Under the pieces are notes generated by a model. That model searched no databases. It saw only the letters and a program-made list of their open reading frames with translations, and was not told where the DNA came from. Positions 1-64,000 of a stretch of 64,000 nt of DNA are shown one piece after another (position 1 is the first letter of the stretch; every line of letters starts with the position of its first letter). The translations under genes were made by a program, and so were the position numbers. This stretch comes from Polyangium mundeleinium (GTDB lineage: Bacteria; Myxococcota_A; Polyangia; Polyangiales; Polyangiaceae). The DNA is taken from positions 5,982,501 through 6,046,500 of the forward strand of contig NZ_JAQNDO010000001.1 in assembly GCF_028369105.1 (NCBI RefSeq), in the 5' to 3' direction.

Positions 1-1
1 G

Positions 2-127
2 CGCAGGTACGAGCAAGCCGGCGCGCGTGTCGTCGCGGTGCGCGCCCTCGGCGATTTCCCGCGCGTCGCGGCGGAGCTCGCGTTTTCTTTGTTCGACGAT
101 CCTGGCACGACGAACCCCAGCGGATAG
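2..127 (+). CDS. 3' end of an unknown protein (partial)
   Basis: An open frame enters from the left edge and stops at TAG 125-127, five bases before the next start codon. About 41 residues are visible, rich in Ala/Val/Arg and ending in ...DDPGTTNPSG. The composition and the tight spacing to the following gene suggest the real C-terminus of an upstream cistron in the same operon. No domain can be recognised from this fragment. Confidence 0.45.
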   Translation, partial: RRYEQAGARVVAVRALGDFPRVAAELAFSLFDDPGTTNPSG

Positions 128-131
128 AGCC

Positions 132-722
132 ATGTCTTTCCTGAAAAACTGGACCGCGAAGCCCACCGCCGCCGCGCCGGCCGCGCAAGACGCCCGCCTC
201 CTGCCCGAGAGCGTGCCCCTCGACCTCGCGCAGATCCTCGCCGCGCTCGGCCAGGTCCTCGCGGAGATCGAGCCCGCCGCGCTGGACGTCGACGTCGCGC
301 GGGCCAAGCTCGCGGACCTCTGCCGCGACCTCGCGATCGAGCCCGTCGATCCGCTGGAGCTCGACCCACTGGCCGCAGGTCTCGATCGCAGCGCAATCGA
401 GCGGCTCGCGCTCCTCGTGCTCGTGCTCGAACGGCGCGGGATCCCCGAGCCCGCGCTGAAGCGCATCTTCGAGGGACGCGCGCGCACCGCAGCGCGGGAA
501 GGGATTTTCGACGTCGCGCGGGGCTCGGGTCTCGTGACGCTCGATCTCCTCCGCGGCAGCCCACTGCGCCGCGAGGAGCTCGCGCGCAGGCTCATCCTCG
601 GGCTCGGCGCGTCCGTCGCGGGGGAGAGCCTCGCCGAGGCGCGCGCGGCGCTCGAGCGGCTCGATTACGGCAGGCTGATGGCGGAGGCGGAGCGGGCACG
701 GCGGGCGGCGGGGAAGGGGTGA
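132..722 (+). CDS. Unknown soluble, helix-rich protein (196 aa)
   Basis: The frame is open from position 27, but the residues before the ATG at 132 are Arg/Ser-rich shadow translation, so I use 132 (MSFLKNW...). The start lies 4 bases after the stop of the preceding partial gene, which suggests one operon. The protein is Leu/Ala/Arg/Glu-rich and predicted largely helical, with an Ala/Pro-rich segment near residues 10-20. It has no signal peptide and no membrane segment. I do not recognise a family. Its function probably follows the upstream gene that is cut off by the window edge. Confidence 0.6.
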   Translation: MSFLKNWTAKPTAAAPAAQDARLLPESVPLDLAQILAALGQVLAEIEPAALDVDVARAKLADLCRDLAIEPVDPLELDPLAAGLDRSAIERLALLVLVLERRGIPEPALKRIFEGRARTAAREGIFDVARGSGLVTLDLLRGSPLRREELARRLILGLGASVAGESLAEARAALERLDYGRLMAEAERARRAAGKG

Positions 723-784
723 GCTTCACCGTCGTGGTATAGGGACCGCGCGTCGGTCGTTGCAGGATCGAGGTAGGTCGAGGG

Positions 785-1465
785 ATGAAGGGAAGCCCGG
801 AGAGGACTGGAAAGATCGTGCGCCTGGCCGCGGCGGTCTTGTTCGTTCCTGCGTTCGGGGGCGGCGTGTGGGTGGGTCGAACGATGCTGGAGCGGAGGCC
901 ACCGGCGACCGAGACCGAGACGAAGCCAAAGACCCGGTCGGAGCACGCCGCGGAGGAAGCGGATCGGCAGGACCTGGCTGTGTGTCGAGAGAGGGTGGCG
1001 GTTCGTTCAGGGGCGCGCAGGGCCCCCTCGGACCCGGCCGCGCCGCCGGGGGATGTGCAAGAGGACGCGGGCAAGCGCGTCGCCTCGGTGGAGGAGCTGC
1101 AAGCCGAGTCCGCGCAATGCAGAAAGAGTGAAGTCCTGGCCAGCGCGGAGGTCTGCGTCGCTGCGGCTCGGCAGTACCGCGCGCTCCTTTCCTTACCGCA
1201 GAACGGCCGGTGGTGCGGTCCCAAGTCCAGGGCCGCCGATCTCATCGAGGAGAACTTCGAGCGTTGCGCCGTGTTGGCGGACGTCCCGGCGGATTTCCGC
1301 TCGAATGACCTCACGAAGGAACAGGCGAGCCTCGTCGCGGAGGCGATCCGGATTCACAAAACTCTTCCGGAAGAAGAGCTGCTCCGTCGCTTGAAAGAGT
1401 TCGTCTGGACGTGCACCGAGACGCCGAAGAGCACGACCGAGCCCGAGGCTCCGGGGCCCTTGTGA
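785..1465 (+). CDS. Membrane-anchored unknown protein, first of two tandem paralogs
   Basis: The protein has 226 aa. A short positively charged N-terminus is followed by one hydrophobic segment (about residues 12-30, ending in FGGGVWVG), so it is probably an inner-membrane anchor with the rest in the periplasm. Next come a charged linker and a C-terminal region with spaced cysteines (AQCRKSEVL, EVCVAA, WCGPK, ERCAVL, WTCTE). The next gene, 9 bases downstream, has the same plan: FGGGV anchor, Arg/Lys linker, then a Cys pattern with EACRVRET, HVCGTM and DKCAEF. The two are therefore diverged tandem duplicates in one operon. No catalytic motif is visible. The cysteines suggest disulphides in an exported domain. 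Confidence 0.65.
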   Translation: MKGSPERTGKIVRLAAAVLFVPAFGGGVWVGRTMLERRPPATETETKPKTRSEHAAEEADRQDLAVCRERVAVRSGARRAPSDPAAPPGDVQEDAGKRVASVEELQAESAQCRKSEVLASAEVCVAAARQYRALLSLPQNGRWCGPKSRAADLIEENFERCAVLADVPADFRSNDLTKEQASLVAEAIRIHKTLPEEELLRRLKEFVWTCTETPKSTTEPEAPGPL

Positions 1466-1474
1466 GGTTTTCGC

Positions 1475-2116
1475 ATGAATGAACGTCCCAAGAGCGCGGG
1501 CCTTTGGGGGGCTCTCCTCGTGGCAACGAGTTTTCTGGTCGTCGCTTTCGGGGGTGGCGTGCTGGCTGGCTGGGCGACGTGGGAACGCACGACGAAAGCC
1601 ACGGAGACGAGCGCGGCGTCCGTCCATGATCCGCAGGAGGTGAAGAGAGAGCTCAAGGCGTGTCGACGCGAATTGGCAAAGCTCTCGAGGCCTCGTGCGA
1701 CCCCGACGGCCGTTCCTACGGCGGGAGAAGCGAACGACGCCGGTCCAGAGAGCGCCGCCAAGGTCGAGGCGCTGCAAAAGGAGGTCGACGCATGCAGGGT
1801 CCGGGAGACCTTGGTCAACGCTCATGTCTGCGGCACGATGAGGGATCATATCACCATGCTGAGCGTCTTCCTGAATCACTCGGGGTGCGTGGAGACGGGC
1901 GGGGTCGACGAGCACATGGTGAACAGTTTCGACAAGTGCGCCGAGTTCGAAGACTTCCCGGCGCATTTGGATGAGGACGAGCTCGACAAGGAAGAGCGGC
2001 ACAGAATTTACGAATCCAAGAACAATCGACGACTCAGCAGCCGGGAATCCATGGTGGGATGGAGAGATAGCATTTTAGAGGATTGCCGCGAACGGCTCGT
2101 GCCGCCCGAGAAATGA
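1475..2116 (+). CDS. Membrane-anchored unknown protein, second tandem paralog
   Basis: The protein has 213 aa and the same architecture as the preceding gene. A hydrophobic anchor (about residues 10-33, with AFGGGVLAGW) is followed by a Lys/Arg/Glu linker and a Cys-containing C-terminal domain (cysteines in KACRREL, DACRVR, HVCGTM, GCVET, DKCAEF, EDCRER). The start is 9 bases after the previous stop, so the pair is probably co-transcribed. The similarity is clearest around the shared GGGV segment and the three central Cys positions. Function unknown. The gene converges on the exported-protein pair on the opposite strand, with 8 bases between stops. Confidence 0.65.
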   Translation: MNERPKSAGLWGALLVATSFLVVAFGGGVLAGWATWERTTKATETSAASVHDPQEVKRELKACRRELAKLSRPRATPTAVPTAGEANDAGPESAAKVEALQKEVDACRVRETLVNAHVCGTMRDHITMLSVFLNHSGCVETGGVDEHMVNSFDKCAEFEDFPAHLDEDELDKEERHRIYESKNNRRLSSRESMVGWRDSILEDCRERLVPPEK

Positions 2117-2124
2117 ACACGCGG

Positions 2125-3009
2125 TCATAACGTCATTTCCCAAGCTGTCTGGGTAGGCGGGGCGGCTTCCGAAGGCGAGCGGACCAGATCGAAGCGAGCG
2201 GCGAGGGGTCGCGCTCCACGTGCGTGATCGTTCTTCCTCTCGTCCACTCCGTCCACGAGGAAGGTCAAGGCGCCCCAGAGTCGCCACTGGAGCGGTATCG
2301 GCCCAGGCATGAGCTCGATCGGCGAGCGGAGCTCGAAGCCGATCGCCGTTCTGTGGCCCCATACCTGGAGATCGCTGACCCGGAACGCGAGGGAGGGGAT
2401 GAGCTTGACGGCCTCGTTGCTGCCGCCGATCGTCATCCCCAGGTTCGCTTGTGCATGCTTCCCGTAGAGAGCGTAGACCCGTACGCCCCCGAGATACGCG
2501 ATCGACAGGGGAATGTCCGGGGCCTCGGGCACGATCGCCGCGGACGCCGCTCCCGTGATCTGGATCAATGGTAGCGGCGTCTCCCAGAGGTTGATGTGGC
2601 CCGCCGTGGCGGGCGCGCCGGTGATCGTCCCGCGGACGGGGGCGCCCGGCTTTTGCGAGCCCTGTCCTCGCGCTGCCATTTGCAGGAGCCACCCGCCTCG
2701 ACGGTTGTTGAAGAGCGGGACTCCGACCATGACGCTGGCTTCGCCGACCCCTGGGGGCAGCACGGCCTTCCCGCCGCTGCACGGAGAATACCGTGTCTCC
2801 CTGTACGAAAACCTCGTCGTGGCGAGGATCGGAACTCCTGCGACGACCTTGCTCACCTGGATCTGTCCCCCGCCCCAGTACCCATTGAAAGGCGTCACGG
2901 GAACCGCGCAGGGGTCCTCCTGGGCAAACGCAGCCGAGGTGCCGGTGAAGCCGGCGATAACAGTGACAATCGCTAAAATACGGGCAAGGTAGACCACGAC
3001 CTCCCTCAC
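2125..3009 (-). CDS. Exported, probably outer-membrane protein of unknown function
   Basis: The protein has 294 aa. It starts with a GTG that overlaps the upstream stop (GTGA, 4 bases), typical of translational coupling. The N-terminus carries a signal-peptide-like stretch (ARILAIVTVIAGFTG, cleavage probably after AFA). The mature part has alternating hydrophobic/polar stretches (GFELRSPIELM, LQWRLWGALTF) and two cysteines near the N-terminus, which fits a small beta-rich envelope protein. No named family is recognised. A second GTG four codons downstream, preceded by GGGAGG at short spacing, is an alternative start. Confidence 0.6.
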   Translation of the reverse strand: MREVVVYLARILAIVTVIAGFTGTSAAFAQEDPCAVPVTPFNGYWGGGQIQVSKVVAGVPILATTRFSYRETRYSPCSGGKAVLPPGVGEASVMVGVPLFNNRRGGWLLQMAARGQGSQKPGAPVRGTITGAPATAGHINLWETPLPLIQITGAASAAIVPEAPDIPLSIAYLGGVRVYALYGKHAQANLGMTIGGSNEAVKLIPSLAFRVSDLQVWGHRTAIGFELRSPIELMPGPIPLQWRLWGALTFLVDGVDERKNDHARGARPLAARFDLVRSPSEAAPPTQTAWEMTL

Positions 3010-3497
3010 TCCTGGGAGGTGAATTCAACGCCTTCCAGCGGGTGTGCCGCTTTGGGGATCCTCGGCGGGCAAACCGAGAAGCTCAACCCCGAGTACTCGC
3101 GCGTTCCATCCGGGTTGATCTTTCTTACGACGTCGGGCGGGTAAATGACCGTGCACAATCCCCCTTCGAAGCCGGCGAAATCCTGGACGCACTGGTTCCA
3201 TTTCTTCTCCATCAGCTGTTCGTACTCGAGGTACTCCGGCCTCGTTTGATATGTACCGCATTCCTGGTCCATGACGGATCCCCCGTGGAAGAGCGGTGTC
3301 GGACTCCAGTGCCACCCATTGCAACATTCGCGCAAACATTCCACGGGAACGCAGTTTTGATCGAACCACCAGTTCCCCACGCCGGCTTGCATTTGCCCCG
3401 GCTCATCGCCGAAGGTGCACCCCGCCAGGGTGAGCGCCGCCCACGCCGCGGCGCTCACCCTCCTCGTCACTCGAACCACGTGTCCGAGGTACGTCAT
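3006..3497 (-). CDS. Cys-rich lipoprotein of unknown function
   Basis: The protein has 163 aa. The N-terminus has a basic region, a hydrophobic stretch and a lipobox (TLAGC) near residue 27, so it should be a lipid-anchored envelope protein. The mature protein is rich in Cys and Trp (CVPVECLRECCNGWHW and later single Cys), suggesting several disulphides. It is the first gene of a two-gene operon with the exported protein at 2125-3009, and the shared 4-base overlap suggests they act together. An AGGAG-like element precedes the ATG. I do not recognise a family. Confidence 0.65.
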   Translation of the reverse strand: MTYLGHVVRVTRRVSAAAWAALTLAGCTFGDEPGQMQAGVGNWWFDQNCVPVECLRECCNGWHWSPTPLFHGGSVMDQECGTYQTRPEYLEYEQLMEKKWNQCVQDFAGFEGGLCTVIYPPDVVRKINPDGTREYSGLSFSVCPPRIPKAAHPLEGVEFTSQE

Positions 3498-3515
3498 TTC
3501 TCCGCCACGCCCCTC

Positions 3516-4310
3516 TTACCCCTTGACTTCCTCCCCATCCTCGTCCTCGCCGCCCTCGTCTTCCGCGCTGCTCCCGCCCTTCGATCGGTAGAGCTTGTCG
3601 AGCTTGAACGCCTCCGCCATCGCCGGGTTCCCGAGCCGCTTGGACGCTGCGATTGCGGCTCGCCGTGCTCTTCGCACGAGCTGCACGATGATCCCGTCGA
3701 GCAGGTCGAGCGTCTCCGTCTCCACCGGCGTCCCGCGCACGCCCACGTCTTCCTGGTCGGCTTTTCGCAGTGCCGCGATCGATGCCGCGAGCTCCACGAG
3801 CGCCTCGGGCCCGCCTTGATCCGCTGCCACCGCCGCCACCGCTGGGTGCTTCAACGTCTCGCCGAGCAGCGCGAGCTGTTGCGCCAGCGGCTCTGCTTTC
3901 TTCGCTGCCGACCGCGTCTGCCGCAACGCTGCCGCGACGGTCGCCGTGGCCTCCTCGGACACCTCGCTCGCCTCCAGGTCCTCCTTCACCCCTGCGAGCA
4001 CGGCGCGCGTGTTGATGCGCGCTGTCGTCGCCTGGTTGCAGGCCTTCACGTAGGCCTCCCCGGTCACCTTCTTTTTGCCTTTGGCCGCCTCCCGCCCCAC
4101 GCCCGCGTGGATCAGCCCGTCGCGCGCGCTTGCGAGCTCCGCCGCGTGTTTTGCGCCGAAGCCCGATGTCTTGAGCACCGGCGCGTGTTTTTCGTAAGCG
4201 GCCAGCGTCTGGTGGGCCTGATCGAGGGTGTCCTGCGAGCCGAACTGCTCGCCCAGTCGAAGGAGCGTGAGCCTGCGTGTCTTCGGAATTGTTTCGAGAT
4301 TTGTGGGCAT
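3516..4310 (-). CDS. Unknown helical protein with acidic tail (264 aa)
   Basis: The frame is open to 4442, but the extra N-terminus is Arg/Gly-rich shadow, so I choose the ATG at 4308-4310 (MPTNLETIPK). The protein is Ala/Leu/Glu/Lys-rich and predicted almost entirely alpha-helical. It has no signal peptide or membrane helix and ends in a Gly/Ser/Asp/Glu-rich tail. This kind of roughly 260-aa helical protein occurs in myxobacterial genomes without an assigned function, as far as I recall. The upstream region (4311-4604) holds a 21-bp tandem array that could affect its transcription. Confidence 0.6.
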   Translation of the reverse strand: MPTNLETIPKTRRLTLLRLGEQFGSQDTLDQAHQTLAAYEKHAPVLKTSGFGAKHAAELASARDGLIHAGVGREAAKGKKKVTGEAYVKACNQATTARINTRAVLAGVKEDLEASEVSEEATATVAAALRQTRSAAKKAEPLAQQLALLGETLKHPAVAAVAADQGGPEALVELAASIAALRKADQEDVGVRGTPVETETLDLLDGIIVQLVRRARRAAIAASKRLGNPAMAEAFKLDKLYRSKGGSSAEDEGGEDEDGEEVKG

Positions 4311-4449
4311 GCGGCGTAGCCTAACGAACCTCAGGCCGTCAGGAAACCACCTGCGCTCGTCCGTTCGCCGCCTGCGCCGGGCTCCGCATCCCCGCTGCGT
4401 AGCGTCGAGTCCCCGCTGTCCGAGCGGAGCGCGCGACTGCACGCGAGGA

Positions 4450-4613
4450 AACGACCGCTGTAGCGCGCGAAGCGACCGCTGTGACTCGTGAAGCGACCGC
4501 TGTGACTCGTGAAGCGACCGCTGTGACTCGTGAAGCGACCGTTGTAACTCGCAGAGCGACCGCTGTAGCTCGCAGAGCGACCGCTGTAGCTCGCAGAGCG
4601 ACCGCTACCGCGA
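4450..4613. repeat. 21-bp tandem repeat array, about 8 copies
   Basis: About eight head-to-tail copies of a 21-bp unit with core AGCGACCGCTGTGACTCGTG. The first and last copies are degenerate. Three central copies are identical, and the later ones change to the variant ending ...GTAGCTCGCAG, so two sub-families are visible. The array lies between the 3' end of the PxpA-like gene (stop at 4605) and the start of the gene at 3516-4310. It is therefore intergenic apart from a few bases. There are no spacers, so this is not CRISPR. Confidence 0.85.
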
Positions 4614-5312
4614 CAAGAGCCCCTGGCTCTCCAGCGCCGTCCGCACCGCCCCTGCGATCTCCACCGCGAAGGGGCCTTCGCCATGCACGCCGATCGCGTC
4701 GAAGCGGCTCGTCCTCGCGAGCCGCAGCGCGTTCTCCGCTGCGGCTGCGGCGTTCTCGATCCTCGCGCCCGGCTCGCCCTCCGGGATCAGGTTCCCGTCC
4801 GCGTGGTAGCCCCGATCCGCGTACGCCTCCCGCAGATAATCGAGCCCGCCCGTGCGTACGTAGTCGAGCATCGGACCCTCGAACGGGCCGATCACGGGCA
4901 CGTCCATCGACAGCCCTTCGAATGCGCCGTCGAGGATCGCGTCCGCCACGTGCCGGTTCGCCGTCGCCGCGAGGAGGAGCGCGTCCGTTGCCTTCACCGC
5001 GAAGATCCGCGCGCCCTGCCACTCGGCCACGCGCAGCATCGCGGTACACTGATCGCGCACGGCGCTTCGCACGTCCTCCGGCTCCACGTTCGGCGCGATC
5101 GGCCCGCCGTGCGCCGGGAACGAGACGAGCGCGACGATCTTCGCCCACGACTCCTTCGCCTGCTGAATCGCGCGCTTGATCGACCGCTCGTCGACGCCGG
5201 GGCCCCCGCAGGCGATGCTCGCCATCGTGGCGAACTTGTAGAGCTCCCGTGGCTCGTCCTGTCGACGGCCCACGGGGATGTTGAGGCTGACCGCGCGCAT
5301 GAGGAGGACCAT
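4605..5312 (-). CDS. LamB/YcsF (PxpA-like) family protein, N-terminus degenerate
   Basis: Family features are clear in the body of the protein: ASIACGGPGVDERS (compare ANIACGFHAGDP), an FPAHGG segment, EDVRSAVRDQ, AYADRGYHADG followed by IPEGEPGA, and IGVHGEGPFAV near the end. In PxpA (5-oxoprolinase subunit A) these surround the substrate and metal site. Two things differ: the N-terminal LNxDxGE motif reads SLNIPVGRR, and the usual partners PxpB and PxpC are absent nearby. The enzyme may have a changed substrate or lack 5-oxoprolinase activity. Candidate starts are ATGs at 5312 and 5300. Neither has a good Shine-Dalgarno. Confidence 0.75.
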   Translation of the reverse strand: MVLLMRAVSLNIPVGRRQDEPRELYKFATMASIACGGPGVDERSIKRAIQQAKESWAKIVALVSFPAHGGPIAPNVEPEDVRSAVRDQCTAMLRVAEWQGARIFAVKATDALLLAATANRHVADAILDGAFEGLSMDVPVIGPFEGPMLDYVRTGGLDYLREAYADRGYHADGNLIPEGEPGARIENAAAAAENALRLARTSRFDAIGVHGEGPFAVEIAGAVRTALESQGLLSR

Positions 5313-5413
5313 CGTAACGCAGGGCGCCGCCGCCTGGGTAGTCTCATCGCAGGCGTCTCCCGCGAGGCGCACGAGTGCTTGACGCCGCCGGGCCGGCGTG
5401 GTTTCCGCGGTCG

Positions 5414-6415
5414 ATGCAACCGAGCGGCGCCCGCGCCCGTGCCCTCGTCCTCGGCGCCACGGGGCACATCGGTCAAGCGATGGTGCGCGAGCTCCTCGCG
5501 CACGGCTACCACGTCACCGCGGTCACGCGTCGAACGAGCCCCGCGAACCTCGCCGGCCTCGACGTCGATCTCGCCGTCGGCGACGCCGACGCGAAAGGCC
5601 AGATCGACGCGTGGGCCCGCGGCCACGACGTCCTCGTCGACGCCGCGGCGCCCTATCCGATCCACCGGTTCGCCCCGCAATCCTCGGCCGAACGGGATCC
5701 ACTCCGGTATGCCGTGACGCGCACCCGCGCGGTCCTCGACGCCGCCTTCCGCAGCGGCGCGCGCCTCGTGTACATCGGCTCGTTCACCACCTTGCCCCGC
5801 AGCGATACACGCCTCGCCGCGCTCGAAACGAGCGTGCGCAGGCAGAGCCATCCCTACTTCGCCGTCAAGGCGCACATGGAGGGGATGGTCCTCGATGCCG
5901 CGCGCCACGGCCTGCCCGCCGTCCTCGCCAATCCCACGGCCTTCCTCGGGCCCTGGGACGACAAACCCGCGGAGCTCGCGCTCGTCCCGCAGCTCCTCGC
6001 GGGCCTCGTCCCGGCCACCGTGCGGCGGATCGTGAACGTCGTCGATGTCCGCGACGCGGCCGCGGCGATCCGCGGCGCGCTCGAAGCCGAGGCGTTCGGC
6101 GTGCCCCTGCCGATCACGGGCCACGATGTCCCGACCGACGTGCTCGCCGCGCGCATTTGCGAGCTCGCGGGCGTGAGACCACCCTTCTTGCGCGCCTCGG
6201 CCCGGCTCTCCGCCGCGGGGGCGTTCTGGATGGAGGCGGCGCTCTCGCTCGGCGGCCGGCCTTCGCCGCTCCCGTCGCTCGCGCTCCTGCTCGTGCTCGA
6301 CGCGTACGCCATGGGCGCCCCGATCGCCACCATGCGCTTCGGGGAAGGCGTCCGCCCGCTTGACGAAACGTTGCGTGATGCGATTGCGTGGTACCGCTCG
6401 CAGCGGCGCGCCTGA
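5414..6415 (+). CDS. NAD(P)-dependent epimerase/dehydratase-like (extended SDR)
   Basis: The protein has 333 aa. The N-terminal Rossmann motif is GATGHIG, the active-site pair is visible as YFAVK (YxxxK), and a Ser-containing strand (VYIGSFTT) lies in the expected place before it. The C-terminal half resembles NAD-dependent epimerases acting on sugar or small hydroxy-acyl substrates. The substrate cannot be told from sequence. The start at 5414 (MQPSGARARALVLGATG) keeps a short lead-in to the first strand. It is divergent from the PxpA-like gene and about 100 bases ahead of a second SDR, so the two dehydrogenases may share a transcript. Confidence 0.8.
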   Translation: MQPSGARARALVLGATGHIGQAMVRELLAHGYHVTAVTRRTSPANLAGLDVDLAVGDADAKGQIDAWARGHDVLVDAAAPYPIHRFAPQSSAERDPLRYAVTRTRAVLDAAFRSGARLVYIGSFTTLPRSDTRLAALETSVRRQSHPYFAVKAHMEGMVLDAARHGLPAVLANPTAFLGPWDDKPAELALVPQLLAGLVPATVRRIVNVVDVRDAAAAIRGALEAEAFGVPLPITGHDVPTDVLAARICELAGVRPPFLRASARLSAAGAFWMEAALSLGGRPSPLPSLALLLVLDAYAMGAPIATMRFGEGVRPLDETLRDAIAWYRSQRRA

Positions 6416-6522
6416 TCGGCCGCGCGCCGCCGTCCTCTTGTTTCCAAAGCGAGGCGGATGTGCATAGACTCGGGCAAACGCGGTTTTTCCGGGTGGATCC
6501 GCGAACAGAGGAGGTCGTCCCC

Positions 6523-7287
6523 ATGGGTCGAATCGAGGGCAAGGTGGCGCTCGTCACGGGCGCCACGGGCGGGATTGGCAGAGCAACGATCGACAAGTTC
6601 GTACGGGAGGGAGCGCGGGTCTTCGCGTTCGCTCGCCAGGAAGCGCCGCTGCGCGACGCCGTGGCGCACCACGGCGCGTCCGTCGCCATGGCGACCGGCG
6701 ACATCACCGAGGAGGCGGACGTGGCGCGCGCGGTCGCGGCATGCCTCGAGGCATTCGGGCGGCTGGACATCGTCTTCGCCAATGCAGGCGTCGAGGGCGT
6801 GGTCAAGCCGATCACCGACGTCACGGCGGAGGAGCTCGACGAGGTCTATCGGGTGAACGTGCGCGGGACGTTCTTCACCCTGAAGCACAGCGCCCCGCCG
6901 ATGGTGAAGCAGGGCAAGGGCAGCATCATCGTGAACTCGTCGGTCCTCGGGCTCTCGGGGATGGCCGGGCTCAGCGCGTATGCGATGAGCAAGCACGCGG
7001 TGACCGGCCTCATGCGCTCGGCCGCGCTCGAGCTCTCGCCCCTCGGCGTGCGCGTGAACTCGATTCACCCCGCCGCGGTCGACAACCGCATGATGCGCTC
7101 GATCGAGCGATTGGCGGCCCCGGACGCGCCGAACTCGGTGAAGGACAAGTTCACGAGCATGATCCCCCTCGGTCGTTATGGGACGAACGAGGAGATCGCC
7201 GACCTCGTGCTTTTCCTCGGCAGCGACGAATCCTCGTTCTGCAGCGGCTCCACGTTCACGGCCGACGGCGCGTTCGGCGCCCTTTGA
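6523..7287 (+). CDS. Classical short-chain dehydrogenase/reductase
   Basis: The protein has 254 aa, the usual length for a classical SDR. Visible motifs are TGATGGIG (cofactor binding), NAGVEG (NAG), IIVNSSV (catalytic Ser region), YAMSK (YxxxK catalytic pair), and a C-terminal FLGSDESSFCSGSTFTADG, typical of the FabG/3-oxoacyl reductase-like group. It probably reduces or oxidises a keto/hydroxy group with NAD(P)H. The start at 6523 is set by a good Shine-Dalgarno (AGAGGAGGT at 6507-6515). The gene converges on the ADC-like gene. Confidence 0.9.
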   Translation: MGRIEGKVALVTGATGGIGRATIDKFVREGARVFAFARQEAPLRDAVAHHGASVAMATGDITEEADVARAVAACLEAFGRLDIVFANAGVEGVVKPITDVTAEELDEVYRVNVRGTFFTLKHSAPPMVKQGKGSIIVNSSVLGLSGMAGLSAYAMSKHAVTGLMRSAALELSPLGVRVNSIHPAAVDNRMMRSIERLAAPDAPNSVKDKFTSMIPLGRYGTNEEIADLVLFLGSDESSFCSGSTFTADGAFGAL

Positions 7288-7309
7288 GCACGGGCGCGCC
7301 CCGCGCTCG

Positions 7310-10165
7310 TCAGGGCCCCTCGAAATCGGCCTTTTGCCAGGCCTTCGCCAGGATCAGGATCACCCCCTCGAGCGCTTTCGCGTAATCCTCGGGCGTCGCC
7401 CCGGCGGAGGGCGAGGGGTCGGGTCCGAAGAACGCGACCTTCCCATCCGGCGCGTACGCCTTCTGCATGACGTCGACCGTGGCCGCCGCCGTCACGAGCT
7501 TCTGGAGCGCCTCTTCCACGTACGGGCGGAGCCGGTTCTCCTTGGAGATACGCCGATCCACTTCGGCGGTGAGGGAGGCGAGCTCCTCGGCGCGCGCCGC
7601 CGCTTCGGTCTTCCCGGCCTCGGCGCGAATCGCGTCGAGGGTCCGGACAATCTCGGCCTTGCCGCGTTCCCAGCGCGTCGGCCCTTGGTCCTCCCATTCT
7701 CCGCTCAGGACCGTCTCGACGACCATCTGCGGATCGATCGTCGCGAGCACCTGCGCGCGGTTCGGCTGCGACAGCGATCCCGCCATCGAGATGGCGATGT
7801 CCCGCGCGCGCGGCCCGATTTGCCGCGGCACCCCGGCGTCCACGTCGGCGAGCATTTCCATGCCGAGGCTCGGCTGTTCGAGGAGGGACGCGAGAAGTTT
7901 TTCCTGGGGCGGGATGACCCACTGCGTGCAACCTGCGCGCATCGCGAGGTTTCGGCCGAGGTGCTGCCGCATCGCGGCGCGGGCCCAGAAGGGCCGCACG
8001 GGCTCGATGACGTACACCTCGGCCGGGCCGCTCACGTCCACGGCCTTCCAGGAGAGCCCCAGCGTCTTCACGATGGGCTGGCTCGGATATTCGTGCAGCC
8101 GGATCTCCAGGGGCCGCTCGAACTCGTCGAGCTCGTAGACCTCTTCGAGCACACGCTCGATGAGGACCACGCTCTGGTAGCAGGCGGCGAGCGGATCCTG
8201 GGCGTCGCGGAATTGCTTCAACGTGAGGATGTCGAGCGAAGCCCGCATCACGAGGGGCCCGAGCGCGAGGGCGCGCGCCATTTCGAGCTCCACGCGCATC
8301 TCGTTCGCCGTCGACACCTTCCGCTTGTGTTCCTGCAGCAGGAGGTTCGGGAGGTTCTCGTTCAGGAGGAACGAGCTCGTCGGGGCGGGCGGCGTCGTGG
8401 AGCCCTGGATGATCTCGATGACCGGTCGCTGCTCGGCCTTCTGGCCATACCCGGCCGCCGGGAGCACCTCGGCCACGACGGTGAGCAGGGGCTGCGGCGT
8501 CTTCGGCGAGGGCCCGGCGTGGTCCATCCATTCATCGGGCGGGCTCGCGAGGGTGGCGGGCAAGGTGGGGATGCCGCTCACCTCGGAGCGCGAGATCGCG
8601 GCCGTGGCGCGATTCGCGTAGGAGAACACCGGGATCATCGCCCCGCCGCGCAGCTCGCCGTTGAAATACCACAAGACCGGCAGGAGGATCTCGATGTCGC
8701 GGTCCGTCCAGACGCCCACGTTGTTCGTCGCGGATCCGACCTCGTCGACGCTCGACACCATCATGTACACGTGCGTGCCCCAGGCGTCGATTTGATACCC
8801 GGTGCCCTGGAGCATGACGTTGAGGTAGGCGTCGCAGAAGGCCTGGAGTTTGGACCTGTCGGCGAGCATCGGGAGGACGCGGATCGTCGCGTCCGGGAAA
8901 TAAAAGGGCCCCGTGATGGGGTCGACCGGGACGCCTCGCGCGGTATTGAAGAGCGGGATGGGCTCCGGGTCCGGCGCCGTGGGCGACGCGGGCACCCAGC
9001 CTTCGCTCTTCCAGCCGCCCGAGAAGGGCGTGCGCCACGCGAGCACCTCGCCCCAGGGGTATTTCACGTCGAAATCGAGCCAGAACGGGAACACGGGCTC
9101 GAGCACGTCCACCGGCTCGCCGTGCGCGCCGAGCGTGGACTCGCCCGAGACCTTGAGCCCGAGCGTGTCGACGAGGGGGAAATCCGAATACCCGTGAATG
9201 TTGATCCGATATCCGCCCGTGATGTCGCCGAGCAGGAGGTGGCTGTTGCCGAAGAAGCCGACCTGGTTCATCCCGTCGATGAGGAGCTTCGTCGTGATGA
9301 ACCCCTGGTAATCGGCGAGGTGCGGCTGCGTGGCGCTCGGGAACTGCTTCAGGTTGAGCGCGGTCCAATAGGGGTTCGAGGTGTAGAGCCCGACGATGAG
9401 CTGCGCGAGCTGCTGGGCCATTTTCACGGCGTTCGCGGGCGTCGCGCCGGGCTGCTTGTGCAGGATCCCCATTCCGTAAAGGATGTCGAGGCAGCTCGAC
9501 ATCCAGCGGCTCGCGCTGTTCACCACGTTCTGCGCCGCAGCCCAGGGGTAGAACGGTTGCGTGAGGTCCGGGGGGCACTCGAACGGCGTGAGCGGCGGCG
9601 CCTGCACGAACTCGAGGAGCGTGCGCTCTTCGAGCTTCTCGCCCGCATACGTCCGCGGAAAGAGCTGCGCGGCCACCTTGGCGAGGAGCCGCGGGGCCAT
9701 CGGATCGTCGACCCACCCGCTCAGGGTCGGCACGAGATACCCGGGCGATTTCGGCCACCCGTAGACCTCACGGCCCGTCGTCATCGAGAGGGGGTTGTTC
9801 ACGAAGATGTACGGCGTGAGGTAGACCCAGTCCTTGAAGACGAGCTCCGACCCTTGCTTCTCGTACCACGCGAGCGGGATCGTGAAATTGACCTCGTGCT
9901 GCGCGATCCAGCCGAGGTTCGCGGCGTCGATCGACATCTTGCCGTAATGCACGAGCTGCAGGTAGACGTACGGCAGGAACACCCGGAACTGGCCGACCTT
10001 GTCCGGGGCGATGTTGTTGATGTACTGGTCGACGAACCGCTGCACCCGCTCCATGTCGGCGAGGAGCGGGAAGACCCGCATCGTCACCCCCTTGAAAGAA
10101 AAGGGAGGGATGAGCTGCATCGCGGGGTACAATCCCCGCGCGATATTGAAGAGCGGTTGCTGCAT
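7310..10165 (-). CDS. Tandem acetoacetate-decarboxylase-fold protein (two modules)
   Basis: The protein has 951 aa, against about 250 for a single acetoacetate decarboxylase (ADC). Two related modules, about residues 5-375 and 404-770, each begin with a similar LFN.ARG...RV.P.LAD pattern. A helical C-terminal extension (about 800-951) follows. Module 1 has REVYGWPKSP, which aligns with the ADC active-site peptide ELSAYPKKL, so Lys139 is the expected Schiff-base lysine. The second Lys of the pair is Ser. In module 2 the same site reads SEVSGIPTLP, with Thr534 for the lysine, so it should be catalytically dead. It is the last gene of a four-gene operon behind a polyprenyl synthase (41-base gap). 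Its function is probably decarboxylation of, or binding to, a beta-keto acid. A Shine-Dalgarno (CGGAGAC) precedes the ATG. Confidence 0.75.
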   Translation of the reverse strand: MQQPLFNIARGLYPAMQLIPPFSFKGVTMRVFPLLADMERVQRFVDQYINNIAPDKVGQFRVFLPYVYLQLVHYGKMSIDAANLGWIAQHEVNFTIPLAWYEKQGSELVFKDWVYLTPYIFVNNPLSMTTGREVYGWPKSPGYLVPTLSGWVDDPMAPRLLAKVAAQLFPRTYAGEKLEERTLLEFVQAPPLTPFECPPDLTQPFYPWAAAQNVVNSASRWMSSCLDILYGMGILHKQPGATPANAVKMAQQLAQLIVGLYTSNPYWTALNLKQFPSATQPHLADYQGFITTKLLIDGMNQVGFFGNSHLLLGDITGGYRINIHGYSDFPLVDTLGLKVSGESTLGAHGEPVDVLEPVFPFWLDFDVKYPWGEVLAWRTPFSGGWKSEGWVPASPTAPDPEPIPLFNTARGVPVDPITGPFYFPDATIRVLPMLADRSKLQAFCDAYLNVMLQGTGYQIDAWGTHVYMMVSSVDEVGSATNNVGVWTDRDIEILLPVLWYFNGELRGGAMIPVFSYANRATAAISRSEVSGIPTLPATLASPPDEWMDHAGPSPKTPQPLLTVVAEVLPAAGYGQKAEQRPVIEIIQGSTTPPAPTSSFLLNENLPNLLLQEHKRKVSTANEMRVELEMARALALGPLVMRASLDILTLKQFRDAQDPLAACYQSVVLIERVLEEVYELDEFERPLEIRLHEYPSQPIVKTLGLSWKAVDVSGPAEVYVIEPVRPFWARAAMRQHLGRNLAMRAGCTQWVIPPQEKLLASLLEQPSLGMEMLADVDAGVPRQIGPRARDIAISMAGSLSQPNRAQVLATIDPQMVVETVLSGEWEDQGPTRWERGKAEIVRTLDAIRAEAGKTEAAARAEELASLTAEVDRRISKENRLRPYVEEALQKLVTAAATVDVMQKAYAPDGKVAFFGPDPSPSAGATPEDYAKALEGVILILAKAWQKADFEGP

Positions 10166-10206
10166 GGTTCGTCTCCGAGCCGTTGTCGTCTTGCCGCGCC
10201 CGCCCG

Positions 10207-11232
10207 TCAAGCCCGCTCGATGACCCAGCGGGGGAGGGCCTCGATGAATTGTTTGTCCTTGGAGTCCGGCAGCGCGCCGAACAGGAGGGAAAACTCGTGC
10301 GAGGCCGCGCCCGCGAGCCCTTGCGCGACCTCACGCGCGTACTCGATGCACCCGTAATGATCCATCCGCTCGCGCACCCAGGTGATCTCCTCGCGGGTGC
10401 GCTCGGCCCGCGGCAGCGCGAGCAGGCGGCCGAGGCGCGCGCGTTCCTCCTCCGTCCCCGCCTCGAAGAGGCGGATCAGCATCATCGTCCGTTTGCCCTC
10501 GTGGATGTCGCCGCCGAGCTCCTTGCCGTAATCGTTCTCGTCGCCGGTCAGGTTCAAGAGATCGTCCTGGATCTGGAAGGCCGCGCCGAGGAAAAAGCCG
10601 AACCGGATGAACGAGTCGGGATCGACCGAGTCGAACGTGGCGATCATCGCGCCGACGCGGATCGGGTGGATCATCCCGAGCCAGCACGTCTTTTTGAGGA
10701 CCATTTCGAGGTAATCGGATTCGCGCACGCGCGTCGAATTCTCGTGGCGCCAGCCGAGCTCCATGGCCTGCCCCTCGGCCGACTCCGAGGCCATCCGTTC
10801 GGTTTCTTCGAGGATACGCAGCGCGAGGCGCGGGCCGAGGGTCCGGAAGTTCACGAGCAGCGGGCGGAGGCCCAGGAGCCCGAGCATGTCGCCGACGTTG
10901 ATGGCGATCGGGACGCCGTGCGTCGCGTGCAGCGTGGGTTTGCCGCGGCGGCGCTCGCTCTCGTCCTCGATGTCGTCGTGGACGAGCATGGCGTTGTGGA
11001 GCAGCTCGATGGACGCGGCCGTGTCGAGGGCGTCCTCGGGCGGGCAGCCGAAGGCGCGGGCCGTGGCAATGCAGAGGCTCGGCCGGAAGCCGCGGCCGCC
11101 GCGCTGCGGATAATCCGCCACGAGGTCGTAGAGCCAGCGCCGCGGCTCGCGCGCCGGGATGTATTGAAAGAGCCGCGAGCGCGCGGCCGCCCCGTATTCT
11201 TGCAAAACGGCGGGGACGATCTCGGCGAGCAT
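10207..11232 (-). CDS. Polyprenyl (probably geranylgeranyl-class) diphosphate synthase
   Basis: The protein has 341 aa, normal for a trans-isoprenyl diphosphate synthase. The first Asp-rich motif is HDDIED (residues 86-90) followed by RRGKPT. GQAMELGW and KKT lie in the expected places. The second motif is FQIQDDLLNLTGDE (223-227), where DDxxN replaces the usual DDxxD. Ala at the fifth position before the first motif is compatible with C20 or longer products rather than FPP. The enzyme condenses IPP with an allylic diphosphate. It is translated just after the Pro-rich protein gene (17-base gap) and before the ADC-like gene. The start at 11232 (MLAEIVPAV) matches the family; longer frames upstream are Arg-rich shadow. 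Confidence 0.9.
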   Translation of the reverse strand: MLAEIVPAVLQEYGAAARSRLFQYIPAREPRRWLYDLVADYPQRGGRGFRPSLCIATARAFGCPPEDALDTAASIELLHNAMLVHDDIEDESERRRGKPTLHATHGVPIAINVGDMLGLLGLRPLLVNFRTLGPRLALRILEETERMASESAEGQAMELGWRHENSTRVRESDYLEMVLKKTCWLGMIHPIRVGAMIATFDSVDPDSFIRFGFFLGAAFQIQDDLLNLTGDENDYGKELGGDIHEGKRTMMLIRLFEAGTEEERARLGRLLALPRAERTREEITWVRERMDHYGCIEYAREVAQGLAGAASHEFSLLFGALPDSKDKQFIEALPRWVIERA

Positions 11233-11249
11233 GGAATCCTCGGCCCTCG

Positions 11250-12254
11250 TCAGGCCTTCAAGGTGACAGTCACGCGACCGACGGGGGAGCGGCTCGCCTC
11301 GTCGATCACGACGCCGCTGTAGGAGCCGGCGGGCTGCTCGGGCGGGATTTGCAGCGTGATCCCGATGGCGCCGTCGTTCGACAATCGAACCCCTTCGAGC
11401 GGCGGCGCGCCCTCCACGTCGAGCGCGCCGAGCGCCGGGGCGACGAGGTGTTTTCCGGCGGCGCCGGGCCCGAGGTGGAGGCGCACCTCCGCGGCGCGGC
11501 CGAGGTGCACGTCGAAGCGCAATGCAATGCCCGGCTCTCGCCCCGAAGGCTCCAGCGGCGGGCGCGGGGGAGGCGCGGGCGCTGCGGGACCCGGCCCGCG
11601 GCTGGCCCACGGCGGGGCGCGGGGCCCTTCGAACGGCGGCGGTTCGTAGCGCTCGCGTGGAGGCGGCGGCGGCGTATAGGCGCCATGCGTCGGCGGCTCG
11701 TATCGCTCGCGCGTCGGCGGCTCGTATCGGCCGTACGGGGGCGGGGGCTCGGGCCTCCCATACGGCGGCGGCGGCTCGTATCGGTTTTGCGGCGTATAGG
11801 CCGCGCGCGGATCATAACCGCCGTAGGGCTGCCCATACGGCGATTGCGGCGCGCGTCCCTGGGGCGCGAAGCCCATGGGCCCGGCGAAATCGAACATCAT
11901 GCCAACCGCGTCCGACCAGTACCGCATCGCCCTGCGCGCCATGTCGCCATAGGACAGCGGCCCGGCCTCGGTCCACGATCCGCCGAACCCACGCGCCGCG
12001 TCCCTGCCGCGTCGCATGTATTCGTCGTACACGCGATACGCCGTGGACACGCCCGTTTCGAGCGAGGGCCGGCCGTTCGGCGCCGAATAGCCATTCGGCC
12101 CCGGGATGGGCTCGGGGCGGCGCTCCGGCGGGGAGCGGAACATCAAGGGCACGTCCCGAATGGGCTGCGTGCGCGCGGGAGGATCACGCCGCAGCCGGTC
12201 CTGCACGGGCGCGTCGTGGGGGGGAGGGCGATCATGCGGATTCCATTGGCTCAT
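11250..12254 (-). CDS. Pro/Tyr-rich repeat protein of the isoprenoid operon
   Basis: The protein has 334 aa in three regions. Residues 1-70 are Pro/Arg-rich and disordered. A short helical block (about 72-130) with AYRVYDEYMRRG and RRAMRYWSDAVGMMFD looks amphipathic. Residues 140-230 are low complexity with repeated RYEPP/PPPYGR units. A C-terminal beta-sandwich-like domain (about 245-334) ends PAGSYSGVVIDEA...VGRVTVTL. I do not recognise a named family. The amphipathic block is faintly phasin-like, which would fit a surface-coating or scaffold role, but that is a guess. ATG overlaps the stop of the oxidoreductase gene by 4 bases (ATGA), so the two are translationally coupled. Confidence 0.7.
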   Translation of the reverse strand: MSQWNPHDRPPPHDAPVQDRLRRDPPARTQPIRDVPLMFRSPPERRPEPIPGPNGYSAPNGRPSLETGVSTAYRVYDEYMRRGRDAARGFGGSWTEAGPLSYGDMARRAMRYWSDAVGMMFDFAGPMGFAPQGRAPQSPYGQPYGGYDPRAAYTPQNRYEPPPPYGRPEPPPPYGRYEPPTRERYEPPTHGAYTPPPPPRERYEPPPFEGPRAPPWASRGPGPAAPAPPPRPPLEPSGREPGIALRFDVHLGRAAEVRLHLGPGAAGKHLVAPALGALDVEGAPPLEGVRLSNDGAIGITLQIPPEQPAGSYSGVVIDEASRSPVGRVTVTLKA

Positions 12255-14419
12255 GGGTGATCGTATCCGATGATTTCGTCGAGGGGAGGGTGATGGCTGA
12301 TGGCGTGCGCGGCGAGCAGCCCCGACATCACGGCCGACTCGACGCAGCCCGTATCGAGCCCGGTGCGCGTCCAGTCGCCAGCGATGGTCAGGTTGTCGAA
12401 GGTCATGTCGAGCGGCGAAATGCGGTACTTGATGCTCCCGGGCATCGAGAGGACGTACCGATCCGAAGGATTCACGTTGGCCGTCCAGAACTGCGAGTCG
12501 AACCGCGCAGCGCCCGTGCTCCGCGGCGCGCCGGATCGCGCCTCCTCGGGGTCGACGAGCAGATCCCAGCGAAATTCGCCCGGCCTGCGGACGGCCGCGG
12601 GCCAGAGCCAGCCCACGTCCCAATCGAGGAAACGCACGATGTTGTCGCGCACGTAGGCGCGCGCGATGCCCGGCAGATCCGGGCCCTCGGGCGCGACGTC
12701 CGGCAAGACGCTGCAAAAATACGCGATGGACCGGACCGGCTCCTCGAAGCTCTCCACGCGCTCGAGGTGCGTCATGTCCGCCCACGTGTCGAACGGCTCG
12801 ACGAACCCCGACAGGTTCACCGGCGCGGGCCGGTTCCAGCCGAGCTCCCGCGCGTCCGCCCGGAGCCACACCTGGAAGGCCTGCGTCGCGACGCTCTTCA
12901 CGTTCTGCACCATCGCGCGCCACGACGGCGCCCGCTCGACGAGCTCGGGGGCGACGTGCGGAATGGCGCCGATGCTCGCGCCGAGCACGACGAAATCGAA
13001 GTCGTCGCCCACGCGGACCGTCTTTTCACCCGCGCGGCGTGTCTCCCAGTGCGATTCGAACGCCCACCCCTCGCGCTCCAGGCGCTCGCCGTCCACGAGC
13101 TGCCGGGGGTCGGCCTTCGAGGGCCAGCAGGGCAGCCCCTTTATGTCGACGAGCGGCGCGTACTCGCCGCCGCTCACGATCTCGGCCTGCACGTCGAATT
13201 CGAGCGCCGTGACGTGCGCCGGCCCGGCCTCGGGTGGCGAGAGCTTTACGTTGCGCAGGCGGTGGAAAAACTCGAAATGCGCGCCCCGCTTTTTCAAGAC
13301 CTCGTACATCGGGGCGAACACGATGTCGCCCATGCCGGCCTGCATGCGGAAAAACAGCGATCCGCGGTACGTGAAGAACATCCGGAGCGCGCCACGAAGC
13401 GCGACACCGGCCGCGAGGGCCGGGCGCCGTATGTCGCCCTCCTCGTACGCGAACGCGAGGTCGTAGAGCGCGCGGACGAACCCGGAGTCGAGCGAGTGCT
13501 CGGACGCGCCATTTCGGCGGAGCCAATCCGACCATTCGTACTCGTTGATCGCGTCGAACCCGTCCGGGTGGAACGCGAGCCCGTACCGGAGCGAGCCCCT
13601 CACGATGCAGAGGATGAGCTCGACGACCTCCCACACGCGCCGCAGGCCCATGTCCCCGCCGACGATCGCGTCGAGCTCCCGCCGCACGACCGCGCCGATC
13701 GCGTCGAGGAGCCGCAGGAGCGTGGCCTGCACGCTGTCCCGCGGCGACAGGGCGAAGAGCGATTGCAACGCCGTGCGCAGGAGGTCCACGGCCTCGAACA
13801 CCGCCGCCGTCGTGGCGAGCTGCCCGTACCGCAGGATCCGCTCGATCATCCCGAGCACGTCGCCCGGCGACGCCCCGGCGCGGCGCGCGCCCTCGGAGGC
13901 AGGCCAGCCGGGCGCGGCGCGCCCCGCGTTCGCCGAACGCAAGAGCTCGGGGACGAGCGCGAGCGCCTTCTCCAGGTATCCCGCGACGCTGAAGGGGTTG
14001 CGCTCCTCCAGCGGATCGCCGGGCCTGCCCTTGCCGGGCGGGAAATGGGCGACCCAGGGCTCCCAGGCGCCGCTCGGCAGGCGATCGGTCACGCCGACGA
14101 CGGGCGCGGGCGCGAACGCGTCCTCGAACGTCGCGATGGGGCAAGCGCGCGGATTGCGCCCGAGCTCGCCATAACACGAGCGCATGAGGCGGAACGCATT
14201 CTCGTAAAACCCCATCCAGAGGTGCAGCCCGTGCTCCTCGATGCGGCCCGACGGCCCGCGGCCCGAGGCGCCTTTGCCGCCGAGCCGGAAGCCCATCTGG
14301 TAGATCGTGACGTCGTAGAGGCCGCGATGCTCGGGCCGCGTCAGCTCGAAGGCGGCCGCCATCGATGCGCATCCGCCTCCGATGATTGCCACCCGAATGG
14401 GGCGTCCGGGAACGTGCAT
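12251..14419 (-). CDS. FAD-dependent oxidoreductase, carotenoid-desaturase/amine-oxidase-like
   Basis: The protein has 722 aa. The N-terminal dinucleotide-binding motif is VAIIGGGCASMAAAFEL (last Gly replaced by Ser), followed by the strand and loop YDVTIYQMGFRLGGKGASGR seen in phytoene desaturase/amine oxidase enzymes. The C-terminal FAD-contact segment is TIAGDWTRTGLDTGCVESAV. The central 450 residues are longer than in CrtI-type desaturases. It probably oxidises or desaturates a hydrophobic substrate. It heads the operon with a Pro-rich protein, a polyprenyl synthase and an ADC-fold protein, pointing to a prenyl-derived product. A TTG at 14434 is an alternative start, and neither start has a strong Shine-Dalgarno. 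Confidence 0.85.
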   Translation of the reverse strand: MHVPGRPIRVAIIGGGCASMAAAFELTRPEHRGLYDVTIYQMGFRLGGKGASGRGPSGRIEEHGLHLWMGFYENAFRLMRSCYGELGRNPRACPIATFEDAFAPAPVVGVTDRLPSGAWEPWVAHFPPGKGRPGDPLEERNPFSVAGYLEKALALVPELLRSANAGRAAPGWPASEGARRAGASPGDVLGMIERILRYGQLATTAAVFEAVDLLRTALQSLFALSPRDSVQATLLRLLDAIGAVVRRELDAIVGGDMGLRRVWEVVELILCIVRGSLRYGLAFHPDGFDAINEYEWSDWLRRNGASEHSLDSGFVRALYDLAFAYEEGDIRRPALAAGVALRGALRMFFTYRGSLFFRMQAGMGDIVFAPMYEVLKKRGAHFEFFHRLRNVKLSPPEAGPAHVTALEFDVQAEIVSGGEYAPLVDIKGLPCWPSKADPRQLVDGERLEREGWAFESHWETRRAGEKTVRVGDDFDFVVLGASIGAIPHVAPELVERAPSWRAMVQNVKSVATQAFQVWLRADARELGWNRPAPVNLSGFVEPFDTWADMTHLERVESFEEPVRSIAYFCSVLPDVAPEGPDLPGIARAYVRDNIVRFLDWDVGWLWPAAVRRPGEFRWDLLVDPEEARSGAPRSTGAARFDSQFWTANVNPSDRYVLSMPGSIKYRISPLDMTFDNLTIAGDWTRTGLDTGCVESAVMSGLLAAHAISHHPPLDEIIGYDHP

Positions 14420-14532
14420 GTCCGTTATGGACAATGCAGCAGGTCTGTCCCTTCTTCAAGGACGAACGGCACGAGATGAGTGATCCCACTACGTTTTTTG
14501 GACGTGCTCGCGGGCCGTCCGCAAAACCTTCC

Positions 14533-17500
14533 CTAGCGTGAGCTTATTGTTTTTCGTGAGTCGGCGCCGCCCGAGGATGCGGGCCCGGCCGTGCCGCCCG
14601 GCTGCTTCTGGCGTCTGGGCAGCGTTATGACGAACTCGGTGTACTCTCCCTGCGCGGTGTGCACCTGCATCGACCCGCGGTGCCCCTGGACCACGGTGTC
14701 GTAGCAGATCGACAGCCCGAGCCCGGTGCCCTCGCCGGGCGGTTTCGTCGTGAAGAAGGGATTGAAGACTTTTCCGAGGATCTCGTCCTGGATGCCCGTC
14801 CCGTTGTCCCGGATGCGCACCTCGACCAGGCTGCCGTCGCCGCGTGTACGGATCCCGAGCGTGGGCGCGTAGCCGGGGCCGGCCGTTCGTTGCTTCTCCT
14901 GCATTGCGTAGCAGGCGTTGTTGATCACGTTGATGAATACGCGGACCATGTCCTGGACTGCGATCTCCACCAGGCCGATCGAGGCGTCGCAGTCGTTCTC
15001 GATCTTCAGGTGGAACCCCGGCAGCTTGCCGCGATAGCCGTGGTAGGCGAGATCGAGCCCCTCGGCGAGGGCGGCGTTCAGATCGGCCGGCTCGTGTTTT
15101 CCGCCTCCCGCGCGCGAATGCAGGAGCATCCCGTTCACGATGTGGTTCGCCCGCACGCCGTGCTCGCCGATCTTCGCGACGTTTTGGCCCAGGAGGGAGA
15201 GCGTCTCCTGGATCTCCTCGATCGTGTCCGGCGTCGCCGCGCCGTCGAGCTGCGTGAGCCCCTCGTCGAGCTCCGTGACGAGCCCGGAGGAGAGCTCGGC
15301 GAAGTTGATGATGAAGTTCAGCGGGTTCTTCATCTCGTGCGCGATGCCGGCCGTCAGCGCGCCGAGGCTCGCGAGCTTCTCCTGCATCACGAGCTGCTGC
15401 TGCGTGTCGCGGAGCTGTTCGAGCGTCGATCCGAGCTCGGCGTTCTTCACGGAGAGCTCCCGCGTCCGCTCGTCGACCTTCTGCTCGAGCGTGCGGCTGT
15501 ACTCTTCGAGCAGATCGTTCGAGGCGCGCAGGCGCGTGGAGGTCTTTTCGAGGTCGGCGAAGAGCCGCGCGTTGTGGAGCGAGAGCGCGGCCTGCGAGAG
15601 CAGGAGGCGCAGGACATCGAGCCTCGACGCGGTGAACGCGCCCGCGATGAGGTTGTTTTCGAGGTAGATGATGGCCGTCACGGCGCCGCGATCGAGGAGC
15701 GGCGCGCAGAGCACGGATTTCGGTCGCGCCGATGCGATGTACGGATCGGCGGTGAAGCGGCCTTCACGCGCCGCGTCACGGAGCACGACGCTCTCGCGCG
15801 TGCGGCTCACGTACTTCACGATCGCGGCCGAGAGGCGCTTCTCCTGGTCGAGCGGCGTCGCGTCGTGCGTGATGACGTCGACCTGATCGATCGTGTGCTC
15901 GACCGCGACGACGTGCTGACCCTCGCGCTCCAGGATCAAAAAACCTCGCTGCGCGCCTGCGTTCTCCAGGAGGATCCGCATGAGCGTGGAGCTCAGCCGT
16001 TCGAGGACGATCTCGCCGGAGATCGCGCGGGCGGCCTTCATCACGGTCGCGAGATCGATCGACTCGCCGCCGCTCCCCGTCGTGGACTCGACGCCGAGGT
16101 TCACCGTGGCGGGACCTTGGGCCGTGCTCGGCGGCGGGGGGGCCGCCGAGCCGAGCAGCTCCGCGTGCTCTTTGTTCAGCGCCGCGACCTTGGCCGACGC
16201 GCCCCAGCGCACGTAGCCGTAGCGCGCCTCGCCCATGTACGTCGCGGCGATCTTCGTGCGCCCGAGCTCCAGGTAATGCTCCGCCGCGAGCTCGTAGGCG
16301 AGCGCCTCCTCTTGCACGAACCCGTTCTTCGCGGCGCCTTTGATCGCTCGCTCGAAGAGGTCCATCGCCTCGGCCGCGCGGCCGAGCAGCCACGCGCGCA
16401 CCGCTTCGACGAGCTCGTACTTGTGCAGGTAGTTCGCCGGCGCCTGATCGGCCCAGCGCTTCACGAGCGCCTGGTTCTCGTCGACCTGGGCGAGCAGCGC
16501 GGCGCGCTTCTCGGGCCTCGCCACGCGCGCGGCCCGCAGGAGCGCGAGCGAGTGGTAGAGCGGGAGCTGCCCCGCCGTCATGTGCCCCGTGAGCGCGTTC
16601 AGGTAGGGCTTCGCCGCGTTGGCGGCCTCGATCGCGAGCACCGTGTCCCCGAAGAGATACGCGAGCATGCACTTCGAGATGTGCAGGAGGCCGAGCGCGT
16701 TCTCGCTCTTCACCTCGAGGAAGTGTCGGATCGCCGTCCGCTCGTCGAGGCTCTCGCCCACGAGCAGGATCGGGTCCTTCGACTTGCCCATGAGGTTCAG
16801 CACGGTCTGCCGGACGATGCGCGCGAAGGAGAGGCCGTGCTCCTGCTTGACGCGCGCCAGCACGTCGATGTGCTGGGCCACGTCCGCGACCACGACGTCG
16901 AGCGGCTCGCCCGCGTAAAAGATCGCCGCGGCGTGGATGGCCGCCGAGTACCCGACGAACTCGTGATCCCCGACGTCGAGGCCCGTCGTGACGGCCTCGC
17001 GCAGGAAGTCGAAGGAGACACGCAGGTGCTCCTTCCAGATCTTGATGAAGCTGCCGACGAGCGTGTAGACCTTCGCCCTGAGGGCCCGCGCGTCGAAGCG
17101 ATTCATGAGGCGGATCGCGAGGTCGCCGTAGACGTTGCCGGCGTCCGGATCCCCGAAGGCGCTGCGCACGACGCCGTACTCGGCGAAGGCGAACGGCGAG
17201 AGCGGCGAGTGCCCGTGCTCGACGCAGAGCTTGACCATCTCGCAGACGACGGGCACGAAGAGCATGGGCTTGCCGATGTAGACCGGGGCCGTGAGCGTCA
17301 CGAGCAGCCGGAGCCGCGCGGCCTGGGTCGGATCCGCCATGTCGGGCAGATACGCGAGCGACTCCACGGGCCTGTCGCCGATGAGCGCCGCCGTCTCGGC
17401 GTACCTCGCGAGCATCCCGTTCGTGTCGATGTCCTCGGGCAGCGGCGCGCCGAGCAGCTCGAGCGCCTGGAGGCCCACGCGGATCGTCGCGTCGAACTCG

Positions 17501-20028
17501 ATACGCGCGGTGTGGAAGAGCATCCGGAGCTCGTGGATCCGCACCTTGTCGAGCGCCGTCCGCGCGTGCTCCAGGGCGCTCTGCGAGAGGCGCTGCGCGC
17601 GCTCGAAATCGCCGTTCAGGTACGCGGCGCCCGTCGCCTCGATGTAGAGCTCGAACGCGAGCTCGTACCGCTCCAAAAAACTCCCCGGCGGCAGGAGGCG
17701 GATGCCGGCGTCGAGGTAATGCAGCGCGGGTTCGTACGCGGCCGAAGCTTTGGCCTTCTTCCCGGCGATGAGGTTCAGCCGCGCGACCTCGGCGCGCTCC
17801 TCGGGGCTCTCGATGCGCTCGCTGCCTTGATCGAGCTGGCTGATGACGTCGAAGAGGCGTTCGTCGAGCTTCTCGGGCGGTGTGCGTTCGAGCAGGAGGC
17901 GGCCGATCTGCAGGTGGATCTCGGCGCGCCGGTGCTCCGCGATGAGCGAGTAGGCGGCCTGCTGCACGCGGTCGTGCAGGAACTTGTAGTGCGCGTCGGG
18001 GATCGCGTCCGTGCTCTCCAGCACTGCGGGCTCGGCGAGCTGGTAGGCGTCGCCGATGGGCACGACGAGCCCCTCGCGCAGCGCGTCCCAGAGCCCCGTT
18101 GCCGTCTCGATCAGCGGGTGATCGTGCACCTTCGCGAGCGTCGCGAGTTCGAAGCGCGCGCCGATGCAGGCCGCGAGCTCGAGCACGCGCTGGGCCCGCT
18201 CGGGGAGCCGCTGGATCTTCGCCGCCATGAGCTCGACCACGTTGTCGGTCATGTCGCGGCGCCGGATCTCCCCGAGATCCCACCGCCACTGCGCGGCCGA
18301 CGGATCGAAGCGGAGCAGCCGCTCGTCGGCGAGCGAGCGCAGGAACTGGCCGAGGAAGAAGGGGTTTCCGCCCGTCTTTTCGAGCGCGATCTCCGCGAGC
18401 GAGAGCGTGCCCTCGCCGCTGCGCACCGCGTCGTCGACGAGCTGCTCGACGTGCTCGATCGAGAGCGGCGAGAGCGAGAGCTCGGTCACGGGCGCGCCGG
18501 CCTTCTCCAGCGCCTCCAGCGTCAAACGGAGCGGATGCCCGGAGCCGACCTCGTTGTCGCGGTACGCGCCGATCACGAGCAGGTGCTTCATGTCGGGATC
18601 GGTCACGAGCAGGTGCAGGAGCTTGAGGGACGGCGCGTCGGCCCACTGCAGATCGTCGAGGAAGATGACGAGCGGATGCCCGCCGGCCGTCAGGGCGCGG
18701 ACGAAGCTCTGGAACACGAAATGGAAGCGGTTCTGCGCTTCGTTCGCGGGCAGCGGCGAGATCGGCGGCTGGGCGCCGACGATGAGCTCGACCTCGGGGA
18801 GGACGTCGAGGATCACCTGTCCGTTCGAACCAAGCGCGGCCGAGAGCCGCTTCTGCCAGAGCGCGAGGTGCCCCTCGCTCTCGGTGAGGAACTGCCGGAC
18901 GAGGTCGCGGAAGGCCTGGATCAGCGAGCTGTAGGGGACGTCGCGGTTGAGCTGATCGAACTTGCCAGAGACGAAGTAGCCGCGCTTGGCGAGGATGGGC
19001 TCGTGCACCTCGTTGACGAGGGCGCTCTTGCCGACGCCCGAGTAGCCGGCGACGAGGACCATCTCGGCCTTGCCCTCGCTCACGCGGTCGAACGTGGAGA
19101 GCAGCTTTCCGATCTCCGCCTCGCGGCCGTAGAGCTTCTGCGGGATCTGGAGTTTGTCCGGTACGTCCCGGCGACCGAGGGGGAATTTCTCGATCGGGCG
19201 GCCCTCTTCGAGCGCCGCGACGCACGCTTCGAGATCGGCCGCGAGCCCGAAGGCCGTCTGGTATCGATCCTCCGGGGACTTCGCGAGGAGCTTGCGCGTG
19301 ATGTCGGAGACGGCGGCGGGGATCTCCGGGGCGCGCTCGTGCGGGGGCACGGGCTCGCGCGCGATGTGCTGGTGCACGAGCTCCACGACGTCGGAGGACT
19401 CGAACGGCACGTGGCCCGTGAGCAGCTCGTAGAACGTGATGCCGAGCGAATAGAGGTCCGCGCGGTGATCGACGGCGCGGTTCGTCCGGCCGGTCTGCTC
19501 CGGGGACACGTAACGCAGCGTGCCTTCGAGCACGTTGAGATCCCGCATCGGCGCGCTCTCGCGCGAGAGCGCCGTCGCGATGCCGAAGTCGATGAGCTTG
19601 ATCTCGCGGGTCTCGGGGTGGATGACGATGTTGGACGGGTTCACGTCCTTGTGGATGATGTTGCGCCCGTGGACCTCGCCGAGGATGCGGGCGAGCTCGG
19701 CCATGATCGGCAAGAGCTCCGCGATCGGCAGCCGCGCGCGGACCCGGAACGCGCTGAGCGGATCGGCCCCGAAATCCTCGAGCACGATCGCGAGGCGGCC
19801 GTCGTGGCGCAGGAGCTCGTGCGTGCGAATGACGCCGTCGAGCTTGAGGCCGCTCGTGATCTCGTATTCGCGGCGGAATCGCGCGAGCTCCTCGGGCCTC
19901 GGCCGATCCAGACGCAGCACCTTCAGCACCACGGGCAGCCCGTCGTGCGTGCGGCGTCCCCGGTACACGAGCGTCCGCGTGGTCTCGTGCAGCTTCGTCG
20001 TGATCTCGTAGCCGGGAAAGAGACTCAT
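14533..20028 (-). CDS. Ser/Thr kinase-AAA ATPase-GAF-histidine kinase hybrid
   Basis: This cytoplasmic signalling protein has 1831 aa and no membrane segment. Residues 7-270 are a Hanks kinase: VLK at 36, HKDVNPSN (Asp128), DFG (147), SPEQTGR. At about 300 starts an AAA/STAND ATPase with Walker A GYSGVGKS (328-335) and Walker B VIFLDDLQWAD. A long helical TPR-like region follows, to about 1300, then a GAF domain (about 1338-1490), a coiled coil, a HisKA box AHEMKNPLNF (His about 1564) and a HATPase with N box NVINNACYAM, DNGTGI and GTGLGLS. All catalytic boxes are intact. No receiver domain is present, so the phosphate must pass to a separate regulator. This architecture is known from cyanobacteria and myxobacteria. 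The gene ends 114 bases ahead of the isoprenoid operon on the same strand. Confidence 0.93.
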   Translation of the reverse strand: MSLFPGYEITTKLHETTRTLVYRGRRTHDGLPVVLKVLRLDRPRPEELARFRREYEITSGLKLDGVIRTHELLRHDGRLAIVLEDFGADPLSAFRVRARLPIAELLPIMAELARILGEVHGRNIIHKDVNPSNIVIHPETREIKLIDFGIATALSRESAPMRDLNVLEGTLRYVSPEQTGRTNRAVDHRADLYSLGITFYELLTGHVPFESSDVVELVHQHIAREPVPPHERAPEIPAAVSDITRKLLAKSPEDRYQTAFGLAADLEACVAALEEGRPIEKFPLGRRDVPDKLQIPQKLYGREAEIGKLLSTFDRVSEGKAEMVLVAGYSGVGKSALVNEVHEPILAKRGYFVSGKFDQLNRDVPYSSLIQAFRDLVRQFLTESEGHLALWQKRLSAALGSNGQVILDVLPEVELIVGAQPPISPLPANEAQNRFHFVFQSFVRALTAGGHPLVIFLDDLQWADAPSLKLLHLLVTDPDMKHLLVIGAYRDNEVGSGHPLRLTLEALEKAGAPVTELSLSPLSIEHVEQLVDDAVRSGEGTLSLAEIALEKTGGNPFFLGQFLRSLADERLLRFDPSAAQWRWDLGEIRRRDMTDNVVELMAAKIQRLPERAQRVLELAACIGARFELATLAKVHDHPLIETATGLWDALREGLVVPIGDAYQLAEPAVLESTDAIPDAHYKFLHDRVQQAAYSLIAEHRRAEIHLQIGRLLLERTPPEKLDERLFDVISQLDQGSERIESPEERAEVARLNLIAGKKAKASAAYEPALHYLDAGIRLLPPGSFLERYELAFELYIEATGAAYLNGDFERAQRLSQSALEHARTALDKVRIHELRMLFHTARIEFDATIRVGLQALELLGAPLPEDIDTNGMLARYAETAALIGDRPVESLAYLPDMADPTQAARLRLLVTLTAPVYIGKPMLFVPVVCEMVKLCVEHGHSPLSPFAFAEYGVVRSAFGDPDAGNVYGDLAIRLMNRFDARALRAKVYTLVGSFIKIWKEHLRVSFDFLREAVTTGLDVGDHEFVGYSAAIHAAAIFYAGEPLDVVVADVAQHIDVLARVKQEHGLSFARIVRQTVLNLMGKSKDPILLVGESLDERTAIRHFLEVKSENALGLLHISKCMLAYLFGDTVLAIEAANAAKPYLNALTGHMTAGQLPLYHSLALLRAARVARPEKRAALLAQVDENQALVKRWADQAPANYLHKYELVEAVRAWLLGRAAEAMDLFERAIKGAAKNGFVQEEALAYELAAEHYLELGRTKIAATYMGEARYGYVRWGASAKVAALNKEHAELLGSAAPPPPSTAQGPATVNLGVESTTGSGGESIDLATVMKAARAISGEIVLERLSSTLMRILLENAGAQRGFLILEREGQHVVAVEHTIDQVDVITHDATPLDQEKRLSAAIVKYVSRTRESVVLRDAAREGRFTADPYIASARPKSVLCAPLLDRGAVTAIIYLENNLIAGAFTASRLDVLRLLLSQAALSLHNARLFADLEKTSTRLRASNDLLEEYSRTLEQKVDERTRELSVKNAELGSTLEQLRDTQQQLVMQEKLASLGALTAGIAHEMKNPLNFIINFAELSSGLVTELDEGLTQLDGAATPDTIEEIQETLSLLGQNVAKIGEHGVRANHIVNGMLLHSRAGGGKHEPADLNAALAEGLDLAYHGYRGKLPGFHLKIENDCDASIGLVEIAVQDMVRVFINVINNACYAMQEKQRTAGPGYAPTLGIRTRGDGSLVEVRIRDNGTGIQDEILGKVFNPFFTTKPPGEGTGLGLSICYDTVVQGHRGSMQVHTAQGEYTEFVITLPRRQKQPGGTAGPASSGGADSRKTISSR

Positions 20029-20084
20029 GGATCCCCGAAACGAGGGGAAACGAGGTGACTCCCCTTGTCAAGGATCCGGTCGCT

Positions 20085-20777
20085 TCACGCGGCTTCGGCG
20101 ATCACCTCGGCCGGCGGGCCGAAGGCCGCCACACGCCCCTTGTCGAGCACGAAGACGAGATCCGAGGCCTCGCGCGCCACGGGCAGATCGTGCGTCACGA
20201 CGATCTGCGTGACGCCCGTGTCGGCCACGCGCCGCAGCGTCCGGCCGACCTCGTGCTTCAGCGCCGGATCGAGCGCGCTCGTGGGCTCGTCGTAGAGCAA
20301 CACCGAGGGCTCCATGGCGAGGGCGCGGACGATCGCCACGCGTTGCTTCTGCCCCCCGGAGAGCGCCTCCGGGTACGCCTTCGCCTTGTCCTCGATGCCG
20401 AGCTCCGCGAGCAGCTCCTTGACCCGCGCCTCCGCGCGGGATCGCGCCTCGCCGCGCACGACCCGCGGCGCGAGCGTGCAGTTGTCGAGCACCGAGAGGT
20501 GCGGGAAGAGCTCGAACGTCTGGAAGACGAGCCCGATCCTCCCGCCGAAGGAGCCGTGCTTCGCGCCCGCGCCGAACGTCACGCCTCCGACGTCGATCGT
20601 CCCGCCGTCGAAAGGATCGAGCCCCGACAAACAGCGCAGCAGCGTGGTTTTTCCGGCGCCGCTGCGGCCGAGGACGCTGGCGATCTTGCCCGTCGGCACC
20701 TTCATGCAGAGCCCCGCGAGCGCGGGCGCCGCGGCGCCGGGATGTCGCTTGACCAGATCGGTGACGCAGATCGACAT
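20085..20777 (-). CDS. Polar amino-acid ABC transporter ATPase
   Basis: The protein has 230 aa, slightly short for the GlnQ/HisP class but complete. Walker A is GRSGAGKTTLL, the Q-loop VFQTFELFPHLSV, the signature LSGGQKQRVAI, Walker B VLLYDEPTSALDP and the H-loop VVTHD. It powers uptake of a polar amino acid with the permease/binding-protein fusion encoded just upstream. The start at 20777 is fixed by a Shine-Dalgarno (GGAGG) lying in the 11-base gap after the permease stop. The open frame extends far upstream, but that part is Arg-rich shadow of the permease gene. Confidence 0.93.
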   Translation of the reverse strand: MSICVTDLVKRHPGAAAPALAGLCMKVPTGKIASVLGRSGAGKTTLLRCLSGLDPFDGGTIDVGGVTFGAGAKHGSFGGRIGLVFQTFELFPHLSVLDNCTLAPRVVRGEARSRAEARVKELLAELGIEDKAKAYPEALSGGQKQRVAIVRALAMEPSVLLYDEPTSALDPALKHEVGRTLRRVADTGVTQIVVTHDLPVAREASDLVFVLDKGRVAAFGPPAEVIAEAA

Positions 20778-20788
20778 CGTTTCCTCCG

Positions 20789-22378
20789 TTAAGCAGAAGC
20801 CGGCCGCCGGACCTTCGAACCGAGCCGCTCCTCCACGCTGCGCGACAGGCGCGCGAACGGGAGGCTCAAGCCAAGGTAAAACAGCGCCACCACGAGGCCG
20901 AGGCCCAGGTGATCCCGCATGGCGCTGGCGAGGCTCGTGTACGTCTTCGTGAGCTCGGTCAACGTGACGACCGAGATGAGCGAGCTGTCCTTGAGCAGCG
21001 CGATGAAATCGTTCGTCGTCGGCGGCAAGGCCACGCGGATCGCCTGCGGCAGCGCCACGTGGCGGAGCGACGCGAGCTTCGAAAGGCCGAGCGTCCGCGC
21101 CGCGTCCATCTGCCCCGCCGGCACGCTCCCGAGCCCCGCCCGGTAGTTCTCCGCCTCGGCCGCGGCGTAGTTCAGCCCGAGCGCGATCACGCCTGCGACG
21201 AACGGCGAAAGCGTCACGCCGAGCTCCGGCAGGCCGAAGTACACCATCGTGAGCTGCACGAGCAGCGGCGTGCCGCGGAAGAGCTCGATGTAGCCCACGG
21301 CGAGCCATTGGAGTGGCTTCGGCCCGTAGACCCGCGCGAGCGCGAGCGTCATGCCGAGCGTGACGGCCACGGTCATCGCGAGCAGCGAGACCACGAGTGA
21401 GAGCAGCGCGCCCCGCGCGAACAGGCCGAGCGTGGCCGGGTACCGCTCCTTCACGCGCGACCAGAAGGGCAGGGGTTTTCCGACGGCGGCGCGCCACGCG
21501 TCGTGCGCCTCGGCGACGACCGTGGACGGGGGCTTCGGCCCGCCGAGCATTTTTTCCGTTGGCTCGTTCCAGAGGCCCCAGCGCGCATACAGCGCGGAGA
21601 GCGTGCCCTCCTTCGCGAGCGCCTCGATTGCCCCGTTCACCGCGGCGAGCGTCTCTGTGTCGCCCTTCGGGACGCCCACCGCATACGAGACCTCGCCGAA
21701 CGAGCCGTCGACGACCTCCAGCGCGGGATCGATCGCCCCGTAATAAAGCGTGATGGGATCGTCGAGCAGCACCGCGTCGGTGCGCCCGATGCGCAGGTCG
21801 TCGTAGATGTCGTTTTGCCCGCCGTCGTACGTCTTCACCTCGGCGCCTTCGCGCTCCGAGAGCCGCGCGGCGAGGGAGCCGGGCAAGGTGCCGACCTTGC
21901 GGCCGCGGAGCGCTCCGAGCGTGCGCGGCGCGCCTGTGTCGCCCTTGCGCACGGTGAGCCGCATGGCGGCGACGTAATAGGGGCGCGACAGCTCGGCGAC
22001 GCGCTTCTTCTCCTCGGCGACCTCGATGCCGTTGATGACCACGTCGAAATCGCCGCGATCGAGCAGCGCGAGCAGCCCGTCCCACGCTCCTTGCACGGGC
22101 CTCGCGCGCACGCCGAGCTTCTTCGCGAGCGCGGCGGCGAAATCCACCTCGAAGCCGATGAGGTGGTTTGGATCCATCGGATCCTGAAAGACGTACGGCG
22201 CGCCGCCTTGTGAATCGTTCCCCCAGCGGAGCTCCCCGCGGGCGCGCGCCTCGGCGATGGCGTTCCTCGCCGTCGCGGGCGCTGTCGCGGGCTCCTCGGC
22301 GAGCGCCCTTCCGGGGGCTACGAGCGCGAGAAGCGGGAGCAGAAGGAGAAGCGTGACCGCGAGGCGACGCTTGCGCAT
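20789..22378 (-). CDS. Amino-acid ABC transporter: binding protein fused to permease
   Basis: The protein has 529 aa. A signal sequence (MRKRRLAVTLLLLLPLLAL) is followed by a periplasmic type-2 binding domain (about 35-260; GFEVDFAAALAKKLG, GDFDVVINGI, GTLPGSLAA are family hallmarks). A HisM/GlnP-type permease domain follows (about 300-510), with several membrane helices, FRGTPLLVQL and the EAA-like loop GQMDAARTLGLSKL. Binding protein and channel are therefore one chain, as in GlnPQ-type systems. The substrate is probably a polar or charged amino acid but is not resolved. A strong TAGGAGGT element lies about 14 bases before the ATG. The gene is co-transcribed with the ATPase gene. Confidence 0.9.
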   Translation of the reverse strand: MRKRRLAVTLLLLLPLLALVAPGRALAEEPATAPATARNAIAEARARGELRWGNDSQGGAPYVFQDPMDPNHLIGFEVDFAAALAKKLGVRARPVQGAWDGLLALLDRGDFDVVINGIEVAEEKKRVAELSRPYYVAAMRLTVRKGDTGAPRTLGALRGRKVGTLPGSLAARLSEREGAEVKTYDGGQNDIYDDLRIGRTDAVLLDDPITLYYGAIDPALEVVDGSFGEVSYAVGVPKGDTETLAAVNGAIEALAKEGTLSALYARWGLWNEPTEKMLGGPKPPSTVVAEAHDAWRAAVGKPLPFWSRVKERYPATLGLFARGALLSLVVSLLAMTVAVTLGMTLALARVYGPKPLQWLAVGYIELFRGTPLLVQLTMVYFGLPELGVTLSPFVAGVIALGLNYAAAEAENYRAGLGSVPAGQMDAARTLGLSKLASLRHVALPQAIRVALPPTTNDFIALLKDSSLISVVTLTELTKTYTSLASAMRDHLGLGLVVALFYLGLSLPFARLSRSVEERLGSKVRRPASA

Positions 22379-22467
22379 CTTTTTCTTCGAGCACCTCCTA
22401 CCGGGAAGGATCCCGAACGAGCGCGAAGGATGCGGGACGGGCGGGACGAACGCAAGACCTTTGGAGG

Positions 22468-22914
22468 TCATCCGACAGCGCTCGGGGGCACGACGATCCG
22501 CTCGAGCGCGGCGCGGATCCGAGCGGGGATCGGCGTCGGCTTGCGGTTCACCCGATCCACGAAGACGTGGACGAAATATCCCTCTGCGGCCACGAGCGCC
22601 TCGCCGCGCGGGAAAAGCCCGATCTCGTACCGCACGCTGGAGCGGCCGAGCTTGCCCACGCGCAGCCCCGCGTCGATGTCCGTCGGGAACGACACGCCGC
22701 GCAGGTACCGACAATGCGACTCCGCGGCGACGCCGATCACGTCGCCCCGCTCGATGTCGAGCCCGCCTTCGCTGATGAGCCAGCGATTGATGACGGTGTC
22801 GAAATACGAGTAATAAACGACGTTGTTGACGTGGCCGTAGATGTCGTTGTCCATCCACCGCGTCGGAATGACCAGGAAGTGCGGGTAGCCGTCGCGCGAG
22901 GCCGTTTCGCTCAT
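22468..22914 (-). CDS. Hotdog-fold acyl-CoA thioesterase (4HBT family)
   Basis: The protein has 148 aa, the usual size. The hotdog signature is [19 protein letters not shown] near residue 22, in which Asp is the expected catalytic acid and HVNN the conserved loop. Later strands ([16 protein letters not shown] and RYEIGLF) also fit YbgC/4-hydroxybenzoyl-CoA thioesterases. It hydrolyses an acyl-CoA of unknown chain in the cytoplasm. The start at 22914 ([15 protein letters not shown]) is preferred because the upstream extension is Arg-rich. It is followed 89 bases later by the ABC transporter genes on the same strand, with no obvious functional link. Confidence 0.88.
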
Positions 22915-23081
22915 GGCGAACCCATACACGAAACGGGTGCGGAGGCGGAAGCCGGAGGCGCGCCCCGCGGGGGCGATGCGCGCTGCAGCCTCCACCGAAA
23001 TGTTCCCTCAGAAAAACCTCCGCGTCGCGCGCTTTGTCCTTGAGTTCGGGCGCGGCCCGCCGTTAGAACCTGGGAGGACCC

Positions 23082-23630
23082 ATGATCGGCGCCCCTTCTC
23101 TTCCCTCGGGGATCGTGGATGCCGGCCGCGCGAGGCGGTGGGGGAGAACGCGCGCGGGCGTCGTGGTCACCGTGCTCTCGGTCCTCGTGCTCCTCGGCGT
23201 CTTCTTCGGCGTCGAGGGAGGCTGCTTTGCCGCGGCCCTCACGCGGGGGATGCACAGCGGGCGCAGGGCCGTGCCGCAGGCGGCGCGGTTCGTGTCCTCG
23301 GGCGGGCGTCGCTTCGAGGCCGCGCCTTTGGCGTCGAGCGGGTTGCATCGACATCCGCCGCCAGGCGCGGTGCAAGAGTGGGGGGATCTCCCTTCGCAAT
23401 CGTCCCTGTTGTCGACCCGCTCCCGCACCTCGGAAGCAAACGCTCCCGCGATCGACCCTCCCACCGGCGCGCTGCCATGGACGTCCACCCGCATCGAAGG
23501 GAGGCGCCTCCACGCGGAGGAGCGCGCCCAAGCGCTCGCCCATCGCCGGGAAGAAGCGGGCTGTTTTCTCGAGCGCCGCACGCCGCATCCAGCCCGAGCC
23601 CCGCCGCGCCCGTCGCAGGGCTCGACCTGA
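23082..23630 (+). CDS. Possible small single-pass membrane protein
   Basis: The frame encodes 182 aa from an ATG with a well-placed Shine-Dalgarno (GGGAGG at 23072-23077). Residues 26-45 (VVVTVLSVLVLLGVFFGV) form a convincing membrane helix after a basic N-terminus. Beyond it the protein is Arg/Pro/Ser-rich with no recognisable domain. The first 60 codons have strong third-position GC bias, and the later part less so, so the true end may be less certain than the start. No family is recognised. Frames on the opposite strand through the same interval are Arg-rich and less credible. Confidence 0.5.
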   Translation: MIGAPSLPSGIVDAGRARRWGRTRAGVVVTVLSVLVLLGVFFGVEGGCFAAALTRGMHSGRRAVPQAARFVSSGGRRFEAAPLASSGLHRHPPPGAVQEWGDLPSQSSLLSTRSRTSEANAPAIDPPTGALPWTSTRIEGRRLHAEERAQALAHRREEAGCFLERRTPHPARAPPRPSQGST

Positions 23631-24087
23631 GCCCAACGGCTGCGGTTTCCACCGTTGAAAGGCGCGCGACGAGCGCCACGTGAGCCCCCGGCCCTGCGCC
23701 GCGTGCGGGGCCCATGGCCTTCGTCATGCTCCGCTTGCATTGGCTCGGGAGTGGAACATTGCATGTGCTCGTCCAGATCGAGGGGTTGACCGTCCGTTGC
23801 CCGGAGGACGAGGTGGAGCGGGTACGCTCGCTCGTCCGCGCGGCCGACAGGAGCGGCGAGGTCTCTGGAAAGGCCCTCGTCCTCTTGTTTTCGTGGCATC
23901 GGGAGCGCCATCGAACCACGTCCCTCACCACCGCGCTCGGGTGGCTCGGGGCCGAGATCGTCGAGAAAACGTAGCGCTCCCGCGTCGATTGGTGCCCGCA
24001 GGAGAACAGTGTGTCTCTCCCGCGTGCTCTGGTGCGAACGAGGGCAGGGGTGCATCCTTCCTCGGTCCCATGCGAGGAGATGAGTCG
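23631..24087. other. Region with one doubtful small gene
   Basis: The stretch between the possible membrane protein and the dioxygenase-like gene has no confident gene. The best frame (23714-23974, plus strand, 86 aa) has GC-rich third positions and a plausible mixed composition (MLRLHWLGSGTLHVLVQIEG), but no Shine-Dalgarno and no known domain. It is listed separately at low confidence. Two partly repeated segments near 23972-24050 (CTCCCGCGT...TGGTGC) are visible but short. Confidence 0.4.
23714..23974 (+). CDS. Doubtful small protein (86 aa)
   Basis: The ATG-to-TAG frame has mostly G/C third positions and a normal soluble-protein composition, with a central acidic stretch (CPEDEVERVR) and a hydrophobic strand (ALVLLFSW). 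No Shine-Dalgarno is seen, no family is recognised, and it may be chance coding potential in GC-rich DNA. Kept because nothing else explains the interval. Confidence 0.3.
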   Translation: MAFVMLRLHWLGSGTLHVLVQIEGLTVRCPEDEVERVRSLVRAADRSGEVSGKALVLLFSWHRERHRTTSLTTALGWLGAEIVEKT

Positions 24088-25029
24088 ATGAGCCACGAAC
24101 GAGAAGAGGGCCTCACGCGCCGCCAGGCGATCGTCGCGGGTATCGCCGGAGCGGCGACGATCGCGGCGCTCCCGGGCGCCTTGGGCGGCGCCGCCGCGCC
24201 TTCGGCGGACGAGCCCCAGAAGCCTTCGGTGGCAGGGCGTTTGCCGGTGGTGTTCCTGCCGCACGGCGGGGGTCCGTGGCCGTTCGTCGACGTCGGGATG
24301 GGCAAGGCGGAGCACGACGAGCTCGCGGGGTACCTGCGCTCGATCCGCGCGCTGCCGGCGGCGCCGCCGAAGGCGTTGCTCGTGATCTCGGCGCACTGGG
24401 AGGAGCCGGTGCCGACGGTGATGACGGCCGAGCGACCGCCCATGTTCTACGATTACTACGGCTTCCCGCCCGCGTCGTACACGCTGCAATGGCCGGCGCC
24501 CGGCGCCCCGGCGCTCGCGGCGCGCGTGCGTGAGCTCCTCGGCGCAGCGGGGTTTCCGACGGCGGAAAACGCGAAGCGCGGCTTCGATCACGGCACGTTC
24601 GTGCCGCTCATGCTCACGTATCCGGACGCGGACGTGCCGACGCTCCAGCTCTCGCTCAAGCTCGGCCTCGACCCGGCCGAGCACCTCGCGATGGGCCGCG
24701 CGCTCGCGCCGCTGCGGGACGAGGGCGTGTTCCTCCTCGGCAGCGGCATGACGTATCACAACATGCGGGGCTTCCGGGATCCGGGCGCCGGCGGGGTCTC
24801 GGAGGCGTTCGACGCCTGGTTACGCGAGACGATGGCGCTTGCCACGGAGGAGCGGGATGCACGGCTCGCCGCGTGGTCGAGCGCGCCGTCCGCGCGCCTC
24901 GCGCACCCGCGGGAGGAGCACCTCTTGCCGCTGATGGTCATCGCCGGCGCGGCGGGCGCCGATCGGGGCACGACGGCGTACAATGGCGCGGTATGGGGGA
25001 AACGTTTGTCGGCTTATCACTTCGGCTGA
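24088..25029 (+). CDS. Exported LigB/DODA-type extradiol dioxygenase-like protein
   Basis: The protein has 313 aa. The N-terminus reads LTRRQAIVAGIAGAATIAAL, a twin-arginine-like signal with an Ala-rich h-region, so export through Tat is likely. The mature part matches class III dioxygenases of the LigB/YgiD (DODA) group: LPHGGGP (His59), VISAHWEEP (His103), GFDHGTFVPL (His168) and a late HPREEHLLPL. These supply the Fe(II)/Zn ligands and the catalytic His. Reported family activity is ring-cleavage of catechols such as DOPA. A periplasmic location would be unusual. The start at 24088 has GAGGAG eight bases upstream. An ATG six codons earlier is an alternative. Confidence 0.82.
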   Translation: MSHEREEGLTRRQAIVAGIAGAATIAALPGALGGAAAPSADEPQKPSVAGRLPVVFLPHGGGPWPFVDVGMGKAEHDELAGYLRSIRALPAAPPKALLVISAHWEEPVPTVMTAERPPMFYDYYGFPPASYTLQWPAPGAPALAARVRELLGAAGFPTAENAKRGFDHGTFVPLMLTYPDADVPTLQLSLKLGLDPAEHLAMGRALAPLRDEGVFLLGSGMTYHNMRGFRDPGAGGVSEAFDAWLRETMALATEERDARLAAWSSAPSARLAHPREEHLLPLMVIAGAAGADRGTTAYNGAVWGKRLSAYHFG

Positions 25030-25102
25030 GGCGAAAGGCGCGGGCGGCAGGCGGGCCATTTTTTTCCGCCTCGTGGTGAGGTATCCGCGTAGGATGCGCC
25101 TC

Positions 25103-27148
25103 ATGAAGCGTATCTTCGTCGGCATTTCTCTCGGTGGTCTCCTCCTCGTCGGTTGCGGCGACGGCTCCAGCAACAACCCGAACACGAGCACGAGCTCCGG
25201 TTCGGGCTCCGGCACCGGCGGCGTCGGCGGCATGGGCGGCACCGGTGGCATCGGCGGTACCGGTGGCGACGGCGGCATCGGCGGTGGCGGAGGCATCGGC
25301 GGTGGCACCGGAGGAATGGGCGGCACCGGAGGAATGGGCGGCACCGGAGGAATGGGCGGCACCGGAGGAATGGGCGGCACTGGAGGAATGGGCGGCGTGG
25401 GCGGCGCCGGCGGCATGGGCGGCGCGGGTGGGGCAGGGGGCATGGGCGGCGCGGGCGGCTCGGGCGGCTCTCCTGCTTGCGTCGTCGATGGCGTCGTAAA
25501 CCCCCCGGAGCAGTGCGACGACGGCAACCTCGTCGACGGCGACGGCTGCGATCAGGATTGCACGTTCTCGTGCGTCGACCCTGCGGCCGATTGCCCCGCG
25601 GCGCCGCCTTGCCAGCAAAGCGCGTGCATCGCGAACCATACCTGCGTCACCCTCGCTGATTCCGCGCAGAACGGCACCTCGTGTGGCCTGAACGCGACCT
25701 GCAAGGACGGCGTCTGCGTGGCCGCCGTCTGCGGCGACGGCGTCGTCCAGAACGGGGAGCAATGTGATTTCGGCGCGGCGAACGGCCCGAATGCGGGGTG
25801 CGAGACGAACTGCACGTTCTCGTGCACCACGGGGCCGGACTCCTGCCCCGACGCCGAGACGTGCAACGGCGTCGAGACGTGCACGACCGTGATGAACGGC
25901 GCGAACGTCGGGCAGAAGTGCATGCCGGGCGTGCAGGTCCTCGATTGCACGGCGTGCGCCTCGGGCGTCTGCGCCTCCGGCGCCTGCAAGGCGTCCACCT
26001 GCGGCGACGGCTGCGTCGACCCCACGATGGGCGAGCAATGCGAGCCGCCGAATACCGTCCTTTGCGACGCGATGTGCAAGACCGTCCCCTTGGCCACGTG
26101 CGGCAACGCCATCCGGGAGGTCGGCGAGGATTGCGACGACGGGAACCAGGTCAACCTCGACGGCTGCGACGGGACCTGCAAGTTCGAGCAGGATCTGCGA
26201 TCGAACTACCTGGTCATGCAGTTCGGCACCGACACCTTCTGCGGGACGGTGAACCAGCTCGGCAAAGCGATCACGGCGGGCGTGGCCGGAAGCCAGCTCC
26301 AGACCAACATCGATCAGGGCATCGGCACCGGGACGACGGGCTTCCTCGTCAAGATGTTCGGCCTCGCGAGCCTCGTCGGCGTCGATGATCCGTCGGTCGA
26401 GGTCGGCGTCGTGCGCGGCACGCCCGTGGCGGGCGCGGGCTACAGCGGCGCGAATGATCTCGATTGGTGGTACAACACGAACACGGCGACCCTCGACGCG
26501 TCCCGGAATCCGCTCGACAAGCTCACCGCCACCATCACCGGCGGCTTCTTGCAGGCGGGGCCGGGCTCGATGACCCTCCCGCTCAATTTCTTCCCGGGCA
26601 ACGCGACGCTCCTCCGTCTGTCGAGCGCCAAGTTCCGCGTCTCCGTCAATGCTGGCTCGGTGCCGCTCGTCTCGAATGGAACGCCCCCCGGCCACCTCGC
26701 CTCCGAGCACCTGAACCCCGCGTTGCAGAGCTTCGCGAGCCTGGGACAAAAAGACGCGACGTTCTCCGGTCTGCTCTGCGGCAACATCACCGCGAGGTCG
26801 CTCTCGCAAGCCCCCATTCCGTCGGAGTTCCTCCCCGGCGGCCCGCTGGCGTGCACGCAGGGCTACAGCGCGTCGAATTCGCTCCTCGACGTGCTCGTGA
26901 CCGGCTGCTCGATCAACCCCTTTGGGTTCCCGATTGTAGCCATCAACGCGACGCAGCCGGACGAGGCCGATCCGGCCGCGCCCGTCGGCGGCGACGGCGC
27001 GCCTTACAAGCTGACCGTGAATGCGCAGAAGATCGTGGCGAGCTGCACCGACAAGAACAACGCGTCGGTGAACGTCTCCACCTGCCTCGACGCGGCCGCA
27101 TATTCGAGTTTCTTCCGCTTCGCGATGGGCCGCGTCATCCTCAAGTGA
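25103..27148 (+). CDS. Cys-rich lipoprotein with Gly-rich tether and DUF4215-type repeats
   Basis: The protein has 681 aa. A lipobox (LLLVGC) lies at residue 16. A Ser/Asn spacer and a roughly 80-residue Gly/Met/Thr-rich tether (GGMGGTGG units) follow. Then come Cys-rich modules with CGDGVVQNGEQCD and CDDGNQVNLDGCD motifs, typical of the myxobacterial DUF4215 repeat. The C-terminal 330 residues form a Cys-poor, beta-rich domain of unknown type. The protein should be an outer-membrane or surface lipoprotein with a binding or adhesion-like role, which is inference. An ATG three codons earlier (25094) is possible. The next gene is the large kinase-STAS gene on the same strand. Confidence 0.85.
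   Translation: MKRIFVGISLGGLLLVGCGDGSSNNPNTSTSSGSGSGTGGVGGMGGTGGIGGTGGDGGIGGGGGIGGGTGGMGGTGGMGGTGGMGGTGGMGGTGGMGGVGGAGGMGGAGGAGGMGGAGGSGGSPACVVDGVVNPPEQCDDGNLVDGDGCDQDCTFSCVDPAADCPAAPPCQQSACIANHTCVTLADSAQNGTSCGLNATCKDGVCVAAVCGDGVVQNGEQCDFGAANGPNAGCETNCTFSCTTGPDSCPDAETCNGVETCTTVMNGANVGQKCMPGVQVLDCTACASGVCASGACKASTCGDGCVDPTMGEQCEPPNTVLCDAMCKTVPLATCGNAIREVGEDCDDGNQVNLDGCDGTCKFEQDLRSNYLVMQFGTDTFCGTVNQLGKAITAGVAGSQLQTNIDQGIGTGTTGFLVKMFGLASLVGVDDPSVEVGVVRGTPVAGAGYSGANDLDWWYNTNTATLDASRNPLDKLTATITGGFLQAGPGSMTLPLNFFPGNATLLRLSSAKFRVSVNAGSVPLVSNGTPPGHLASEHLNPALQSFASLGQKDATFSGLLCGNITARSLSQAPIPSEFLPGGPLACTQGYSASNSLLDVLVTGCSINPFGFPIVAINATQPDEADPAAPVGGDGAPYKLTVNAQKIVASCTDKNNASVNVSTCLDAAAYSSFFRFAMGRVILK
25310..25396 (+). 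repeat. 18-bp in-frame tandem repeat encoding the Gly-rich tether
   Basis: Four to five nearly exact copies of GGAGGAATGGGCGGCACC run head-to-tail inside the lipoprotein gene and encode GGMGGT. The near identity at the DNA level, in contrast with more varied flanking Gly codons, indicates recent slippage expansion. Unit length is a multiple of three, so copy-number change keeps the frame. Confidence 0.85.
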
Positions 27149-27159
27149 GACGGACACCA

Positions 27160-27177
27160 CCCCCCTCGGGGGGGATT
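27160..27177 (+). terminator. Possible hairpin terminator after the DUF4215 lipoprotein
   Basis: Twelve bases after the stop, CCCCCC-TC-GGGGGGG can form a 6-bp GC stem with a minimal loop, followed by ATTGTC. The loop is too tight and the T-run too short for a textbook terminator, but it is the only obvious structure before the next promoterless-looking start. Confidence 0.35.
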
Positions 27178-27263
27178 GTCATGGGCATCCGTGCGTAACT
27201 GCACGGGAGGTGGGCAAGATTGGGCTTGGCAGCTACCGAGCGAACGTGGTCTGTTGACACATT

Positions 27264-30200
27264 ATGGCCTACCGTATCGTCGGAGCTGCGATCCACGAAG
27301 GCTCGAACACCGTCCTTTATCGTGGGGAGCGGGATGACGACCTCACCCCCGTCGTCATCAAGCTCCCGCGCGGAGACGTCTCCCCGCGGGACATCGAGCG
27401 GCTCCGGCACGAATACGCGATCCTGAAGACCCTCGACGCGCCAGGTGTCGTGAAGGCCCTGGCGCTCGAGCCCTCCGAGCGCGGCGTCGCGCTGGTGCTG
27501 GAGGCGCTCCCGGGTGAGACGCTCGCTGCGCTCCTCCGCGCGCGGCGCCTCGACGTGACGACGGCGCTCACGATCGCCCACGGCATCGCGGGCATTCTCG
27601 GGAGCGTCCACCAGCGCGGGATCGTCCACCGCGACGTGAAGCCGCAAAACATCCTTCATCAACCGGAGACGGGGAGCCTTCACCTCCTCGATTTCGGCCT
27701 GGCCATGCGAATGTCGGAGGCGCCCGAGCGCCTCGGCGTGGAAGGTCTGGCGGGGACGCTCGCTTATCTCGCGCCCGAGCAGACGGGCCGCATGAATCGG
27801 CCGGTGGATCACCGCGCCGACCTGTATGCATTCGGCGTCACCCTCTACCACATGCTCACCGCGGCGCTGCCGTTCACGACCACCGACCCCGTCGAGCTCG
27901 TGCATAGCCACATCGCCCGTGTCCCCATCGCGCCGCGGGAGGTCGACGGGCGTATCCCCGCGGTCGTCTCCGCGCTGGTCATGAAGCTCCTCGCCAAGGC
28001 GCCGGAGGATCGATACCAGACCGCTCGTGGCGTCGAGCTCGACCTCGCCGCGTGCCTTCGCCAGCTCGAAGCCACGGGCACCGTCGAGGTGTTTCCGCTC
28101 GGCCGCCACGACAGCGCCGCCGAGCTGCACCTCCCGGAGAGGCTTTATGGCCGCGCGGACGAAGAAAGAAGCTTGCGCGACGCATTCGAGCGGGCGCGCG
28201 TCGGGCCGGCGGAGCTCGTCCTCCTCGTGGGCCCCTCCGGCGTCGGCAAATCGGCGCTCATCCAGGATTTTCGCCGCAGCCTCCCTCGCGACGGCGCGCG
28301 TTTCCTCGCCGGCAAATTTGATCTCCTGAGCCGAGGCGTCCCGTACGGCCCCGTCATTCACGCGTTCCGCGAGCTCTCGCAGCAGCTCCTCGGGGAGAGC
28401 GCCGCCGAGCTCGCGTCCTTTCAGGCGCGGCTCTCGCAGACGCTCGCCGGCAATGGGCGGGTCCTCGTGGATCTCGTCCCGGAGCTCGCGACGATCCTGG
28501 GCCCGCAGCCCGCGCTCCCGGCCCTCGGGCCGACCGAGTCGCAAAACCGCATGCGCCTCGTGCTCGAGCGCTTCGTGCAGGTCTTCACGAGCCCGGAGCG
28601 GCCGCTCGTCCTTTTCTTCGACGATCTCCAGTGGGCCGACGCGGGCACCCTCAAGCTCCTTTGGGTCCTGCTCGCCGATCGGGATTGCCCCGGCCTCTTG
28701 ATCCTCGGCGCCTACCGCGACAACGAGGTGGACGCGGCGCATCCCTTGACGACGACCCTCACCGCGCTGCGGGACGACGGCGTCGTGGTGCGTGAGATCG
28801 GGCTCGGCTCGCTCGGCGTCGAGGAGGTCGCGCATTTGCTCGGCGATGCGCTCGCCGTGGAACCGCTCCGCGCAAGGCCGCTCGCCATGGCCGTCCAGGC
28901 GAAGACCCAAGGAAACCCATTTTTCGTGGGCCAGTTCCTGCACGCATTGCACGAAGGTCGGCAGATTCGCTACGACGCCGAGCAGAGCGCCTGGCGCTGG
29001 GACATCGAGGCCATCGAGGCGCGCGAGGTCACCGACAACGTCGTGGATCTGATCGTCGGAAACCTCGCGCTGCTCGAAGGCGAAACGCAGCACGTCCTCC
29101 GCCTCGCCGCGTGCATCGGGCACAACTTCACGCTGCAAACCCTCTCCACGATCGACGAGTTATCGCCCGACCGGACCGCCGATGCGCTCTTGCCCGCGAT
29201 CCGCGAGGGGCTCGTGGTGCCGGAGGAGGCAGATCGGTACCGCTTCCTGCACAACCGCGTGCAGCAGGCCGCGTATGCCACGATAGACGAGGCCGACCGG
29301 GCCGCGACGCACCTGCGCATCGGGCGGCTCCTCCTCGCGGGAATGGATCCTGGCGCGCCGGATCGGGCCCACTTCGAGATCGCCTTCCACCTCAATCGAG
29401 GCGAAGCGCAGATGCAGGACCCTGCCGAGAGGATCTCGCTCGCCGAGCGGAACCTCGACGTCGGCCGCAAAGCCAAGGCGTCGAATGCGTACGAGGCGGC
29501 GGCCTACCATTTCCGCATCGGGACGACCCTGCTCCCGGAATCGTCCTGGCAAGACCTCTACGCGCTCACGTTCGCCCTGCACAAGGAGCTCGCGGCGTGT
29601 GATTCCCTCTGCGGCAACTTCGATCGCGCCGAGGCCTCGTTCGAGCGCCTCGTGGAGCGGGCCCGGTCCAAGGCCGATCTGGCGAACGTGTTCGCCCTGA
29701 AGCTTCAGCTCTACCAGGTCGCGGGCAAGTACGCCGAGGCCGTTGATGTCGGCTTTCGCGCGTTGCGACGCTTCGGCCTCGAGATGCCCGAGACCGACGA
29801 AGCCCTGCAGGCGGCGACGACGCGCGAGATGCAGGAGGTCCAGGCGCTCCTCGGCGAGAGGCCCATCGAGGCGCTCCTCGACGCGCCGGTGATGGCCGAT
29901 CCCGAGCAGATCGCGGTGATGTGCATCCTGAACGAGCTCCTGTCCTGCTCGTACATCGGCCGCCCCGCGGTGTTTCCGCTCAGCGTCATGCGGGCCGTCC
30001 GCCATTCGCTCCACCACGGGAATTCACCCGCGTCCAGCTATTCGTATAGTTGCTACGCCGTCCTCCTCGTCACATGGGACCAGATCCCGACCGCCGTCGC
30101 GGCCTCCGAGATGGCGATGGCGTTGAACGAGCGCTTCGACGATGCCGCGTCGCGCGGCCGCGTGCTGCACGTGCACGGCAACCACATCCATTTCTGGGTC

Positions 30201-32228
30201 AACCATTACCGCACCTGTTTCCCCATCGTCGAGCGCGCGTTCGACGCTTGCCTCGCCGTCGGGGAGTTCGTCAACGCGGGCTTCATTGCCCACGCGGTGA
30301 CGTGGCTCGCCCTGGAGCGGGGGGATGCGCTCGACGACGTCATAAAGTTTTCCGATCGCTTCGCCGCCTTCGCGAAGCGGAGCCGCAACGAGCTCATCCT
30401 GCTCGCCATTCAGATCACGCAGCAGTTTGCCCGGACCCTCACGCGCCCCTGGCTCCCGGATCGGCCCCTCGACGACGATCGATTCTGCGGGGACTCCATC
30501 CTCGCGACCTTCACGCGCGCCGGCTTCCGCACAGGCATCGCCTTCTACCACATCACGTTGCTGATGCTGCATTACACGGTCGGGCACTACGAGGAGGCGG
30601 TGGCCTCGGCCGACCGCGCGCGCGACGTCCTCGACGCCGTGCCGACCCTGCCCATCGAGCCGACGTTTTACCTGTACGAGGCGCTCGCCCTGCTCGCGCG
30701 TGGCCCCGCCGGGGACGTGGAGGCCGCGCGGCGGGACCAGACGCGGATCGACACGACCCTCGCCAAACTCGCGCGGTATGCCGAATTCGGCCCGGAGAAC
30801 TACGAGCACAAACATCTCCTCGTGCGCGCAGAGGCGGCGCGCGTCGCAGGGAGGCACCTCGAAGCGGACGACCTTTACGATCGGGCGATCCTCTCCGCGC
30901 GGACCCACGGATTCACGCCGTACGAGGCGCTCGCGAACGAGCTCGCCGGCCGAGCGCTCCTCGCGCGCGGCAGGCAGCTCCTCGCGCCCGTGTACCTACG
31001 CGAGGCGCACGCCGCGTACGTTCGCTGGGGCGCGGCGCACAAGGCCGAGCTCCTCACGAAGGAGCACCCGCACATCGTCGCCCACGGCCTCGCGCGTGTA
31101 CCGGCGACACACGCCTCGGCCAGCACGAGCACCTCCGCGGGCCGGGGCGTGGGCGGAATGGTCGACATGGCCACGGTCTTGCGCCTCGGGCAGGCCCTCG
31201 CCGGCGAGATGGAGCTGCCCAAAGTCATCGAGCAGCTCATGCGCATCGTGCTCAGCAATGCAGGCGCCACGCGAGGGGCCCTGATCCTCGACCGGGAAGG
31301 CGTGCTGCGGATCGAGGCGACGATCACCCTCGGGCCCGATGTCGTCACGGTAGGCGATCGTGGCCCGATGGATGCTTGCACCGACCTGCCGATCTCGGTG
31401 ATCCGATATGCGGCGCGCACGCGGGAGGTCGTCGTGCTCGGCGACGCCTCGGCCGATCCGCGCTTCGTGAAGGACGGCTCGTTGCGCGGCCGCGGGCTCC
31501 TGTCGATGGTATGCCTCCCGCTCGTGCACCGGCGCCGCCTCGTCGGCTTGCTTTCCCTGGAGAATGGGCTCGTCCGCGACGCCTTCAGCGCCGATCGGGT
31601 CGAGTTTCTGGACCTGCTCTGCGCGCAGGCCGCGACCGCGCTGGAGAATGCGCTCCTCGTCGGGCGCCTCCAGGAGGCGAGCCAGGCGCTCCGGCAATCG
31701 AATGAGCGGCTCGAAGCGGAGGTCGCCGAGCGAACCCACGATTTGCTCGAGGCCAACACGCAGCTCACGCGCGAGTTCTCCGAGCGAGAACGCGCCGAGC
31801 AGGAACGCACAGCGCTTCAAGCGGAAATCATCCGCGTGCAGACCGACCTCCTCGTCGAGCTCTCCACCCCCCTGATTCCCATCACGGACGACATCCTCGT
31901 CATGCCGCTCATCGGCGCGATGGATGCGCGGCGCGCCGAGCGGGTCATGGACACGGTCCTGTCCGGTGCGTCCGGGAGCGGGGCCCGGGTGGTGATCATG
32001 GATATCACGGGGATGAAGACGGTCGACGAGGCGGCGGCGTCCGCGCTGATTCGCACGGCCTCCGCGTTACGCCTGCTCGGGATGCAGGCGTGGCTGACGG
32101 GCGTGCGTCAGGAGGTGGCCCAGACGCTGATTGCCTTGGGGATCGATCTCGGCGGGATTCTCACGTTCGGAAGCCTCAAGCGAGGCGTCGCGCACGCCAC
32201 GCGCCTCGCGCGCGTCACTTCTCGTTGA
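27264..32228 (+). CDS. Ser/Thr kinase-AAA ATPase-GAF-STAS hybrid regulator
   Basis: This cytoplasmic protein has 1654 aa. Its kinase domain (3-265) has K33, HRDVKPQN (Asp124), DFG (143) and APEQTGR. An AAA/STAND ATPase follows, with Walker A GPSGVGKS (323-330) and Walker B LFFDDLQWAD, then a TPR-like region, a GAF domain (about 1310-1470) and a coiled coil. The end differs from its relative at 14533-20028: instead of a histidine kinase there is a RsbR-type STAS domain (about 1535-1645; TPLIPITDDILVMPLIG, VVIMDITGMKTVDEAA, TGVRQEVAQTLI). This suggests output through a partner-switching stressosome-like pathway. No Shine-Dalgarno precedes the ATG, and a TGA stands two codons upstream. The 3' end overlaps the convergent serine hydrolase gene by 14 bases. 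Confidence 0.92.
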   Translation: MAYRIVGAAIHEGSNTVLYRGERDDDLTPVVIKLPRGDVSPRDIERLRHEYAILKTLDAPGVVKALALEPSERGVALVLEALPGETLAALLRARRLDVTTALTIAHGIAGILGSVHQRGIVHRDVKPQNILHQPETGSLHLLDFGLAMRMSEAPERLGVEGLAGTLAYLAPEQTGRMNRPVDHRADLYAFGVTLYHMLTAALPFTTTDPVELVHSHIARVPIAPREVDGRIPAVVSALVMKLLAKAPEDRYQTARGVELDLAACLRQLEATGTVEVFPLGRHDSAAELHLPERLYGRADEERSLRDAFERARVGPAELVLLVGPSGVGKSALIQDFRRSLPRDGARFLAGKFDLLSRGVPYGPVIHAFRELSQQLLGESAAELASFQARLSQTLAGNGRVLVDLVPELATILGPQPALPALGPTESQNRMRLVLERFVQVFTSPERPLVLFFDDLQWADAGTLKLLWVLLADRDCPGLLILGAYRDNEVDAAHPLTTTLTALRDDGVVVREIGLGSLGVEEVAHLLGDALAVEPLRARPLAMAVQAKTQGNPFFVGQFLHALHEGRQIRYDAEQSAWRWDIEAIEAREVTDNVVDLIVGNLALLEGETQHVLRLAACIGHNFTLQTLSTIDELSPDRTADALLPAIREGLVVPEEADRYRFLHNRVQQAAYATIDEADRAATHLRIGRLLLAGMDPGAPDRAHFEIAFHLNRGEAQMQDPAERISLAERNLDVGRKAKASNAYEAAAYHFRIGTTLLPESSWQDLYALTFALHKELAACDSLCGNFDRAEASFERLVERARSKADLANVFALKLQLYQVAGKYAEAVDVGFRALRRFGLEMPETDEALQAATTREMQEVQALLGERPIEALLDAPVMADPEQIAVMCILNELLSCSYIGRPAVFPLSVMRAVRHSLHHGNSPASSYSYSCYAVLLVTWDQIPTAVAASEMAMALNERFDDAASRGRVLHVHGNHIHFWVNHYRTCFPIVERAFDACLAVGEFVNAGFIAHAVTWLALERGDALDDVIKFSDRFAAFAKRSRNELILLAIQITQQFARTLTRPWLPDRPLDDDRFCGDSILATFTRAGFRTGIAFYHITLLMLHYTVGHYEEAVASADRARDVLDAVPTLPIEPTFYLYEALALLARGPAGDVEAARRDQTRIDTTLAKLARYAEFGPENYEHKHLLVRAEAARVAGRHLEADDLYDRAILSARTHGFTPYEALANELAGRALLARGRQLLAPVYLREAHAAYVRWGAAHKAELLTKEHPHIVAHGLARVPATHASASTSTSAGRGVGGMVDMATVLRLGQALAGEMELPKVIEQLMRIVLSNAGATRGALILDREGVLRIEATITLGPDVVTVGDRGPMDACTDLPISVIRYAARTREVVVLGDASADPRFVKDGSLRGRGLLSMVCLPLVHRRRLVGLLSLENGLVRDAFSADRVEFLDLLCAQAATALENALLVGRLQEASQALRQSNERLEAEVAERTHDLLEANTQLTREFSERERAEQERTALQAEIIRVQTDLLVELSTPLIPITDDILVMPLIGAMDARRAERVMDTVLSGASGSGARVVIMDITGMKTVDEAAASALIRTASALRLLGMQAWLTGVRQEVAQTLIALGIDLGGILTFGSLKRGVAHATRLARVTSR

Positions 32229-34266
32229 ACACGTACTCGTGCTGGGCGTCGCGGATGGTCAGCGTCCGCTTTTCGCCGCTGCCGACCACGAAGTCCATCC
32301 CGTTCATGCCCGGCACCGTCGTGACGAACGAGATCGTCCCGTCCGGGTTCTTCTTCGAGGCGACCTCGCTCTTCCACTCGCCGAAATCGAAGACCGTCGC
32401 GGCGCCCGCGCGGGACACCTTGATGTCGCCGAGCGCTGCGTTCGTGTAATGGGCCGCGAGCTTCGCGGACGCCGCGGCGTCGGCTGGCGACGTGAGCAGC
32501 TTGCGCTCGGTGGCCCTGTGCTCGAAGTACATCTTGCCCATCGTCGCGATCTCCGTGTCCGCCTCGGGGCGACCGTCGAAGAGCACTTCGAGCAGCTTGC
32601 GCTGGAAGACCGAACGAATGTACCAGCCCGGGTCGCCGTTCGTCAGCACCACGGCGCCGACCCCGTACTCGGGCAGCCACATCATGTCGCTGTGGAACCC
32701 GATCATGTCGCCGCCGTGATGCACCACGGTCACGCCCCATTTCTTGTCGACCATCAGGCCCATGCCGTAGGTCGCGTCCGGACTGATGGAGACCTGGGGC
32801 GCGCGGCGCGCGAGGAGGACGTCTTTTTCAATGTACTGTTTTCCGTCCGGCAGCTTGCCCTCGGCGAGCTCCATCTGAACGTACTTGAGCACGTCGTTCA
32901 CCGTGGCCCAGGCGCCACCCGCGGGGCGCACCGGGATGACGGCGTCGTTCACCGCGGCGATGGCCCGCGCCGGTTTGTCGTCCAGGTCCGGCGCGTGCGG
33001 CACCGCGTAATTGCCCGTCTGCGCGCGCTTGAAATCGAGCGTGGCCCCCTTCATGCCGAGCGGCTCGAACACGCGCGTGCGCATCGCCTCGTCGTAGGCC
33101 TTGCCGAGCTCGAGCTTCGGGAACGCCACGTGCCCGCCGATGAACCCCGCCGCGGCGGCCAGCGGATTCGAATACTGGAAGAGCTCGCCGAATTTGCTGG
33201 TCGGCTGCATCGTCCCGAGCGTGGCGAGCGCGCCGTCGGGCGTCAGGCCCTGGAACTGGAAGATCCATTCGAGATCCTGCCGCGGCAGCCCCGTGCAAGC
33301 GCAGATCAAATGCTTCACGAGCACGCGGCTCGTCGTGTCCTGATCCCCGAGCTTGAACGAAGGCAAGAGCCCCGTCGCCGCGGTCTCCCACGTGAGCTTC
33401 TTTTCCTCGACGAGCTTCGCGAGCATCAGCGTCGTCATCGCTTTCGTGTTCGACGCGATGATGTACTTCGTGTCCGCGTCCACGGCCGGCTTCTTGCCGA
33501 TCTCGCGTACGCCGAACCCGCCGGCGAACACCACCTTGCCCCCCTGGATGAGGCCGACCGAGACGCCCGGCACGCCGAGCTTTTGCTGCGCGGTCTCGAC
33601 GAACTTCCCGAGCGCGGCGATACGCGCCGCATCGAGCGTATTCGCGGTTTTGCCCGCGAACGACTCGCGCGCCTTTCCCTTGGGCAAGAGGCGCCCATAA
33701 ATCTGCGAGACCTGCGCGCCGCGCTTCTCGCCGACGGCGTCATCCATGTCGTAGATCACGACGGTCCACGTGTCGTTCGCGAACCGGGTCATCGCGCTGA
33801 CGCCGCGCTTCTCGTTGGGCGAGGTCTGGTAGTCGTAAATGCGAACGCGGGTCCAGCCGTCCTTGTCGGGGGCGTCGATCGTCGGCCTCAGCGGCCATTT
33901 CACCTCGGCGCCATAAGCGGCCCACGCGAGCGCGACGGCGGCGTCCGCGTCCTTGGCCTGCACGTCGACGAGCGCGATCCGGGAGCCCGCCTCGGGGGCT
34001 TCGAGGATCGTGGCCTGCCCCTTCACGGTCATCTTCCAGCCGCTCGGCGCGATGAACGTGTTTCCAGCCACCGTGGTCTTCGGTGTATCCGCGGCGAGCC
34101 GCTCGCTCGCGACCGCCTGCGGGGCCGGGGCCTCGGGCGCGGGCGCGGCCGAGGCGGTGGGCGTGGACGACGGGGCCGGCTCCGCGGGCGTCGGGACCGT
34201 GGGCTCTGGGGAAGACGCACAGGCGGCCAGCGTGAGGAGCGCAAAAACGGGTAGGGACGAACGCAT
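32215..34266 (-). CDS. Lipoprotein serine hydrolase, class C beta-lactamase fold
   Basis: The protein has 683 aa. A lipobox (TLAAC, Cys16) and a Pro/Ala/Thr-rich tether come first. An extra N-terminal domain (about 60-200) of unknown type follows, then a beta-lactamase/DD-peptidase-like domain: ASNTK (SxxK, Ser272/Lys275), QYSN (YxN) and HHGGDMIGF (third motif, HxG type). A further C-terminal domain (about 570-683) is beta-rich. Enzymes of this family are esterases, D-aminopeptidases or peptidoglycan-related hydrolases; the substrate is not resolved. ATG 34266 is used; a TTG three codons upstream is possible. The gene converges on the kinase-STAS gene. Confidence 0.85.
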   Translation of the reverse strand: MRSSLPVFALLTLAACASSPEPTVPTPAEPAPSSTPTASAAPAPEAPAPQAVASERLAADTPKTTVAGNTFIAPSGWKMTVKGQATILEAPEAGSRIALVDVQAKDADAAVALAWAAYGAEVKWPLRPTIDAPDKDGWTRVRIYDYQTSPNEKRGVSAMTRFANDTWTVVIYDMDDAVGEKRGAQVSQIYGRLLPKGKARESFAGKTANTLDAARIAALGKFVETAQQKLGVPGVSVGLIQGGKVVFAGGFGVREIGKKPAVDADTKYIIASNTKAMTTLMLAKLVEEKKLTWETAATGLLPSFKLGDQDTTSRVLVKHLICACTGLPRQDLEWIFQFQGLTPDGALATLGTMQPTSKFGELFQYSNPLAAAAGFIGGHVAFPKLELGKAYDEAMRTRVFEPLGMKGATLDFKRAQTGNYAVPHAPDLDDKPARAIAAVNDAVIPVRPAGGAWATVNDVLKYVQMELAEGKLPDGKQYIEKDVLLARRAPQVSISPDATYGMGLMVDKKWGVTVVHHGGDMIGFHSDMMWLPEYGVGAVVLTNGDPGWYIRSVFQRKLLEVLFDGRPEADTEIATMGKMYFEHRATERKLLTSPADAAASAKLAAHYTNAALGDIKVSRAGAATVFDFGEWKSEVASKKNPDGTISFVTTVPGMNGMDFVVGSGEKRTLTIRDAQHEYVFNEK

Positions 34267-34305
34267 GGCGCGCAACCTACACGCGCGCGCTGGGCGGGGA
34301 AAGTG

Positions 34306-35859
34306 CTATTCTCGGCGCGTCTCGGGGAGCGCGTATTCGAGCAAGATTGCGCCGCCCTCCTCGGTGAAGAACAACGTCTTCAGATCGATCAGGCTCCGCG
34401 TGGGCTGCGCTCCGGCCTCCGTCGTGACGCCGTAGGTGCGCAGGAGCTCGACGCCGAGATCCTGCACGAGCGCCTCGACGTTGAATTCGTAGGCGACGGG
34501 CGTCACGAGGTAGTTGAACGCCTTGAAATAGCGGAGCATGTCCTCGCCCGATTGCACGAACATGTAATTGCCGCCCCGGCTGTTCGAGATCGCGTGGATC
34601 ACCGACTGGTGGAAGTTTTCCCCGAGCCCGAGCGCGGTCAGGCCGATGCGCCGGCTCGCCTGCTCGGTCACGAGCCGCTGGAGCGAGGAGGTATCCGTCA
34701 CGCCGGTGTTGAGCCCTGCGTCCGAGATGAGGAGCACGCGGTGCTCGTAGCCCGCCAGGCGGTCCACGTTTTCTCCGACGAGCTTGAATCCATCACGCAG
34801 GCCGGCTTCCAGGTTCGTCGAGCCGCGCGTCTGGAGCGCCTTCACCTTCGTGAGGAGCGCCTGCTTGTCGCGCACGGGCGCGGGCCGGACGAGGATCTCG
34901 CTGTTCGTGTCGAACAGGACGATCGACAGCATATCGGCCTCGTCGAGCTCCTGGATCGTCTGGACGAGCGCGTCCTTGGCCCATTCGAGCCGCGACTTTT
35001 CGGTGGCGTCCGTGGCGCCCATCGAGCCGCTGACGTCGAGCACGACCGCGAGGTTCAGCGGATCGCGCTGGAAGGTCTCGGCCGTCATCGAGGAGCTCAT
35101 GCCGAGCTGCACGTACAGCCTGCGTTTCTCGGAATCGACGGCCACGGCCGGATCGACACAAACGAGGTCCCGGCACGCCTCGGCGCGCGTGAGCGGCAGG
35201 GAAAACTCGCGCAAGAACCCCTCGACGGTGAGCACGGCGGCCTTGGGCACGCTTCCATCCCGCACGATCTTGCGGTAATACCCGAATCCCTGCGCACCGC
35301 CGCCGCCCAGGGCGAGCCCACCCCCGGGCGCTGCCGCCCGCGCGGCAACCCGCACCCCGTACCACGGCAATGGCGTCGGAGGCGAATACCCGCCGATCGG
35401 GGGCTCTGCTTTCTGCATGTTCGCCGCGAGCGCGCGCGCGAGGTCCAGGACTTCCATGACGTCCTGATCCGCGCGGAGGCGCGGATTTGCCAGGATCCGG
35501 GCATCCAGGGTCTGGATTTCGGCGCGCAACGCGGAAGCGACGGCCCTGCGGGGCGCGGTGCAAACGGGGAAGATGCTTCGGTCGCGGGGGCGAACGGGCT
35601 CGGTGCAGGCTTCCTGGTATCGACCGAGGAAATCCACGACGCTCTGCGCGGTCTGCGCCAGGAAAATCGTCTTTTCGATGCCGGGATCGGTGGCGGTGAG
35701 CCCGGGGGCGCCGAGAGCCGGGATGTCGAGGGAGCGGGAACCGGACTCGGTGCGTGCATTGTCTGCGCGCTCGTAACGCCAGGAGACGTCGACACGGGGA
35801 GCCGCGAGGGCTGGCCGCGCAAAAAGGACCAGCGTGGCGAGGAGCAAGAGGATTTGCAT
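34306..35859 (-). CDS. Exported von Willebrand factor A (VWA) domain protein
   Basis: The protein has 517 aa. The signal peptide is MQILLLLATLVLFARPALA. A VWA domain (about 268-440) has an intact metal-ion-dependent adhesion site (DVSGSMG at 275-281, then a Thr-containing GSTNLEAGL and LISDAG). The roughly 240 residues before it are unassigned and include four Cys. VWA proteins bind partners through the metal site, here in the periplasm or at the surface. The start at 35859 is fixed by an ideal Shine-Dalgarno (AAGGAGGT). It follows the S41 peptidase gene by 130 bases on the same strand. Confidence 0.88.
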   Translation of the reverse strand: MQILLLLATLVLFARPALAAPRVDVSWRYERADNARTESGSRSLDIPALGAPGLTATDPGIEKTIFLAQTAQSVVDFLGRYQEACTEPVRPRDRSIFPVCTAPRRAVASALRAEIQTLDARILANPRLRADQDVMEVLDLARALAANMQKAEPPIGGYSPPTPLPWYGVRVAARAAAPGGGLALGGGGAQGFGYYRKIVRDGSVPKAAVLTVEGFLREFSLPLTRAEACRDLVCVDPAVAVDSEKRRLYVQLGMSSSMTAETFQRDPLNLAVVLDVSGSMGATDATEKSRLEWAKDALVQTIQELDEADMLSIVLFDTNSEILVRPAPVRDKQALLTKVKALQTRGSTNLEAGLRDGFKLVGENVDRLAGYEHRVLLISDAGLNTGVTDTSSLQRLVTEQASRRIGLTALGLGENFHQSVIHAISNSRGGNYMFVQSGEDMLRYFKAFNYLVTPVAYEFNVEALVQDLGVELLRTYGVTTEAGAQPTRSLIDLKTLFFTEEGGAILLEYALPETRRE

Positions 35860-35988
35860 GGAAACCTCCTTCCCGGGCCGAGCCCGGGTGCGGGGAGGAA
35901 GCAAGAGGGGCGCCCACGGGGAAGGGGGGCGAAGGCGGAGTCCAGCAGGAAGCTTTTGCCTGAAGAATCGATACCGCGCGGAGACGGC

Positions 35989-37227
35989 TCAATGCGAGGA
36001 CGCCGCGAGGATCTCGAGCGCGCGCGCCAGGATCACGTCCTCGCCCGGCGCGTCGTGGCCGACGAGGTCGACGCGTTCGGGCGGGAGCCAGCGGTGCCGC
36101 GGAGTGCCATCGATATGGAAGAGCCGCTCGACCGGGATCGCGAAACGAATCCCGCTTTGGTTCAGGGTGGATGACGTGATGGCGCCCTTGAGCCCGGCCA
36201 TGGCCGTGCCGACCACGACGCCGCGGCGCATCCCGTCGACGCCGATGGCCATGCCCTCGCCCATGCTCCCTGTCCAGTGATCGACGAGCACGGCGAGCGG
36301 CTTTTCGTACGTGAAGGGGCCGCGCGGGAGCACGTATTGGACCCACACCCGGCTCCGCCCCTGCCAGCCGACGCCCGGCAATTCGTGCTTCTGGTAGGGC
36401 AGGGGCTCCCGCACGAAGCGCCCGAGCAGCGCCTCGGCAATGGCGCTGTTGCCGCCGCTCGGGGTATCCCGCAAGTCCAGGATGAACGCGCGGCAATCGG
36501 CGAGCGCGGCGAGCGCGGCGTCGAACGCAGGGACGAGCGCGTCGTCGCCGAGGGAATTGTGGATCCGGAGATAACCGACGCCGCCCGCGAGCCTTCGCTG
36601 CTCGAGCGGCCCGTCGCCGGACGGGACCTCGGGGGCGCCGAGCTCGACATCACGTGGACCTTGGGCGGTCGCGATGCGGAGCCGTCGCCGTTCGTCATGG
36701 CGGCCGGCGAGGAGGCTGCGCAGCGCCCATGCATGCGCCGTGGGGTCGGTGCTCGCCGTCGCTGTCCCCAGCCGCTCCGTGATGGCCCGCGCGACGGGGA
36801 CGCCGCCGATTGCAAGGATCTCCTGGCCCGCTCGCAGGCCCGCCTGCGCCGCGGCGCTGCCCGGCCGGACCTGCGTGACGATCGCGCGCGTTCCCTCGAG
36901 CTCGGCCCACAGATCCGCGCCGCTCGGCACGAGGCGAAAGGAATGCGCGGTATTGGTGCCGAGATGCGCATGGGCGTCGTGCAGCTCCTCGAGCACGAGC
37001 TCGAAGAGGGCGATCCGCTCCGCTTTGGTGCGGACCTCGGCGGCGCGCGCGGCGTGCCTTCGGCGCACGGCGTCCCAGTCGATCGACGACTCCGCGAAAT
37101 AGCCGTAGTTCTCGCGGATCGCCATCACGAGCTGATCGACGTCCGCCGCGACCCCACGCGGCGCCGAGGCGCAACCCGAGAGCGCAGCGAGGAGAGCCAT
37201 GGCGAATGGGACGGCAAAACCGCGCAT
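35989..37227 (-). CDS. Lipoprotein S41-family (C-terminal processing) peptidase
   Basis: The protein has 412 aa. Lipobox LSGC (Cys19), a helical S41 N-terminal part, a PDZ domain (about 105-195; PGSAAAQAGLRAGQEILAIGG) and the S41 catalytic core follow in order. The core contains FILDLRDTPSGGN and VDHWTGSMGEG, where Ser321 is the expected nucleophile; a Lys later (GLKGA) could be the general base. This suggests a Ser/Lys dyad protease in the periplasm that cleaves C-termini. The protein is complete. No partner is obvious. The VWA gene downstream on the same strand may be co-transcribed. Confidence 0.87.
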   Translation of the reverse strand: MRGFAVPFAMALLAALSGCASAPRGVAADVDQLVMAIRENYGYFAESSIDWDAVRRRHAARAAEVRTKAERIALFELVLEELHDAHAHLGTNTAHSFRLVPSGADLWAELEGTRAIVTQVRPGSAAAQAGLRAGQEILAIGGVPVARAITERLGTATASTDPTAHAWALRSLLAGRHDERRRLRIATAQGPRDVELGAPEVPSGDGPLEQRRLAGGVGYLRIHNSLGDDALVPAFDAALAALADCRAFILDLRDTPSGGNSAIAEALLGRFVREPLPYQKHELPGVGWQGRSRVWVQYVLPRGPFTYEKPLAVLVDHWTGSMGEGMAIGVDGMRRGVVVGTAMAGLKGAITSSTLNQSGIRFAIPVERLFHIDGTPRHRWLPPERVDLVGHDAPGEDVILARALEILAASSH

Positions 37228-37348
37228 ACCGGCGCGAACCTAGCCGAGCGTTCGCCCATCCGCAACCGGCCCCGGGGAAAACCACCGCTCGGGAGCACGT
37301 TTTTGCTGCGCGAGCGATTGAACCCGACTCATACTTCACGCAGGCAAG

Positions 37349-37690
37349 ATGCGCATGTTATCCCTCAGCGACCTCGAGACCGCCGATCCGAGCACGGACC
37401 CGCAGTCGATTGTGTTCCCGTTCGATTCCGCGCGCGCGAGCGGACCAGGGGACCTGGTGATGCTTGCCGGTCCCGCGGCGATGGATCTCTTCGTGCTCGC
37501 CTTGCTGACGCTCGTTCGACGTTTTGGAGAGCCCGACTTCCCAACCGTCAGATGTCCCACTCCCTCGACGTCCGCCGCGCCGGAGCTGTGCAGCGCGGCG
37601 TGGGACTTCGACTACCACCGCGTGGTTTTGCGCGTCGTCCCGAACCCGGATGGATTCGCATCGTTCACGGTACAATTCTTTCGCGTCTGA
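37349..37690 (+). CDS. Unknown small protein (113 aa)
   Basis: The frame encodes 113 aa with a normal soluble composition, GC-rich third positions and a beta-rich C-terminal half (DYHRVVLRVVPNPDGFASFTVQFF). The N-terminal half has one mildly hydrophobic stretch (AAMDLFVLALLTLV) that could be a buried helix rather than a membrane segment. No family is recognised. The Shine-Dalgarno (AGGCAAG) is weak. It precedes the hydrolase gene by 72 bases on the same strand. Confidence 0.5.
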   Translation: MRMLSLSDLETADPSTDPQSIVFPFDSARASGPGDLVMLAGPAAMDLFVLALLTLVRRFGEPDFPTVRCPTPSTSAAPELCSAAWDFDYHRVVLRVVPNPDGFASFTVQFFRV

Positions 37691-37762
37691 CGGAACGTAG
37701 GGAGAGACCGCCCAGCATGGCGTAGGCTCGACGAAAAGCACCAAGGGTACAGGCCCCCAACG

Positions 37763-38899
37763 ATGCAGCAGGCGACCCCCACAGACGACATCGATCGCGA
37801 AGCGGCCGCCATCAAGCCGCCTGGGCGCATGCGTATTGTCGGGTGGATTCTCGGCGCCATCTCCATGGTCGTGTTGGCTCCGGTGCTGATCCTCTTCGTC
37901 GCGGCAAACGGCGTGACGACGTCCACCTTGGCCCTCGGGGCCCTGTTGGTAGCGATCGGCCTGATGACCATGGTACGGATTCCGCCCCGCGGATCCAGGC
38001 GGGTCGCACTGCTCACGGCCGCAGCGCTGTGCTTGGTGAGTGTCTCGATATTCGTCATTGCAAGACTCTGTGCCGTACCTCCGCCCCAGGAGTTTCACTT
38101 CGCCGAGAACGGTCGTCGCAATGCGCCCCCTCCATGGCCCAGCCGGCTCGTGGACGAGCGGGAAACGGTCCTGACTGGGTTGTACTTCTCGGACCTGCTG
38201 GGGCTCGTCAAGGGTCCCGAGACGGAGCACCTCGACCAGCTACTTCGCAATGCCTACGCGGCATCATCGCCTCCGTGGCCCAATGCTGTCCTCATCGCGT
38301 CGTCCTCCGACGCTTCGAGACATCTCGAGCATGTTCCAAGGGGCTCCACGGCCGTCCCATGTATCGTGTTCCTCCACGGCTTCGGCGGTCAGCTCACCGC
38401 GTACCTACGGGTGCTCCACCAGGCGTTCGGCGACCGGTTCGCCATCGTTGCGCCTTTCCTCGACTCCACGGGGGCCTTCTGGACACCACACGGCAAGGCG
38501 GTGGTCAGCGCTCTCGTCACGAAGCACTTGCCCCCCGAGGTCGATCGCTCGCGTGTCTTCCTCGTCGGTCTGTCGAATGGCGCCGTCGGCGCAACGGCAA
38601 TCCTGCAAGATCCAGATCTATCACGGCACTTCCGGGGGTTCGTTCTCGTTTCCGGGATCGGTGAGGTCGCGCAGCCGAACGCGGGGGCGAACGTCCTTCT
38701 GATGGCAGGTTCCGACGACGCGCGGTTTCCGCTGCACGACATCCAGAGCGCCGCCGAAACGCTGCGTGGGCGTGTCGCTCGGGTCGAGATGGAAACGTTT
38801 CCGGCAGACCATTTTCTGTGGTTGAGCCACGCCCGAGAAATGACAACGACCATGAATCATTGGCTCTCGTCGCAGTTGGAGGAAGGACAATGCCCATGA
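37763..38899 (+). CDS. Membrane-anchored alpha/beta hydrolase (esterase/lipase-like)
   Basis: The protein has 378 aa. Three N-terminal membrane helices (about 25-50, 53-70, 80-100) are followed by an alpha/beta-hydrolase domain with IVFLHGFGG (oxyanion loop), GLSNG (nucleophile elbow), AGSDDARFP (acid) and DHFLWLSH (His). All triad positions are therefore present. The hydrolase domain probably faces the periplasm, which is inferred. The substrate is unknown; an ester of small or medium size is likely. Confidence 0.82.
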   Translation: MQQATPTDDIDREAAAIKPPGRMRIVGWILGAISMVVLAPVLILFVAANGVTTSTLALGALLVAIGLMTMVRIPPRGSRRVALLTAAALCLVSVSIFVIARLCAVPPPQEFHFAENGRRNAPPPWPSRLVDERETVLTGLYFSDLLGLVKGPETEHLDQLLRNAYAASSPPWPNAVLIASSSDASRHLEHVPRGSTAVPCIVFLHGFGGQLTAYLRVLHQAFGDRFAIVAPFLDSTGAFWTPHGKAVVSALVTKHLPPEVDRSRVFLVGLSNGAVGATAILQDPDLSRHFRGFVLVSGIGEVAQPNAGANVLLMAGSDDARFPLHDIQSAAETLRGRVARVEMETFPADHFLWLSHAREMTTTMNHWLSSQLEEGQCP

Positions 38900-38993
38900 T
38901 GGAAGCGCTGGAGGGCCCATCGCTGACGTGCGGGGCGCCTCCTGGGGGACGCGCCTTTGCCAGCAGCACGCGAGCCGTGGTATCTTCGCGGAC

Positions 38994-39527
38994 ATGAGCT
39001 TACTTCGACCATGGTCTACGCCTCGCATCCGGCAGCTTGGGCGGCTCGCCCTGCTCCCAATCATCATCTTCGCTGGCTCGTGCTACCAGGGCCCGAGCTG
39101 CAACCTCAACTTCGACAACTGCCACGGCGACGCAGAGTGCGGGCCGGGGCTCATCTGCGCCCAGGACACGTTCTCGCTCGGCCTCGCGTGTATCGCTGCG
39201 ACGGAGTGCGATACCAACGCGGATTGCCCGGGCGGGGCGCTCTGCATCCAGCGCACCACGATGCCCCCCGACAATCCCTTCGGGAGCGAATCGCCCGGCA
39301 AGAAGGTCTGTAACTGCGGCTCGTTCTGCAACGGCGGCGTCGGAGGTTTTGGTGGCGCCGGAGGCGAAGGCGGAGTCGGAGGTGAAGGCGGAATCGGAGG
39401 CGCTGGCGGAATCGGAGGCGCTGGCGGAATCGGCGGCGCTGGCGGACTCGGCGGCGCGGGTGGAATCGGGGGCGCGGGCGGAATCGGGGGCGCGGGTGGC
39501 GCCGGTGGAATGGGAGGTAACAATTGA
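38994..39527 (+). CDS. Small Cys-rich lipoprotein with Gly-rich C-terminus
   Basis: The protein has 177 aa. The ATG at 38994 (MSLLRPW) gives a basic region, a hydrophobic stretch and a lipobox-like FAGSC. A compact domain with about ten Cys (HGDAECGPGLICAQ, NADCPGGALCIQ) follows, then a C-terminal tail of about 60 residues of GGIGGAGG units. The Cys spacing resembles small disulphide-rich modules of myxobacterial lipoproteins. Unlike the other Gly-rich lipoproteins here, the tract is at the C-terminus. Its TGA overlaps a TTG start of the next gene (TTGA), so the two are translationally coupled. Confidence 0.78.
   Translation: MSLLRPWSTPRIRQLGRLALLPIIIFAGSCYQGPSCNLNFDNCHGDAECGPGLICAQDTFSLGLACIAATECDTNADCPGGALCIQRTTMPPDNPFGSESPGKKVCNCGSFCNGGVGGFGGAGGEGGVGGEGGIGGAGGIGGAGGIGGAGGLGGAGGIGGAGGIGGAGGAGGMGGNN
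39340..39518 (+). repeat. In-frame Gly-rich tandem repeat (GGIGGAGG units)
   Basis: Copies of a unit encoding GGIGGAGGIGGA, most clearly GGCGGAATCGGAGGCGCT and variants, make up the last third of the small lipoprotein gene. Unit length is a multiple of three. The sequence drifts from GGAGGCGCT to GGGGGCGCG toward the 3' end. Confidence 0.8.
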
Positions 39528-39805
39528 AGCGCGTTCTTTTCGTGGCGCTCGGCCTCGTGATGCTGAGCCTGGGCTGTCAGAACACGGTCGATGGCGTCTG
39601 CGAGGACCTCGGCGAATGCCCCGACGTGGTCCCGGACCGTTGCCTCTCCGATGGGCGTGCGCTTCAGTCGTCCGCGGAGTCGCGCGGCTGTGACGAGCCG
39701 TTCGAGGAGTACATCGATTGCGTGGCGGGCGCGAGGTGCTCCTGGGTGCAGTCCTGCCAGGTGGAGCGCTCCGCCCTGGAGTCTTGCGCCGGCTCGTTCC
39801 CGTAG
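39524..39805 (+). CDS. Small Cys-rich lipoprotein (93 aa), coupled to the previous gene
   Basis: Translation starts at TTG 39524, sharing 4 bases with the previous stop. The product has a lipobox (MLSLGC) near residue 18 and eight further Cys (DGVCEDLGECPD, SRGCDEP, DCVAGARC, QSCQVE, ESCAGS) in 75 residues, so it is compact and disulphide-bonded. It looks like a partner of the preceding lipoprotein. No function can be assigned. Confidence 0.7.
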   Translation: MKRVLFVALGLVMLSLGCQNTVDGVCEDLGECPDVVPDRCLSDGRALQSSAESRGCDEPFEEYIDCVAGARCSWVQSCQVERSALESCAGSFP

Positions 39806-39848
39806 CCGCGAGCCCTGGCTTCGGGGCGGTCGCGACGGTCTCCCGAGG

Positions 39849-40020
39849 GGTCGCCTCGTGTCGACTCCCGCCGGTCCTCGTGGACCGAGGGGGTCGCCTC
39901 GCGTCGACCCCCGCCGGTCATCGTGGCATGAAGGGGTCGCCTCGCGTCGACCCTCGCCGGTCCTCGTGAGCCGAGGGGGTCGAGACGCGTCGACTCCTGC
40001 CGGTCATCGTGGGCGTTGGG
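39849..40020. repeat. 43-bp tandem repeat, four copies, each able to fold
   Basis: Four copies at exact 43-bp spacing (GGTCGCC or GGTCGAG at 39849, 39892, 39935, 39978). Within a unit, GGGTCG-CCTCGCGT-CGACCC can form a hairpin, and the first unit also has GGTCC-TCGT-GGACC. The last unit is diverged (GGTCGAGACG). The array sits in the gap between converging genes, so it may act as a bidirectional transcription stop or a REP-like element. No open spacers are present, so it is not CRISPR. Confidence 0.85.
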
Positions 40021-40054
40021 AGGACGATGGGGGGAGGGAATCGCTCCCAGGAAA

Positions 40055-40531
40055 CTAGAGCGCCTTCGGCGCGAGCACGCGGCAGAGCTTGGCGACCTCG
40101 TCCCGTCGCTCGGGCTTCGCCGCCTTGATGGTGCAATGCAGCCAGTCCTTGCCGATCGGATAGGCGTACTCCGCCACGTAAAAGCTCTGGATCTCGTTCT
40201 TGTACGAGCCCTCGCGCGCCACGGAGCCGTCGGGGTTCTTCTCGTTCTTGTCGAGCTTGACGTCCTTGGCGCCGGGGGGCGCGATATCGCCCATGGGCGG
40301 GACGGGCGTCACGGCGAGGAGCATCCCGTCGAGCTTCGCGTTCTTGCCCTTCTCGACGACGTGGAAGCCCGACGCGCTCGCATCCGCGATCGTCATGTTT
40401 CCGGGGATCGCGACCTCGCACTTCGCCTCCGGCACCTGCACGCGGACGAGGGCCTCTTCGCCTTTGCCACACCCCGTGAGGGCAGCGGCGACGACGAACA
40501 TGGATGCGGCGGCATGGATCGAGCTCTTCAT
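40055..40531 (-). CDS. Putative lipoprotein (158 aa)
   Basis: The ATG at 40531 (MKSSIHAAASM) gives a signal region and a lipobox (LTGC, near residue 21). The rest is an unassigned domain with one buried beta-rich core (ALVRVQVPEAKCEVAIPG) and a Lys-rich middle. It resembles small lipoproteins of unknown function in myxobacteria. No Shine-Dalgarno is seen. The gene converges on the lipoprotein pair across the 43-bp repeat array. Confidence 0.62.
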   Translation of the reverse strand: MKSSIHAAASMFVVAAALTGCGKGEEALVRVQVPEAKCEVAIPGNMTIADASASGFHVVEKGKNAKLDGMLLAVTPVPPMGDIAPPGAKDVKLDKNEKNPDGSVAREGSYKNEIQSFYVAEYAYPIGKDWLHCTIKAAKPERRDEVAKLCRVLAPKAL

Positions 40532-40645
40532 GGGGGGTAGCGGTTCCTTTCCCTGCTTCGTGGGGGACGCGGCGGCCTCGTAGCAGACCCCCAGGAGCAA
40601 GGGAACAGGAATTTTGTGGTCCAGGTGCGACGCGCCGCCGGTCCT

Positions 40646-41146
40646 CTACGGCTCCCCGTCCCAGTAATCGACCGACGCCTCCTTACGCTGCACCACGCGG
40701 AAGGCCCCGGGCTTTGCCTCGGCCTTCGCGAGGTACTTGCCCGAATCGGGGTACTCGCAGATCTCGGGGTACTCCATCGTGCTGATCGACAGGTATTTGA
40801 GCGGCGCGTTCGATGTATTCAGGATCTGGTGCGGGTATTCGGGGCCCGGCGGGATGAAGATCACGTCGCCGGCCACGATCGGCAAATGTTCGCCCGCCAC
40901 GCGCAGCGTGCCTTCGCCTTCGAGGACGATGAACATCTCCTCCTGCGTGTAGTGGTAATGGTAGGGGCAGCCGCGGCCGCCCGGGGGCATGATGTCGATC
41001 GAGGCGCCGAGCTTCTTTGCCGCCGTGCCCGGGGCGAGGCCGGCGAACGAGGTGTCGTACAGCGGCGCGCGCTGGAAACGTTCGAGGGGCGCCGTGTTGA
41101 AGTTGCGAATCAGGCGCTGTCGCAGGTCCGTGGCTTGGTCACTCAT
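40646..41146 (-). CDS. Cupin-domain protein
   Basis: The protein has 166 aa. Cupin motif 1 is visible as YHYHYTQEEMFIVLEGEG (HxH...E metal ligands) and motif 2 as AGDVIFIPPGPEYPHQILN (final His ligand). A metal-dependent dioxygenase, isomerase or small-molecule binding protein is possible; the substrate is unknown. It lies 29 bases behind the transhydrogenase-like ADH gene on the same strand, so it is probably the last gene of a three-gene operon. Confidence 0.85.
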   Translation of the reverse strand: MSDQATDLRQRLIRNFNTAPLERFQRAPLYDTSFAGLAPGTAAKKLGASIDIMPPGGRGCPYHYHYTQEEMFIVLEGEGTLRVAGEHLPIVAGDVIFIPPGPEYPHQILNTSNAPLKYLSISTMEYPEICEYPDSGKYLAKAEAKPGAFRVVQRKEASVDYWDGEP

Positions 41147-41175
41147 GGCGGCGCCGAGGCTAGCACGCCTCGGCT

Positions 41176-42483
41176 TCACCAATAAGCAAACGCCCCCCGG
41201 AAGAGCCCGCGCAGCACATCCTCGTCCACCGCGCACGGCGCATTCGACACGAGCCGCGCCTGCACGATCGTCCCGGCTGCAAGCGCGTCCACGTCCGTTT
41301 CCCCGTATCCGACCCCGGAGAGCCCATTCGGCACGCCGGCGGCCCGCATCATCCCGCCGAGGTGTGTCGCCAGCACCTCGCCCGCGTCCTCCGGCCCCGC
41401 ACCGCGTACGTCCGCGCCGAGCCGCGCCGCGGCGTCCAGGTGCCGCGCGGGGCTCGTCTTCGCGAGCGCGCGGAACACCGCCGGCGCATTCACCACGACC
41501 GACACCCCGTGCGGCACGAGCGGCTCGCCTTCGGGATATCCCGGCATCGTGAACGAGCGGCACAGGCCCGAGACCGCGTACGACATCGCATGCGGCAAAT
41601 GCACGCCCGCATTGCCGAACGCGATGCCCGCGAGCGTCGCAGCCCACGCCATTCCCTCGCGCGCCTCCTCGTCCTCCGCATCGGAGACGGCGCGGAGCAG
41701 GTAACGCCCCGCGAGCTCCAGCGCGCTCTTGCAGCCCATGTCGCTCCACGGGTTCGCCCCCTGGCTCATCGGCCGCTTGCTCGCCTCCGGCGCCCGCGGC
41801 CGCGTCGAATAGGGCCGCGCCGTGTACGATTCGAGCGCGTGCGTCACCACGTCGAACCCGCTCGCCGCGACCACGCTCTTCGGCATCGTCCGCGTGGCCC
41901 ATGGATCCACGATCGCCCGGGTCGGGCGGAGTTTTCGGGAGGCAATGCCCGTCTTCGCCTTGCGGCCCGTGTCGTCGAAGACCGCGATCCCCGTGCATTC
42001 GGCGCCCGTGCCGGTCGTCGTCGGGCAAGCGATGTGCGGGGGCAGGGGACCCGGGACCTCGCGGCCCTCGCCGATCGGGCGGTTCACGTACGCATAAAAA
42101 TCGGCCGGGTAGGTCGCATAAAGCAAGGCGGCCTTGCACGTATCGATGACCGATCCGCCGCCGACCGAGACGTACCCGTCGAACCGGCCTTCCGCGGCGA
42201 ACCGCGCCGCCTCGGCGAACGAACGATCCGTCGGCTCGACGTGCACCGTGTCGTACACCACGACGTCCACGCCCGCGCGCCCGAGCGAGCGACGCGCCTC
42301 CGCGACGGGCGCGAGCTCTGCGAGCCGCGCATCCGTGAAGAGCGCGACGCGACGCAGGCCGAGCGCTGCGGCCTCCTCGCCGACCTCCGCGAGCGCGCCC
42401 GGTCCGAACGTGACAGCCGACGCGTCCATCGAGAACGCCGCGTCGCCGCCCTCGATCAGCGCATAACCGAGGCAATACCCCAT
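41176..42483 (-). CDS. Iron-containing alcohol dehydrogenase, hydroxyacid-oxoacid transhydrogenase type
   Basis: The protein has 435 aa. The group III Fe-ADH fold is shown by the [12 protein letters not shown] nucleotide loop, [10 protein letters not shown], and metal-binding residues in [14 protein letters not shown] and [13 protein letters not shown]. The insertion SQGANPWSD and the strongly conserved [11 protein letters not shown] match ADHFE1-like hydroxyacid-oxoacid transhydrogenases rather than ordinary alcohol dehydrogenases. Such enzymes couple oxidation of a 4-hydroxy acid to reduction of a 2-oxo acid without free NAD. The ATG follows the epimerase stop by 4 bases, so the genes are in one operon. 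Confidence 0.85.
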
Positions 42484-42487
42484 CGCC

Positions 42488-43486
42488 TCAGATCCATTTC
42501 TCGCGGCGGTACCATTCGAGCGCGAGGCGCACGCCTTCCTGGACCTCGACCTTCGAGCGCCAGCCCGTCGCCTCGCGCAGCGCGTCGCTCTTGCACGTCC
42601 ACGCCTCCTGCGCGCCCATCTTCGCCTTCTGCCGGTTGAAGAGGCGCGGCTTCTTGTCGAACCGCGTCGCGATCTCGCCGCCGAACGCCGCCACGTCGAC
42701 GAGCATCTCCGGCAGATCCATGGTGAGCACGCGCCGGCCGCTCGCCTCGACGATCGCCCCCTGGAACCGCTCCCAGGTGACGGGGTCGTTGTCGCACACG
42801 AAAAACGCGCGGCCCTTCGCGCCGTCGTGCGCGGACGCGACGAGCGTCGCCGCGACGAGGTCGTCGACGTAGATGCCCGAGAACCAGCGCTTCTTGTTGC
42901 CGAAGAAGACGTTCCGGCCGCGCTCGACCTCGCGGAACAGGTTGAAGTAGTCGACGTCGCCCGGGCCGTACACGCCGCCGGGCCGCAGCACGGTCCAGGG
43001 GATCACGTCGCCCGCGCGCTCGACCACACGCTCGGCTTCGAGCTTGCTTTGCCCGTAGAACTCGATGGGGCGTGGCGCGTCCGTCTCGATGTGCGGGCGC
43101 GCCGCGCTCGAAGGGCCGTAACTCGCGAGCGAGCTGACGAGGACGAAGCGGCGCACCTCGGGGTGCTTCTTGCGCAGCGCTTCGAGCAGGTTCTCCGTGG
43201 GCATCACGTTCGCGCGCTGGAAGTCGGCGTACGCGACGCCCTTCGTCGCGCCCGCGACGTGCAGCACGTAGTCCGGCTTCTCCTCGCCGAACAAGCGTTC
43301 GAGGCCCGCGCGATCGTCGTACTCGACCTCGACCGAGCGCCCCTGCTTCGCCGGAGGCGAGCCGCGCCGCCGCAAGGAGACGACGTCCACGCCGCGCGAG
43401 GCGAGCGCGCCTTGCAAGCGCCCCCCGATGAAGCCACTCGCGCCCGTGAGGAGGACTTTTCCGGTTGAAATTCCGAGCTCTTCCAC
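42488..43486 (-). CDS. NAD-dependent epimerase/3-beta-HSD-like dehydrogenase
   Basis: The protein has 332 aa from the GTG at 43486 (a TTG at 43504 is also open). The Rossmann motif is TGASGFIG, the catalytic region LVSSLASYG...FYGQSK (YxxxK), and the C-terminal half is that of extended SDRs acting on sugar nucleotides or sterol-like alcohols. It is the first gene of a minus-strand operon with the Fe-ADH and cupin genes, so it may supply a substrate for them. The exact substrate is not recognisable. Confidence 0.85.
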
Positions 43487-43528
43487 GTCGCCGCTTTGCC
43501 TCAACTGGCGCGGGGCGGCAAGAGCCGA

Positions 43529-45154
43529 TCAGAGGAGCGTGAGCGTCTGCAGGATCTTGAAGGCCTCCTCGCACGCCGCGTCGGTCCGGCAGCGGGCCGT
43601 GAAGTGCAGATACCCGACATCGACGCCGCCGCCAAAGCTCCCCAAGCTCGGGAGGCAAAACGGCGGGCAGACGGCCTCTTCCTCGGAGAAGTGGACGGCG
43701 AAGGCTTGCGTGAATCCCTCGCCCGTCGCGTAGATATGGGCCGGATCCATCCACTGCGCGACCGCGTGGTACCTGCCGATTCGAACAGGCAAAGGAGGGC
43801 GCACGTCGGCGGTGACGAGGTCGGGGTCGGGGCGCGCGCTCTCTCGATCGAGGAGGAAATGCGCGCTGACATCATGCCGGTCGAGGTGGAGGATCGCGCC
43901 CGGGCCACAGGAGAGGCCGTTTTTGCTGGAGACCTCGACGTCGGGCGGCGCGAAGAACGTGAATTGCCGCGCGAAGGTTTGCCGGACCCAGGTCTCGGGC
44001 ACGCCGCTCGGCGGGCGCTCGACGCAGTGGCCCCGCCGGCACATCGGGGAGGGCTGCGCGCTGCACACCTCGTACGTCGAAACGCACTTTGCTTCGAGCC
44101 ACTCACGCGCGATGCGATCCGCGTCCTCGGTCGAGGCGTGTCGATTCTCGAACCGGAAGCAGCCGTCGAGGTCGTACCATTGCTCGCCGCGCAACGTGGT
44201 GCGGCAGTCGTTGTCGTGTGTGCAGGTGGAGGCGCGATCCATCGCGATCGCGTACTGATCCGCGAACTCCTTGCAGTACGCGGGAGGCCCGATCCGCGCC
44301 GCGGCCTTTTTCCGCGCCCTCGCCTCGGCCGCGGCCTGCGCGTCGGCCCGCGCCGCGAGCACGTGCACGTCATACGTGGCCTTCCCGACGCCGAGCGCAG
44401 CTCCAAACGCTGCCACCTGCAAGGCAAACGGCGCGATCTTTCGCAGGCGCCATCGCGAGAACGCCGCCCGCATCACGCCGGACACCACGGGCGAACCCGC
44501 GAACGCGATTCGTAGGACCTCGGACGCTCGATCCGCAGACGACGGCGCCTCCAGCGTCCACGGCGCGCCGCGCTCGCGATACCCCGCGGCCCCGGGCGCC
44601 TCCTCCGCCTGCACGATCCTCCCCGCGACGACGACCCGATCGCCGTGCGCGACCGAGCGCATGCGGAGCGGCCCTGCGGGGAGGGGATCACGAGCCCCGC
44701 ACGCCGCGCGAATCCGCGTCGCCGTTTCCTTGGGCAGCACGTCGAGCGCGCCGTCCCGCGCCTCGCGTGATCCCGCCACGACCCGCGTTCTCCCGCGCAG
44801 ATCCACCGTCCCGTCCCGCATCACGAGGCGGAGCCGGGGCGCTCGCGCATTCGCCGCGCAAAACGGGCCCGCGGCCGTGGCCGCCGCGGCGGGCGCGCCG
44901 TCCTCGAACCGGGCTCCCGGTTCGCCGACGACCTCGAGCACGCCTTCGAGCGTGACCTTCGTCTCCGGCTCGAGACCCGCGAGCGTGGCCCGCGCCTTGC
45001 CGAGCGCGCGCCGCGCCGCCTGCGCCTCGCGCCGCGCCGAAAACGCGGTCCCGAGCGCCCAGGCGACCATTCCCACGAGAAACACAGCCGCGCCGCCGAG
45101 GGCCCCGGCGATCGCCGCCGTCTCGGGACGCTGAAAGGGATTCTCGGTGAGCAT
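43529..45154 (-). CDS. Membrane protein of unknown function, Cys-rich exported tail
   Basis: The protein has 541 aa. An N-terminal membrane helix (about 13-38) is followed by a soluble beta-rich region (about 60-230) containing SVAHGDRVVVAGRIVQ, a second membrane-like helix (about 240-265), an Ala/Arg-rich coiled stretch and a C-terminal domain with about twelve Cys (CTHDNDCRTTL, CSAQPSPMCRRGHC). The C-terminal domain should lie outside the cytoplasm, given the cysteines. The region after helix 1 resembles the E3-ligase-like GIDE fold in layout, but I cannot confirm this. No partner is obvious. Confidence 0.65.
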   Translation of the reverse strand: MLTENPFQRPETAAIAGALGGAAVFLVGMVAWALGTAFSARREAQAARRALGKARATLAGLEPETKVTLEGVLEVVGEPGARFEDGAPAAAATAAGPFCAANARAPRLRLVMRDGTVDLRGRTRVVAGSREARDGALDVLPKETATRIRAACGARDPLPAGPLRMRSVAHGDRVVVAGRIVQAEEAPGAAGYRERGAPWTLEAPSSADRASEVLRIAFAGSPVVSGVMRAAFSRWRLRKIAPFALQVAAFGAALGVGKATYDVHVLAARADAQAAAEARARKKAAARIGPPAYCKEFADQYAIAMDRASTCTHDNDCRTTLRGEQWYDLDGCFRFENRHASTEDADRIAREWLEAKCVSTYEVCSAQPSPMCRRGHCVERPPSGVPETWVRQTFARQFTFFAPPDVEVSSKNGLSCGPGAILHLDRHDVSAHFLLDRESARPDPDLVTADVRPPLPVRIGRYHAVAQWMDPAHIYATGEGFTQAFAVHFSEEEAVCPPFCLPSLGSFGGGVDVGYLHFTARCRTDAACEEAFKILQTLTLL

Positions 45155-45241
45155 CACAGGAAGCGCGATGCTACCACGCGTGCGGGCGACGGGAAGGGGG
45201 AGGCGAAGGCGCGGGCGGAGGCGGAGAACGCCAGGGGAAGG

Positions 45242-46264
45242 TCAGAACGCGGCGTCGAGCACGACCTCGCCGGACACGCCGACCTGGTAGGCCGAGACGC
45301 GCCGCTCGAAGAAGTTCGTGACCTCTTGCACGTCCTGGAGATCCATGAACGAAAACGGGTTTTTTGTTTTGTAGCGCTTCGGGAGGTCCAGCGTCGCGAG
45401 GCGCTGATCAGCGCAGAATTCGAGGTAACGGCGGACGTCGCGCGTCGACATGCCGGCGATGCCGTCGCCGAGCAGGTCCTCGGCGAATTGCATCTCGCAG
45501 TCGATGGCCTCCTCGATCATGTCGTTCACCGCGCTGGAGAGCGCGTCGTCGAAGAGCTCCGGCTCCTCGCGCCGCACCGTCTTCACCACCTCGAAGGCGA
45601 ACGCCATGTGCGCGCTCTCGTCGCGGAACACCCAGTTGGTCCCCGCCGCGAGCCCGTGGAGGAGCCCGCGGGAGCGAAGGAAATACACGTACGCAAACGC
45701 GCCGAAGAAGAAGAGGCCCTCGATGCAAGCGGCAAAGCAGATGAGGTTCAGGAGGAAGGCGCGCCGCTGCGCACGCGAATCGAGCTGATCCAGCGTTCGC
45801 GTGGCGTCGAGCCATTTCATGCAGAACGCGGCCTTCTTCCGGATGGAGGGGATGTTCTCGACCGCGGCGAACGCGCGGTGGCGGTCCTCCGGGTCGGGGA
45901 CGTACGTGTCGAGGAGCGTCAGATAGAACTGCACGTGGAGCGCCTCTTCGTAGAGCTGCCGCGACAGGTACATCCGCGCCTCGGGCGCGTTGATGTGCTT
46001 GTACAGGTTCAGGACCACGTTGTTCGCGACGATGGAATCGCCCGTCGCGAAGAAGGCGACGAGGCGCTGCACGAGGTGCCGCTCGGCGTCGCTCATCTTT
46101 TTCTTGAGGTCGCCGACGTCGGTCGAGAAATCGACCTCCTCGACGGTCCACGTGTTCTTGATGGCCGCGCGGTACATCTCGAAGAATTTCGGGTACGACA
46201 TCGGCCGCAGCGTCAGGCAAAGGCCCGGGTCGAGCAGGCGGGCGGGACGGGTCGCCGCGCTCAT
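45242..46264 (-). CDS. nrdB: Class Ia ribonucleotide reductase, small subunit
   Basis: The protein has 340 aa. Diiron ligands are seen at Asp76 (ATGDSIV), Glu107 and His110 in EEALHVQFY, and in EGLFFFGAF and DESAHMAFA. The radical tyrosine is Tyr114, four residues after His110, as in standard NrdB. The C-terminus (GVSGEVVLDAAF) is the usual free tail that docks on NrdA. The enzyme makes the tyrosyl radical needed for deoxyribonucleotide synthesis in aerobic growth. ATGA overlaps the stop of nrdA. It shares the B12-regulated transcript. Confidence 0.95.
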   Translation of the reverse strand: MSAATRPARLLDPGLCLTLRPMSYPKFFEMYRAAIKNTWTVEEVDFSTDVGDLKKKMSDAERHLVQRLVAFFATGDSIVANNVVLNLYKHINAPEARMYLSRQLYEEALHVQFYLTLLDTYVPDPEDRHRAFAAVENIPSIRKKAAFCMKWLDATRTLDQLDSRAQRRAFLLNLICFAACIEGLFFFGAFAYVYFLRSRGLLHGLAAGTNWVFRDESAHMAFAFEVVKTVRREEPELFDDALSSAVNDMIEEAIDCEMQFAEDLLGDGIAGMSTRDVRRYLEFCADQRLATLDLPKRYKTKNPFSFMDLQDVQEVTNFFERRVSAYQVGVSGEVVLDAAF

Positions 46265-48759
46265 TGGCAGGCCTCGCAGCTCTCGGGGTTTTCGAGGGAG
46301 CACGCCACGGCGGCGTCGTCCGTCGTCGCAGCGCGGGGAGGCGGCGGCGTCCATCCGGGCGTGCCGCCGGGATGGCCCTCTCCGCTCGATGTCGATTTCG
46401 GCTCCTCGACCGTGGCCTTCGCGATGCGCGTCGCGGGGCGCGACCGCAGATAATAGGTCGTCTTCAGGCCTTTTTTCCAGGCGTAGAAATACATCGACGA
46501 GAGCTGGCCGATGTTGGGGCTCTCCATGAAGAGGTTGAGCGATTGGCTCTGGTCGATGAAGGCCCCACGATCGGCAGCCATGTCGATGAGCGAGCGCATC
46601 GGGATCTCCCACGCCGTGCGGTAGATGGCGCGCAATTCCTCCGGCAGCTCGTCGAACCGCTGCACGGAGCCCTCCGCGAGCTTGAGGCGCGAACGCATGG
46701 CCTCCGTCCAGAGCCCGAGCGCCTTGAGCTCGCGGGCGAGGTAACGGTTCACCTGGAGGAAGTCGCCGGAGAGGGTTTCCCGTTTGAAGAGGTTGCTCAC
46801 CTGCGGCTCGATGCACTCGTAGCAGCCGGCGATGGAGGCGATCGTCGCGGTCGGCGCAATGGCGCAGAGCAGCGAGTTGCGCATGCCCTGCTCGACCATC
46901 CGGGCGCGAAGGAGCTCCCAGCGCCCGAGGTCGTCCGGCGTCACGCCCCACGCGTCGAACTGAAGCTCGCCCCGCGCGGCGCGGGTCTCTTCGAATGCCG
47001 GGTGACGCCCCTTTTCCTCCGCGAGCTCGACGGACGCCGTGAGCGCGTGAAAATAGACCTCCTCCGAGATTTGCTTCGAGAGCGCGCGGGCCTCGGGCGC
47101 GTCGAACGCGAGACGCATCTGAAAGAAGACATCCTGAAGCCCCATGAGACCGAGCCCGATCGGTCGCCAGCGCAGGTTCGACGCCCGCGTGATGGCGATG
47201 GGGTAGTAATTGAGGTCGATGACGCGGTCGAGCTGCCGGACCGCGGTCCTCACGGTGCGGGCCAATTTGTCGAAATCGAATCCCACGATGCGGCCGTCGA
47301 CCACGATCGTGTGTCGCGCGAGGTTGATCGAGCCGAGGTTGCAGACGGCCGCCTCGTCCTTCGAGGTCACCTCGATGATCTCGGTGCAGAGGTTCGAGAG
47401 GTGCACGACGCGCCCCGGGAGGGCCGTCTGGTTGCAGGCGCGGTTCGACTTGTCCTTGAACGTCATCCACCCGTTCCCGGTCTGCGCGAGCGTGCGCATC
47501 ATGCGCGCATAGAGGTGACGCGCCTTGACGGTCTTGAGCGCCAAGCCTGCTCGTTCGACCTCCTCGTAGCGGCGCTCGAAGGCTTCGCCGTAGAGATCGG
47601 GGAGGTCCGGCACGGTCTTCGGGTCGAAGAGGCTCCAGTTCGCGTCGGCCTCGACGCGCTTCATGAAGAGATCCGGGACCCAGTTGGCGAGGTTCAAGTT
47701 GTGCGTACGGCTCGCCTCGTCGCCGGTGTTGTCGCGCAGCTCGAGGAACTCCTCGATGTCCGCGTGCCACGGTTCGAGATAGACGCTGCACGCGCCCTTG
47801 CGCTTGCCGCCCTGGTTGACGGCTGCGACGGACGCGTCGAGCGTCTTGAGCCACGGCACGATGCCATTGGAGTGACCATTCGTGCTCTCGATGAGGGAGC
47901 CGCGCGAGCGGACACGGTGGTACGCGAGCCCGATCCCGCCCGAGAACTTCGAGAGCATCGCGACGTCGGTGTAACTCCGGTAGATGTTCTCGAGGTGATC
48001 CTCGGGGGAATCGAGGAGGAAGCAGCTCGAGAGCTGCTCGTGGCGCGTCCCTGCATTAAAGAGCGTCGGCGAGCTCGGCAGGTATTCGAGCGACGAGAAC
48101 AGGTGGTAGAGCCCGAGCGCGTCCTTCCCCGTCTCCGACAGGGCGCACGCGATGCGCATGAAGAACTGCTGCGGCGTCTCGAGGACGAGGCGCGAGGCGG
48201 GGTGCTTGAGCAGGTAGCGGTCGTAGACCGTCCGGAGGCCGAAATACTCGAACTCACGATCACGCTCCTGGACGAGCGCGTCGTTCAGCTTGCGGGCATT
48301 CGCCGCGACGAACGTTTGCAGGCGTTCGTTGACGAGGCCGAGGCGATGCCCCGCGGCGATCGACTGCGAAAAGGCATGGATCTCCTGATTGCGGACTTCC
48401 TTCTCGATGTACGTCGAGAGGAGCCGGGCCGCGAGCCGCGCGTATTGCGGCTCCTCCACGATGAGCCCGGCCGCCGTCTGGATCGAGAGCTGATCGAGCT
48501 CGCGGGTCGTCGCGCCGTCGTAAAGGCCGCTGATGGTCTTGGTCGCGATGCGCAGGGCATCGACGTCCGAAAGCCCCATGCAGCATCGGCCCACGGCGCG
48601 TACGATCTTGTTGACGTCGACTGGCTCGCTCGAACCATTGCGCTTTTTCACGCGCATGGTCGTTTGCGTGTAGGTCTCGCCAGACGTCGAGCTCGTCGTC
48701 CGCGGGGTCGTCCGCAACGGCGCCGCGCCGTTGTTGTTCGGGCTCGTTTCGTTCTGCAC
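46261..48759 (-). CDS. nrdA: Class Ia ribonucleotide reductase, large subunit
   Basis: The protein has 832 aa. An ATP-cone lies at about 35-125 (MRVKKRNGSSEPVDVNKIVR), then the catalytic barrel with the expected motifs: LSSCFLLDS (redox Cys), NLCTEI (active-site Asn/Cys/Glu), CNLGSINL (second redox Cys), TTYYLRSR (radical-transfer Tyr pair) and a C-terminal CEACQ thiol tail. It reduces all four ribonucleotides. The GTG start at 48759 is set by GAGGAGG about seven bases upstream; longer frames run into the leader. It follows a B12 riboswitch and promoter, so it should be off when cobalamin is abundant. Confidence 0.95.
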   Translation of the reverse strand: MQNETSPNNNGAAPLRTTPRTTSSTSGETYTQTTMRVKKRNGSSEPVDVNKIVRAVGRCCMGLSDVDALRIATKTISGLYDGATTRELDQLSIQTAAGLIVEEPQYARLAARLLSTYIEKEVRNQEIHAFSQSIAAGHRLGLVNERLQTFVAANARKLNDALVQERDREFEYFGLRTVYDRYLLKHPASRLVLETPQQFFMRIACALSETGKDALGLYHLFSSLEYLPSSPTLFNAGTRHEQLSSCFLLDSPEDHLENIYRSYTDVAMLSKFSGGIGLAYHRVRSRGSLIESTNGHSNGIVPWLKTLDASVAAVNQGGKRKGACSVYLEPWHADIEEFLELRDNTGDEASRTHNLNLANWVPDLFMKRVEADANWSLFDPKTVPDLPDLYGEAFERRYEEVERAGLALKTVKARHLYARMMRTLAQTGNGWMTFKDKSNRACNQTALPGRVVHLSNLCTEIIEVTSKDEAAVCNLGSINLARHTIVVDGRIVGFDFDKLARTVRTAVRQLDRVIDLNYYPIAITRASNLRWRPIGLGLMGLQDVFFQMRLAFDAPEARALSKQISEEVYFHALTASVELAEEKGRHPAFEETRAARGELQFDAWGVTPDDLGRWELLRARMVEQGMRNSLLCAIAPTATIASIAGCYECIEPQVSNLFKRETLSGDFLQVNRYLARELKALGLWTEAMRSRLKLAEGSVQRFDELPEELRAIYRTAWEIPMRSLIDMAADRGAFIDQSQSLNLFMESPNIGQLSSMYFYAWKKGLKTTYYLRSRPATRIAKATVEEPKSTSSGEGHPGGTPGWTPPPPRAATTDDAAVACSLENPESCEACQ

Positions 48760-49023
48760 CAGGCTGCCTCCTCTCCGGCCTCGGGATTCCGAGCAGGACC
48801 AGACCGCTCGGGTTGAAACCCGCGAGAGAGGAAGCCAGTCGAGGCGCGCCCGCGCTGGGAACGTTGGAGCCCTCGGACCGACCTTCGCCCCCGCGGACGA
48901 CTGGAACACCAGCGCGAGGGGACAGGTCGAGACCGGGACGCGCGCACGAGGGTGCGCCGCTCGGACCTTCCCGCCTTCCCACGAGGCTCCCAGGTCGAAA
49001 CCGACGCCGGATGTTTCCCCGGT

Positions 49024-49198
49024 GTCGGGTGCGGGCAGGTCTTCGGACTCACGAGCACTTCGGCGATTGCCGGGTTCCTACTTTCCGCCGCTTCCCAGGA
49101 CCCGAAGGACCCAGTGCATGAGGCGAATTTCGTTCTCGTTTACCGCTGCGGGGCAGTCCCGGAGTTTCACCGGGTTCCCTTTTGAAGGCCGGGCCGAC
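49024..49198 (-). ncRNA. Cobalamin (B12) riboswitch in the nrdAB leader
   Basis: Read on the minus strand, the element has the conserved 5' core (AAAAGGGAA, then GGTG, TCC, CTGCCCCGC and GGTAA at 49183-49137), the B12-box-like CATGCACTGG (49120-49111), TGGGAAG, and the 3' segment AGTCCGAAGACCTGCC (49049-49034). The ends can pair as P1 (GTCGG 49198-49194 with CCGAC 49028-49024). This is the standard cobalamin-aptamer layout. The leader runs about 265 bases further to nrdA, long enough for an expression platform, though no terminator hairpin with a U-run is evident there. Known in actinomycetes for class Ia nrd genes. Confidence 0.88.
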
Positions 49199-49220
49199 GC
49201 CCAACCACCAGCACGGGCGC

Positions 49221-49250
49221 ACCCTATGGTCGGATCACGCAGGGTGTCAA
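49221..49250 (-). promoter_or_regulatory. Sigma-70-like promoter of nrdAB
   Basis: On the minus strand, TTGACA (49250-49245) and TAGGGT (49226-49221) are separated by 18 bases. Transcription would start near 49214, just ahead of the riboswitch 5' end at 49198. The spacing and position make this a credible promoter despite the weak -10. Confidence 0.6.
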
Positions 49251-49411
49251 CCGGGATGTTGGGACGATGCGCAAGTCGTTGAATGTACGTGTGAACTTCA
49301 GGCCGTCCGTCGACCGGGAGGCCCCGAGGTCACGGCGCGGGGCCCTCCCGAGGATGTGCTAGCCTGGACGCCGTGGCGTGCACCAGGGCACGACGGAGGA
49401 GGTGCGTCGAC

Positions 49412-50305
49412 ATGACACGTGCAATGCAGGGAGCTGTAGGCCTGATGGCGATGGGGTTGATGCATTGCGCACAGGCCCCTGTGGAGGGAGAGATCACGTA
49501 CGCCGAAGCCCCGACGCCCCAGGGCAAGCATCCCTTGACGCTCGACATCCGCGTCCCGGAAGGGCCGGGCCCGTTCCCCGCGCTCGTCTTCATCCACGGC
49601 GGCGGCTGGATGTTCGGGGATCTGAGCACATACCGCGGCGCCATCGAGAACGCAGCCAGCCGGGGTTTCGTGGGCGTCTCGATCAATTACCGGCTCGCGA
49701 ACGAATCCAACGACGAGGGCAGCGCGCTTTCCCCCTGGCCCGCGCAGATAGAAGATGTGCGTTGCGCGCTTCGATGGCTTTCGGCCAATGCCGAGACCTT
49801 CAAGATCGACACGGGCCGCGTCGCCACGGCGGGCGGCTCGGCCGGCGGGCACCTCGCGATGATGGCGGGGTATGCGCAGAACGAGCCCAGGTTCGAGCCC
49901 ACGTGGTGCCCCCACGAAGAGAGCGTCGCGGTGCGGGCGGTCGTGTCGTTTTACGGCGCGAACGACCTCGCTGCCGTGTACGACACGTCGGAGGAGTGGT
50001 GGGTCAGGGCGTACATGACCCGCTGGCTCGATCTTCCGGACGGCGCCCGCACGGCGGACGACGCGGCGCAGTTTGCGGATGCAAACCCGGCGAGTTACCT
50101 GCGGACGGGGCCAAAGATCCCGTCGCTCATCCTCCAAGGGACCGCCGACACGATCGTCCCGCCGCAGACGCAGCGCGGGTTCCGTGCTGCCGCGGAAGGG
50201 GCGGGCCAAGACGTCTCGATCGAGTTCCTGGAAGGCGTCGGCCACGGTATCGACGCGATCGAGGAGAGCAACCGCGCCATCGACTGGCTGTCGACGAGGC
50301 TCTGA
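49412..50305 (+). CDS. Exported alpha/beta hydrolase (BD-FAE/HSL-like esterase)
   Basis: The protein has 297 aa. The N-terminus (MTRAMQGAVGLMAMGLMHC) may be a lipoprotein signal. Hydrolase motifs are VFIHGGGW (oxyanion hole HGGG), GGSAGGH (nucleophile Ser), ADTIVPP (acid) and GHGID (His). It is likely an esterase that removes acyl groups from small substrates or polysaccharides outside the cytoplasm. A strong GGAGGAGGT element lies nine bases upstream. The next gene starts 2 bases after its stop, so it is in an operon with the putative outer-membrane protein. Confidence 0.85.
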   Translation: MTRAMQGAVGLMAMGLMHCAQAPVEGEITYAEAPTPQGKHPLTLDIRVPEGPGPFPALVFIHGGGWMFGDLSTYRGAIENAASRGFVGVSINYRLANESNDEGSALSPWPAQIEDVRCALRWLSANAETFKIDTGRVATAGGSAGGHLAMMAGYAQNEPRFEPTWCPHEESVAVRAVVSFYGANDLAAVYDTSEEWWVRAYMTRWLDLPDGARTADDAAQFADANPASYLRTGPKIPSLILQGTADTIVPPQTQRGFRAAAEGAGQDVSIEFLEGVGHGIDAIEESNRAIDWLSTRL

Positions 50306-50307
50306 CC

Positions 50308-50934
50308 ATGTGCACTCGAAAAACATTTCCCGCGTGGGTGGCGGCGTCCACGGTCGTCCTGCTCGGCGCCGGGCGCTTGGCGGCAGAGGAGGCCGTCCCT
50401 GCGCCGGAGACGTCTCTCGCGTCGGCGCGTGCTGCGACGCCGGCCCCCGAGCCTCGTCCGACCCCTGGCATCTCCTTCCCGTTCCGGATCGGCGTCGGCG
50501 TCACGCCCGTCGTCGGCTACAGCATGGTCACGCTCGGGTATGGCGAGGTTCACTCCCTGGACAATGGCGGCTGGGTCCCGATCGACATCGCGCCTGCGAT
50601 TCGGGTGTGGAGGTCGCTCGCCATCGAGCTCGCGGTCTCGGGAATGATCCCCATCAAGGACGCGTGGGGCTTTCCAGAATTCCGCCTCGCGGTCACGCCT
50701 GCCGTCCGCATCGACGGTTCCCTCCTGTACGCGCGCTTCGGCCCGCAGTTCATGTTCGGGGAAAACATGCGGGTCGGGGTTCAGGCCGCGGTGGGCGCGA
50801 AGGTTTATGGGCCGCTTTATGTCGGCGTCCAGGGCTTGGCCAGCCTGACCGACATCATCTTCGGCATCGGCCCGGAGATCGGCGTGCGATTCGATGACTG
50901 GCGAATCGTGACCTCTCGGAAACCACAAAACTGA
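50308..50934 (+). CDS. Exported beta-rich protein, probably outer membrane
   Basis: The protein has 208 aa. It has a signal peptide (PAWVAASTVVLLGAGRLAA), then a Pro/Ala spacer, then a run of short amphipathic strands (RIGVGVTPVVGYS, SLAIELAVSGMIP, MRVGVQAAVGAK, LYVGVQGLA) and an end near FDDW. The pattern suggests a small 8-strand barrel. The start codon is 2 bases after the esterase stop, so translational coupling is likely. No specific family is recognised. Confidence 0.7.
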   Translation: MCTRKTFPAWVAASTVVLLGAGRLAAEEAVPAPETSLASARAATPAPEPRPTPGISFPFRIGVGVTPVVGYSMVTLGYGEVHSLDNGGWVPIDIAPAIRVWRSLAIELAVSGMIPIKDAWGFPEFRLAVTPAVRIDGSLLYARFGPQFMFGENMRVGVQAAVGAKVYGPLYVGVQGLASLTDIIFGIGPEIGVRFDDWRIVTSRKPQN

Positions 50935-51003
50935 TCGGGCGGAGCGCGAGGGGGCCGGCGACGCATCCGCGGGGATACGTCCGCCGGCCGCCCGGGGGAC
51001 GAA

Positions 51004-51606
51004 TCAGGCGCGCTTTTCGAGGTAGGCCGCGACGCTCGGGAGCGCGCGGAAGCGGTCGTGGAGCGCGCGGAGCTTGGGGAAGTCCGCGAGGCTCTCGGGC
51101 TTCGTGCCGAGGTGGCTGTCGAGCGTGTCGAACGCGAGCGCGTCTGCGTAGGTCGGCGACGCTCCGCCGCCGAACCAGGTACAGCTTCCGAGCAGACCTT
51201 CCACGGTGCGCAGCGTCGCCGGCAAGTCGGCCCAGTACTTGTCGATCACGGCCTGGTCGGTGTGCATGAGCGCGGCGAACTGCACGGGCGCGAACTTGCC
51301 CCGCCAGTCGTTGATCGTCTCGGCTGCGACGTCCGTGTTCGTCTTCTCGGTCTCGTCCTTGCCAGAAAGGTCGAAGACGCGCGCGAGGTGACGCACGATG
51401 GCCATGGTCTGCGCGATCTGGCGCTCGCCGGATTCGCCGCGCTCGACGAGCACGGGGAGCTGGCCGAGGGGCGTCTTCGGCTTGAACTCGGGCCAGTTCG
51501 TGACGGGCGTGTTGGTGAAGGCGACGTTCGCCGTGGCAAACAGGAGCCGGATGGGCTCGGCGCGGCCACGGAGCGGGAAATAGAGCAACTCGTAGGAAGT
51601 GGACAT
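51004..51606 (-). CDS. Glutathione S-transferase family protein
   Basis: The protein has 200 aa. The thioredoxin-fold N-terminal domain has YFPLRGRAEPIRLLF and the cis-Pro region PLGQLPVLVE, followed by ERQIAQTMAIVRHLA (the QSxAI-type loop). The C-terminal helical domain follows from about residue 85. The N-terminal Tyr (YELLYFPLRGR) is compatible with a GST catalytic Tyr of the alpha/mu/pi/sigma type. It is cytoplasmic, with a likely role in detoxification of electrophiles. The start at 51606 is preceded by GAAGG. Confidence 0.88.
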   Translation of the reverse strand: MSTSYELLYFPLRGRAEPIRLLFATANVAFTNTPVTNWPEFKPKTPLGQLPVLVERGESGERQIAQTMAIVRHLARVFDLSGKDETEKTNTDVAAETINDWRGKFAPVQFAALMHTDQAVIDKYWADLPATLRTVEGLLGSCTWFGGGASPTYADALAFDTLDSHLGTKPESLADFPKLRALHDRFRALPSVAAYLEKRA

Positions 51607-51751
51607 GCCCGACCTTCTACCAGGAAGGGTCGAGCCCGAGAAGCCCGCAGGTCCCGAGGCCAAAGAGGCGCCCGAAGGTGTACGTCGCCCCCGATTTCCC
51701 TCGTGCGAATCCCCACGAACTCCTCTACCGTTCGCCGCCCGGAGGAGTCGA

Positions 51752-52495
51752 ATGAGCGACGAAGATACGGACGAGTTCGAGGACGAGGACGAAGGCGAAG
51801 GCGACGAGGGCGACGGCGAAGAGGCCGAGAGCCCGCATGAGGTGAGCTTCGACGAGGACACGGAAGGTGTGCTCGTCGCGGGCAAGCGTTTCTCGGCGAG
51901 CCGCATGACGCGCAAGCAGATCGGCGAGTTCGCGCAGCACGTCCAGGCGGTCGCCGAGAAGACGGGGCATGCGGTCACGATCGTGGCTTCGGGCGACTTG
52001 ACGGACACGGGGCCCGCGCCGGATGACACCGCCTATACGGAGGTGCACATCGGCTTCGAGGGCGGGCGCGGCGGTACGTATGGGCCGGATACGATCTCGC
52101 GCGACGTGGCGCTGCACGTGCTCGAAAAGGCGAAGGCGGTGCCGGCCGAGGTGTGGGCGGCGATCGGCGAGAAGCTCGAAGGGGACGCGCGCGAGGCGTG
52201 GGACGAGGCGACCGTGACGATGTACTTCACGTGCGTAGGACCTCTCACGGCCGCGACGCTCGCGTTCGGCGTGCTCGGGACCGAGGACGGCGAAGGGCCC
52301 GGCAAGTACATGCGGGGCGTGGACATGGAGCAGATGCCCCACGAGGAGGGCGTGTGGGGCCAGAAGGTCGCGTATGTGCAGTACGAGAGCCCGGAGAGCG
52401 AGGAGGTCGATCTCGGCGAGGCCGCGCACGCCGAGCGCGTGAAAGAGCTCGGCGACGAGAACGCGCGTTACTTCATCCTCGCTCGTTACGACTGA
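51752..52495 (+). CDS. Unknown protein with acidic N-terminus (247 aa)
   Basis: The start is fixed by GGAGGAG five bases upstream. Residues 1-35 are almost entirely Asp/Glu/Gly. The rest is a mixed alpha/beta domain (ISRDVALHVLEKAKAVPAEV, ATVTMYFTCVGPLT) without a family I recognise. There is no signal or membrane segment, so it is cytoplasmic. The strong acidic head could interact with a basic partner, which is speculative. Confidence 0.72.
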   Translation: MSDEDTDEFEDEDEGEGDEGDGEEAESPHEVSFDEDTEGVLVAGKRFSASRMTRKQIGEFAQHVQAVAEKTGHAVTIVASGDLTDTGPAPDDTAYTEVHIGFEGGRGGTYGPDTISRDVALHVLEKAKAVPAEVWAAIGEKLEGDAREAWDEATVTMYFTCVGPLTAATLAFGVLGTEDGEGPGKYMRGVDMEQMPHEEGVWGQKVAYVQYESPESEEVDLGEAAHAERVKELGDENARYFILARYD

Positions 52496-52538
52496 CGCCT
52501 CGTCCGCCTGCGGGAGAACGGCTCGGCGCGCCCGGGGG

Positions 52539-54266
52539 TCACGGCTGCACGACGGATTGCTCGAACGCAGCCGTGTCGCTCTCGTGTTGCCACTGGATTC
52601 GCGCCTTGTCGTTCGCCCCGAGGAACGCGTCGCACGCGGCGGACAGCGTCGCCCCCGGGACGTCGGCCGCGCATTCGTCGACACGCGTCGTGAAGTCGTC
52701 GCGCGTCTTCCAGAGGCTCTTGCCCTCGATGAACGCGTGCTCGAGGCTCGTCCGGGCGAGCTTCTTGAGCGCGACGTAGCCGAGGCCGTGCTCCTCGACG
52801 GCGCGCACGTACTCGTCGGTGATCTCGATCCGAAGGATGCCCTGGTCGTCGGTCGACGGCGCCACGGGCACGTTCTTCGCCATGTACGCGCTGAGCGGGT
52901 GCTTGTCGCCCGCGATGCCGAGCAGCGTGTCATTGGATGTCAAACAGATCTCCACCATGACGCCCTTCTGGGCCATCGTCGCGAGGAGCTCGTCGGCGCC
53001 CTCGCCGGCCGTCTCACCGAGCACGTCGACCCCGTGGCCGATTCGCTCCGCCCCCGCGATGTCCACGGCATTGCGAATGTGATACGTGAGCTCCGCCTGG
53101 CCTGCCTGCGTCATGGGCAGGACCTCGGGAATGAGCTCGCCCGCGTGCAGGCCGACGTGGACCTTCTTCCGGTTCGGCTCCTGGTCATTGAAGGTGCGGA
53201 GGACGTTCACGGCGAGCATCTCGTCGTTGTAATAGAGGAGGGAGTTCGCATCCTCCTCCGGCGAGACGAGGTTGACGCCCACGAGCTCGGGGACGACCTG
53301 CGCGAGCTCGAATGCGAAGACCCACTGGCCGAAGACGTACGCGCGTGTTCGCGTGCGGGTGCCGGCGACCATGAAACGCACCTCGACGTTGCAGCCGGGA
53401 TCGGCCATGGCGGTGCCGCAGTTGAGCAGCACGTCGGAGCCGGAGAGCGAGTTCGCGATGCTCGCCTTCGCATTGTTGATCGCGGTCTGGAAGCCGGGGT
53501 CCGCGATGATTTCGGTGCGCTTCTGCAAGAGGTAGGGCTCATCCCACCCGTCGCCCGGCATGACCTTGGTCTCGGCGATGTTGCCGACGGTGCCGGAGCC
53601 GAAGCCCTGCATCAGCTCGATGTACACCTGGTTGTTGTGCCCCGCCGTCGAGCGGACCTGCGCGAGCATGTCGTCGCCGCGGGACTCGTTGAGGACGGCG
53701 CCGAATTTGCCGAACGCGTCGAAGAAGTGCTGGTGGCCCTGGAGCAGGGTGCCCATGAAGCCCTCCATGGACCAGGCCATCAGGATGCTGTCGTAGAGGG
53801 CCTGGTCATTGAGCGCGTTCGAGATGGGCACGGCGTCTCCCATGCAAGGCCCGGCGGAGGCGAAGCCCGTGCTCTTGTTGAAGCAGGCCCCGTCGGCCGC
53901 CCCCCACTCGATCATGCTCTCGGGCGTCACGGCGCCCGAGGTGTGGCTATGCAAATCGGCGCCTTTCGGCATGTTTCGCACGAACCCCACGAGGGCCGCA
54001 TGATCGTTGCGAACGGCCTCGAGCTGCTCGGCGACCTTCTCCTCGAGCGAGCCGCCCATTCCGCCGCTGCCGCCCATTCCACCGCCGACGCCGCCCTCGC
54101 CGCCGTTCCCGCCGTTGCCACCGGCGCCGCCCTCGCCGCCGTTTCCGCCAGCGCCGCCTTCCGCGCCGCTGCCGCCGTTGCCGCCCGTGCCCTCGCCGTT
54201 GCCGTCACAGCCGGTCGTGCCAATGAGCAGCGCACAGAGCGCGGACAAAACAATGCTACGTTGCAT
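52539..54266 (-). CDS. Lipoprotein adenosine deaminase-like enzyme (ADGF-like)
   Basis: The protein has 575 aa. Lipobox GTTGC (Cys20) is followed by a roughly 50-residue Gly-rich tether (GGNGGEGGAGG units), then an amidohydrolase domain. Zn and catalytic motifs are KGADLHSHTSG (HxH), VGLHAGE (Glu), RIGHG, CLTSNDTL and STDDQG. These match adenosine deaminase and secreted ADGF proteins. The enzyme probably acts outside the cell on purine nucleosides released from prey or debris. All key residues are present. The C-terminal 60 residues are unassigned. Confidence 0.85.
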   Translation of the reverse strand: MQRSIVLSALCALLIGTTGCDGNGEGTGGNGGSGAEGGAGGNGGEGGAGGNGGNGGEGGVGGGMGGSGGMGGSLEEKVAEQLEAVRNDHAALVGFVRNMPKGADLHSHTSGAVTPESMIEWGAADGACFNKSTGFASAGPCMGDAVPISNALNDQALYDSILMAWSMEGFMGTLLQGHQHFFDAFGKFGAVLNESRGDDMLAQVRSTAGHNNQVYIELMQGFGSGTVGNIAETKVMPGDGWDEPYLLQKRTEIIADPGFQTAINNAKASIANSLSGSDVLLNCGTAMADPGCNVEVRFMVAGTRTRTRAYVFGQWVFAFELAQVVPELVGVNLVSPEEDANSLLYYNDEMLAVNVLRTFNDQEPNRKKVHVGLHAGELIPEVLPMTQAGQAELTYHIRNAVDIAGAERIGHGVDVLGETAGEGADELLATMAQKGVMVEICLTSNDTLLGIAGDKHPLSAYMAKNVPVAPSTDDQGILRIEITDEYVRAVEEHGLGYVALKKLARTSLEHAFIEGKSLWKTRDDFTTRVDECAADVPGATLSAACDAFLGANDKARIQWQHESDTAAFEQSVVQP

Positions 54267-54434
54267 GGTGCAATTCTCCAAGATCAAAATCGCCCGCGTC
54301 GCCGACGGGGCGAAAGACGTCGATGTCGCCCGCGCACGGAGACGTCCGGCACGGGGACGCAGCGTATAGCGTCCTCGGATCTGTATTGCAAGATGTAATC
54401 GACGCGGCGAGGGGGAGGGCGAAGGAAGCCCGCT

Positions 54435-56819
54435 TCACCTGCTGGCGGTGAGCGCGCCCTTGGCCACGAACTGAGAGAATGCGCCGAGGAACTCGTCCAT
54501 CGACACGGTTCCACTCCTGTCGATGTCGCACAGGCGCAAGAACTCGTCGATCTCGATGTCCCGATAGCCCTTCTCCCGGAATTTGGCCATCACCTCGCCC
54601 ACGTCGAGGACGCCATCCCGGTTGGCGTCGATCTCCTCGAAGATCTGGAACATCGAGTCGCGCATCAGCGATTTGAAGATCGCATCGCGGAGCTCCTTCT
54701 CCAGCACGTCGAGCATCGACCCCTCGGGCGTCTCCAGGATCCATGGCTCCATCGTCGTGGACCTGAGCACCGTCACCGTGGTGCCGGGGGACGACGAGAC
54801 CCCGAGGCGTCGCTTGTAGTCTTCGATGAAGACGCTCCCGTAGTGCTCTTCGCTGAAATCCGTCGTGCTCACGATCATTCGATACCCATAGATATCGTCG
54901 CCGGGATCGATGCTCAGGAGATCGTAGATGGCCTTGTTCAACCGATTGGCGAGGTCGAGGTTCGTATTCAGCGACCCGTCCGGGTGCTTGAAGTTCACGG
55001 CGTAGGTCAGGATGTTCTGATCGGGGCCGATCTCGGGCAGGAGCGCCATCGCCTCCGGGTCGGACAGGAGATCCTCGACGCTGCGTTGATCGATGCGATC
55101 ACGAATGAAGCGCCGCTCGGTCTCCACGTCGGCGCCCGAGATCTCCGCGGGCAGCCGCGGGACCGGGACCACGATGAACCGATCCTCCAGGTCCGCCATG
55201 CTGAGCAGCCGCGCGTAGAAGCGCTTGCAATTGAACAGGCTCTTCCGATGAATCTGCCCGTATCCGCTCCGGGTAGGTCGAATGACCTTGTGGCTCAGGT
55301 ACACCGCCGCCACCGCCGCGCCTGGCTTGGAGCCTTCGAGCCCGTAAATCCCCACGGTCGGCTCGGCATCCCCGTGGAGGATGTAGGGCGCCTTGAACGT
55401 CACCATGTCGCGCATGGCCGAATTGCGGTAACAGAGCGCCCCGGCCGGATAAGGGATGTAGCCCGATTTGTGCGGATCCACGGTAATGGAGTCGGCCCGG
55501 CCGAGGGCCGAGAACTGCGAGGTCACGTACCCGCTCATTCCGATTTCGGCCGCCGGTCCGGGGCGCTCGTCTCGGGGGCGCGGCCCCTCGTCGGGACGCA
55601 GGATGGACGCGAAATACCCACCCCATGCCGCGTCCGCGTGGACCGTGAACGACAGGCCCTCTTTCTGGAGCTTGTGGCGCAGCTCGAGAATCCCCTTGAG
55701 CGGATCCACGGCGCTCTCCTCGGTGCTGCCGATGACGGCCACCACCGTGATGACGGGCCGCCGCTGCGCGAGGCAATCCCGCAGCATCTTCTCCAGCGCG
55801 GCCAGGCTCATGCGCGCGTCGCAATCGACGGGGACATCGAGCACGTTGGCCGAGCCCAGGCCGAGCACCGCCGCCGCCTTGGGGAACGAGTAATGCTTGG
55901 TGGCGGGGACGAGGATCACCGGTGAAGCGGGCAGGTCCGCCCCGCAGCGGCGGTAGAGCTCGTGCATCCCCAGGTGCTGGAGCGAGTAGCACGACATGGC
56001 CTTCGTGATCGTATCGCTCGAAATGCCGTACTCCTCCGTGAGGCGCTCGGGCAGCGCGAGGATGTCGTCCACCTTGAGGTTCAAGAGCGACCACGCGTCG
56101 AGCGAGGCGAGGCGCGCGCGCCGGCCGTCGCACGTGCTCACCTCGATGTCGCGCGCCGCGGCGAGGGAGGACTCGGCCTTCAAGGCATCACGGAGCGAGA
56201 GCGGGTAAAACTTCAGATTCCTCGCTGACCAGAGGGCCTCGATGTTGGCCACGGTCCCGCCGGAGGTGATGTGTCCCCAGGGCCTGATGAGCCCTTTCGT
56301 GGCGTCGCCATCCTCCGGGACGGTGTAGCCGAGCATCCGGCACAGATCGTCCCCCACGATCATCTCCAGGAGGGTCGTCGAGGTCGACCCCTCGAACGCG
56401 ACGTTGTTGGGGTTGTAAAGCATCGCCGCGAAATACCCCAGGATGCTGGGGAGCGACGTGTCCCAATTCATGTGTCCCTGATATCGGCCGCTGAAGAAGG
56501 GCACCGATTTCTTGAGGAACGACATGAGCGAGCGCAGGTTGTCCTTCAGCGTGTCCATCGCGTGGAGGTAGGACGGGTGCCGCTTGGCCTGCTCGGTGAT
56601 GTGCGTGGGATCCTGGGGATGGAAGTTCCGCCTCCAGAAGGAATGGTCCCGAATGGCCTCCACGATGAGCTTCTCGAGCTCATCCGCGTTTTCGGCCTTG
56701 GTGCCCAAGAACCAAGCCTCCGGCGACCGGGTCCCTGCGCCCTTGAGGAAGGGTCTCTCGCCAAAGCTGAAATACTGCTTCACGCTCGGCTTGCCTGTCC
56801 GGGCTTTTTCGTCGCTCAT
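54435..56819 (-). CDS. PLP-dependent decarboxylase with C-terminal EF-hand pair
   Basis: The protein has 794 aa. Residues 60-560 form a group II (AADC/GAD-like) decarboxylase: ITSGGTVANIEALW (phosphate and substrate loop), HADAAWGG (Asp396, pyridine N) and SITVDPHKSGYIPYP (PLP Lys451). A further segment to about 690 completes the fold. At 731-742 and 765-776 lie two canonical 12-residue EF-hand loops, DANRDGVLDVGE and DIDRSGTVSMDE. The fusion suggests Ca2+ control of amino-acid decarboxylation. The substrate (aspartate, glutamate or an aromatic acid) is not resolved. The start at 56819 (MSDEKARTGKPSVKQ) has AAAGGGG 8-9 bases upstream. Confidence 0.88.
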   Translation of the reverse strand: MSDEKARTGKPSVKQYFSFGERPFLKGAGTRSPEAWFLGTKAENADELEKLIVEAIRDHSFWRRNFHPQDPTHITEQAKRHPSYLHAMDTLKDNLRSLMSFLKKSVPFFSGRYQGHMNWDTSLPSILGYFAAMLYNPNNVAFEGSTSTTLLEMIVGDDLCRMLGYTVPEDGDATKGLIRPWGHITSGGTVANIEALWSARNLKFYPLSLRDALKAESSLAAARDIEVSTCDGRRARLASLDAWSLLNLKVDDILALPERLTEEYGISSDTITKAMSCYSLQHLGMHELYRRCGADLPASPVILVPATKHYSFPKAAAVLGLGSANVLDVPVDCDARMSLAALEKMLRDCLAQRRPVITVVAVIGSTEESAVDPLKGILELRHKLQKEGLSFTVHADAAWGGYFASILRPDEGPRPRDERPGPAAEIGMSGYVTSQFSALGRADSITVDPHKSGYIPYPAGALCYRNSAMRDMVTFKAPYILHGDAEPTVGIYGLEGSKPGAAVAAVYLSHKVIRPTRSGYGQIHRKSLFNCKRFYARLLSMADLEDRFIVVPVPRLPAEISGADVETERRFIRDRIDQRSVEDLLSDPEAMALLPEIGPDQNILTYAVNFKHPDGSLNTNLDLANRLNKAIYDLLSIDPGDDIYGYRMIVSTTDFSEEHYGSVFIEDYKRRLGVSSSPGTTVTVLRSTTMEPWILETPEGSMLDVLEKELRDAIFKSLMRDSMFQIFEEIDANRDGVLDVGEVMAKFREKGYRDIEIDEFLRLCDIDRSGTVSMDEFLGAFSQFVAKGALTASR

Positions 56820-57022
56820 TGTTCCGCGCCCCTTTCTGCCCCGCACGCCAGCATCTCCCGCGGCGAGGGCGAAGCCCCTATACAGGAGGGTCGCTCCCGT
56901 GGCCAAACGCGAGGGACCCACACGACGAGCGTCGGCTGGTTCTGCTGGGTCCCCGGGGCGGCGCGTCGGGCGACGACAATCGGGCTCGACGAAGGCTGCC
57001 CGCCCTGCAAGGGTCGTTGGCG

Positions 57023-57715
57023 ATGGACAGGACCGAACGCCTCTTCGCGGTCATGGACGCGCTCCGACGCCATCGACGCCCGGTCACCGCGGCGCAGCTC
57101 GCGGCCGAGCAGGGCGTCTCGGTGCGCACGTTGTATCGAGACGTGCAGACGTTGATCGGACTCGGCGCGCCGATCGAAGGCGAAGCGGGCGTCGGCTATG
57201 TGCTCCGGCCTGGCTTCTTCTTGCCCCCGCTGATGTTCACGCCGGAGGAGCTCGAGGCGCTCGTCCTCGGCGCACGCTGGGTCGGCTCGCAGGTCGACGA
57301 GGGGCTCGCCGGCGCTGCGAAGAACGCGCTCGCCAAGATCGCGACCGTCTCGCCCCGCGACCTACGCGAGCACATGGCCGACGTGGGGCTCTGGCCGGTC
57401 GTGCTCCCCGGGGCCGGCGCTGCGCAGGTGCCCGTCCTCAGCCTCGTACGGCAGGCGATGCGGAAGGAGCGGGCGCTCGCGCTGCGCTACAAGGACGAGT
57501 CCGATCGCACCACCGAGCGCGAGATCTGGCCGGTGCAGATCGCGTACTACGAGGGGAAGCAGATCGTCGCGGCATGGTGCTGCTTGCGCGCGGCGTTCCG
57601 GCACTTCCGCACCGATCGGATCGTGAGCCTTGCGCCCACGGAGCGACCCTACGGCAAGCCACGCCGAACGCTGTCCCAGGCGTGGATCGAGGCCTGGGAG
57701 CGCGAGCACAGCTAA
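57023..57715 (+). CDS. WYL-domain transcriptional regulator (HTH_11)
   Basis: The protein has 230 aa. The N-terminal winged helix is TERLFAVMDALRRHRRPVTA with VSVRTLYRDVQTL as recognition helix. The middle and C-terminal WYL-like domain follows (about 135-215; ALRYKDES, IWPVQIAYYEGKQIVAAW), although the WYL letters themselves are replaced. Such regulators sense small ligands and often control the adjacent gene. It sits 137 bases ahead of the NmrA-like gene on the same strand, so that gene is the likely target. Confidence 0.88.
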   Translation: MDRTERLFAVMDALRRHRRPVTAAQLAAEQGVSVRTLYRDVQTLIGLGAPIEGEAGVGYVLRPGFFLPPLMFTPEELEALVLGARWVGSQVDEGLAGAAKNALAKIATVSPRDLREHMADVGLWPVVLPGAGAAQVPVLSLVRQAMRKERALALRYKDESDRTTEREIWPVQIAYYEGKQIVAAWCCLRAAFRHFRTDRIVSLAPTERPYGKPRRTLSQAWIEAWEREHS

Positions 57716-57852
57716 CCCGCGTCACGGCCGGAGGGCCCACGGCAGGCGCGTGGTTTGCTGCTGCCACGTCTTGTCAGGAGGGGTGGTGCAGGTTCGTCGG
57801 GCGTCCACCTCCAAGGCGCCACGAGGACCGTTCACCCATTTCGAGAGAACCG

Positions 57853-58674
57853 ATGAAAATACTCGTCACAGGCGCGACCGGCACCGTCGGCCGCGAGATC
57901 GTCAAGCAGCTTGTCGCGAAGGGTCACCACGTCCGCGCGCTGTCCCGCAATCCGGCCAAAGCGAGTTTCCCGGCAGGCGTCGACGCCGTGGCTGGCGACC
58001 TGACCACGCCGGAGACCTTCGCCAGCGCCTTCGAAGGCATCGAGGCCCTGCACTTGATCAACTTCGGCGGCGACGATCAGGCACCGCTGCAGACCGGGGC
58101 ACGGATCGTTGCGCTCGCCGAACAGGCCGGGGTGCGGCGGATCTCGCTGCTGCTCGGCGGCGCGCCCGCGCCGCTCGACGAAGTGGTCGCCGCCGGGAAC
58201 ATCCATTGGACATTCCTGCAGCCGGTGGAGTTCATGGCGAACCACCTCGAATGGGCGGAGTCGATTCGCAGCGAGGGGCTCGTGCGCGAGCCGTTTCCCG
58301 ATCGGCTGAGCGCGGTGGTCCACGAGGCGGATATCGCCGCTGTCGCGGTCGCCGCGTTGACACAGGACGGCCACGCCGGCAAGACGTACACCCTCACGGG
58401 GCCGGAGGTGCTCAGCCTGCGTCAGAAGATCAACATCCTCGCCGACGCCGCCAAGCGCGAGATCAAGCTCCTGGAGCTGACGGAGCAGGAGGCACGCGAC
58501 CGGTGGCAGGCGATGGGGTTATCGTCCGAAGCAATCGAGTTCCTCGTGTTCGTTTACGGAAACACCCCGGACGTCGGCTACACCGTCACGCCTACGGTCG
58601 AGCAAGTGACGGGCCGGCCGGCGCGGACGTTCGCGCAGTGGGCGGCAGAGCACGCCGGAGCGTTCACTGCGTAG
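57853..58674 (+). CDS. NmrA/NAD(P)-binding family protein
   Basis: The protein has 273 aa. The Rossmann motif GATGTVG is at the very N-terminus. RALSRNPAK (cofactor strand 2) and FLQPVEFMANHL are typical of the NmrA/QOR2-like atypical SDRs. The C-terminal part (TGPEVLSLRQKINILA) is shared with this group. It lacks the YxxxK catalytic pair, so it is likely a redox sensor or quinone/NAD(P)H-binding protein rather than a classical dehydrogenase. The adjacent WYL regulator probably controls it. It converges on the XRE gene with 24 bases between stops. Confidence 0.85.
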   Translation: MKILVTGATGTVGREIVKQLVAKGHHVRALSRNPAKASFPAGVDAVAGDLTTPETFASAFEGIEALHLINFGGDDQAPLQTGARIVALAEQAGVRRISLLLGGAPAPLDEVVAAGNIHWTFLQPVEFMANHLEWAESIRSEGLVREPFPDRLSAVVHEADIAAVAVAALTQDGHAGKTYTLTGPEVLSLRQKINILADAAKREIKLLELTEQEARDRWQAMGLSSEAIEFLVFVYGNTPDVGYTVTPTVEQVTGRPARTFAQWAAEHAGAFTA

Positions 58675-58698
58675 GTGAACAATCCCCCTGATCCAGGC

Positions 58699-59040
58699 TC
58701 ATCTGTCGCTCTTCCGGTCCGCCTCCTTGGTCAGCTCCTGGCGTATCTTGAGCACATCACGATCGGGCAGCTTGCGTAGCAGCTCGGCGATGTGGGCGCG
58801 TTCGTCCTCGTGTGGGAAGGTGAGCAGGTAGAGCGGCGGCAGGCCGAGGCCGCGAGCGAGAACTACGAGCGAGATGGCGTTGAGCGCCACGAGGCCACGC
58901 TCGAAGCTCGAGAGGTGGCCCTTCGACATGCCGGTGGCGTCCGCGAGGGCGGAGAGGGACAGGCCACGCTCGATGCGGAGTTCACGTAGGCGTGCGCCTA
59001 CCTTCGCGCAGTGGGGTTCGGGTTCGGTTCGTCGAGGCAT
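58699..59040 (-). CDS. XRE-family helix-turn-helix regulator
   Basis: The protein has 113 aa. A single HTH_3 domain spans about 12-70 (LRELRIERGLSLSALADATG, then MSKGHLSSFERGL as recognition helix). The C-terminal 40 residues are charged and probably helical. It is a stand-alone DNA-binding protein. No cognate partner lies nearby, so the target is unknown. The 126-base gap downstream of the enoyl-CoA hydratase gene is short enough for a common transcript on the minus strand. Confidence 0.88.
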   Translation of the reverse strand: MPRRTEPEPHCAKVGARLRELRIERGLSLSALADATGMSKGHLSSFERGLVALNAISLVVLARGLGLPPLYLLTFPHEDERAHIAELLRKLPDRDVLKIRQELTKEADRKSDR

Positions 59041-59166
59041 GGCGAGGACATACCACAGGACAAACCGACGGTCGAGACAAACCTATGCGCGTGCCGCATC
59101 GCCTCGCCCCCAGCCGGTTGGTCTTGACAAGCCGTTTCGCCGGGACAGCCCTTTCTCATCGATGAT

Positions 59167-59943
59167 CTAGCGCCCCTGGAAGCGGCCGGCGCGCCTTTCG
59201 ACGAACGATCGCATGCCCTCGGCTGCGTCCTCCGTGCCCATGAGGGCGCGGGCGCGCTCTTCGAGGCGCGCGGCTTCCACCTCGGGGCCCTCGGTCATCG
59301 CCGCGCGCGCGGACGCGAGCGTGGCGCGAACCGCGATCGGCGCCTGCGCCGCGACGCGCTCGCAGATCCACGTGGCCCGATCGAAGAGCTCGGCCGCGGG
59401 GACGACCTCCTGCACGAGCCCGATCCGATACGCCTCCTTCGCGTCGAACACGTCGCCCGTGAGCAGCCAGCGCATCGCATTGCCGTGGCCCGCGATCTCC
59501 GGGAACCGGAGCGTGGCGCCGCCGAACGGGAAGATGCCGCGCTGCACTTCGAGCTGTGAGAAACGCGTGTCCTCGGCCGCGACGCGGATGTCGGCGGCGA
59601 GCGCGAGCTCGATCCCGATCGTGAAGCAATACCCCTGCACAGCGACGACCATCGGCTTCGTGAGGCGCCGCGGCCCGATCGCGAGCGGATCCACGCTCCC
59701 CTTCGGATAGAGCGCGCGCCCGGACGCGACCGCGGGCCCGACCTCCGCGAGATCGAGCCCTCCCGTGAAATGGCCTCCGTGCGCGAAGAGGAGGCCACAA
59801 CGGAGGCCCTCGTCCTCCTCGTACGCCGTGTACGCCTGCGCGAGCTCGTCGAGCATGGCGAGATCGAATGCGTTGCGTTTCTCCGGCCTGCGGAGGCCGA
59901 TGCGGACGACATGACCGAGACGCTCCACTGTGACACGTGCCAT
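59167..59943 (-). CDS. Enoyl-CoA hydratase/isomerase (crotonase family)
   Basis: The protein has 258 aa, the usual length. The oxyanion-hole segments are AHGGHFTGGLDLAE and QGYCFTIGIELALAADIRVA, followed by RFSQLEVQRGIFPFGGATLR. The conserved Glu of standard hydratases is found in the second position region (QLEVQRG). It probably hydrates or isomerises an acyl-CoA in fatty-acid or polyketide-related metabolism. The start at 59943 is preferred because upstream frames are Arg-rich. The neighbours do not point to a pathway. Confidence 0.88.
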   Translation of the reverse strand: MARVTVERLGHVVRIGLRRPEKRNAFDLAMLDELAQAYTAYEEDEGLRCGLLFAHGGHFTGGLDLAEVGPAVASGRALYPKGSVDPLAIGPRRLTKPMVVAVQGYCFTIGIELALAADIRVAAEDTRFSQLEVQRGIFPFGGATLRFPEIAGHGNAMRWLLTGDVFDAKEAYRIGLVQEVVPAAELFDRATWICERVAAQAPIAVRATLASARAAMTEGPEVEAARLEERARALMGTEDAAEGMRSFVERRAGRFQGR

Positions 59944-60129
59944 GGGCGGACGTTACCACGCCCTGGAGCTCGGCCGCGCCGGGAATCGAAACCCGCCCCG
60001 TACACCGCGCCGCTGCGCCCGGGGCGCCGGTGGCGCGCGGCATATGTCACCACCGAACATTGAAATGATTTCGTTTCCAGGATCGGGATGTCTCGGGATT
60101 TCATGACCTGCATTGCTATGGTGGTGGTC

Positions 60130-62628
60130 ATGGAATGGCGCACGAATCGTCTCCACCCCGCATCCGTCCTTCGCGTCCTTTCAGGGCCTCTCGTGGTGCT
60201 TTTTGCCGTCGTGACGGCAGCCTGTGGGACTTCGGACGGCGTGATCTCGGGCGGCGCCACGTCGGGCAGTGCGAACGGCGGCAGCGGCGGGACGGGAGGC
60301 AGCGGCGGGACGGGAGGCAGCGGCGGGACGGGCGGCAGCGGCGGGACGGGCGGCAGCGGCGGCGGGACGACGGAAGCGCGGCCCTACACGTTCCGTGCAG
60401 GCGAGAACGGCTTCGAGATCAGCGTGAAGGGCGGTGAATTCGAGCCGTTCTGGCCGATCGGCATCAATTACAGCCATGCGATCCCCGGCACGTCGCCCGG
60501 CGAGTTTCTGGCGACACGCGAGCAAATCGTCGCGTGGATCGAGGCCATCGCGGAGCTCGGCGTCAATTCCGTTCGCATCTACACCGTGCAATCCCCGATC
60601 TTTTACGAGGAGCTCCTCCGGTACAACACCGAGCACCCGGACCACCCGCTCTTCCTCTTGCAAGGGGCCTGGCTCAAGGAGCCCGACGAGGATCCGTCGT
60701 TCTCGGGCATCCCCGATTACTTCGCGACATGGAGCGAGGTCTGGTTCCGCGACGAGATTGAAAAGGTCGTCGACGTCGTCCACGGCAACCGCGAGATCCC
60801 CTACGGCACGCCCGAAAACCCGATGAACTACGGCCGCGCCTTCGGCAGCTTCACGGCCGATGTCTCCCCGTGGCTCCTCGGCTGGCTCGTCGGCCGCGAG
60901 GTCGAGCCGCTCACCATCATGACCACGCACCAAAAATACTACGACGACCACTGCCAGGGGCAGCCGTGCGAGGTCTCCTTCTCGGGCACGTGGTTCTCCA
61001 TCGAGCACGCCACGCCCATGGAGGCGTTCGCGACCGAGCACCTCGATTACCTCACGGTCTACGAGGAAGAGCGGTACGACGAGAAGCACACCATCGGGTT
61101 CTCCAACTGGCCCACGCTCGATCCCATCGATCACGTGGTCGAGTACGAGTACCCCGAGTCCGTCGACGACATGGAGCAGCTCGATCTGCTGAAGATCGAG
61201 GTCGCCCCGAGCTTCGACCCCGGGCTCTTCTTCTCCTACCACGCCTATCCGTATTACCCCGAGTTCGTCCTTTACGAGCCCGCTTACCAGGTCGAGGACG
61301 AGGTCGGGCCGAACTCCTACCTCGGCTACCTCGAAGACCTCCGGAAGGTCTACGCCGGCCGCACCTTGCTCATCGCCGAGATCGGGCACCCTTCGAGCCA
61401 GGGGACCGCGCATTACGCGAAATCGGGGCTGCACCACGGCGATTTCGACGAGGTCGAGCAAGCCAACGCCGTCGAGCGCTCGCTCCGGACGATCCGCCGC
61501 GCCGAGATGGACGGCGCGTTCCTCTTCGAGCTCATCGACGAGTGGTTCAAGCGGGCCTGGGTGGTCGAGCGCGTGGAGCTGCCGGCGGATCGGCGGAGGG
61601 TCTGGTACAACCCGATGAGCCCGGAGCGAAACTTCGGCCTCATCGCCGTGCGCCCCGGCGTGGACGGGATCCACCACGTGCTCGACGGGAAGGGGGACGA
61701 CTTCCTGGTCGAGCCAAACGCCTGGCAAGAAGGAGTGCCTCTCGCCCCGCAGGGGGACGTGCACGATCCTCTGCGCACCCTCCGCGAGGTCAAGGTGGAC
61801 TCCGACGAGGGATTCTTACACGTCCTGATCCGCGTCGAGTCGCTCGACCCGGACGGCAATGGAAAGGTCGACTGGGACCACGTGGACTACGTCGTCGGCC
61901 TCGACACCTTCCTGCCCGAGGCGGGCGACGCGTGCCTCGATCCCGAGTGTTCGCTCCGCACCGAGCGGGGCATCGAGTTCCTCCTCCGTATCGAGTCGGA
62001 GGAGGACGTCGCGCTGTTCGTCGACCCGCCGTACGACCTTTTCGGCATCTGGCACAAGGACCGGAAGGACTGGCAGCTCTATCACACGGCCCCCAACGCG
62101 GACGGTCTGTTCAACCCGGTCCGCACCATCACGAACAACTCGTTCTGGTACCAGGGAGAGATGCTCGCGCCGATCCTCTGGCAGGACACGGGGCGCTTCC
62201 GGACGGGCCCCGAAGCCGTGCGCTCGACGAGCAATTTCTGGTATTCGCTCGCGGACGGGACGATCGAGGTCCGCATTCCCTGGACCTTGCTCAACGTGAC
62301 GGATCCCTCGCAGCGCCTCGTGGTCGACGACTACGTGCCCGGGCCGAAGAGCAAGCAGATCGAGCTCACCACCACGAAGACCCCCGGCTTTGGGCTCATG
62401 GTGGCCGCGCTCGGAGGGACGGCGGAGGCGGAGGGCGTGGTGGTCGACACGCTGCCGCGCGCCAAGAAGGAGAGCACTTCGTGGGTGATCCCCGCGGACG
62501 GGGTGGTCTCGTACACCTGGGCCGAGTGGGAAATCCCGACCTACCACGCCTACCGCAAGCGCTCCTTCGACCTGCTGAAAGAGGCGCTGCCGTCGATCGT
62601 CCCCGCGAGCGCAAAACCTTCGCCGTGA
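60130..62628 (+). CDS. Glycoside-hydrolase-like lipoprotein with Gly/Ser tether
   Basis: The protein has 832 aa. Lipobox VTAAC (near residue 32) is followed by a roughly 35-residue Gly/Ser/Thr tether and a TIM-barrel-like domain: PIGINYSHA, SVRIYTVQSP, GWLVGREVEP (possible acid/base Glu) and LLIAEIGHPSSQ (possible nucleophile Glu). The second half (about 510-832) is a beta-rich region with DPDGNGKVDWDHVDYVV and a DOMON/carbohydrate-binding-like appearance. The family cannot be named with certainty; a GH2/GH5-like clan-A fold is the best guess. It is surface-anchored. ATGs at 60118 and 60088 are alternative starts. Confidence 0.72.
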   Translation: MEWRTNRLHPASVLRVLSGPLVVLFAVVTAACGTSDGVISGGATSGSANGGSGGTGGSGGTGGSGGTGGSGGTGGSGGGTTEARPYTFRAGENGFEISVKGGEFEPFWPIGINYSHAIPGTSPGEFLATREQIVAWIEAIAELGVNSVRIYTVQSPIFYEELLRYNTEHPDHPLFLLQGAWLKEPDEDPSFSGIPDYFATWSEVWFRDEIEKVVDVVHGNREIPYGTPENPMNYGRAFGSFTADVSPWLLGWLVGREVEPLTIMTTHQKYYDDHCQGQPCEVSFSGTWFSIEHATPMEAFATEHLDYLTVYEEERYDEKHTIGFSNWPTLDPIDHVVEYEYPESVDDMEQLDLLKIEVAPSFDPGLFFSYHAYPYYPEFVLYEPAYQVEDEVGPNSYLGYLEDLRKVYAGRTLLIAEIGHPSSQGTAHYAKSGLHHGDFDEVEQANAVERSLRTIRRAEMDGAFLFELIDEWFKRAWVVERVELPADRRRVWYNPMSPERNFGLIAVRPGVDGIHHVLDGKGDDFLVEPNAWQEGVPLAPQGDVHDPLRTLREVKVDSDEGFLHVLIRVESLDPDGNGKVDWDHVDYVVGLDTFLPEAGDACLDPECSLRTERGIEFLLRIESEEDVALFVDPPYDLFGIWHKDRKDWQLYHTAPNADGLFNPVRTITNNSFWYQGEMLAPILWQDTGRFRTGPEAVRSTSNFWYSLADGTIEVRIPWTLLNVTDPSQRLVVDDYVPGPKSKQIELTTTKTPGFGLMVAALGGTAEAEGVVVDTLPRAKKESTSWVIPADGVVSYTWAEWEIPTYHAYRKRSFDLLKEALPSIVPASAKPSP
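60282..60372 (+). repeat. 15-bp in-frame repeat encoding the Gly/Ser tether
   Basis: About five copies of a unit GGCGGCAGCGGCGGGACG/GGAGGCAGCGGCGGGACG-like (core GGCAGCGGCGGGACG, 15 bp) encode GGSGGT repeats just after the lipobox of the glycosidase-like gene. Near identity between copies points to recent expansion. The unit is a multiple of three. Confidence 0.82.
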
Positions 62629-63005
62629 CGCGCACGGCCCCGCGCCCGCGGCGGCATCGCCACGTCGTCCCGGCACCTGCGGCGCGACCCTTCATGCAAA
62701 CCTTGCAGGGGACGGCCTTGCGAGAACCCGCCTGAGGTCCGATAGCGGATCCCACCGATCTCGAAGGATTTTTGGGGCATTCGTCAGGGCGGGCCGTGTG
62801 GACCCGGCTCCCGCGCGCGCCATCCGCCCCCGCCGCCCGCGTCATCGGTGGGCTGCGGACCGGGAGCCGCAGGACTGAGGTCCAGGCTCCTCAGCCATCC
62901 CACTACGTGAACGCCGGAGCCCAGGTCACGCCACGCCCGAGCGAGGGACTCGGGGCGGCACGACGATTGCAATGAGGTCGGCGCTACCAACAGAGGTGCG
63001 GACCC
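62629..63005. other. Intergenic region without a convincing gene
   Basis: The 377 bases between the glycosidase-like gene and the receiver gene contain only Arg/Pro-rich open frames on both strands. No Shine-Dalgarno, promoter pair, tRNA-like fold or terminator with a T-run stands out. A promoter for the receiver gene is expected here but I cannot place it. Confidence 0.5.
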
Positions 63006-63371
63006 ATGGCGCGTGTCCTGCTCATCGACGACGATCACGACCGGACGGAGATCATTGCCCGCGGATTGCGAGCGGAGGGGCTCGAGGTGGTGCCTGTGGG
63101 CACCCGCCGCGAGGCCTTTGTCGCGCTCGACGGCCCCGGCCACTTCGATTGCGCGCTCGTCGTGCTGGCCTTGCCGACCGGCGACCGGCTGGAGCTCGCC
63201 AAGGAGCTGCACGCGCGGTTCCCGGGCCTGCAGGTCGGCCTGGCACGCGGGCACAGGCTCTCGGTGCGTCCAAACGAACACACGAGCGAGCGCACCCTGC
63301 GTTTCGAGCCAGTCCCCGAGGACGGCCGCAAGCTCGCCAAGGCTCTTCGCTCGCGGCTCATCGCCGCCTGA
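63006..63371 (+). CDS. Degenerate stand-alone response-regulator receiver
   Basis: The protein has 121 aa, a single CheY-like domain. The N-terminal acidic cluster is present (VLLIDDDHDR, Asp8-10). The phosphoacceptor strand reads FDCALVVLALPTGD: Val53 stands where the Asp is expected. The conserved Lys near the end of beta-5 reads RFEPVPED (Glu for Lys). It should therefore not be phosphorylated in the usual way and may act as a pseudo-receiver binding partner. It converges on the kinase gene fragment at the right edge. Confidence 0.75.
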   Translation: MARVLLIDDDHDRTEIIARGLRAEGLEVVPVGTRREAFVALDGPGHFDCALVVLALPTGDRLELAKELHARFPGLQVGLARGHRLSVRPNEHTSERTLRFEPVPEDGRKLAKALRSRLIAA

Positions 63372-63394
63372 CCCCGGCCGGGTGCCGTCCAGCC

Positions 63395-63431
63395 TGGCAC
63401 ACGTGCCAGCACGTGCCCGGCACACGTGCCA
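63395..63431. repeat. Near-palindromic repeat between convergent genes
   Basis: Two copies of GGCACACGTGCC (63396-63407, 63419-63430), with GCACGTGC between them, make an almost self-complementary 37-base block. It lies between the receiver and kinase stops and could fold into a hairpin on either strand, so a bidirectional terminator-like role is possible. There is no T-run. Confidence 0.5.
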
Positions 63432-63441
63432 TCGCCGTGCG

Positions 63442-63999
<558 letters not shown>

Positions 64000-64000
64000 G

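What the first reader, a model, noticed from the sequence alone, without database searches (positions are those of the whole stretch)
7310..14419. Four-gene coupled operon joining a desaturase-like FAD enzyme, a polyprenyl synthase and a double ADC-fold protein
Seen: four minus-strand genes with a 4-base overlap, a 17-base gap and a 41-base gap. The product set (FAD oxidoreductase with a 450-residue insert, Pro/Tyr-rich protein, trans-prenyl synthase, tandem acetoacetate-decarboxylase-fold protein) is not a carotenoid, hopanoid or quinone pathway I know; no phytoene synthase, cyclase or methyltransferase is present. Inference: it makes or modifies a prenyl-derived metabolite, with the ADC protein decarboxylating or binding a keto acid and the Pro-rich protein acting as scaffold.
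Basis: partly seen in the sequence, partly recalled or inferred. Interest (0 to 1): 0.75.

Follow-up and report, generated by a model that had tools for sequence, protein, structure and literature searches.

The report
Widespread unassigned polyprenyl-lipid gene cassette
Four neighbouring genes in a Polyangium soil bacterium turn out to be a gene cassette shared, in the same order, by dozens of unrelated bacteria, and it most likely builds and oxidatively edits a long isoprenoid lipid that nobody appears to have identified yet.

Summary
Four minus-strand genes (A FAD enzyme 12251-14419, B 11250-12254, C polyprenyl synthase 10207-11232, D tandem ADC-fold protein 7310-10165) lie at the stated coordinates with the stated spacings. 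A scan keyed on A alone returned 67 close A loci; 64 also hold B and C, 59 colinear with median gaps of 18 and 10 bases. They come from Myxococcota, Gemmatimonadota, Acidobacteriota, Pseudomonadota, Cyanobacteriota, Nitrospirota and Binatota. D is in 40, and some other clusters carry single-domain ADC proteins instead. A and ADC are also linked or fused in 21 of 23 A loci without B-C, including a fused paralogue in this genome. Corrections: the Pro/Tyr-rich stretch is a Polyangium peculiarity; B's conserved parts are an N-terminal Arg/Pro motif, two amphipathic helices and an Ig-like domain. Only D's first ADC domain keeps the Schiff-base lysine. The "450-residue insert" is about 250-290 extra residues. 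The neighbourhood extends to an epimerase-like gene (5414-6415). Best explanation: a patchily distributed cassette that makes and edits a linear, probably C25-or-longer, polyprenoid. Substrate, product and reaction order are inferred. I found no published description in the library searched.

The parts
12251..14419 (-). Gene A: FAD-dependent desaturase/HpnE-like oxidoreductase, 722 aa
   Evidence: PF01593 41.8 bits, PF13450 34.2 bits; HpnE model 59.6 bits against cut-off 283; 51-sequence alignment with invariant FAD motifs
11250..12254 (-). Gene B: conserved unnamed protein, 334 aa: N-terminal Arg/Pro motif, two amphipathic helices (64-91, 102-127), Pro/Tyr-rich linker in Polyangium, C-terminal Ig-like beta domain (245-334)
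   Evidence: no Pfam/NCBIfam match; 42-sequence alignment; AlphaFold2 model with beta domain pLDDT over 90; hydrophobic moments 0.74 and 0.61
12156..12197 (-). B residues 20-33 RLRRDPPARTQPIR, the conserved N-terminal motif RxxRxxxxRxxPxR
   Evidence: 50 of 66 B sequences match the strict pattern; several misses have R-to-K changes or a wrongly placed start
10207..11232 (-). Gene C: trans-polyprenyl diphosphate synthase, 341 aa
   Evidence: PF00348 195.9 bits; closest PDB sequence Thermus GGPP synthase 1wmw
10963..10977 (-). C first Asp-rich motif DDIED, preceded at -5 by Ala
   Evidence: Ala at -5 in 56 of 59 C sequences with the motif
10552..10566 (-). C second Asp-rich motif DDLLN (last Asp is Asn)
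   Evidence: DDxLN or DDxMN in 58 of 59
7310..10165 (-). Gene D: two ADC-fold domains (about 22-378 and 405-744) plus helical C-terminal part, 951 aa
   Evidence: AlphaFold2 pTM 0.81; domain 2 matches solved ADC structures at Z 17-21; ADC chains are the top Foldseek hits, E about 1e-8
9749..9751 (-). D Lys139, Schiff-base lysine position of ADC domain 1 (GWPK)
   Evidence: invariant in 23 D sequences; aligns with Lys122 of 4zbo/6eej
8564..8566 (-). D Thr534, the matching position in ADC domain 2 (GIPT): lysine lost
   Evidence: alignment A7: no Lys there in the D sequences shown
5414..6415 (+). Epimerase-like NAD(P) enzyme, probable accessory gene
   Evidence: same family near the core in 22 of 84 loci; HpnA-like, 131 bits against cut-off 368
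6523..7287 (+). SDR oxidoreductase, possible accessory gene
   Evidence: adh_short_C2 184 bits; conserved here in the Polyangium loci, family in 6 of 84 loci
14533..20028 (-). Ser/Thr kinase - AAA_16 (STAND-type) - GAF - histidine kinase signalling protein, probable regulator
   Evidence: Pfam; same family in 8 loci, and a cyclase-AAA-TPR protein is found near the core in 49 of 84

Best explanation
A patchily distributed biosynthetic cassette that makes and oxidatively edits a linear polyprenoid lipid. SHOWN: A, B and C (usually with D or another ADC-fold protein) are a conserved operon across at least seven phyla; C carries both catalytic motifs of trans-polyprenyl synthases; A has intact FAD motifs; only D's first ADC domain keeps the Schiff-base lysine. 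INFERRED: (1) C makes an all-trans prenyl diphosphate longer than C20, since the small Ala at -5 leaves the chain pocket open. (2) A, an FAD enzyme of the carotene-desaturase/HpnE superfamily, introduces, removes or moves double bonds along that chain. (3) The epimerase-like/SDR genes (here) or the saccharopine-dehydrogenase-like gene (other clusters) turn a hydroxyl into a carbonyl or back. (4) D domain 1 forms a Schiff base with that carbonyl through Lys139 and shifts a double bond, dehydrates or decarboxylates; domain 2 is structural. (5) B binds the lipid or membrane surface with its amphipathic helices and docks partners through its Arg/Pro motif and Ig-like domain. A kinase- or cyclase-linked STAND-type protein controls the cluster. 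The precedent for steps 2-4 is the ADC-family isomerase CLA-DC acting with an FAD hydratase and an SDR on lipid chains.
For: Synteny: 64 of 67 close A loci have B and C, 59 colinear, median gaps 18 and 10 bases; loci were selected by A only. A and C distances co-vary, r = 0.74, 0 of 2000 permutations as high. All B-C carriers fall in one clade of A (SH-aLRT 100) spread over several phyla, including cultured isolates. C: PF00348 with conserved motifs, Ala at -5 in 56 of 59; a smaller residue there lengthens products (PMC7261888, PMC4244643). A-ADC link: fused or nearby in 21 of 23 A loci without B-C, fused paralogue in this genome. Lysine: Lys139 invariant in D and invariant at the matching GxxK site in each group of single-domain ADC partners. 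Isoprenoid link: CrtC-lipocalin/polyprenyl-synthase fusion beside A-ADC in another Polyangium. Independence from C30/C40 synthases: none detected in 8 of 48 carriers. ADC isomerase precedent: PMC11719350.
Against: No metabolite, enzyme assay or expression data. A-ADC pairs are commonly found without C, so their ancestral substrate need not be a prenyl chain. D is absent from part of the clusters and, in eight searched carriers, not detected anywhere in the genome. D is below the Pfam ADC cut-off. Several carriers lacking SQS_PSY are incomplete MAGs. Chain length from one residue is a rule of thumb. B's role rests on helix amphipathicity and a fold with no PDB match.
Confidence: 0.55

Rival explanations
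1. A and D act on a fatty-acyl or polyketide lipid, as a desaturase/isomerase plus enone isomerase, and C only supplies a prenyl anchor or a second building block joined to it.
For: A-ADC pairs and fusions occur widely without any C; the best functional precedent for an FAD enzyme plus SDR plus ADC-fold isomerase is linoleate metabolism (PMC11719350); the window epimerase-like gene also resembles OleD, 41.5 bits.
Against: Within the A clade that holds this cluster, C is nearly always present and co-evolves with A; no acyl ligase, ketosynthase or carrier protein is among the recurrent neighbour families that I identified.
Confidence: 0.22
2. The cassette is a variant of hopanoid, squalene or carotenoid synthesis: A is a hydroxysqualene dehydroxylase or carotene desaturase acting on C30/C40 compounds made elsewhere in the genome, and C supplies FPP/GGPP.
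For: Best NCBIfam matches of A are HpnE, zeta-carotene and phytoene desaturases; the epimerase-like gene resembles HpnA; this genome has two SQS_PSY genes far from the window and 40 of 48 carriers have at least one.
Against: A is far below every equivalog cut-off (59.6 against 283 for HpnE); 8 of 48 carriers show no SQS_PSY gene; C has the small Ala at -5 expected of longer products, not of an FPP synthase; no known hopanoid or carotenoid cluster contains B or D (own knowledge).
Confidence: 0.13
3. D and the other ADC-fold proteins are non-catalytic lipid-binding or sensory subunits that feed the STAND-type signalling protein, so the cluster makes and senses a signal.
For: D's second domain has lost the lysine; large kinase/cyclase-AAA proteins recur beside the cluster.
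Against: Lys is invariant in D domain 1 and in each group of single-domain partners aligned, which would not be needed for binding alone.
Confidence: 0.1

Closest known systems
Carotenoid desaturases / hydroxysqualene dehydroxylase HpnE (PF01593 superfamily)
   Same: FAD-binding N-terminus and C-terminal GDWTxxGxxxGCVExAVMSG region recognisably homologous to A
   Different: A is about 250-290 residues longer, far below the equivalog cut-offs, and sits with B and D instead of PSY/SQS genes
Acetoacetate decarboxylase-like superfamily (ADC, MppR, Sbi_00515 aldolase-dehydratase, Swit_4259, CLA-DC)
   Same: Fold (Z 17-21) and Schiff-base lysine position in D domain 1
   Different: D is a tandem with one lysine-less domain and a helical extension; domain sequence identity to solved members is only about 9-14%
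Trans-GGPP/polyprenyl synthases (Thermus GGPPS 1wmw, IdsA)
   Same: C aligns over its whole length with DDxxD and a DDVLN-type second motif
   Different: Ala at -5 suggests longer products; in the loci examined C is clustered with A and B
Lactobacillus plantarum linoleate saturation system (CLA-HY, CLA-DH, CLA-DC, CLA-ER; PMC11719350)
   Same: FAD enzyme + SDR dehydrogenase + ADC-family isomerase working on one lipid chain: works like
   Different: Different FAD family, no prenyl synthase, acts on fatty acids; not a member
Family 2B encapsulin terpenoid operons (PMC8346489)
   Same: C scores 167 bits to the encapsulin-cargo polyprenyl transferase model
   Different: No encapsulin gene was seen in the cluster, no long disordered N-terminus on C, and 11 of 18 carriers have no family-2 encapsulin

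Membership tests
Polyprenyl diphosphate synthases (PF00348) | Pfam match over cut-off | tested here: met
   195.9 bits against 27
Polyprenyl diphosphate synthases (PF00348) | First and second Asp-rich motifs | tested here: met
   DDIED and DDLLN, conserved in the family; the second ends in Asn, as DDVLN does in Thermus GGPPS 1wmw
Polyprenyl diphosphate synthases (PF00348) | Product chain length | not testable with these tools
   Only inferred from Ala at -5
Hydroxysqualene dehydroxylase HpnE (TIGR03467) | Score over the equivalog cut-off | tested here: not met
   59.6 against 283 bits
Carotene desaturases (TIGR02731/02732) | Score over the equivalog cut-off | tested here: not met
   31.3 and 43.7 against 569 and 622 bits
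Hopanoid/carotenoid gene clusters | Head-to-head synthase (SQS_PSY) in the cluster | tested here: not met
   Not among the recurrent neighbour families identified; in the window genome the two copies lie at 219271 and 9161765, far from the window, and 8 of 48 carriers show none
ADC-like superfamily | ADC fold | tested here: met
   D residues about 405-744 match 3c8w, 3bgt, 4zbo, 6eej and others at Z 17-21; domain 1 has the same order of elements
ADC-like superfamily | Schiff-base lysine | tested here: met
   Lys139 in domain 1 invariant in 23 sequences; absent from domain 2 (Thr534)
ADC-like superfamily | Pfam PF06314 over gathering score | tested here: not met
   D 23.2 against 29.8; some single-domain partners pass (L064 protein 40.4)
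Family 2 encapsulin cargo polyprenyl transferase (NF041169) | Score over cut-off, encapsulin gene in the operon, disordered N-terminus | tested here: not met
   166.8 against 450 bits; no encapsulin seen in the neighbourhood; 11 of 18 carriers lack one
Phasins / lipid-granule proteins (for B) | Match to a phasin family model | tested here: not met
   No Pfam match for B from three genomes; amphipathic helices only

The most novel reading that the evidence does not exclude
The cassette makes a class of long polyprenoid that has not been described: its own dedicated C25-or-longer prenyl synthase, an oversized FAD enzyme that edits double bonds, a half-dead tandem ADC protein that does Schiff-base chemistry on an isoprenoid ketone, and a new family of lipid-surface docking proteins (B) that holds them together, shared by soil, marine and photosynthetic bacteria of at least seven phyla.
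Probability: 0.4. Interest if true: 0.8.

Novelty: new variant of a known kind. Interest (0 to 1): 0.62.

Why it matters
A gene cluster kept intact across at least seven bacterial phyla must make something worth keeping, yet the only names available for its parts are generic ('FAD-dependent oxidoreductase', 'hypothetical protein', 'polyprenyl synthetase'). It offers a defined, cloneable set of three to six genes for finding a missing bacterial lipid. It would also extend ADC-fold chemistry to isoprenoids, and it exposes a new conserved protein family (B) with a short Arg/Pro motif of unknown purpose. Several carriers are cultured isolates (Polyangium, Archangium, Enhygromyxa, Minicystis, Sulfitobacter, Rhodopila, Methylotetracoccus, Synechococcus), so the question can be tested directly.

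Tried and rejected
Encapsulin compartment: suggested by the NF041169 match of C and by a family 1 encapsulin beside a C homologue on a Ruegeria replicon. Rejected for this cassette: family-2 encapsulins are not co-distributed with it, and the Ruegeria FAD enzyme is not an A homologue by BLAST at 1e-5. The small Ruegeria protein next to C matched the end of the B profile at only 9.4 bits, too weak to claim. Hopanoid or carotenoid pathway: failed equivalog cut-offs, and SQS_PSY is dispensable. Pro/Tyr-rich scaffold: the tract is a Polyangium peculiarity. Fold of B: AlphaFold2 gives a confident beta domain, but Foldseek over the PDB returned nothing at E 0.001; the domain was not folded alone, so a known fold is not excluded. 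The MCC-beta hit of the F26 ADC-like profile is put down to its glycine-rich insert. Literature: several searches gave no description of the cluster; the library lacks most subscription journals.

Full report
What is there. A starts at 14419 and ends at 12251; B starts inside A's stop (ATGA) and ends at 11250; C runs 11232-10207; D runs 10165-7310. Protein A is 97% identical to that of Polyangium fumosum and 95% to two other Polyangium strains, whose loci have the same gene order. A belongs to the PF01593 FAD superfamily, C is a clear polyprenyl synthase, D has a sub-threshold acetoacetate-decarboxylase (ADC) match, and B has no match in Pfam or NCBIfam.

Is it a unit? A search of the order with D found one further full cluster (G009: D 37%, C 66%, A 60% identity, with B between). 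A search of 379 genomes of the phylum with A found 62 with a homologue at E 1e-40 or better, of which a small group is 51-60% identical, and the neighbourhoods of most of that group hold B and C. A scan of 84,980 species genomes with an alignment of A alone gave 78 loci. In these, 67 A genes belong to the close subfamily; 65 have B, 64 have B and C, 59 are colinear A-B-C with median gaps of 18 and 10 bases, 40 have D, and 28 have D directly after C. The exceptions lie partly at contig ends. Because loci were fetched by A only, B and C are not there by construction. Pairwise distances of A and C correlate (r = 0.74, 0 of 2000 permutations).

Distribution. The tree of A puts all B-C carriers on one side of a branch with SH-aLRT support 100, with 11 A-only homologues on the other. 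Inside, Polyangium groups with Gemmatimonadota, Acidobacteriota and Enhygromyxa rather than with the Minicystis/Archangium/Pyxidicoccus group, and phyla are mixed throughout. In the genus, two of the six genomes searched lack a close A. This patchiness fits horizontal transfer. MAG binning errors cannot be excluded for single records, but cultured isolates are spread over the tree.

Neighbours. Clustering the proteins of 84 loci (five of them fetched twice) showed recurrent companions: a guanylate-cyclase/AAA_16/TPR protein in 49 loci, a saccharopine-dehydrogenase-like NADP enzyme in 31, an epimerase-like enzyme in 22 (window 5414-6415), single-domain ADC proteins, and kinase-type regulators (window 14533-20028 is a kinase-AAA-GAF-histidine kinase). 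Rarer companions include a methyltransferase right after A (three loci; one tested). So the functional neighbourhood in the window probably reaches from 5414 to 14419 and may include the regulator.

A and ADC. In 21 of 23 A loci without B-C, an ADC-fold protein is fused to A or lies within 10 kb. In this genome a second A gene at about 1.233 Mb is fused to ADC. In clusters with B-C but without D, some carry diverged ADC-like proteins: two such families align to ADC proteins by profile comparison (probability 97-98%), and the lysine of the GxxK site is invariant within each aligned group. ADC-fold proteins are therefore the oldest partner of A, while B and C were added in one clade. D is not essential everywhere: 8 of the 20 carriers searched have no match to the D profile.

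D. AlphaFold2 (pTM 0.81) gives two repeats and a helical tail. Solved ADC structures are the top Foldseek hits and align to residues about 405-744 at Z 17-21. Lys139 of domain 1 is invariant in 23 sequences and aligns with Lys122 of the Streptomyces aldolase-dehydratase. Domain 2 has Thr at that place, and no lysine there in relatives. One active and one structural domain is the simplest reading; that Lys139 forms a Schiff base is inference from the family.

C. Both Asp-rich motifs are present; the second reads DDxLN in nearly all homologues, as in Thermus GGPP synthase. The fifth residue before the first motif is Ala in 56 of 59. Replacing the residue there by a smaller one lengthened the products of cyanobacterial CrtE, and mutation of the same position lengthened those of Sulfolobus GGPP synthase (PMC7261888, PMC4244643), so a product longer than C20 is expected, not shown.

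B. A 42-sequence alignment and a model show what is conserved: an N-terminal RxxRxxxxRxxPxR motif (50 of 66 by a strict pattern), two amphipathic helices, and a C-terminal Ig-like domain with pLDDT over 90. The Pro/Tyr-rich linker is expanded in Polyangium. B occurs once in this genome.

Substrate. No phytoene or squalene synthase was seen in the cluster, and 8 of 48 carriers have none detectable, although several of these are MAGs. In another Polyangium an A-ADC locus holds a 751-residue protein in which a CrtC-like lipocalin region (Lipocalin_9 33.6 bits, over cut-off; CrtC 17.4, below) is fused to a polyprenyl synthase. CrtC hydrates carotenoid ends and is followed there by an FAD desaturase (own knowledge), a second hint that A-type enzymes edit prenyl chains.

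Mechanism. C builds the chain, A edits double bonds, the NAD(P) enzymes interconvert alcohol and ketone, D domain 1 acts on the ketone through Lys139, and B localises them. The linoleate system of Lactobacillus plantarum, where an ADC-family protein isomerises an enone after an FAD hydratase and an SDR (PMC11719350), is the closest working precedent; it is an analogy, not a membership. Every step after 'C makes a prenyl diphosphate' is inferred.

Verdict. I call it a new variant of a known kind (isoprenoid gene cluster), because each enzyme superfamily is known while the combination, the B family and the half-inactive tandem ADC protein are not described in anything I could search.

Noticed in passing
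G000 contig 1, 1232735-1235248 (locus L026, 10180-13209): Paralogue of A fused to an ADC domain in one 1009-residue protein in the same genome, without B or C.
   Followed up: partly
L155, 6694-8949 (minus) and L072, 12304-14559: 751-residue protein with a lipocalin/CrtC-like region fused to a polyprenyl synthase, beside an A-ADC fusion and three further ADC-like proteins, in two Polyangium genomes.
   Followed up: partly
L186 (Ruegeria sp. AD91A plasmid), 4848-13017: A C homologue (47%) sits with a family 1 encapsulin shell gene, a DUF3237 protein, another FAD oxidoreductase and a cyclase-AAA regulator: a possible encapsulated isoprenoid pathway.
   Followed up: partly
L105, L091, L092, L094, L115, L122, L129, L142 upstream or downstream of the core: Saccharopine-dehydrogenase-type clusters often carry a second pair of unnamed proteins, a helical one with a B-like C-terminus and a 365-472 residue one; no Pfam match over cut-off for those tested.
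   Followed up: partly
L077, 2038-8361: Two tandem A paralogues followed by two Rieske oxygenase genes, with a single-domain ADC gene upstream.
   Followed up: no
L102, L125, L131 next to A (family F29): A methyltransferase-family gene of about 260-290 residues lies in three clusters, directly after A in two of them (the L102 copy matches methyltransferase families), suggesting a methylated product there.
   Followed up: partly
window 4481-4600: Short tandem repeat visible as VTREATA-like repeats in overlapping frames just before the end of a LamB/YcsF family gene (4605-5312).
   Followed up: no
G000 contig 1, 2454136-2456399: Two adjacent family 2 (SrpI-like) encapsulin genes in this genome, unlinked to the cassette.
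   Followed up: no

Follow-up and report, generated by a model that had tools for sequence, protein, structure and literature searches.

The locus raises the question of whether a bacterial decarboxylase can be controlled by Ca2+ through a sensor built into its own chain. In the soil bacterium Polyangium mundeleinium, within a window of 64,000 nucleotides (the whole stretch of DNA that was analysed), one gene encodes a PLP decarboxylase followed by a pair of EF hands. It is debated to this day whether bacteria use Ca2+ as an intracellular second messenger, and its direct enzyme targets are few; a single-chain decarboxylase with its own EF pair, kept in two phyla, would be a simple and testable one.

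The fusion gene and its EF-hand tail

The gene is a single open frame of 794 aa, read from an ATG on the minus strand (54435-56819, Table 1); the plus-strand reading of the same interval is broken by two stops. On the protein, Pfam models for the PLP decarboxylases (PF00282, 69.6 bits, cut-off 27), for tyr_de_CO2_C (PF21391, 43 bits, cut-off 27.2) and for EF-hand_7 (PF13499, 37.7 bits, cut-off 30) all exceed their cut-offs, and PF00282 together with the Lys/Asp/His set places it among the group II PLP decarboxylases. An earlier note had described a decarboxylase and an EF-hand pair in one bacterial chain, and this is borne out by the frame, by the Pfam scores and by the same fusion at 22 other loci; translation and pattern search also put K451, D396 and the loops 731-742 and 765-776 exactly where it had placed them. 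In the source genome (G000, 13.25 Mb) the gene is the sole full-length copy, the second match spanning residues 306-480 only, and among the eight PF13499 EF-hand matches of that genome the decarboxylase tail scores highest. A cytosolic location is assumed, since no signal peptide is seen by eye at the N-terminus.

Table 1. Positions, within the window, of the fusion gene and of the known or predicted features of its product
Feature	Residues	Coordinates	Strand	Remarks
Decarboxylase/EF-hand fusion gene	794 aa	54435..56819	minus	stop included; whole-length relatives L003-L021, L023, L043, L037
Decarboxylase core	1-716	54672..56819	minus	from query residue 34 aligns with 6ebn 24-716
Rim-helix equivalent	136-145, NPNNVAFEGS	56385..56414	minus	PcncAAAD counterpart NPNNVAFEAS
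PLP-ring aspartate	D396, in HADAAWGG	55632..55634	minus	22/22 EF rows
PLP Schiff-base lysine	K451, in DPHKSGY	55467..55469	minus	22/22 EF rows
Counterpart of PcncAAAD catalytic-loop Tyr471	Y479	55383..55385	minus	21/22 EF rows
Lid-loop equivalent	635-650, LSIDPGDDIYGYRMIV	54870..54917	minus	S636/D642 correspond to site A ligands Ser632/Glu638 of PcncAAAD
Single predicted helix, core to EF hand 1	702-730	54630..54716	minus	structure model
EF-hand loop 1	731-742, DANRDGVLDVGE	54594..54629	minus	PROSITE-like EF-hand pattern
EF-hand loop 2	765-776, DIDRSGTVSMDE	54492..54527	minus	PROSITE-like EF-hand pattern
C-terminal EF-hand domain	719-794	54438..54665	minus	Pfam, profile and fold matches

Both loops fit the PROSITE-like EF-hand pattern, and none of 20000 shuffles of the protein gave a pair of loops 25-45 aa apart. 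When all six frames of the window were scanned (108823 aa in segments of at least 50 aa), two single loop matches were found and one pair, namely the decarboxylase tail. An origin of the pair by chance or as a frame artefact is ruled out by the shuffles, the six-frame scan and the recurrence of the fusion in relatives. In the AF2 model, which is a metal-free monomer of modest confidence in its EF part (pLDDT about 64-88 over 711-790), the tail forms a helix-loop-helix pair with a short EF beta bridge (E737-739, E771-773); with this fold, the EF-hand_7 score and two 12-residue loops, it belongs with the EF-hand pairs. Because decarboxylases filled both the VIA-align and the Foldseek results when the whole model was searched, the tail was also folded and searched separately (pLDDT 78, pTM 0.56), and its nearest folds were Ca2+-loaded troponin C, the regulatory domain of CDPK and a Ca2+-bound SCaMC domain, with modest E values of about 1e-3 and low identity (17-32%) in the matches listed. 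Among PDB entries, a sequence profile of the tail likewise matches flagellar EF-hand proteins as well as calmodulin, troponin C and CDPK.

Distribution and origin of the fusion

Relatives were collected with search patterns, one of which lies inside the EF region; 203 genomic stretches matched a pattern, 195 of them encoding a relative; the best 80 of these 195 were kept, a biased sampling, giving 81 rows for analysis (the window's own copy, L001, and L003-L082). An EF tail is present in 23 of the 81 rows, that is, at 22 loci other than the window's own. Among the best 80 of the 195 relatives, the myxobacteria with the tail are Polyangium, Sorangium and Nannocystis, and the cyanobacteria are Scytonema, Okeania, Oscillatoria, Desmonostoc, Sphaerospermopsis, Waterburya and one uncultured form. 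The nearest named relatives of the window protein are from Polyangium (94-97% identity). Tail length past residue 715 is bimodal, at 73-82 aa in 22 EF rows and 3-26 aa in 57 of the 58 others; a search for appended domains in other bacteria left L046 (149 aa) as the only EF-less row with a long tail.

Searches of whole genomes give a similar picture. The gene was found in five other genomes of the genus Polyangium, hence in six of six with the source genome. A profile of the tail matched nine of 183 genomes of the source order (six from the genus itself and three from one other genus, two of these three coinciding in position with Sorangium loci) and six of 243 genomes of the order of Scytonema. 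The open frames that hold the 15 tail-profile matches are 795-944 aa long, consistent with the fusion; one of them (G713) is flagged with an in-frame stop. The chain was read through at one locus of the genus (L105) and at L106, L108-L111 and L120, and in all seven the core runs continuously into the tail; the tails of L106 and L108-L110 are identical to those of the counted loci L011, L015, L043 and L023. At the level of the phylum, any match at E 1e-60 was found in 11 of 282 genomes sampled, full-length only in the source genome, and in the cyanobacterial sample a match at E 1e-100 was found in four of 292, the tail being covered only in Scytonema. The fusion is thus patchy overall, yet present in every Polyangium genome searched.

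In a tree of the 81 rows the 23 EF rows form one clade (support 97), nested among EF-less relatives. A tree of the core only, built from 82 rows including two PDB sequences and with L037 and L002 dropped, requires two changes of the EF tail, either a gain and a loss or two gains, so that a single gain with later loss and two separate gains are both possible histories. Scytonema NIES-4073 (G282) holds one EF and one non-EF version in the same genome.

Conservation within the tail is uneven. EF-hand_7 is matched by all 22 tails scanned (E of 0.01 or lower). Among 22 rows, the loop 1 ligands are kept at D1 in 22, N3 in 21, D5 in 20, G6 in 20 and E12 in 22, and those of loop 2 at D1 in 20 and E12 in 22, with position 5 being D in 16, S in five and N in one. 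The ligand columns are conserved above the rest of the EF domain (3.61 versus 2.85 bits, permutation p 0.013, 22 rows). Both loops follow the pattern in 14 of the 23 EF rows, loop 1 only in eight and neither in one (L011). The loops had been called textbook examples, which holds for Polyangium, where both are canonical in all five rows, but not for many relatives, in which loop 2 is looser. As loop 2 is off-pattern in nine of the 23 rows, binding may be weak, or limited to a single Ca2+, in some of the copies from cyanobacteria and Nannocystis, as if affinity had been relaxed in some lineages.

The gene stands alone in its surroundings. An adenosine-deaminase-like gene (52539-54287, PF00962) lies downstream on the same strand and a divergent WYL-type regulator gene upstream, and among the loci of 23 relatives searched the window's neighbours recur only in Polyangium fumosum (L003). 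A crude clustering of open reading frames from 37 stretches, in which the picking of frames can confuse strands in GC-rich DNA, revealed no gene that the EF rows share as a neighbour. Operon or pathway context was dropped as a line of evidence for want of conserved neighbours among the loci searched. Proteins of the globin-pentapeptide kind adjoin two cyanobacterial copies (L008, L011).

The core and its seam with the tail

The best PDB match of the protein is 6ebn, the noncanonical aromatic amino acid decarboxylase PcncAAAD of Psilocybe cubensis (E 5.7e-170 over query residues 34-721), to which the core is 43% identical over 701 alignment columns. The same structure is the best fold match of the predicted model (VIA-align Z 53.9 over 682 residues), followed by the tyrosine decarboxylases of Lactobacillus and Enterococcus at Z of about 42 and by GAD, CSAD and others at about 32 or lower. 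The core is therefore similar to 6ebn over its full length, and closer to it than to other solved PLP decarboxylases. In the core tree 6ebn, on a long branch, groups with the half that holds the EF rows and LbTDC with the other half (support 100). The fusion protein is nevertheless filed apart from PcncAAAD proper, because the double beta-barrel is absent and the 79 aa past residue 715 are instead an EF-hand pair.

Residues of the active site agree with this placement. The stacking histidine H309, D396, K451 and Y457 are each present in 22 of 22 EF rows and identical in 6ebn and LbTDC, and Y479 is kept in 21 of 22; a study of plant enzymes describes the catalytic-loop tyrosine as telling decarboxylases from aldehyde synthases (PMC11308512). 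In LbTDC, Y398 and S586 matter for tyrosine binding, and S586 and A295 lie close to the substrate, according to the published account (PMC4904194). By alignment Y457 maps to Y398, T688 to S586 and I363 to A295, and Y457 and T688 would fit an aromatic pocket. Since 6ebn is nearest by sequence, fold and tree, and since the catalytic residues match and the pocket residues are compatible, an aromatic amino acid is the best guess for the substrate. The NCBIfam model for tyrosine decarboxylase itself is not reached (TIGR03811, 367.1 bits of 905.3 required).

A Ca2+-activated aromatic decarboxylase is already known in one fungal enzyme, PcncAAAD, and its description (PMC13062060) gives activation of about 7-fold via a C-terminal double beta-barrel, the kcat being 0.51 per s in Ca2+ and 0.074 in Na+ (6.9-fold). 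That domain has 296 residues (718-1013, boundary 717/718) and two sites, A and B; site A is formed by the lid loop (Gln629 backbone, Ser632, Glu638) and the C-terminal Asp971, and Ca2+ bound there steadies the lid-rim cap above the active site. A mutant of site A retains a Ca2+ effect of only 1.9-fold, most of the activation being lost, and removal of the domain abolishes activity, which is partly regained by coexpression (PMC13062060).

VIA-align pairs model residues 31-728 with residues 21-718 of the 6ebn chain, and because this alignment ends where the fungal domain starts, the EF pair begins, in the model, at the same seam as the fungal barrel. The cap is also shared: the rim stretch differs from that of PcncAAAD at one position (Table 1), and the lid residues S636 and D642 are kept in 22 of 22 EF rows. 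Coupling of the lid-loop acid to the EF domain was considered and is not borne out, since the acid is equally conserved in all seven nearest relatives without an EF tail, which also disfavours an exact copy of site A. A looser criterion, the presence of an acid anywhere in the lid, does not discriminate at all, since it is satisfied in 36 of 38 cases in the far half of the family as well.

The role of the EF pair and comparison with known systems

The favoured reading, to which we give a probability of roughly 0.55, is that the protein is a cytosolic aromatic decarboxylase of the PcncAAAD kind, presumably a homodimer, in which predicted Ca2+ binding by its own EF pair would raise activity or stabilise the active form. 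Ca2+ would occupy loop 1 (both loops in the case of Polyangium) and so order the EF pair. The pair would be joined rigidly to the core because one predicted helix, 702-730, is common to both, ending the core and serving EF hand 1 as its entering helix, and could act as a natural lever between them. Once ordered, the pair would brace the lid loop and the rim helix in the manner of the unrelated C-terminal domain of PcncAAAD, and Tyr, Phe, Trp or similar substrates would be converted to amines faster with Ca2+. That the same cap is braced is suggested by the common seam, the conserved rim and lid residues and the continuity of the helix, and a Ca2+ switch of the decarboxylase is plausible. The reading can be widened, tentatively, to one of convergence, in which unrelated Ca2+-binding domains (a double beta-barrel in fungi, an EF pair in bacteria) sit on the same core seam and both brace the same lid, and in which a rise in Ca2+ in Polyangium, Sorangium, Nannocystis and some cyanobacteria might directly switch the production of aromatic amines by a built-in sensor, without a separate calmodulin. 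Against Ca2+ tuning, most family members manage without any extra domain, since 57 of 58 EF-less rows stop no more than 26 residues past 715.

The EF pair may instead be a constitutive structural module, always filled with metal, that lends stability to the dimer or to the C-terminal helix and switches nothing. The continuous helix of the model would suit such a module, as would the retention of ligand positions while the rest of the EF domain drifts, and in the PcncAAAD account the authors themselves read Ca2+ as structural stabilisation (PMC13062060). Close tail-less relatives, however, retain the core elements and presumably fold anyway. Cytosolic Ca2+ is low in bacteria, which favours a sensor unless the affinity of the sites is high, and a purely structural role is considered rather unlikely. 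A docking module, by which Ca2+-dependent binding to a partner or membrane would position the enzyme while hardly affecting catalysis, is less probable still: the nearest folds are EF pairs of the calmodulin/CDPK type, which act by exposing a hydrophobic surface to partners, but no conserved neighbour offers itself as a partner, Polyangium fumosum alone sharing any among the 23 loci.

The earlier note had suggested Ca2+-switched production of an amine or of GABA/beta-alanine. For the latter two the substrate would be glutamate or aspartate. The enzymes concerned share the PLP fold superfamily, and GAD65/67 appear in the fold list at Z of about 31, but the NCBIfam models for glutamate decarboxylase (TIGR01788, 41.8 bits of 380.4 required) and for PanP aspartate 1-decarboxylase (TIGR03799, 134.8 of 606.1) both fail, aromatic enzymes are nearest by sequence, fold and tree, and Y457 and T688 suit an aromatic pocket. 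Judged by these models and by its fold the core is not of the glutamate/aspartate type; that substrate assignment was probably wrong, and GABA or beta-alanine as the product is very improbable. Hardly credible is the view of the loops as relics in a tail that neither binds Ca2+ nor has a role, which could appeal to the nine of 23 rows with loop 2 off-pattern (one with neither loop canonical) but is opposed by the uniform tail length in all 22 EF rows counted, by the invariance of E12 in both loops and of D1 in loop 1 (22 of 22 each), and by the canonical loops of all five Polyangium rows.

The favoured reading, if it holds, would make Ca2+ a direct modulator of a bacterial metabolic enzyme. 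The two versions in Scytonema NIES-4073 allow Ca2+ dependence to be compared within one organism, the fungal enzyme offers a mechanism and mutants as a template, and enzyme engineers would have a use for a decarboxylase gated by Ca2+. EF-hand proteins as such are already known in bacteria. Searches of the open-licence literature found no account of such an EF-hand decarboxylase, and one for myxobacterial tyramine returned nothing relevant; within that literature the bacterial joining of an aromatic decarboxylase with an EF pair appears undescribed. Public domain databases may well already show this combination of domains.

In plants, glutamate decarboxylase is a PLP decarboxylase under Ca2+ control whose sensor, calmodulin, is a separate protein. 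The earlier note had set the Polyangium protein against it, yet the plant enzyme belongs to another decarboxylase family, as the TIGR01788 score indicates, and Ca2+-activated PcncAAAD is the better precedent. That the sensor is built in remains a fair description of the anatomy, but it is not unprecedented for this enzyme class, since in PcncAAAD, too, a Ca2+-binding domain, though one of a different fold, is built in. The two enzymes have in common the core, the Lys/Asp/His/Tyr catalytic set, the NPNNVAFE rim stretch, the lid Ser and acid, and an appended C-terminal domain of Ca2+-binding type starting at the same seam, predicted in the case of Polyangium. They differ in the appendage, which is a 76-residue EF pair in Polyangium and a 296-residue double beta-barrel in the fungus, and in that Ca2+ activation has been measured for the fungal enzyme only, the Polyangium enzyme being known from sequence and model.

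The tyrosine decarboxylases of L. brevis and E. faecalis (5hsi, 7cwx) resemble the Polyangium protein in fold and active-site residues, with 31-37% identity in aligned pieces and with identical counterparts of LbTDC H241, Y398 and the catalytic Lys, but they are shorter, lack a Ca2+ domain and have Ser in place of the lid-loop acid. Closer are bacterial non-EF relatives such as those of Scytonema (L022), Crenothrix (L041) and the Rhizobium plasmid pSK02, with cores 60-66% identical; the lid acid of the Polyangium enzyme is retained in L022 and L041, both of which end 14 residues past 715 without an EF pair, and all three copies lie in a metallopeptidase gene cluster, unlike the Polyangium gene. 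The EF pairs of calmodulin, troponin C and CDPK, finally, match the Polyangium tail in sequence profile and fold, whereas the Polyangium pair is joined, by a helix predicted to be continuous, to a metabolic enzyme.

Gene surroundings of the nearest EF-less relatives

The nearest relatives of the decarboxylase that lack the EF-hand tail (EF-less) lie at seven loci (L022, L025, L026, L027, L041, L079 and L121, the last being Rhizobium plasmid pSK02), and at each the decarboxylase has as its neighbour a conserved, roughly 318-aa protein that matches nothing in Pfam or NCBIfam. Metallopeptidase genes also adjoin the decarboxylase in most of these loci: one encodes a HAD-M28 fusion, the other a peptidase of the M36 or M4 type. 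On pSK02 an emfourin-type inhibitor is present in addition. Together, the EF-less decarboxylase, this conserved protein and the metallopeptidases possibly constitute a peptide-to-amine gene cluster that occurs in several phyla.

Other proteins of the window and of EF-hand loci

In Polyangium, the adenosine-deaminase-like protein begins like a lipoprotein and contains a long Gly-rich linker; the 846-aa protein carries a Gly-rich repeat linker close to its N-terminal start and gave no match in a Pfam search.

Proteins encoded in the Polyangium window and at two cyanobacterial loci (L008, L011) with EF-hand decarboxylases
Feature	Coordinates	Strand	Placement
Adenosine-deaminase-like protein	window 52539-54287	minus	directly downstream of decarboxylase
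846-aa secreted-looking protein	window 60088-62628	plus	
Globin fused to pentapeptide repeats	L008:8920-10734		after EF decarboxylase copy
Globin fused to pentapeptide repeats	L011:9424-10902		after EF decarboxylase copy

Tail variation among relatives

A distant relative from candidate division WOR-3 (L046) has a 149-residue C-terminal tail beyond the core. Both versions, EF-hand (L008) and EF-less (L022), are present in the same cyanobacterium, Scytonema sp. NIES-4073 (G282).
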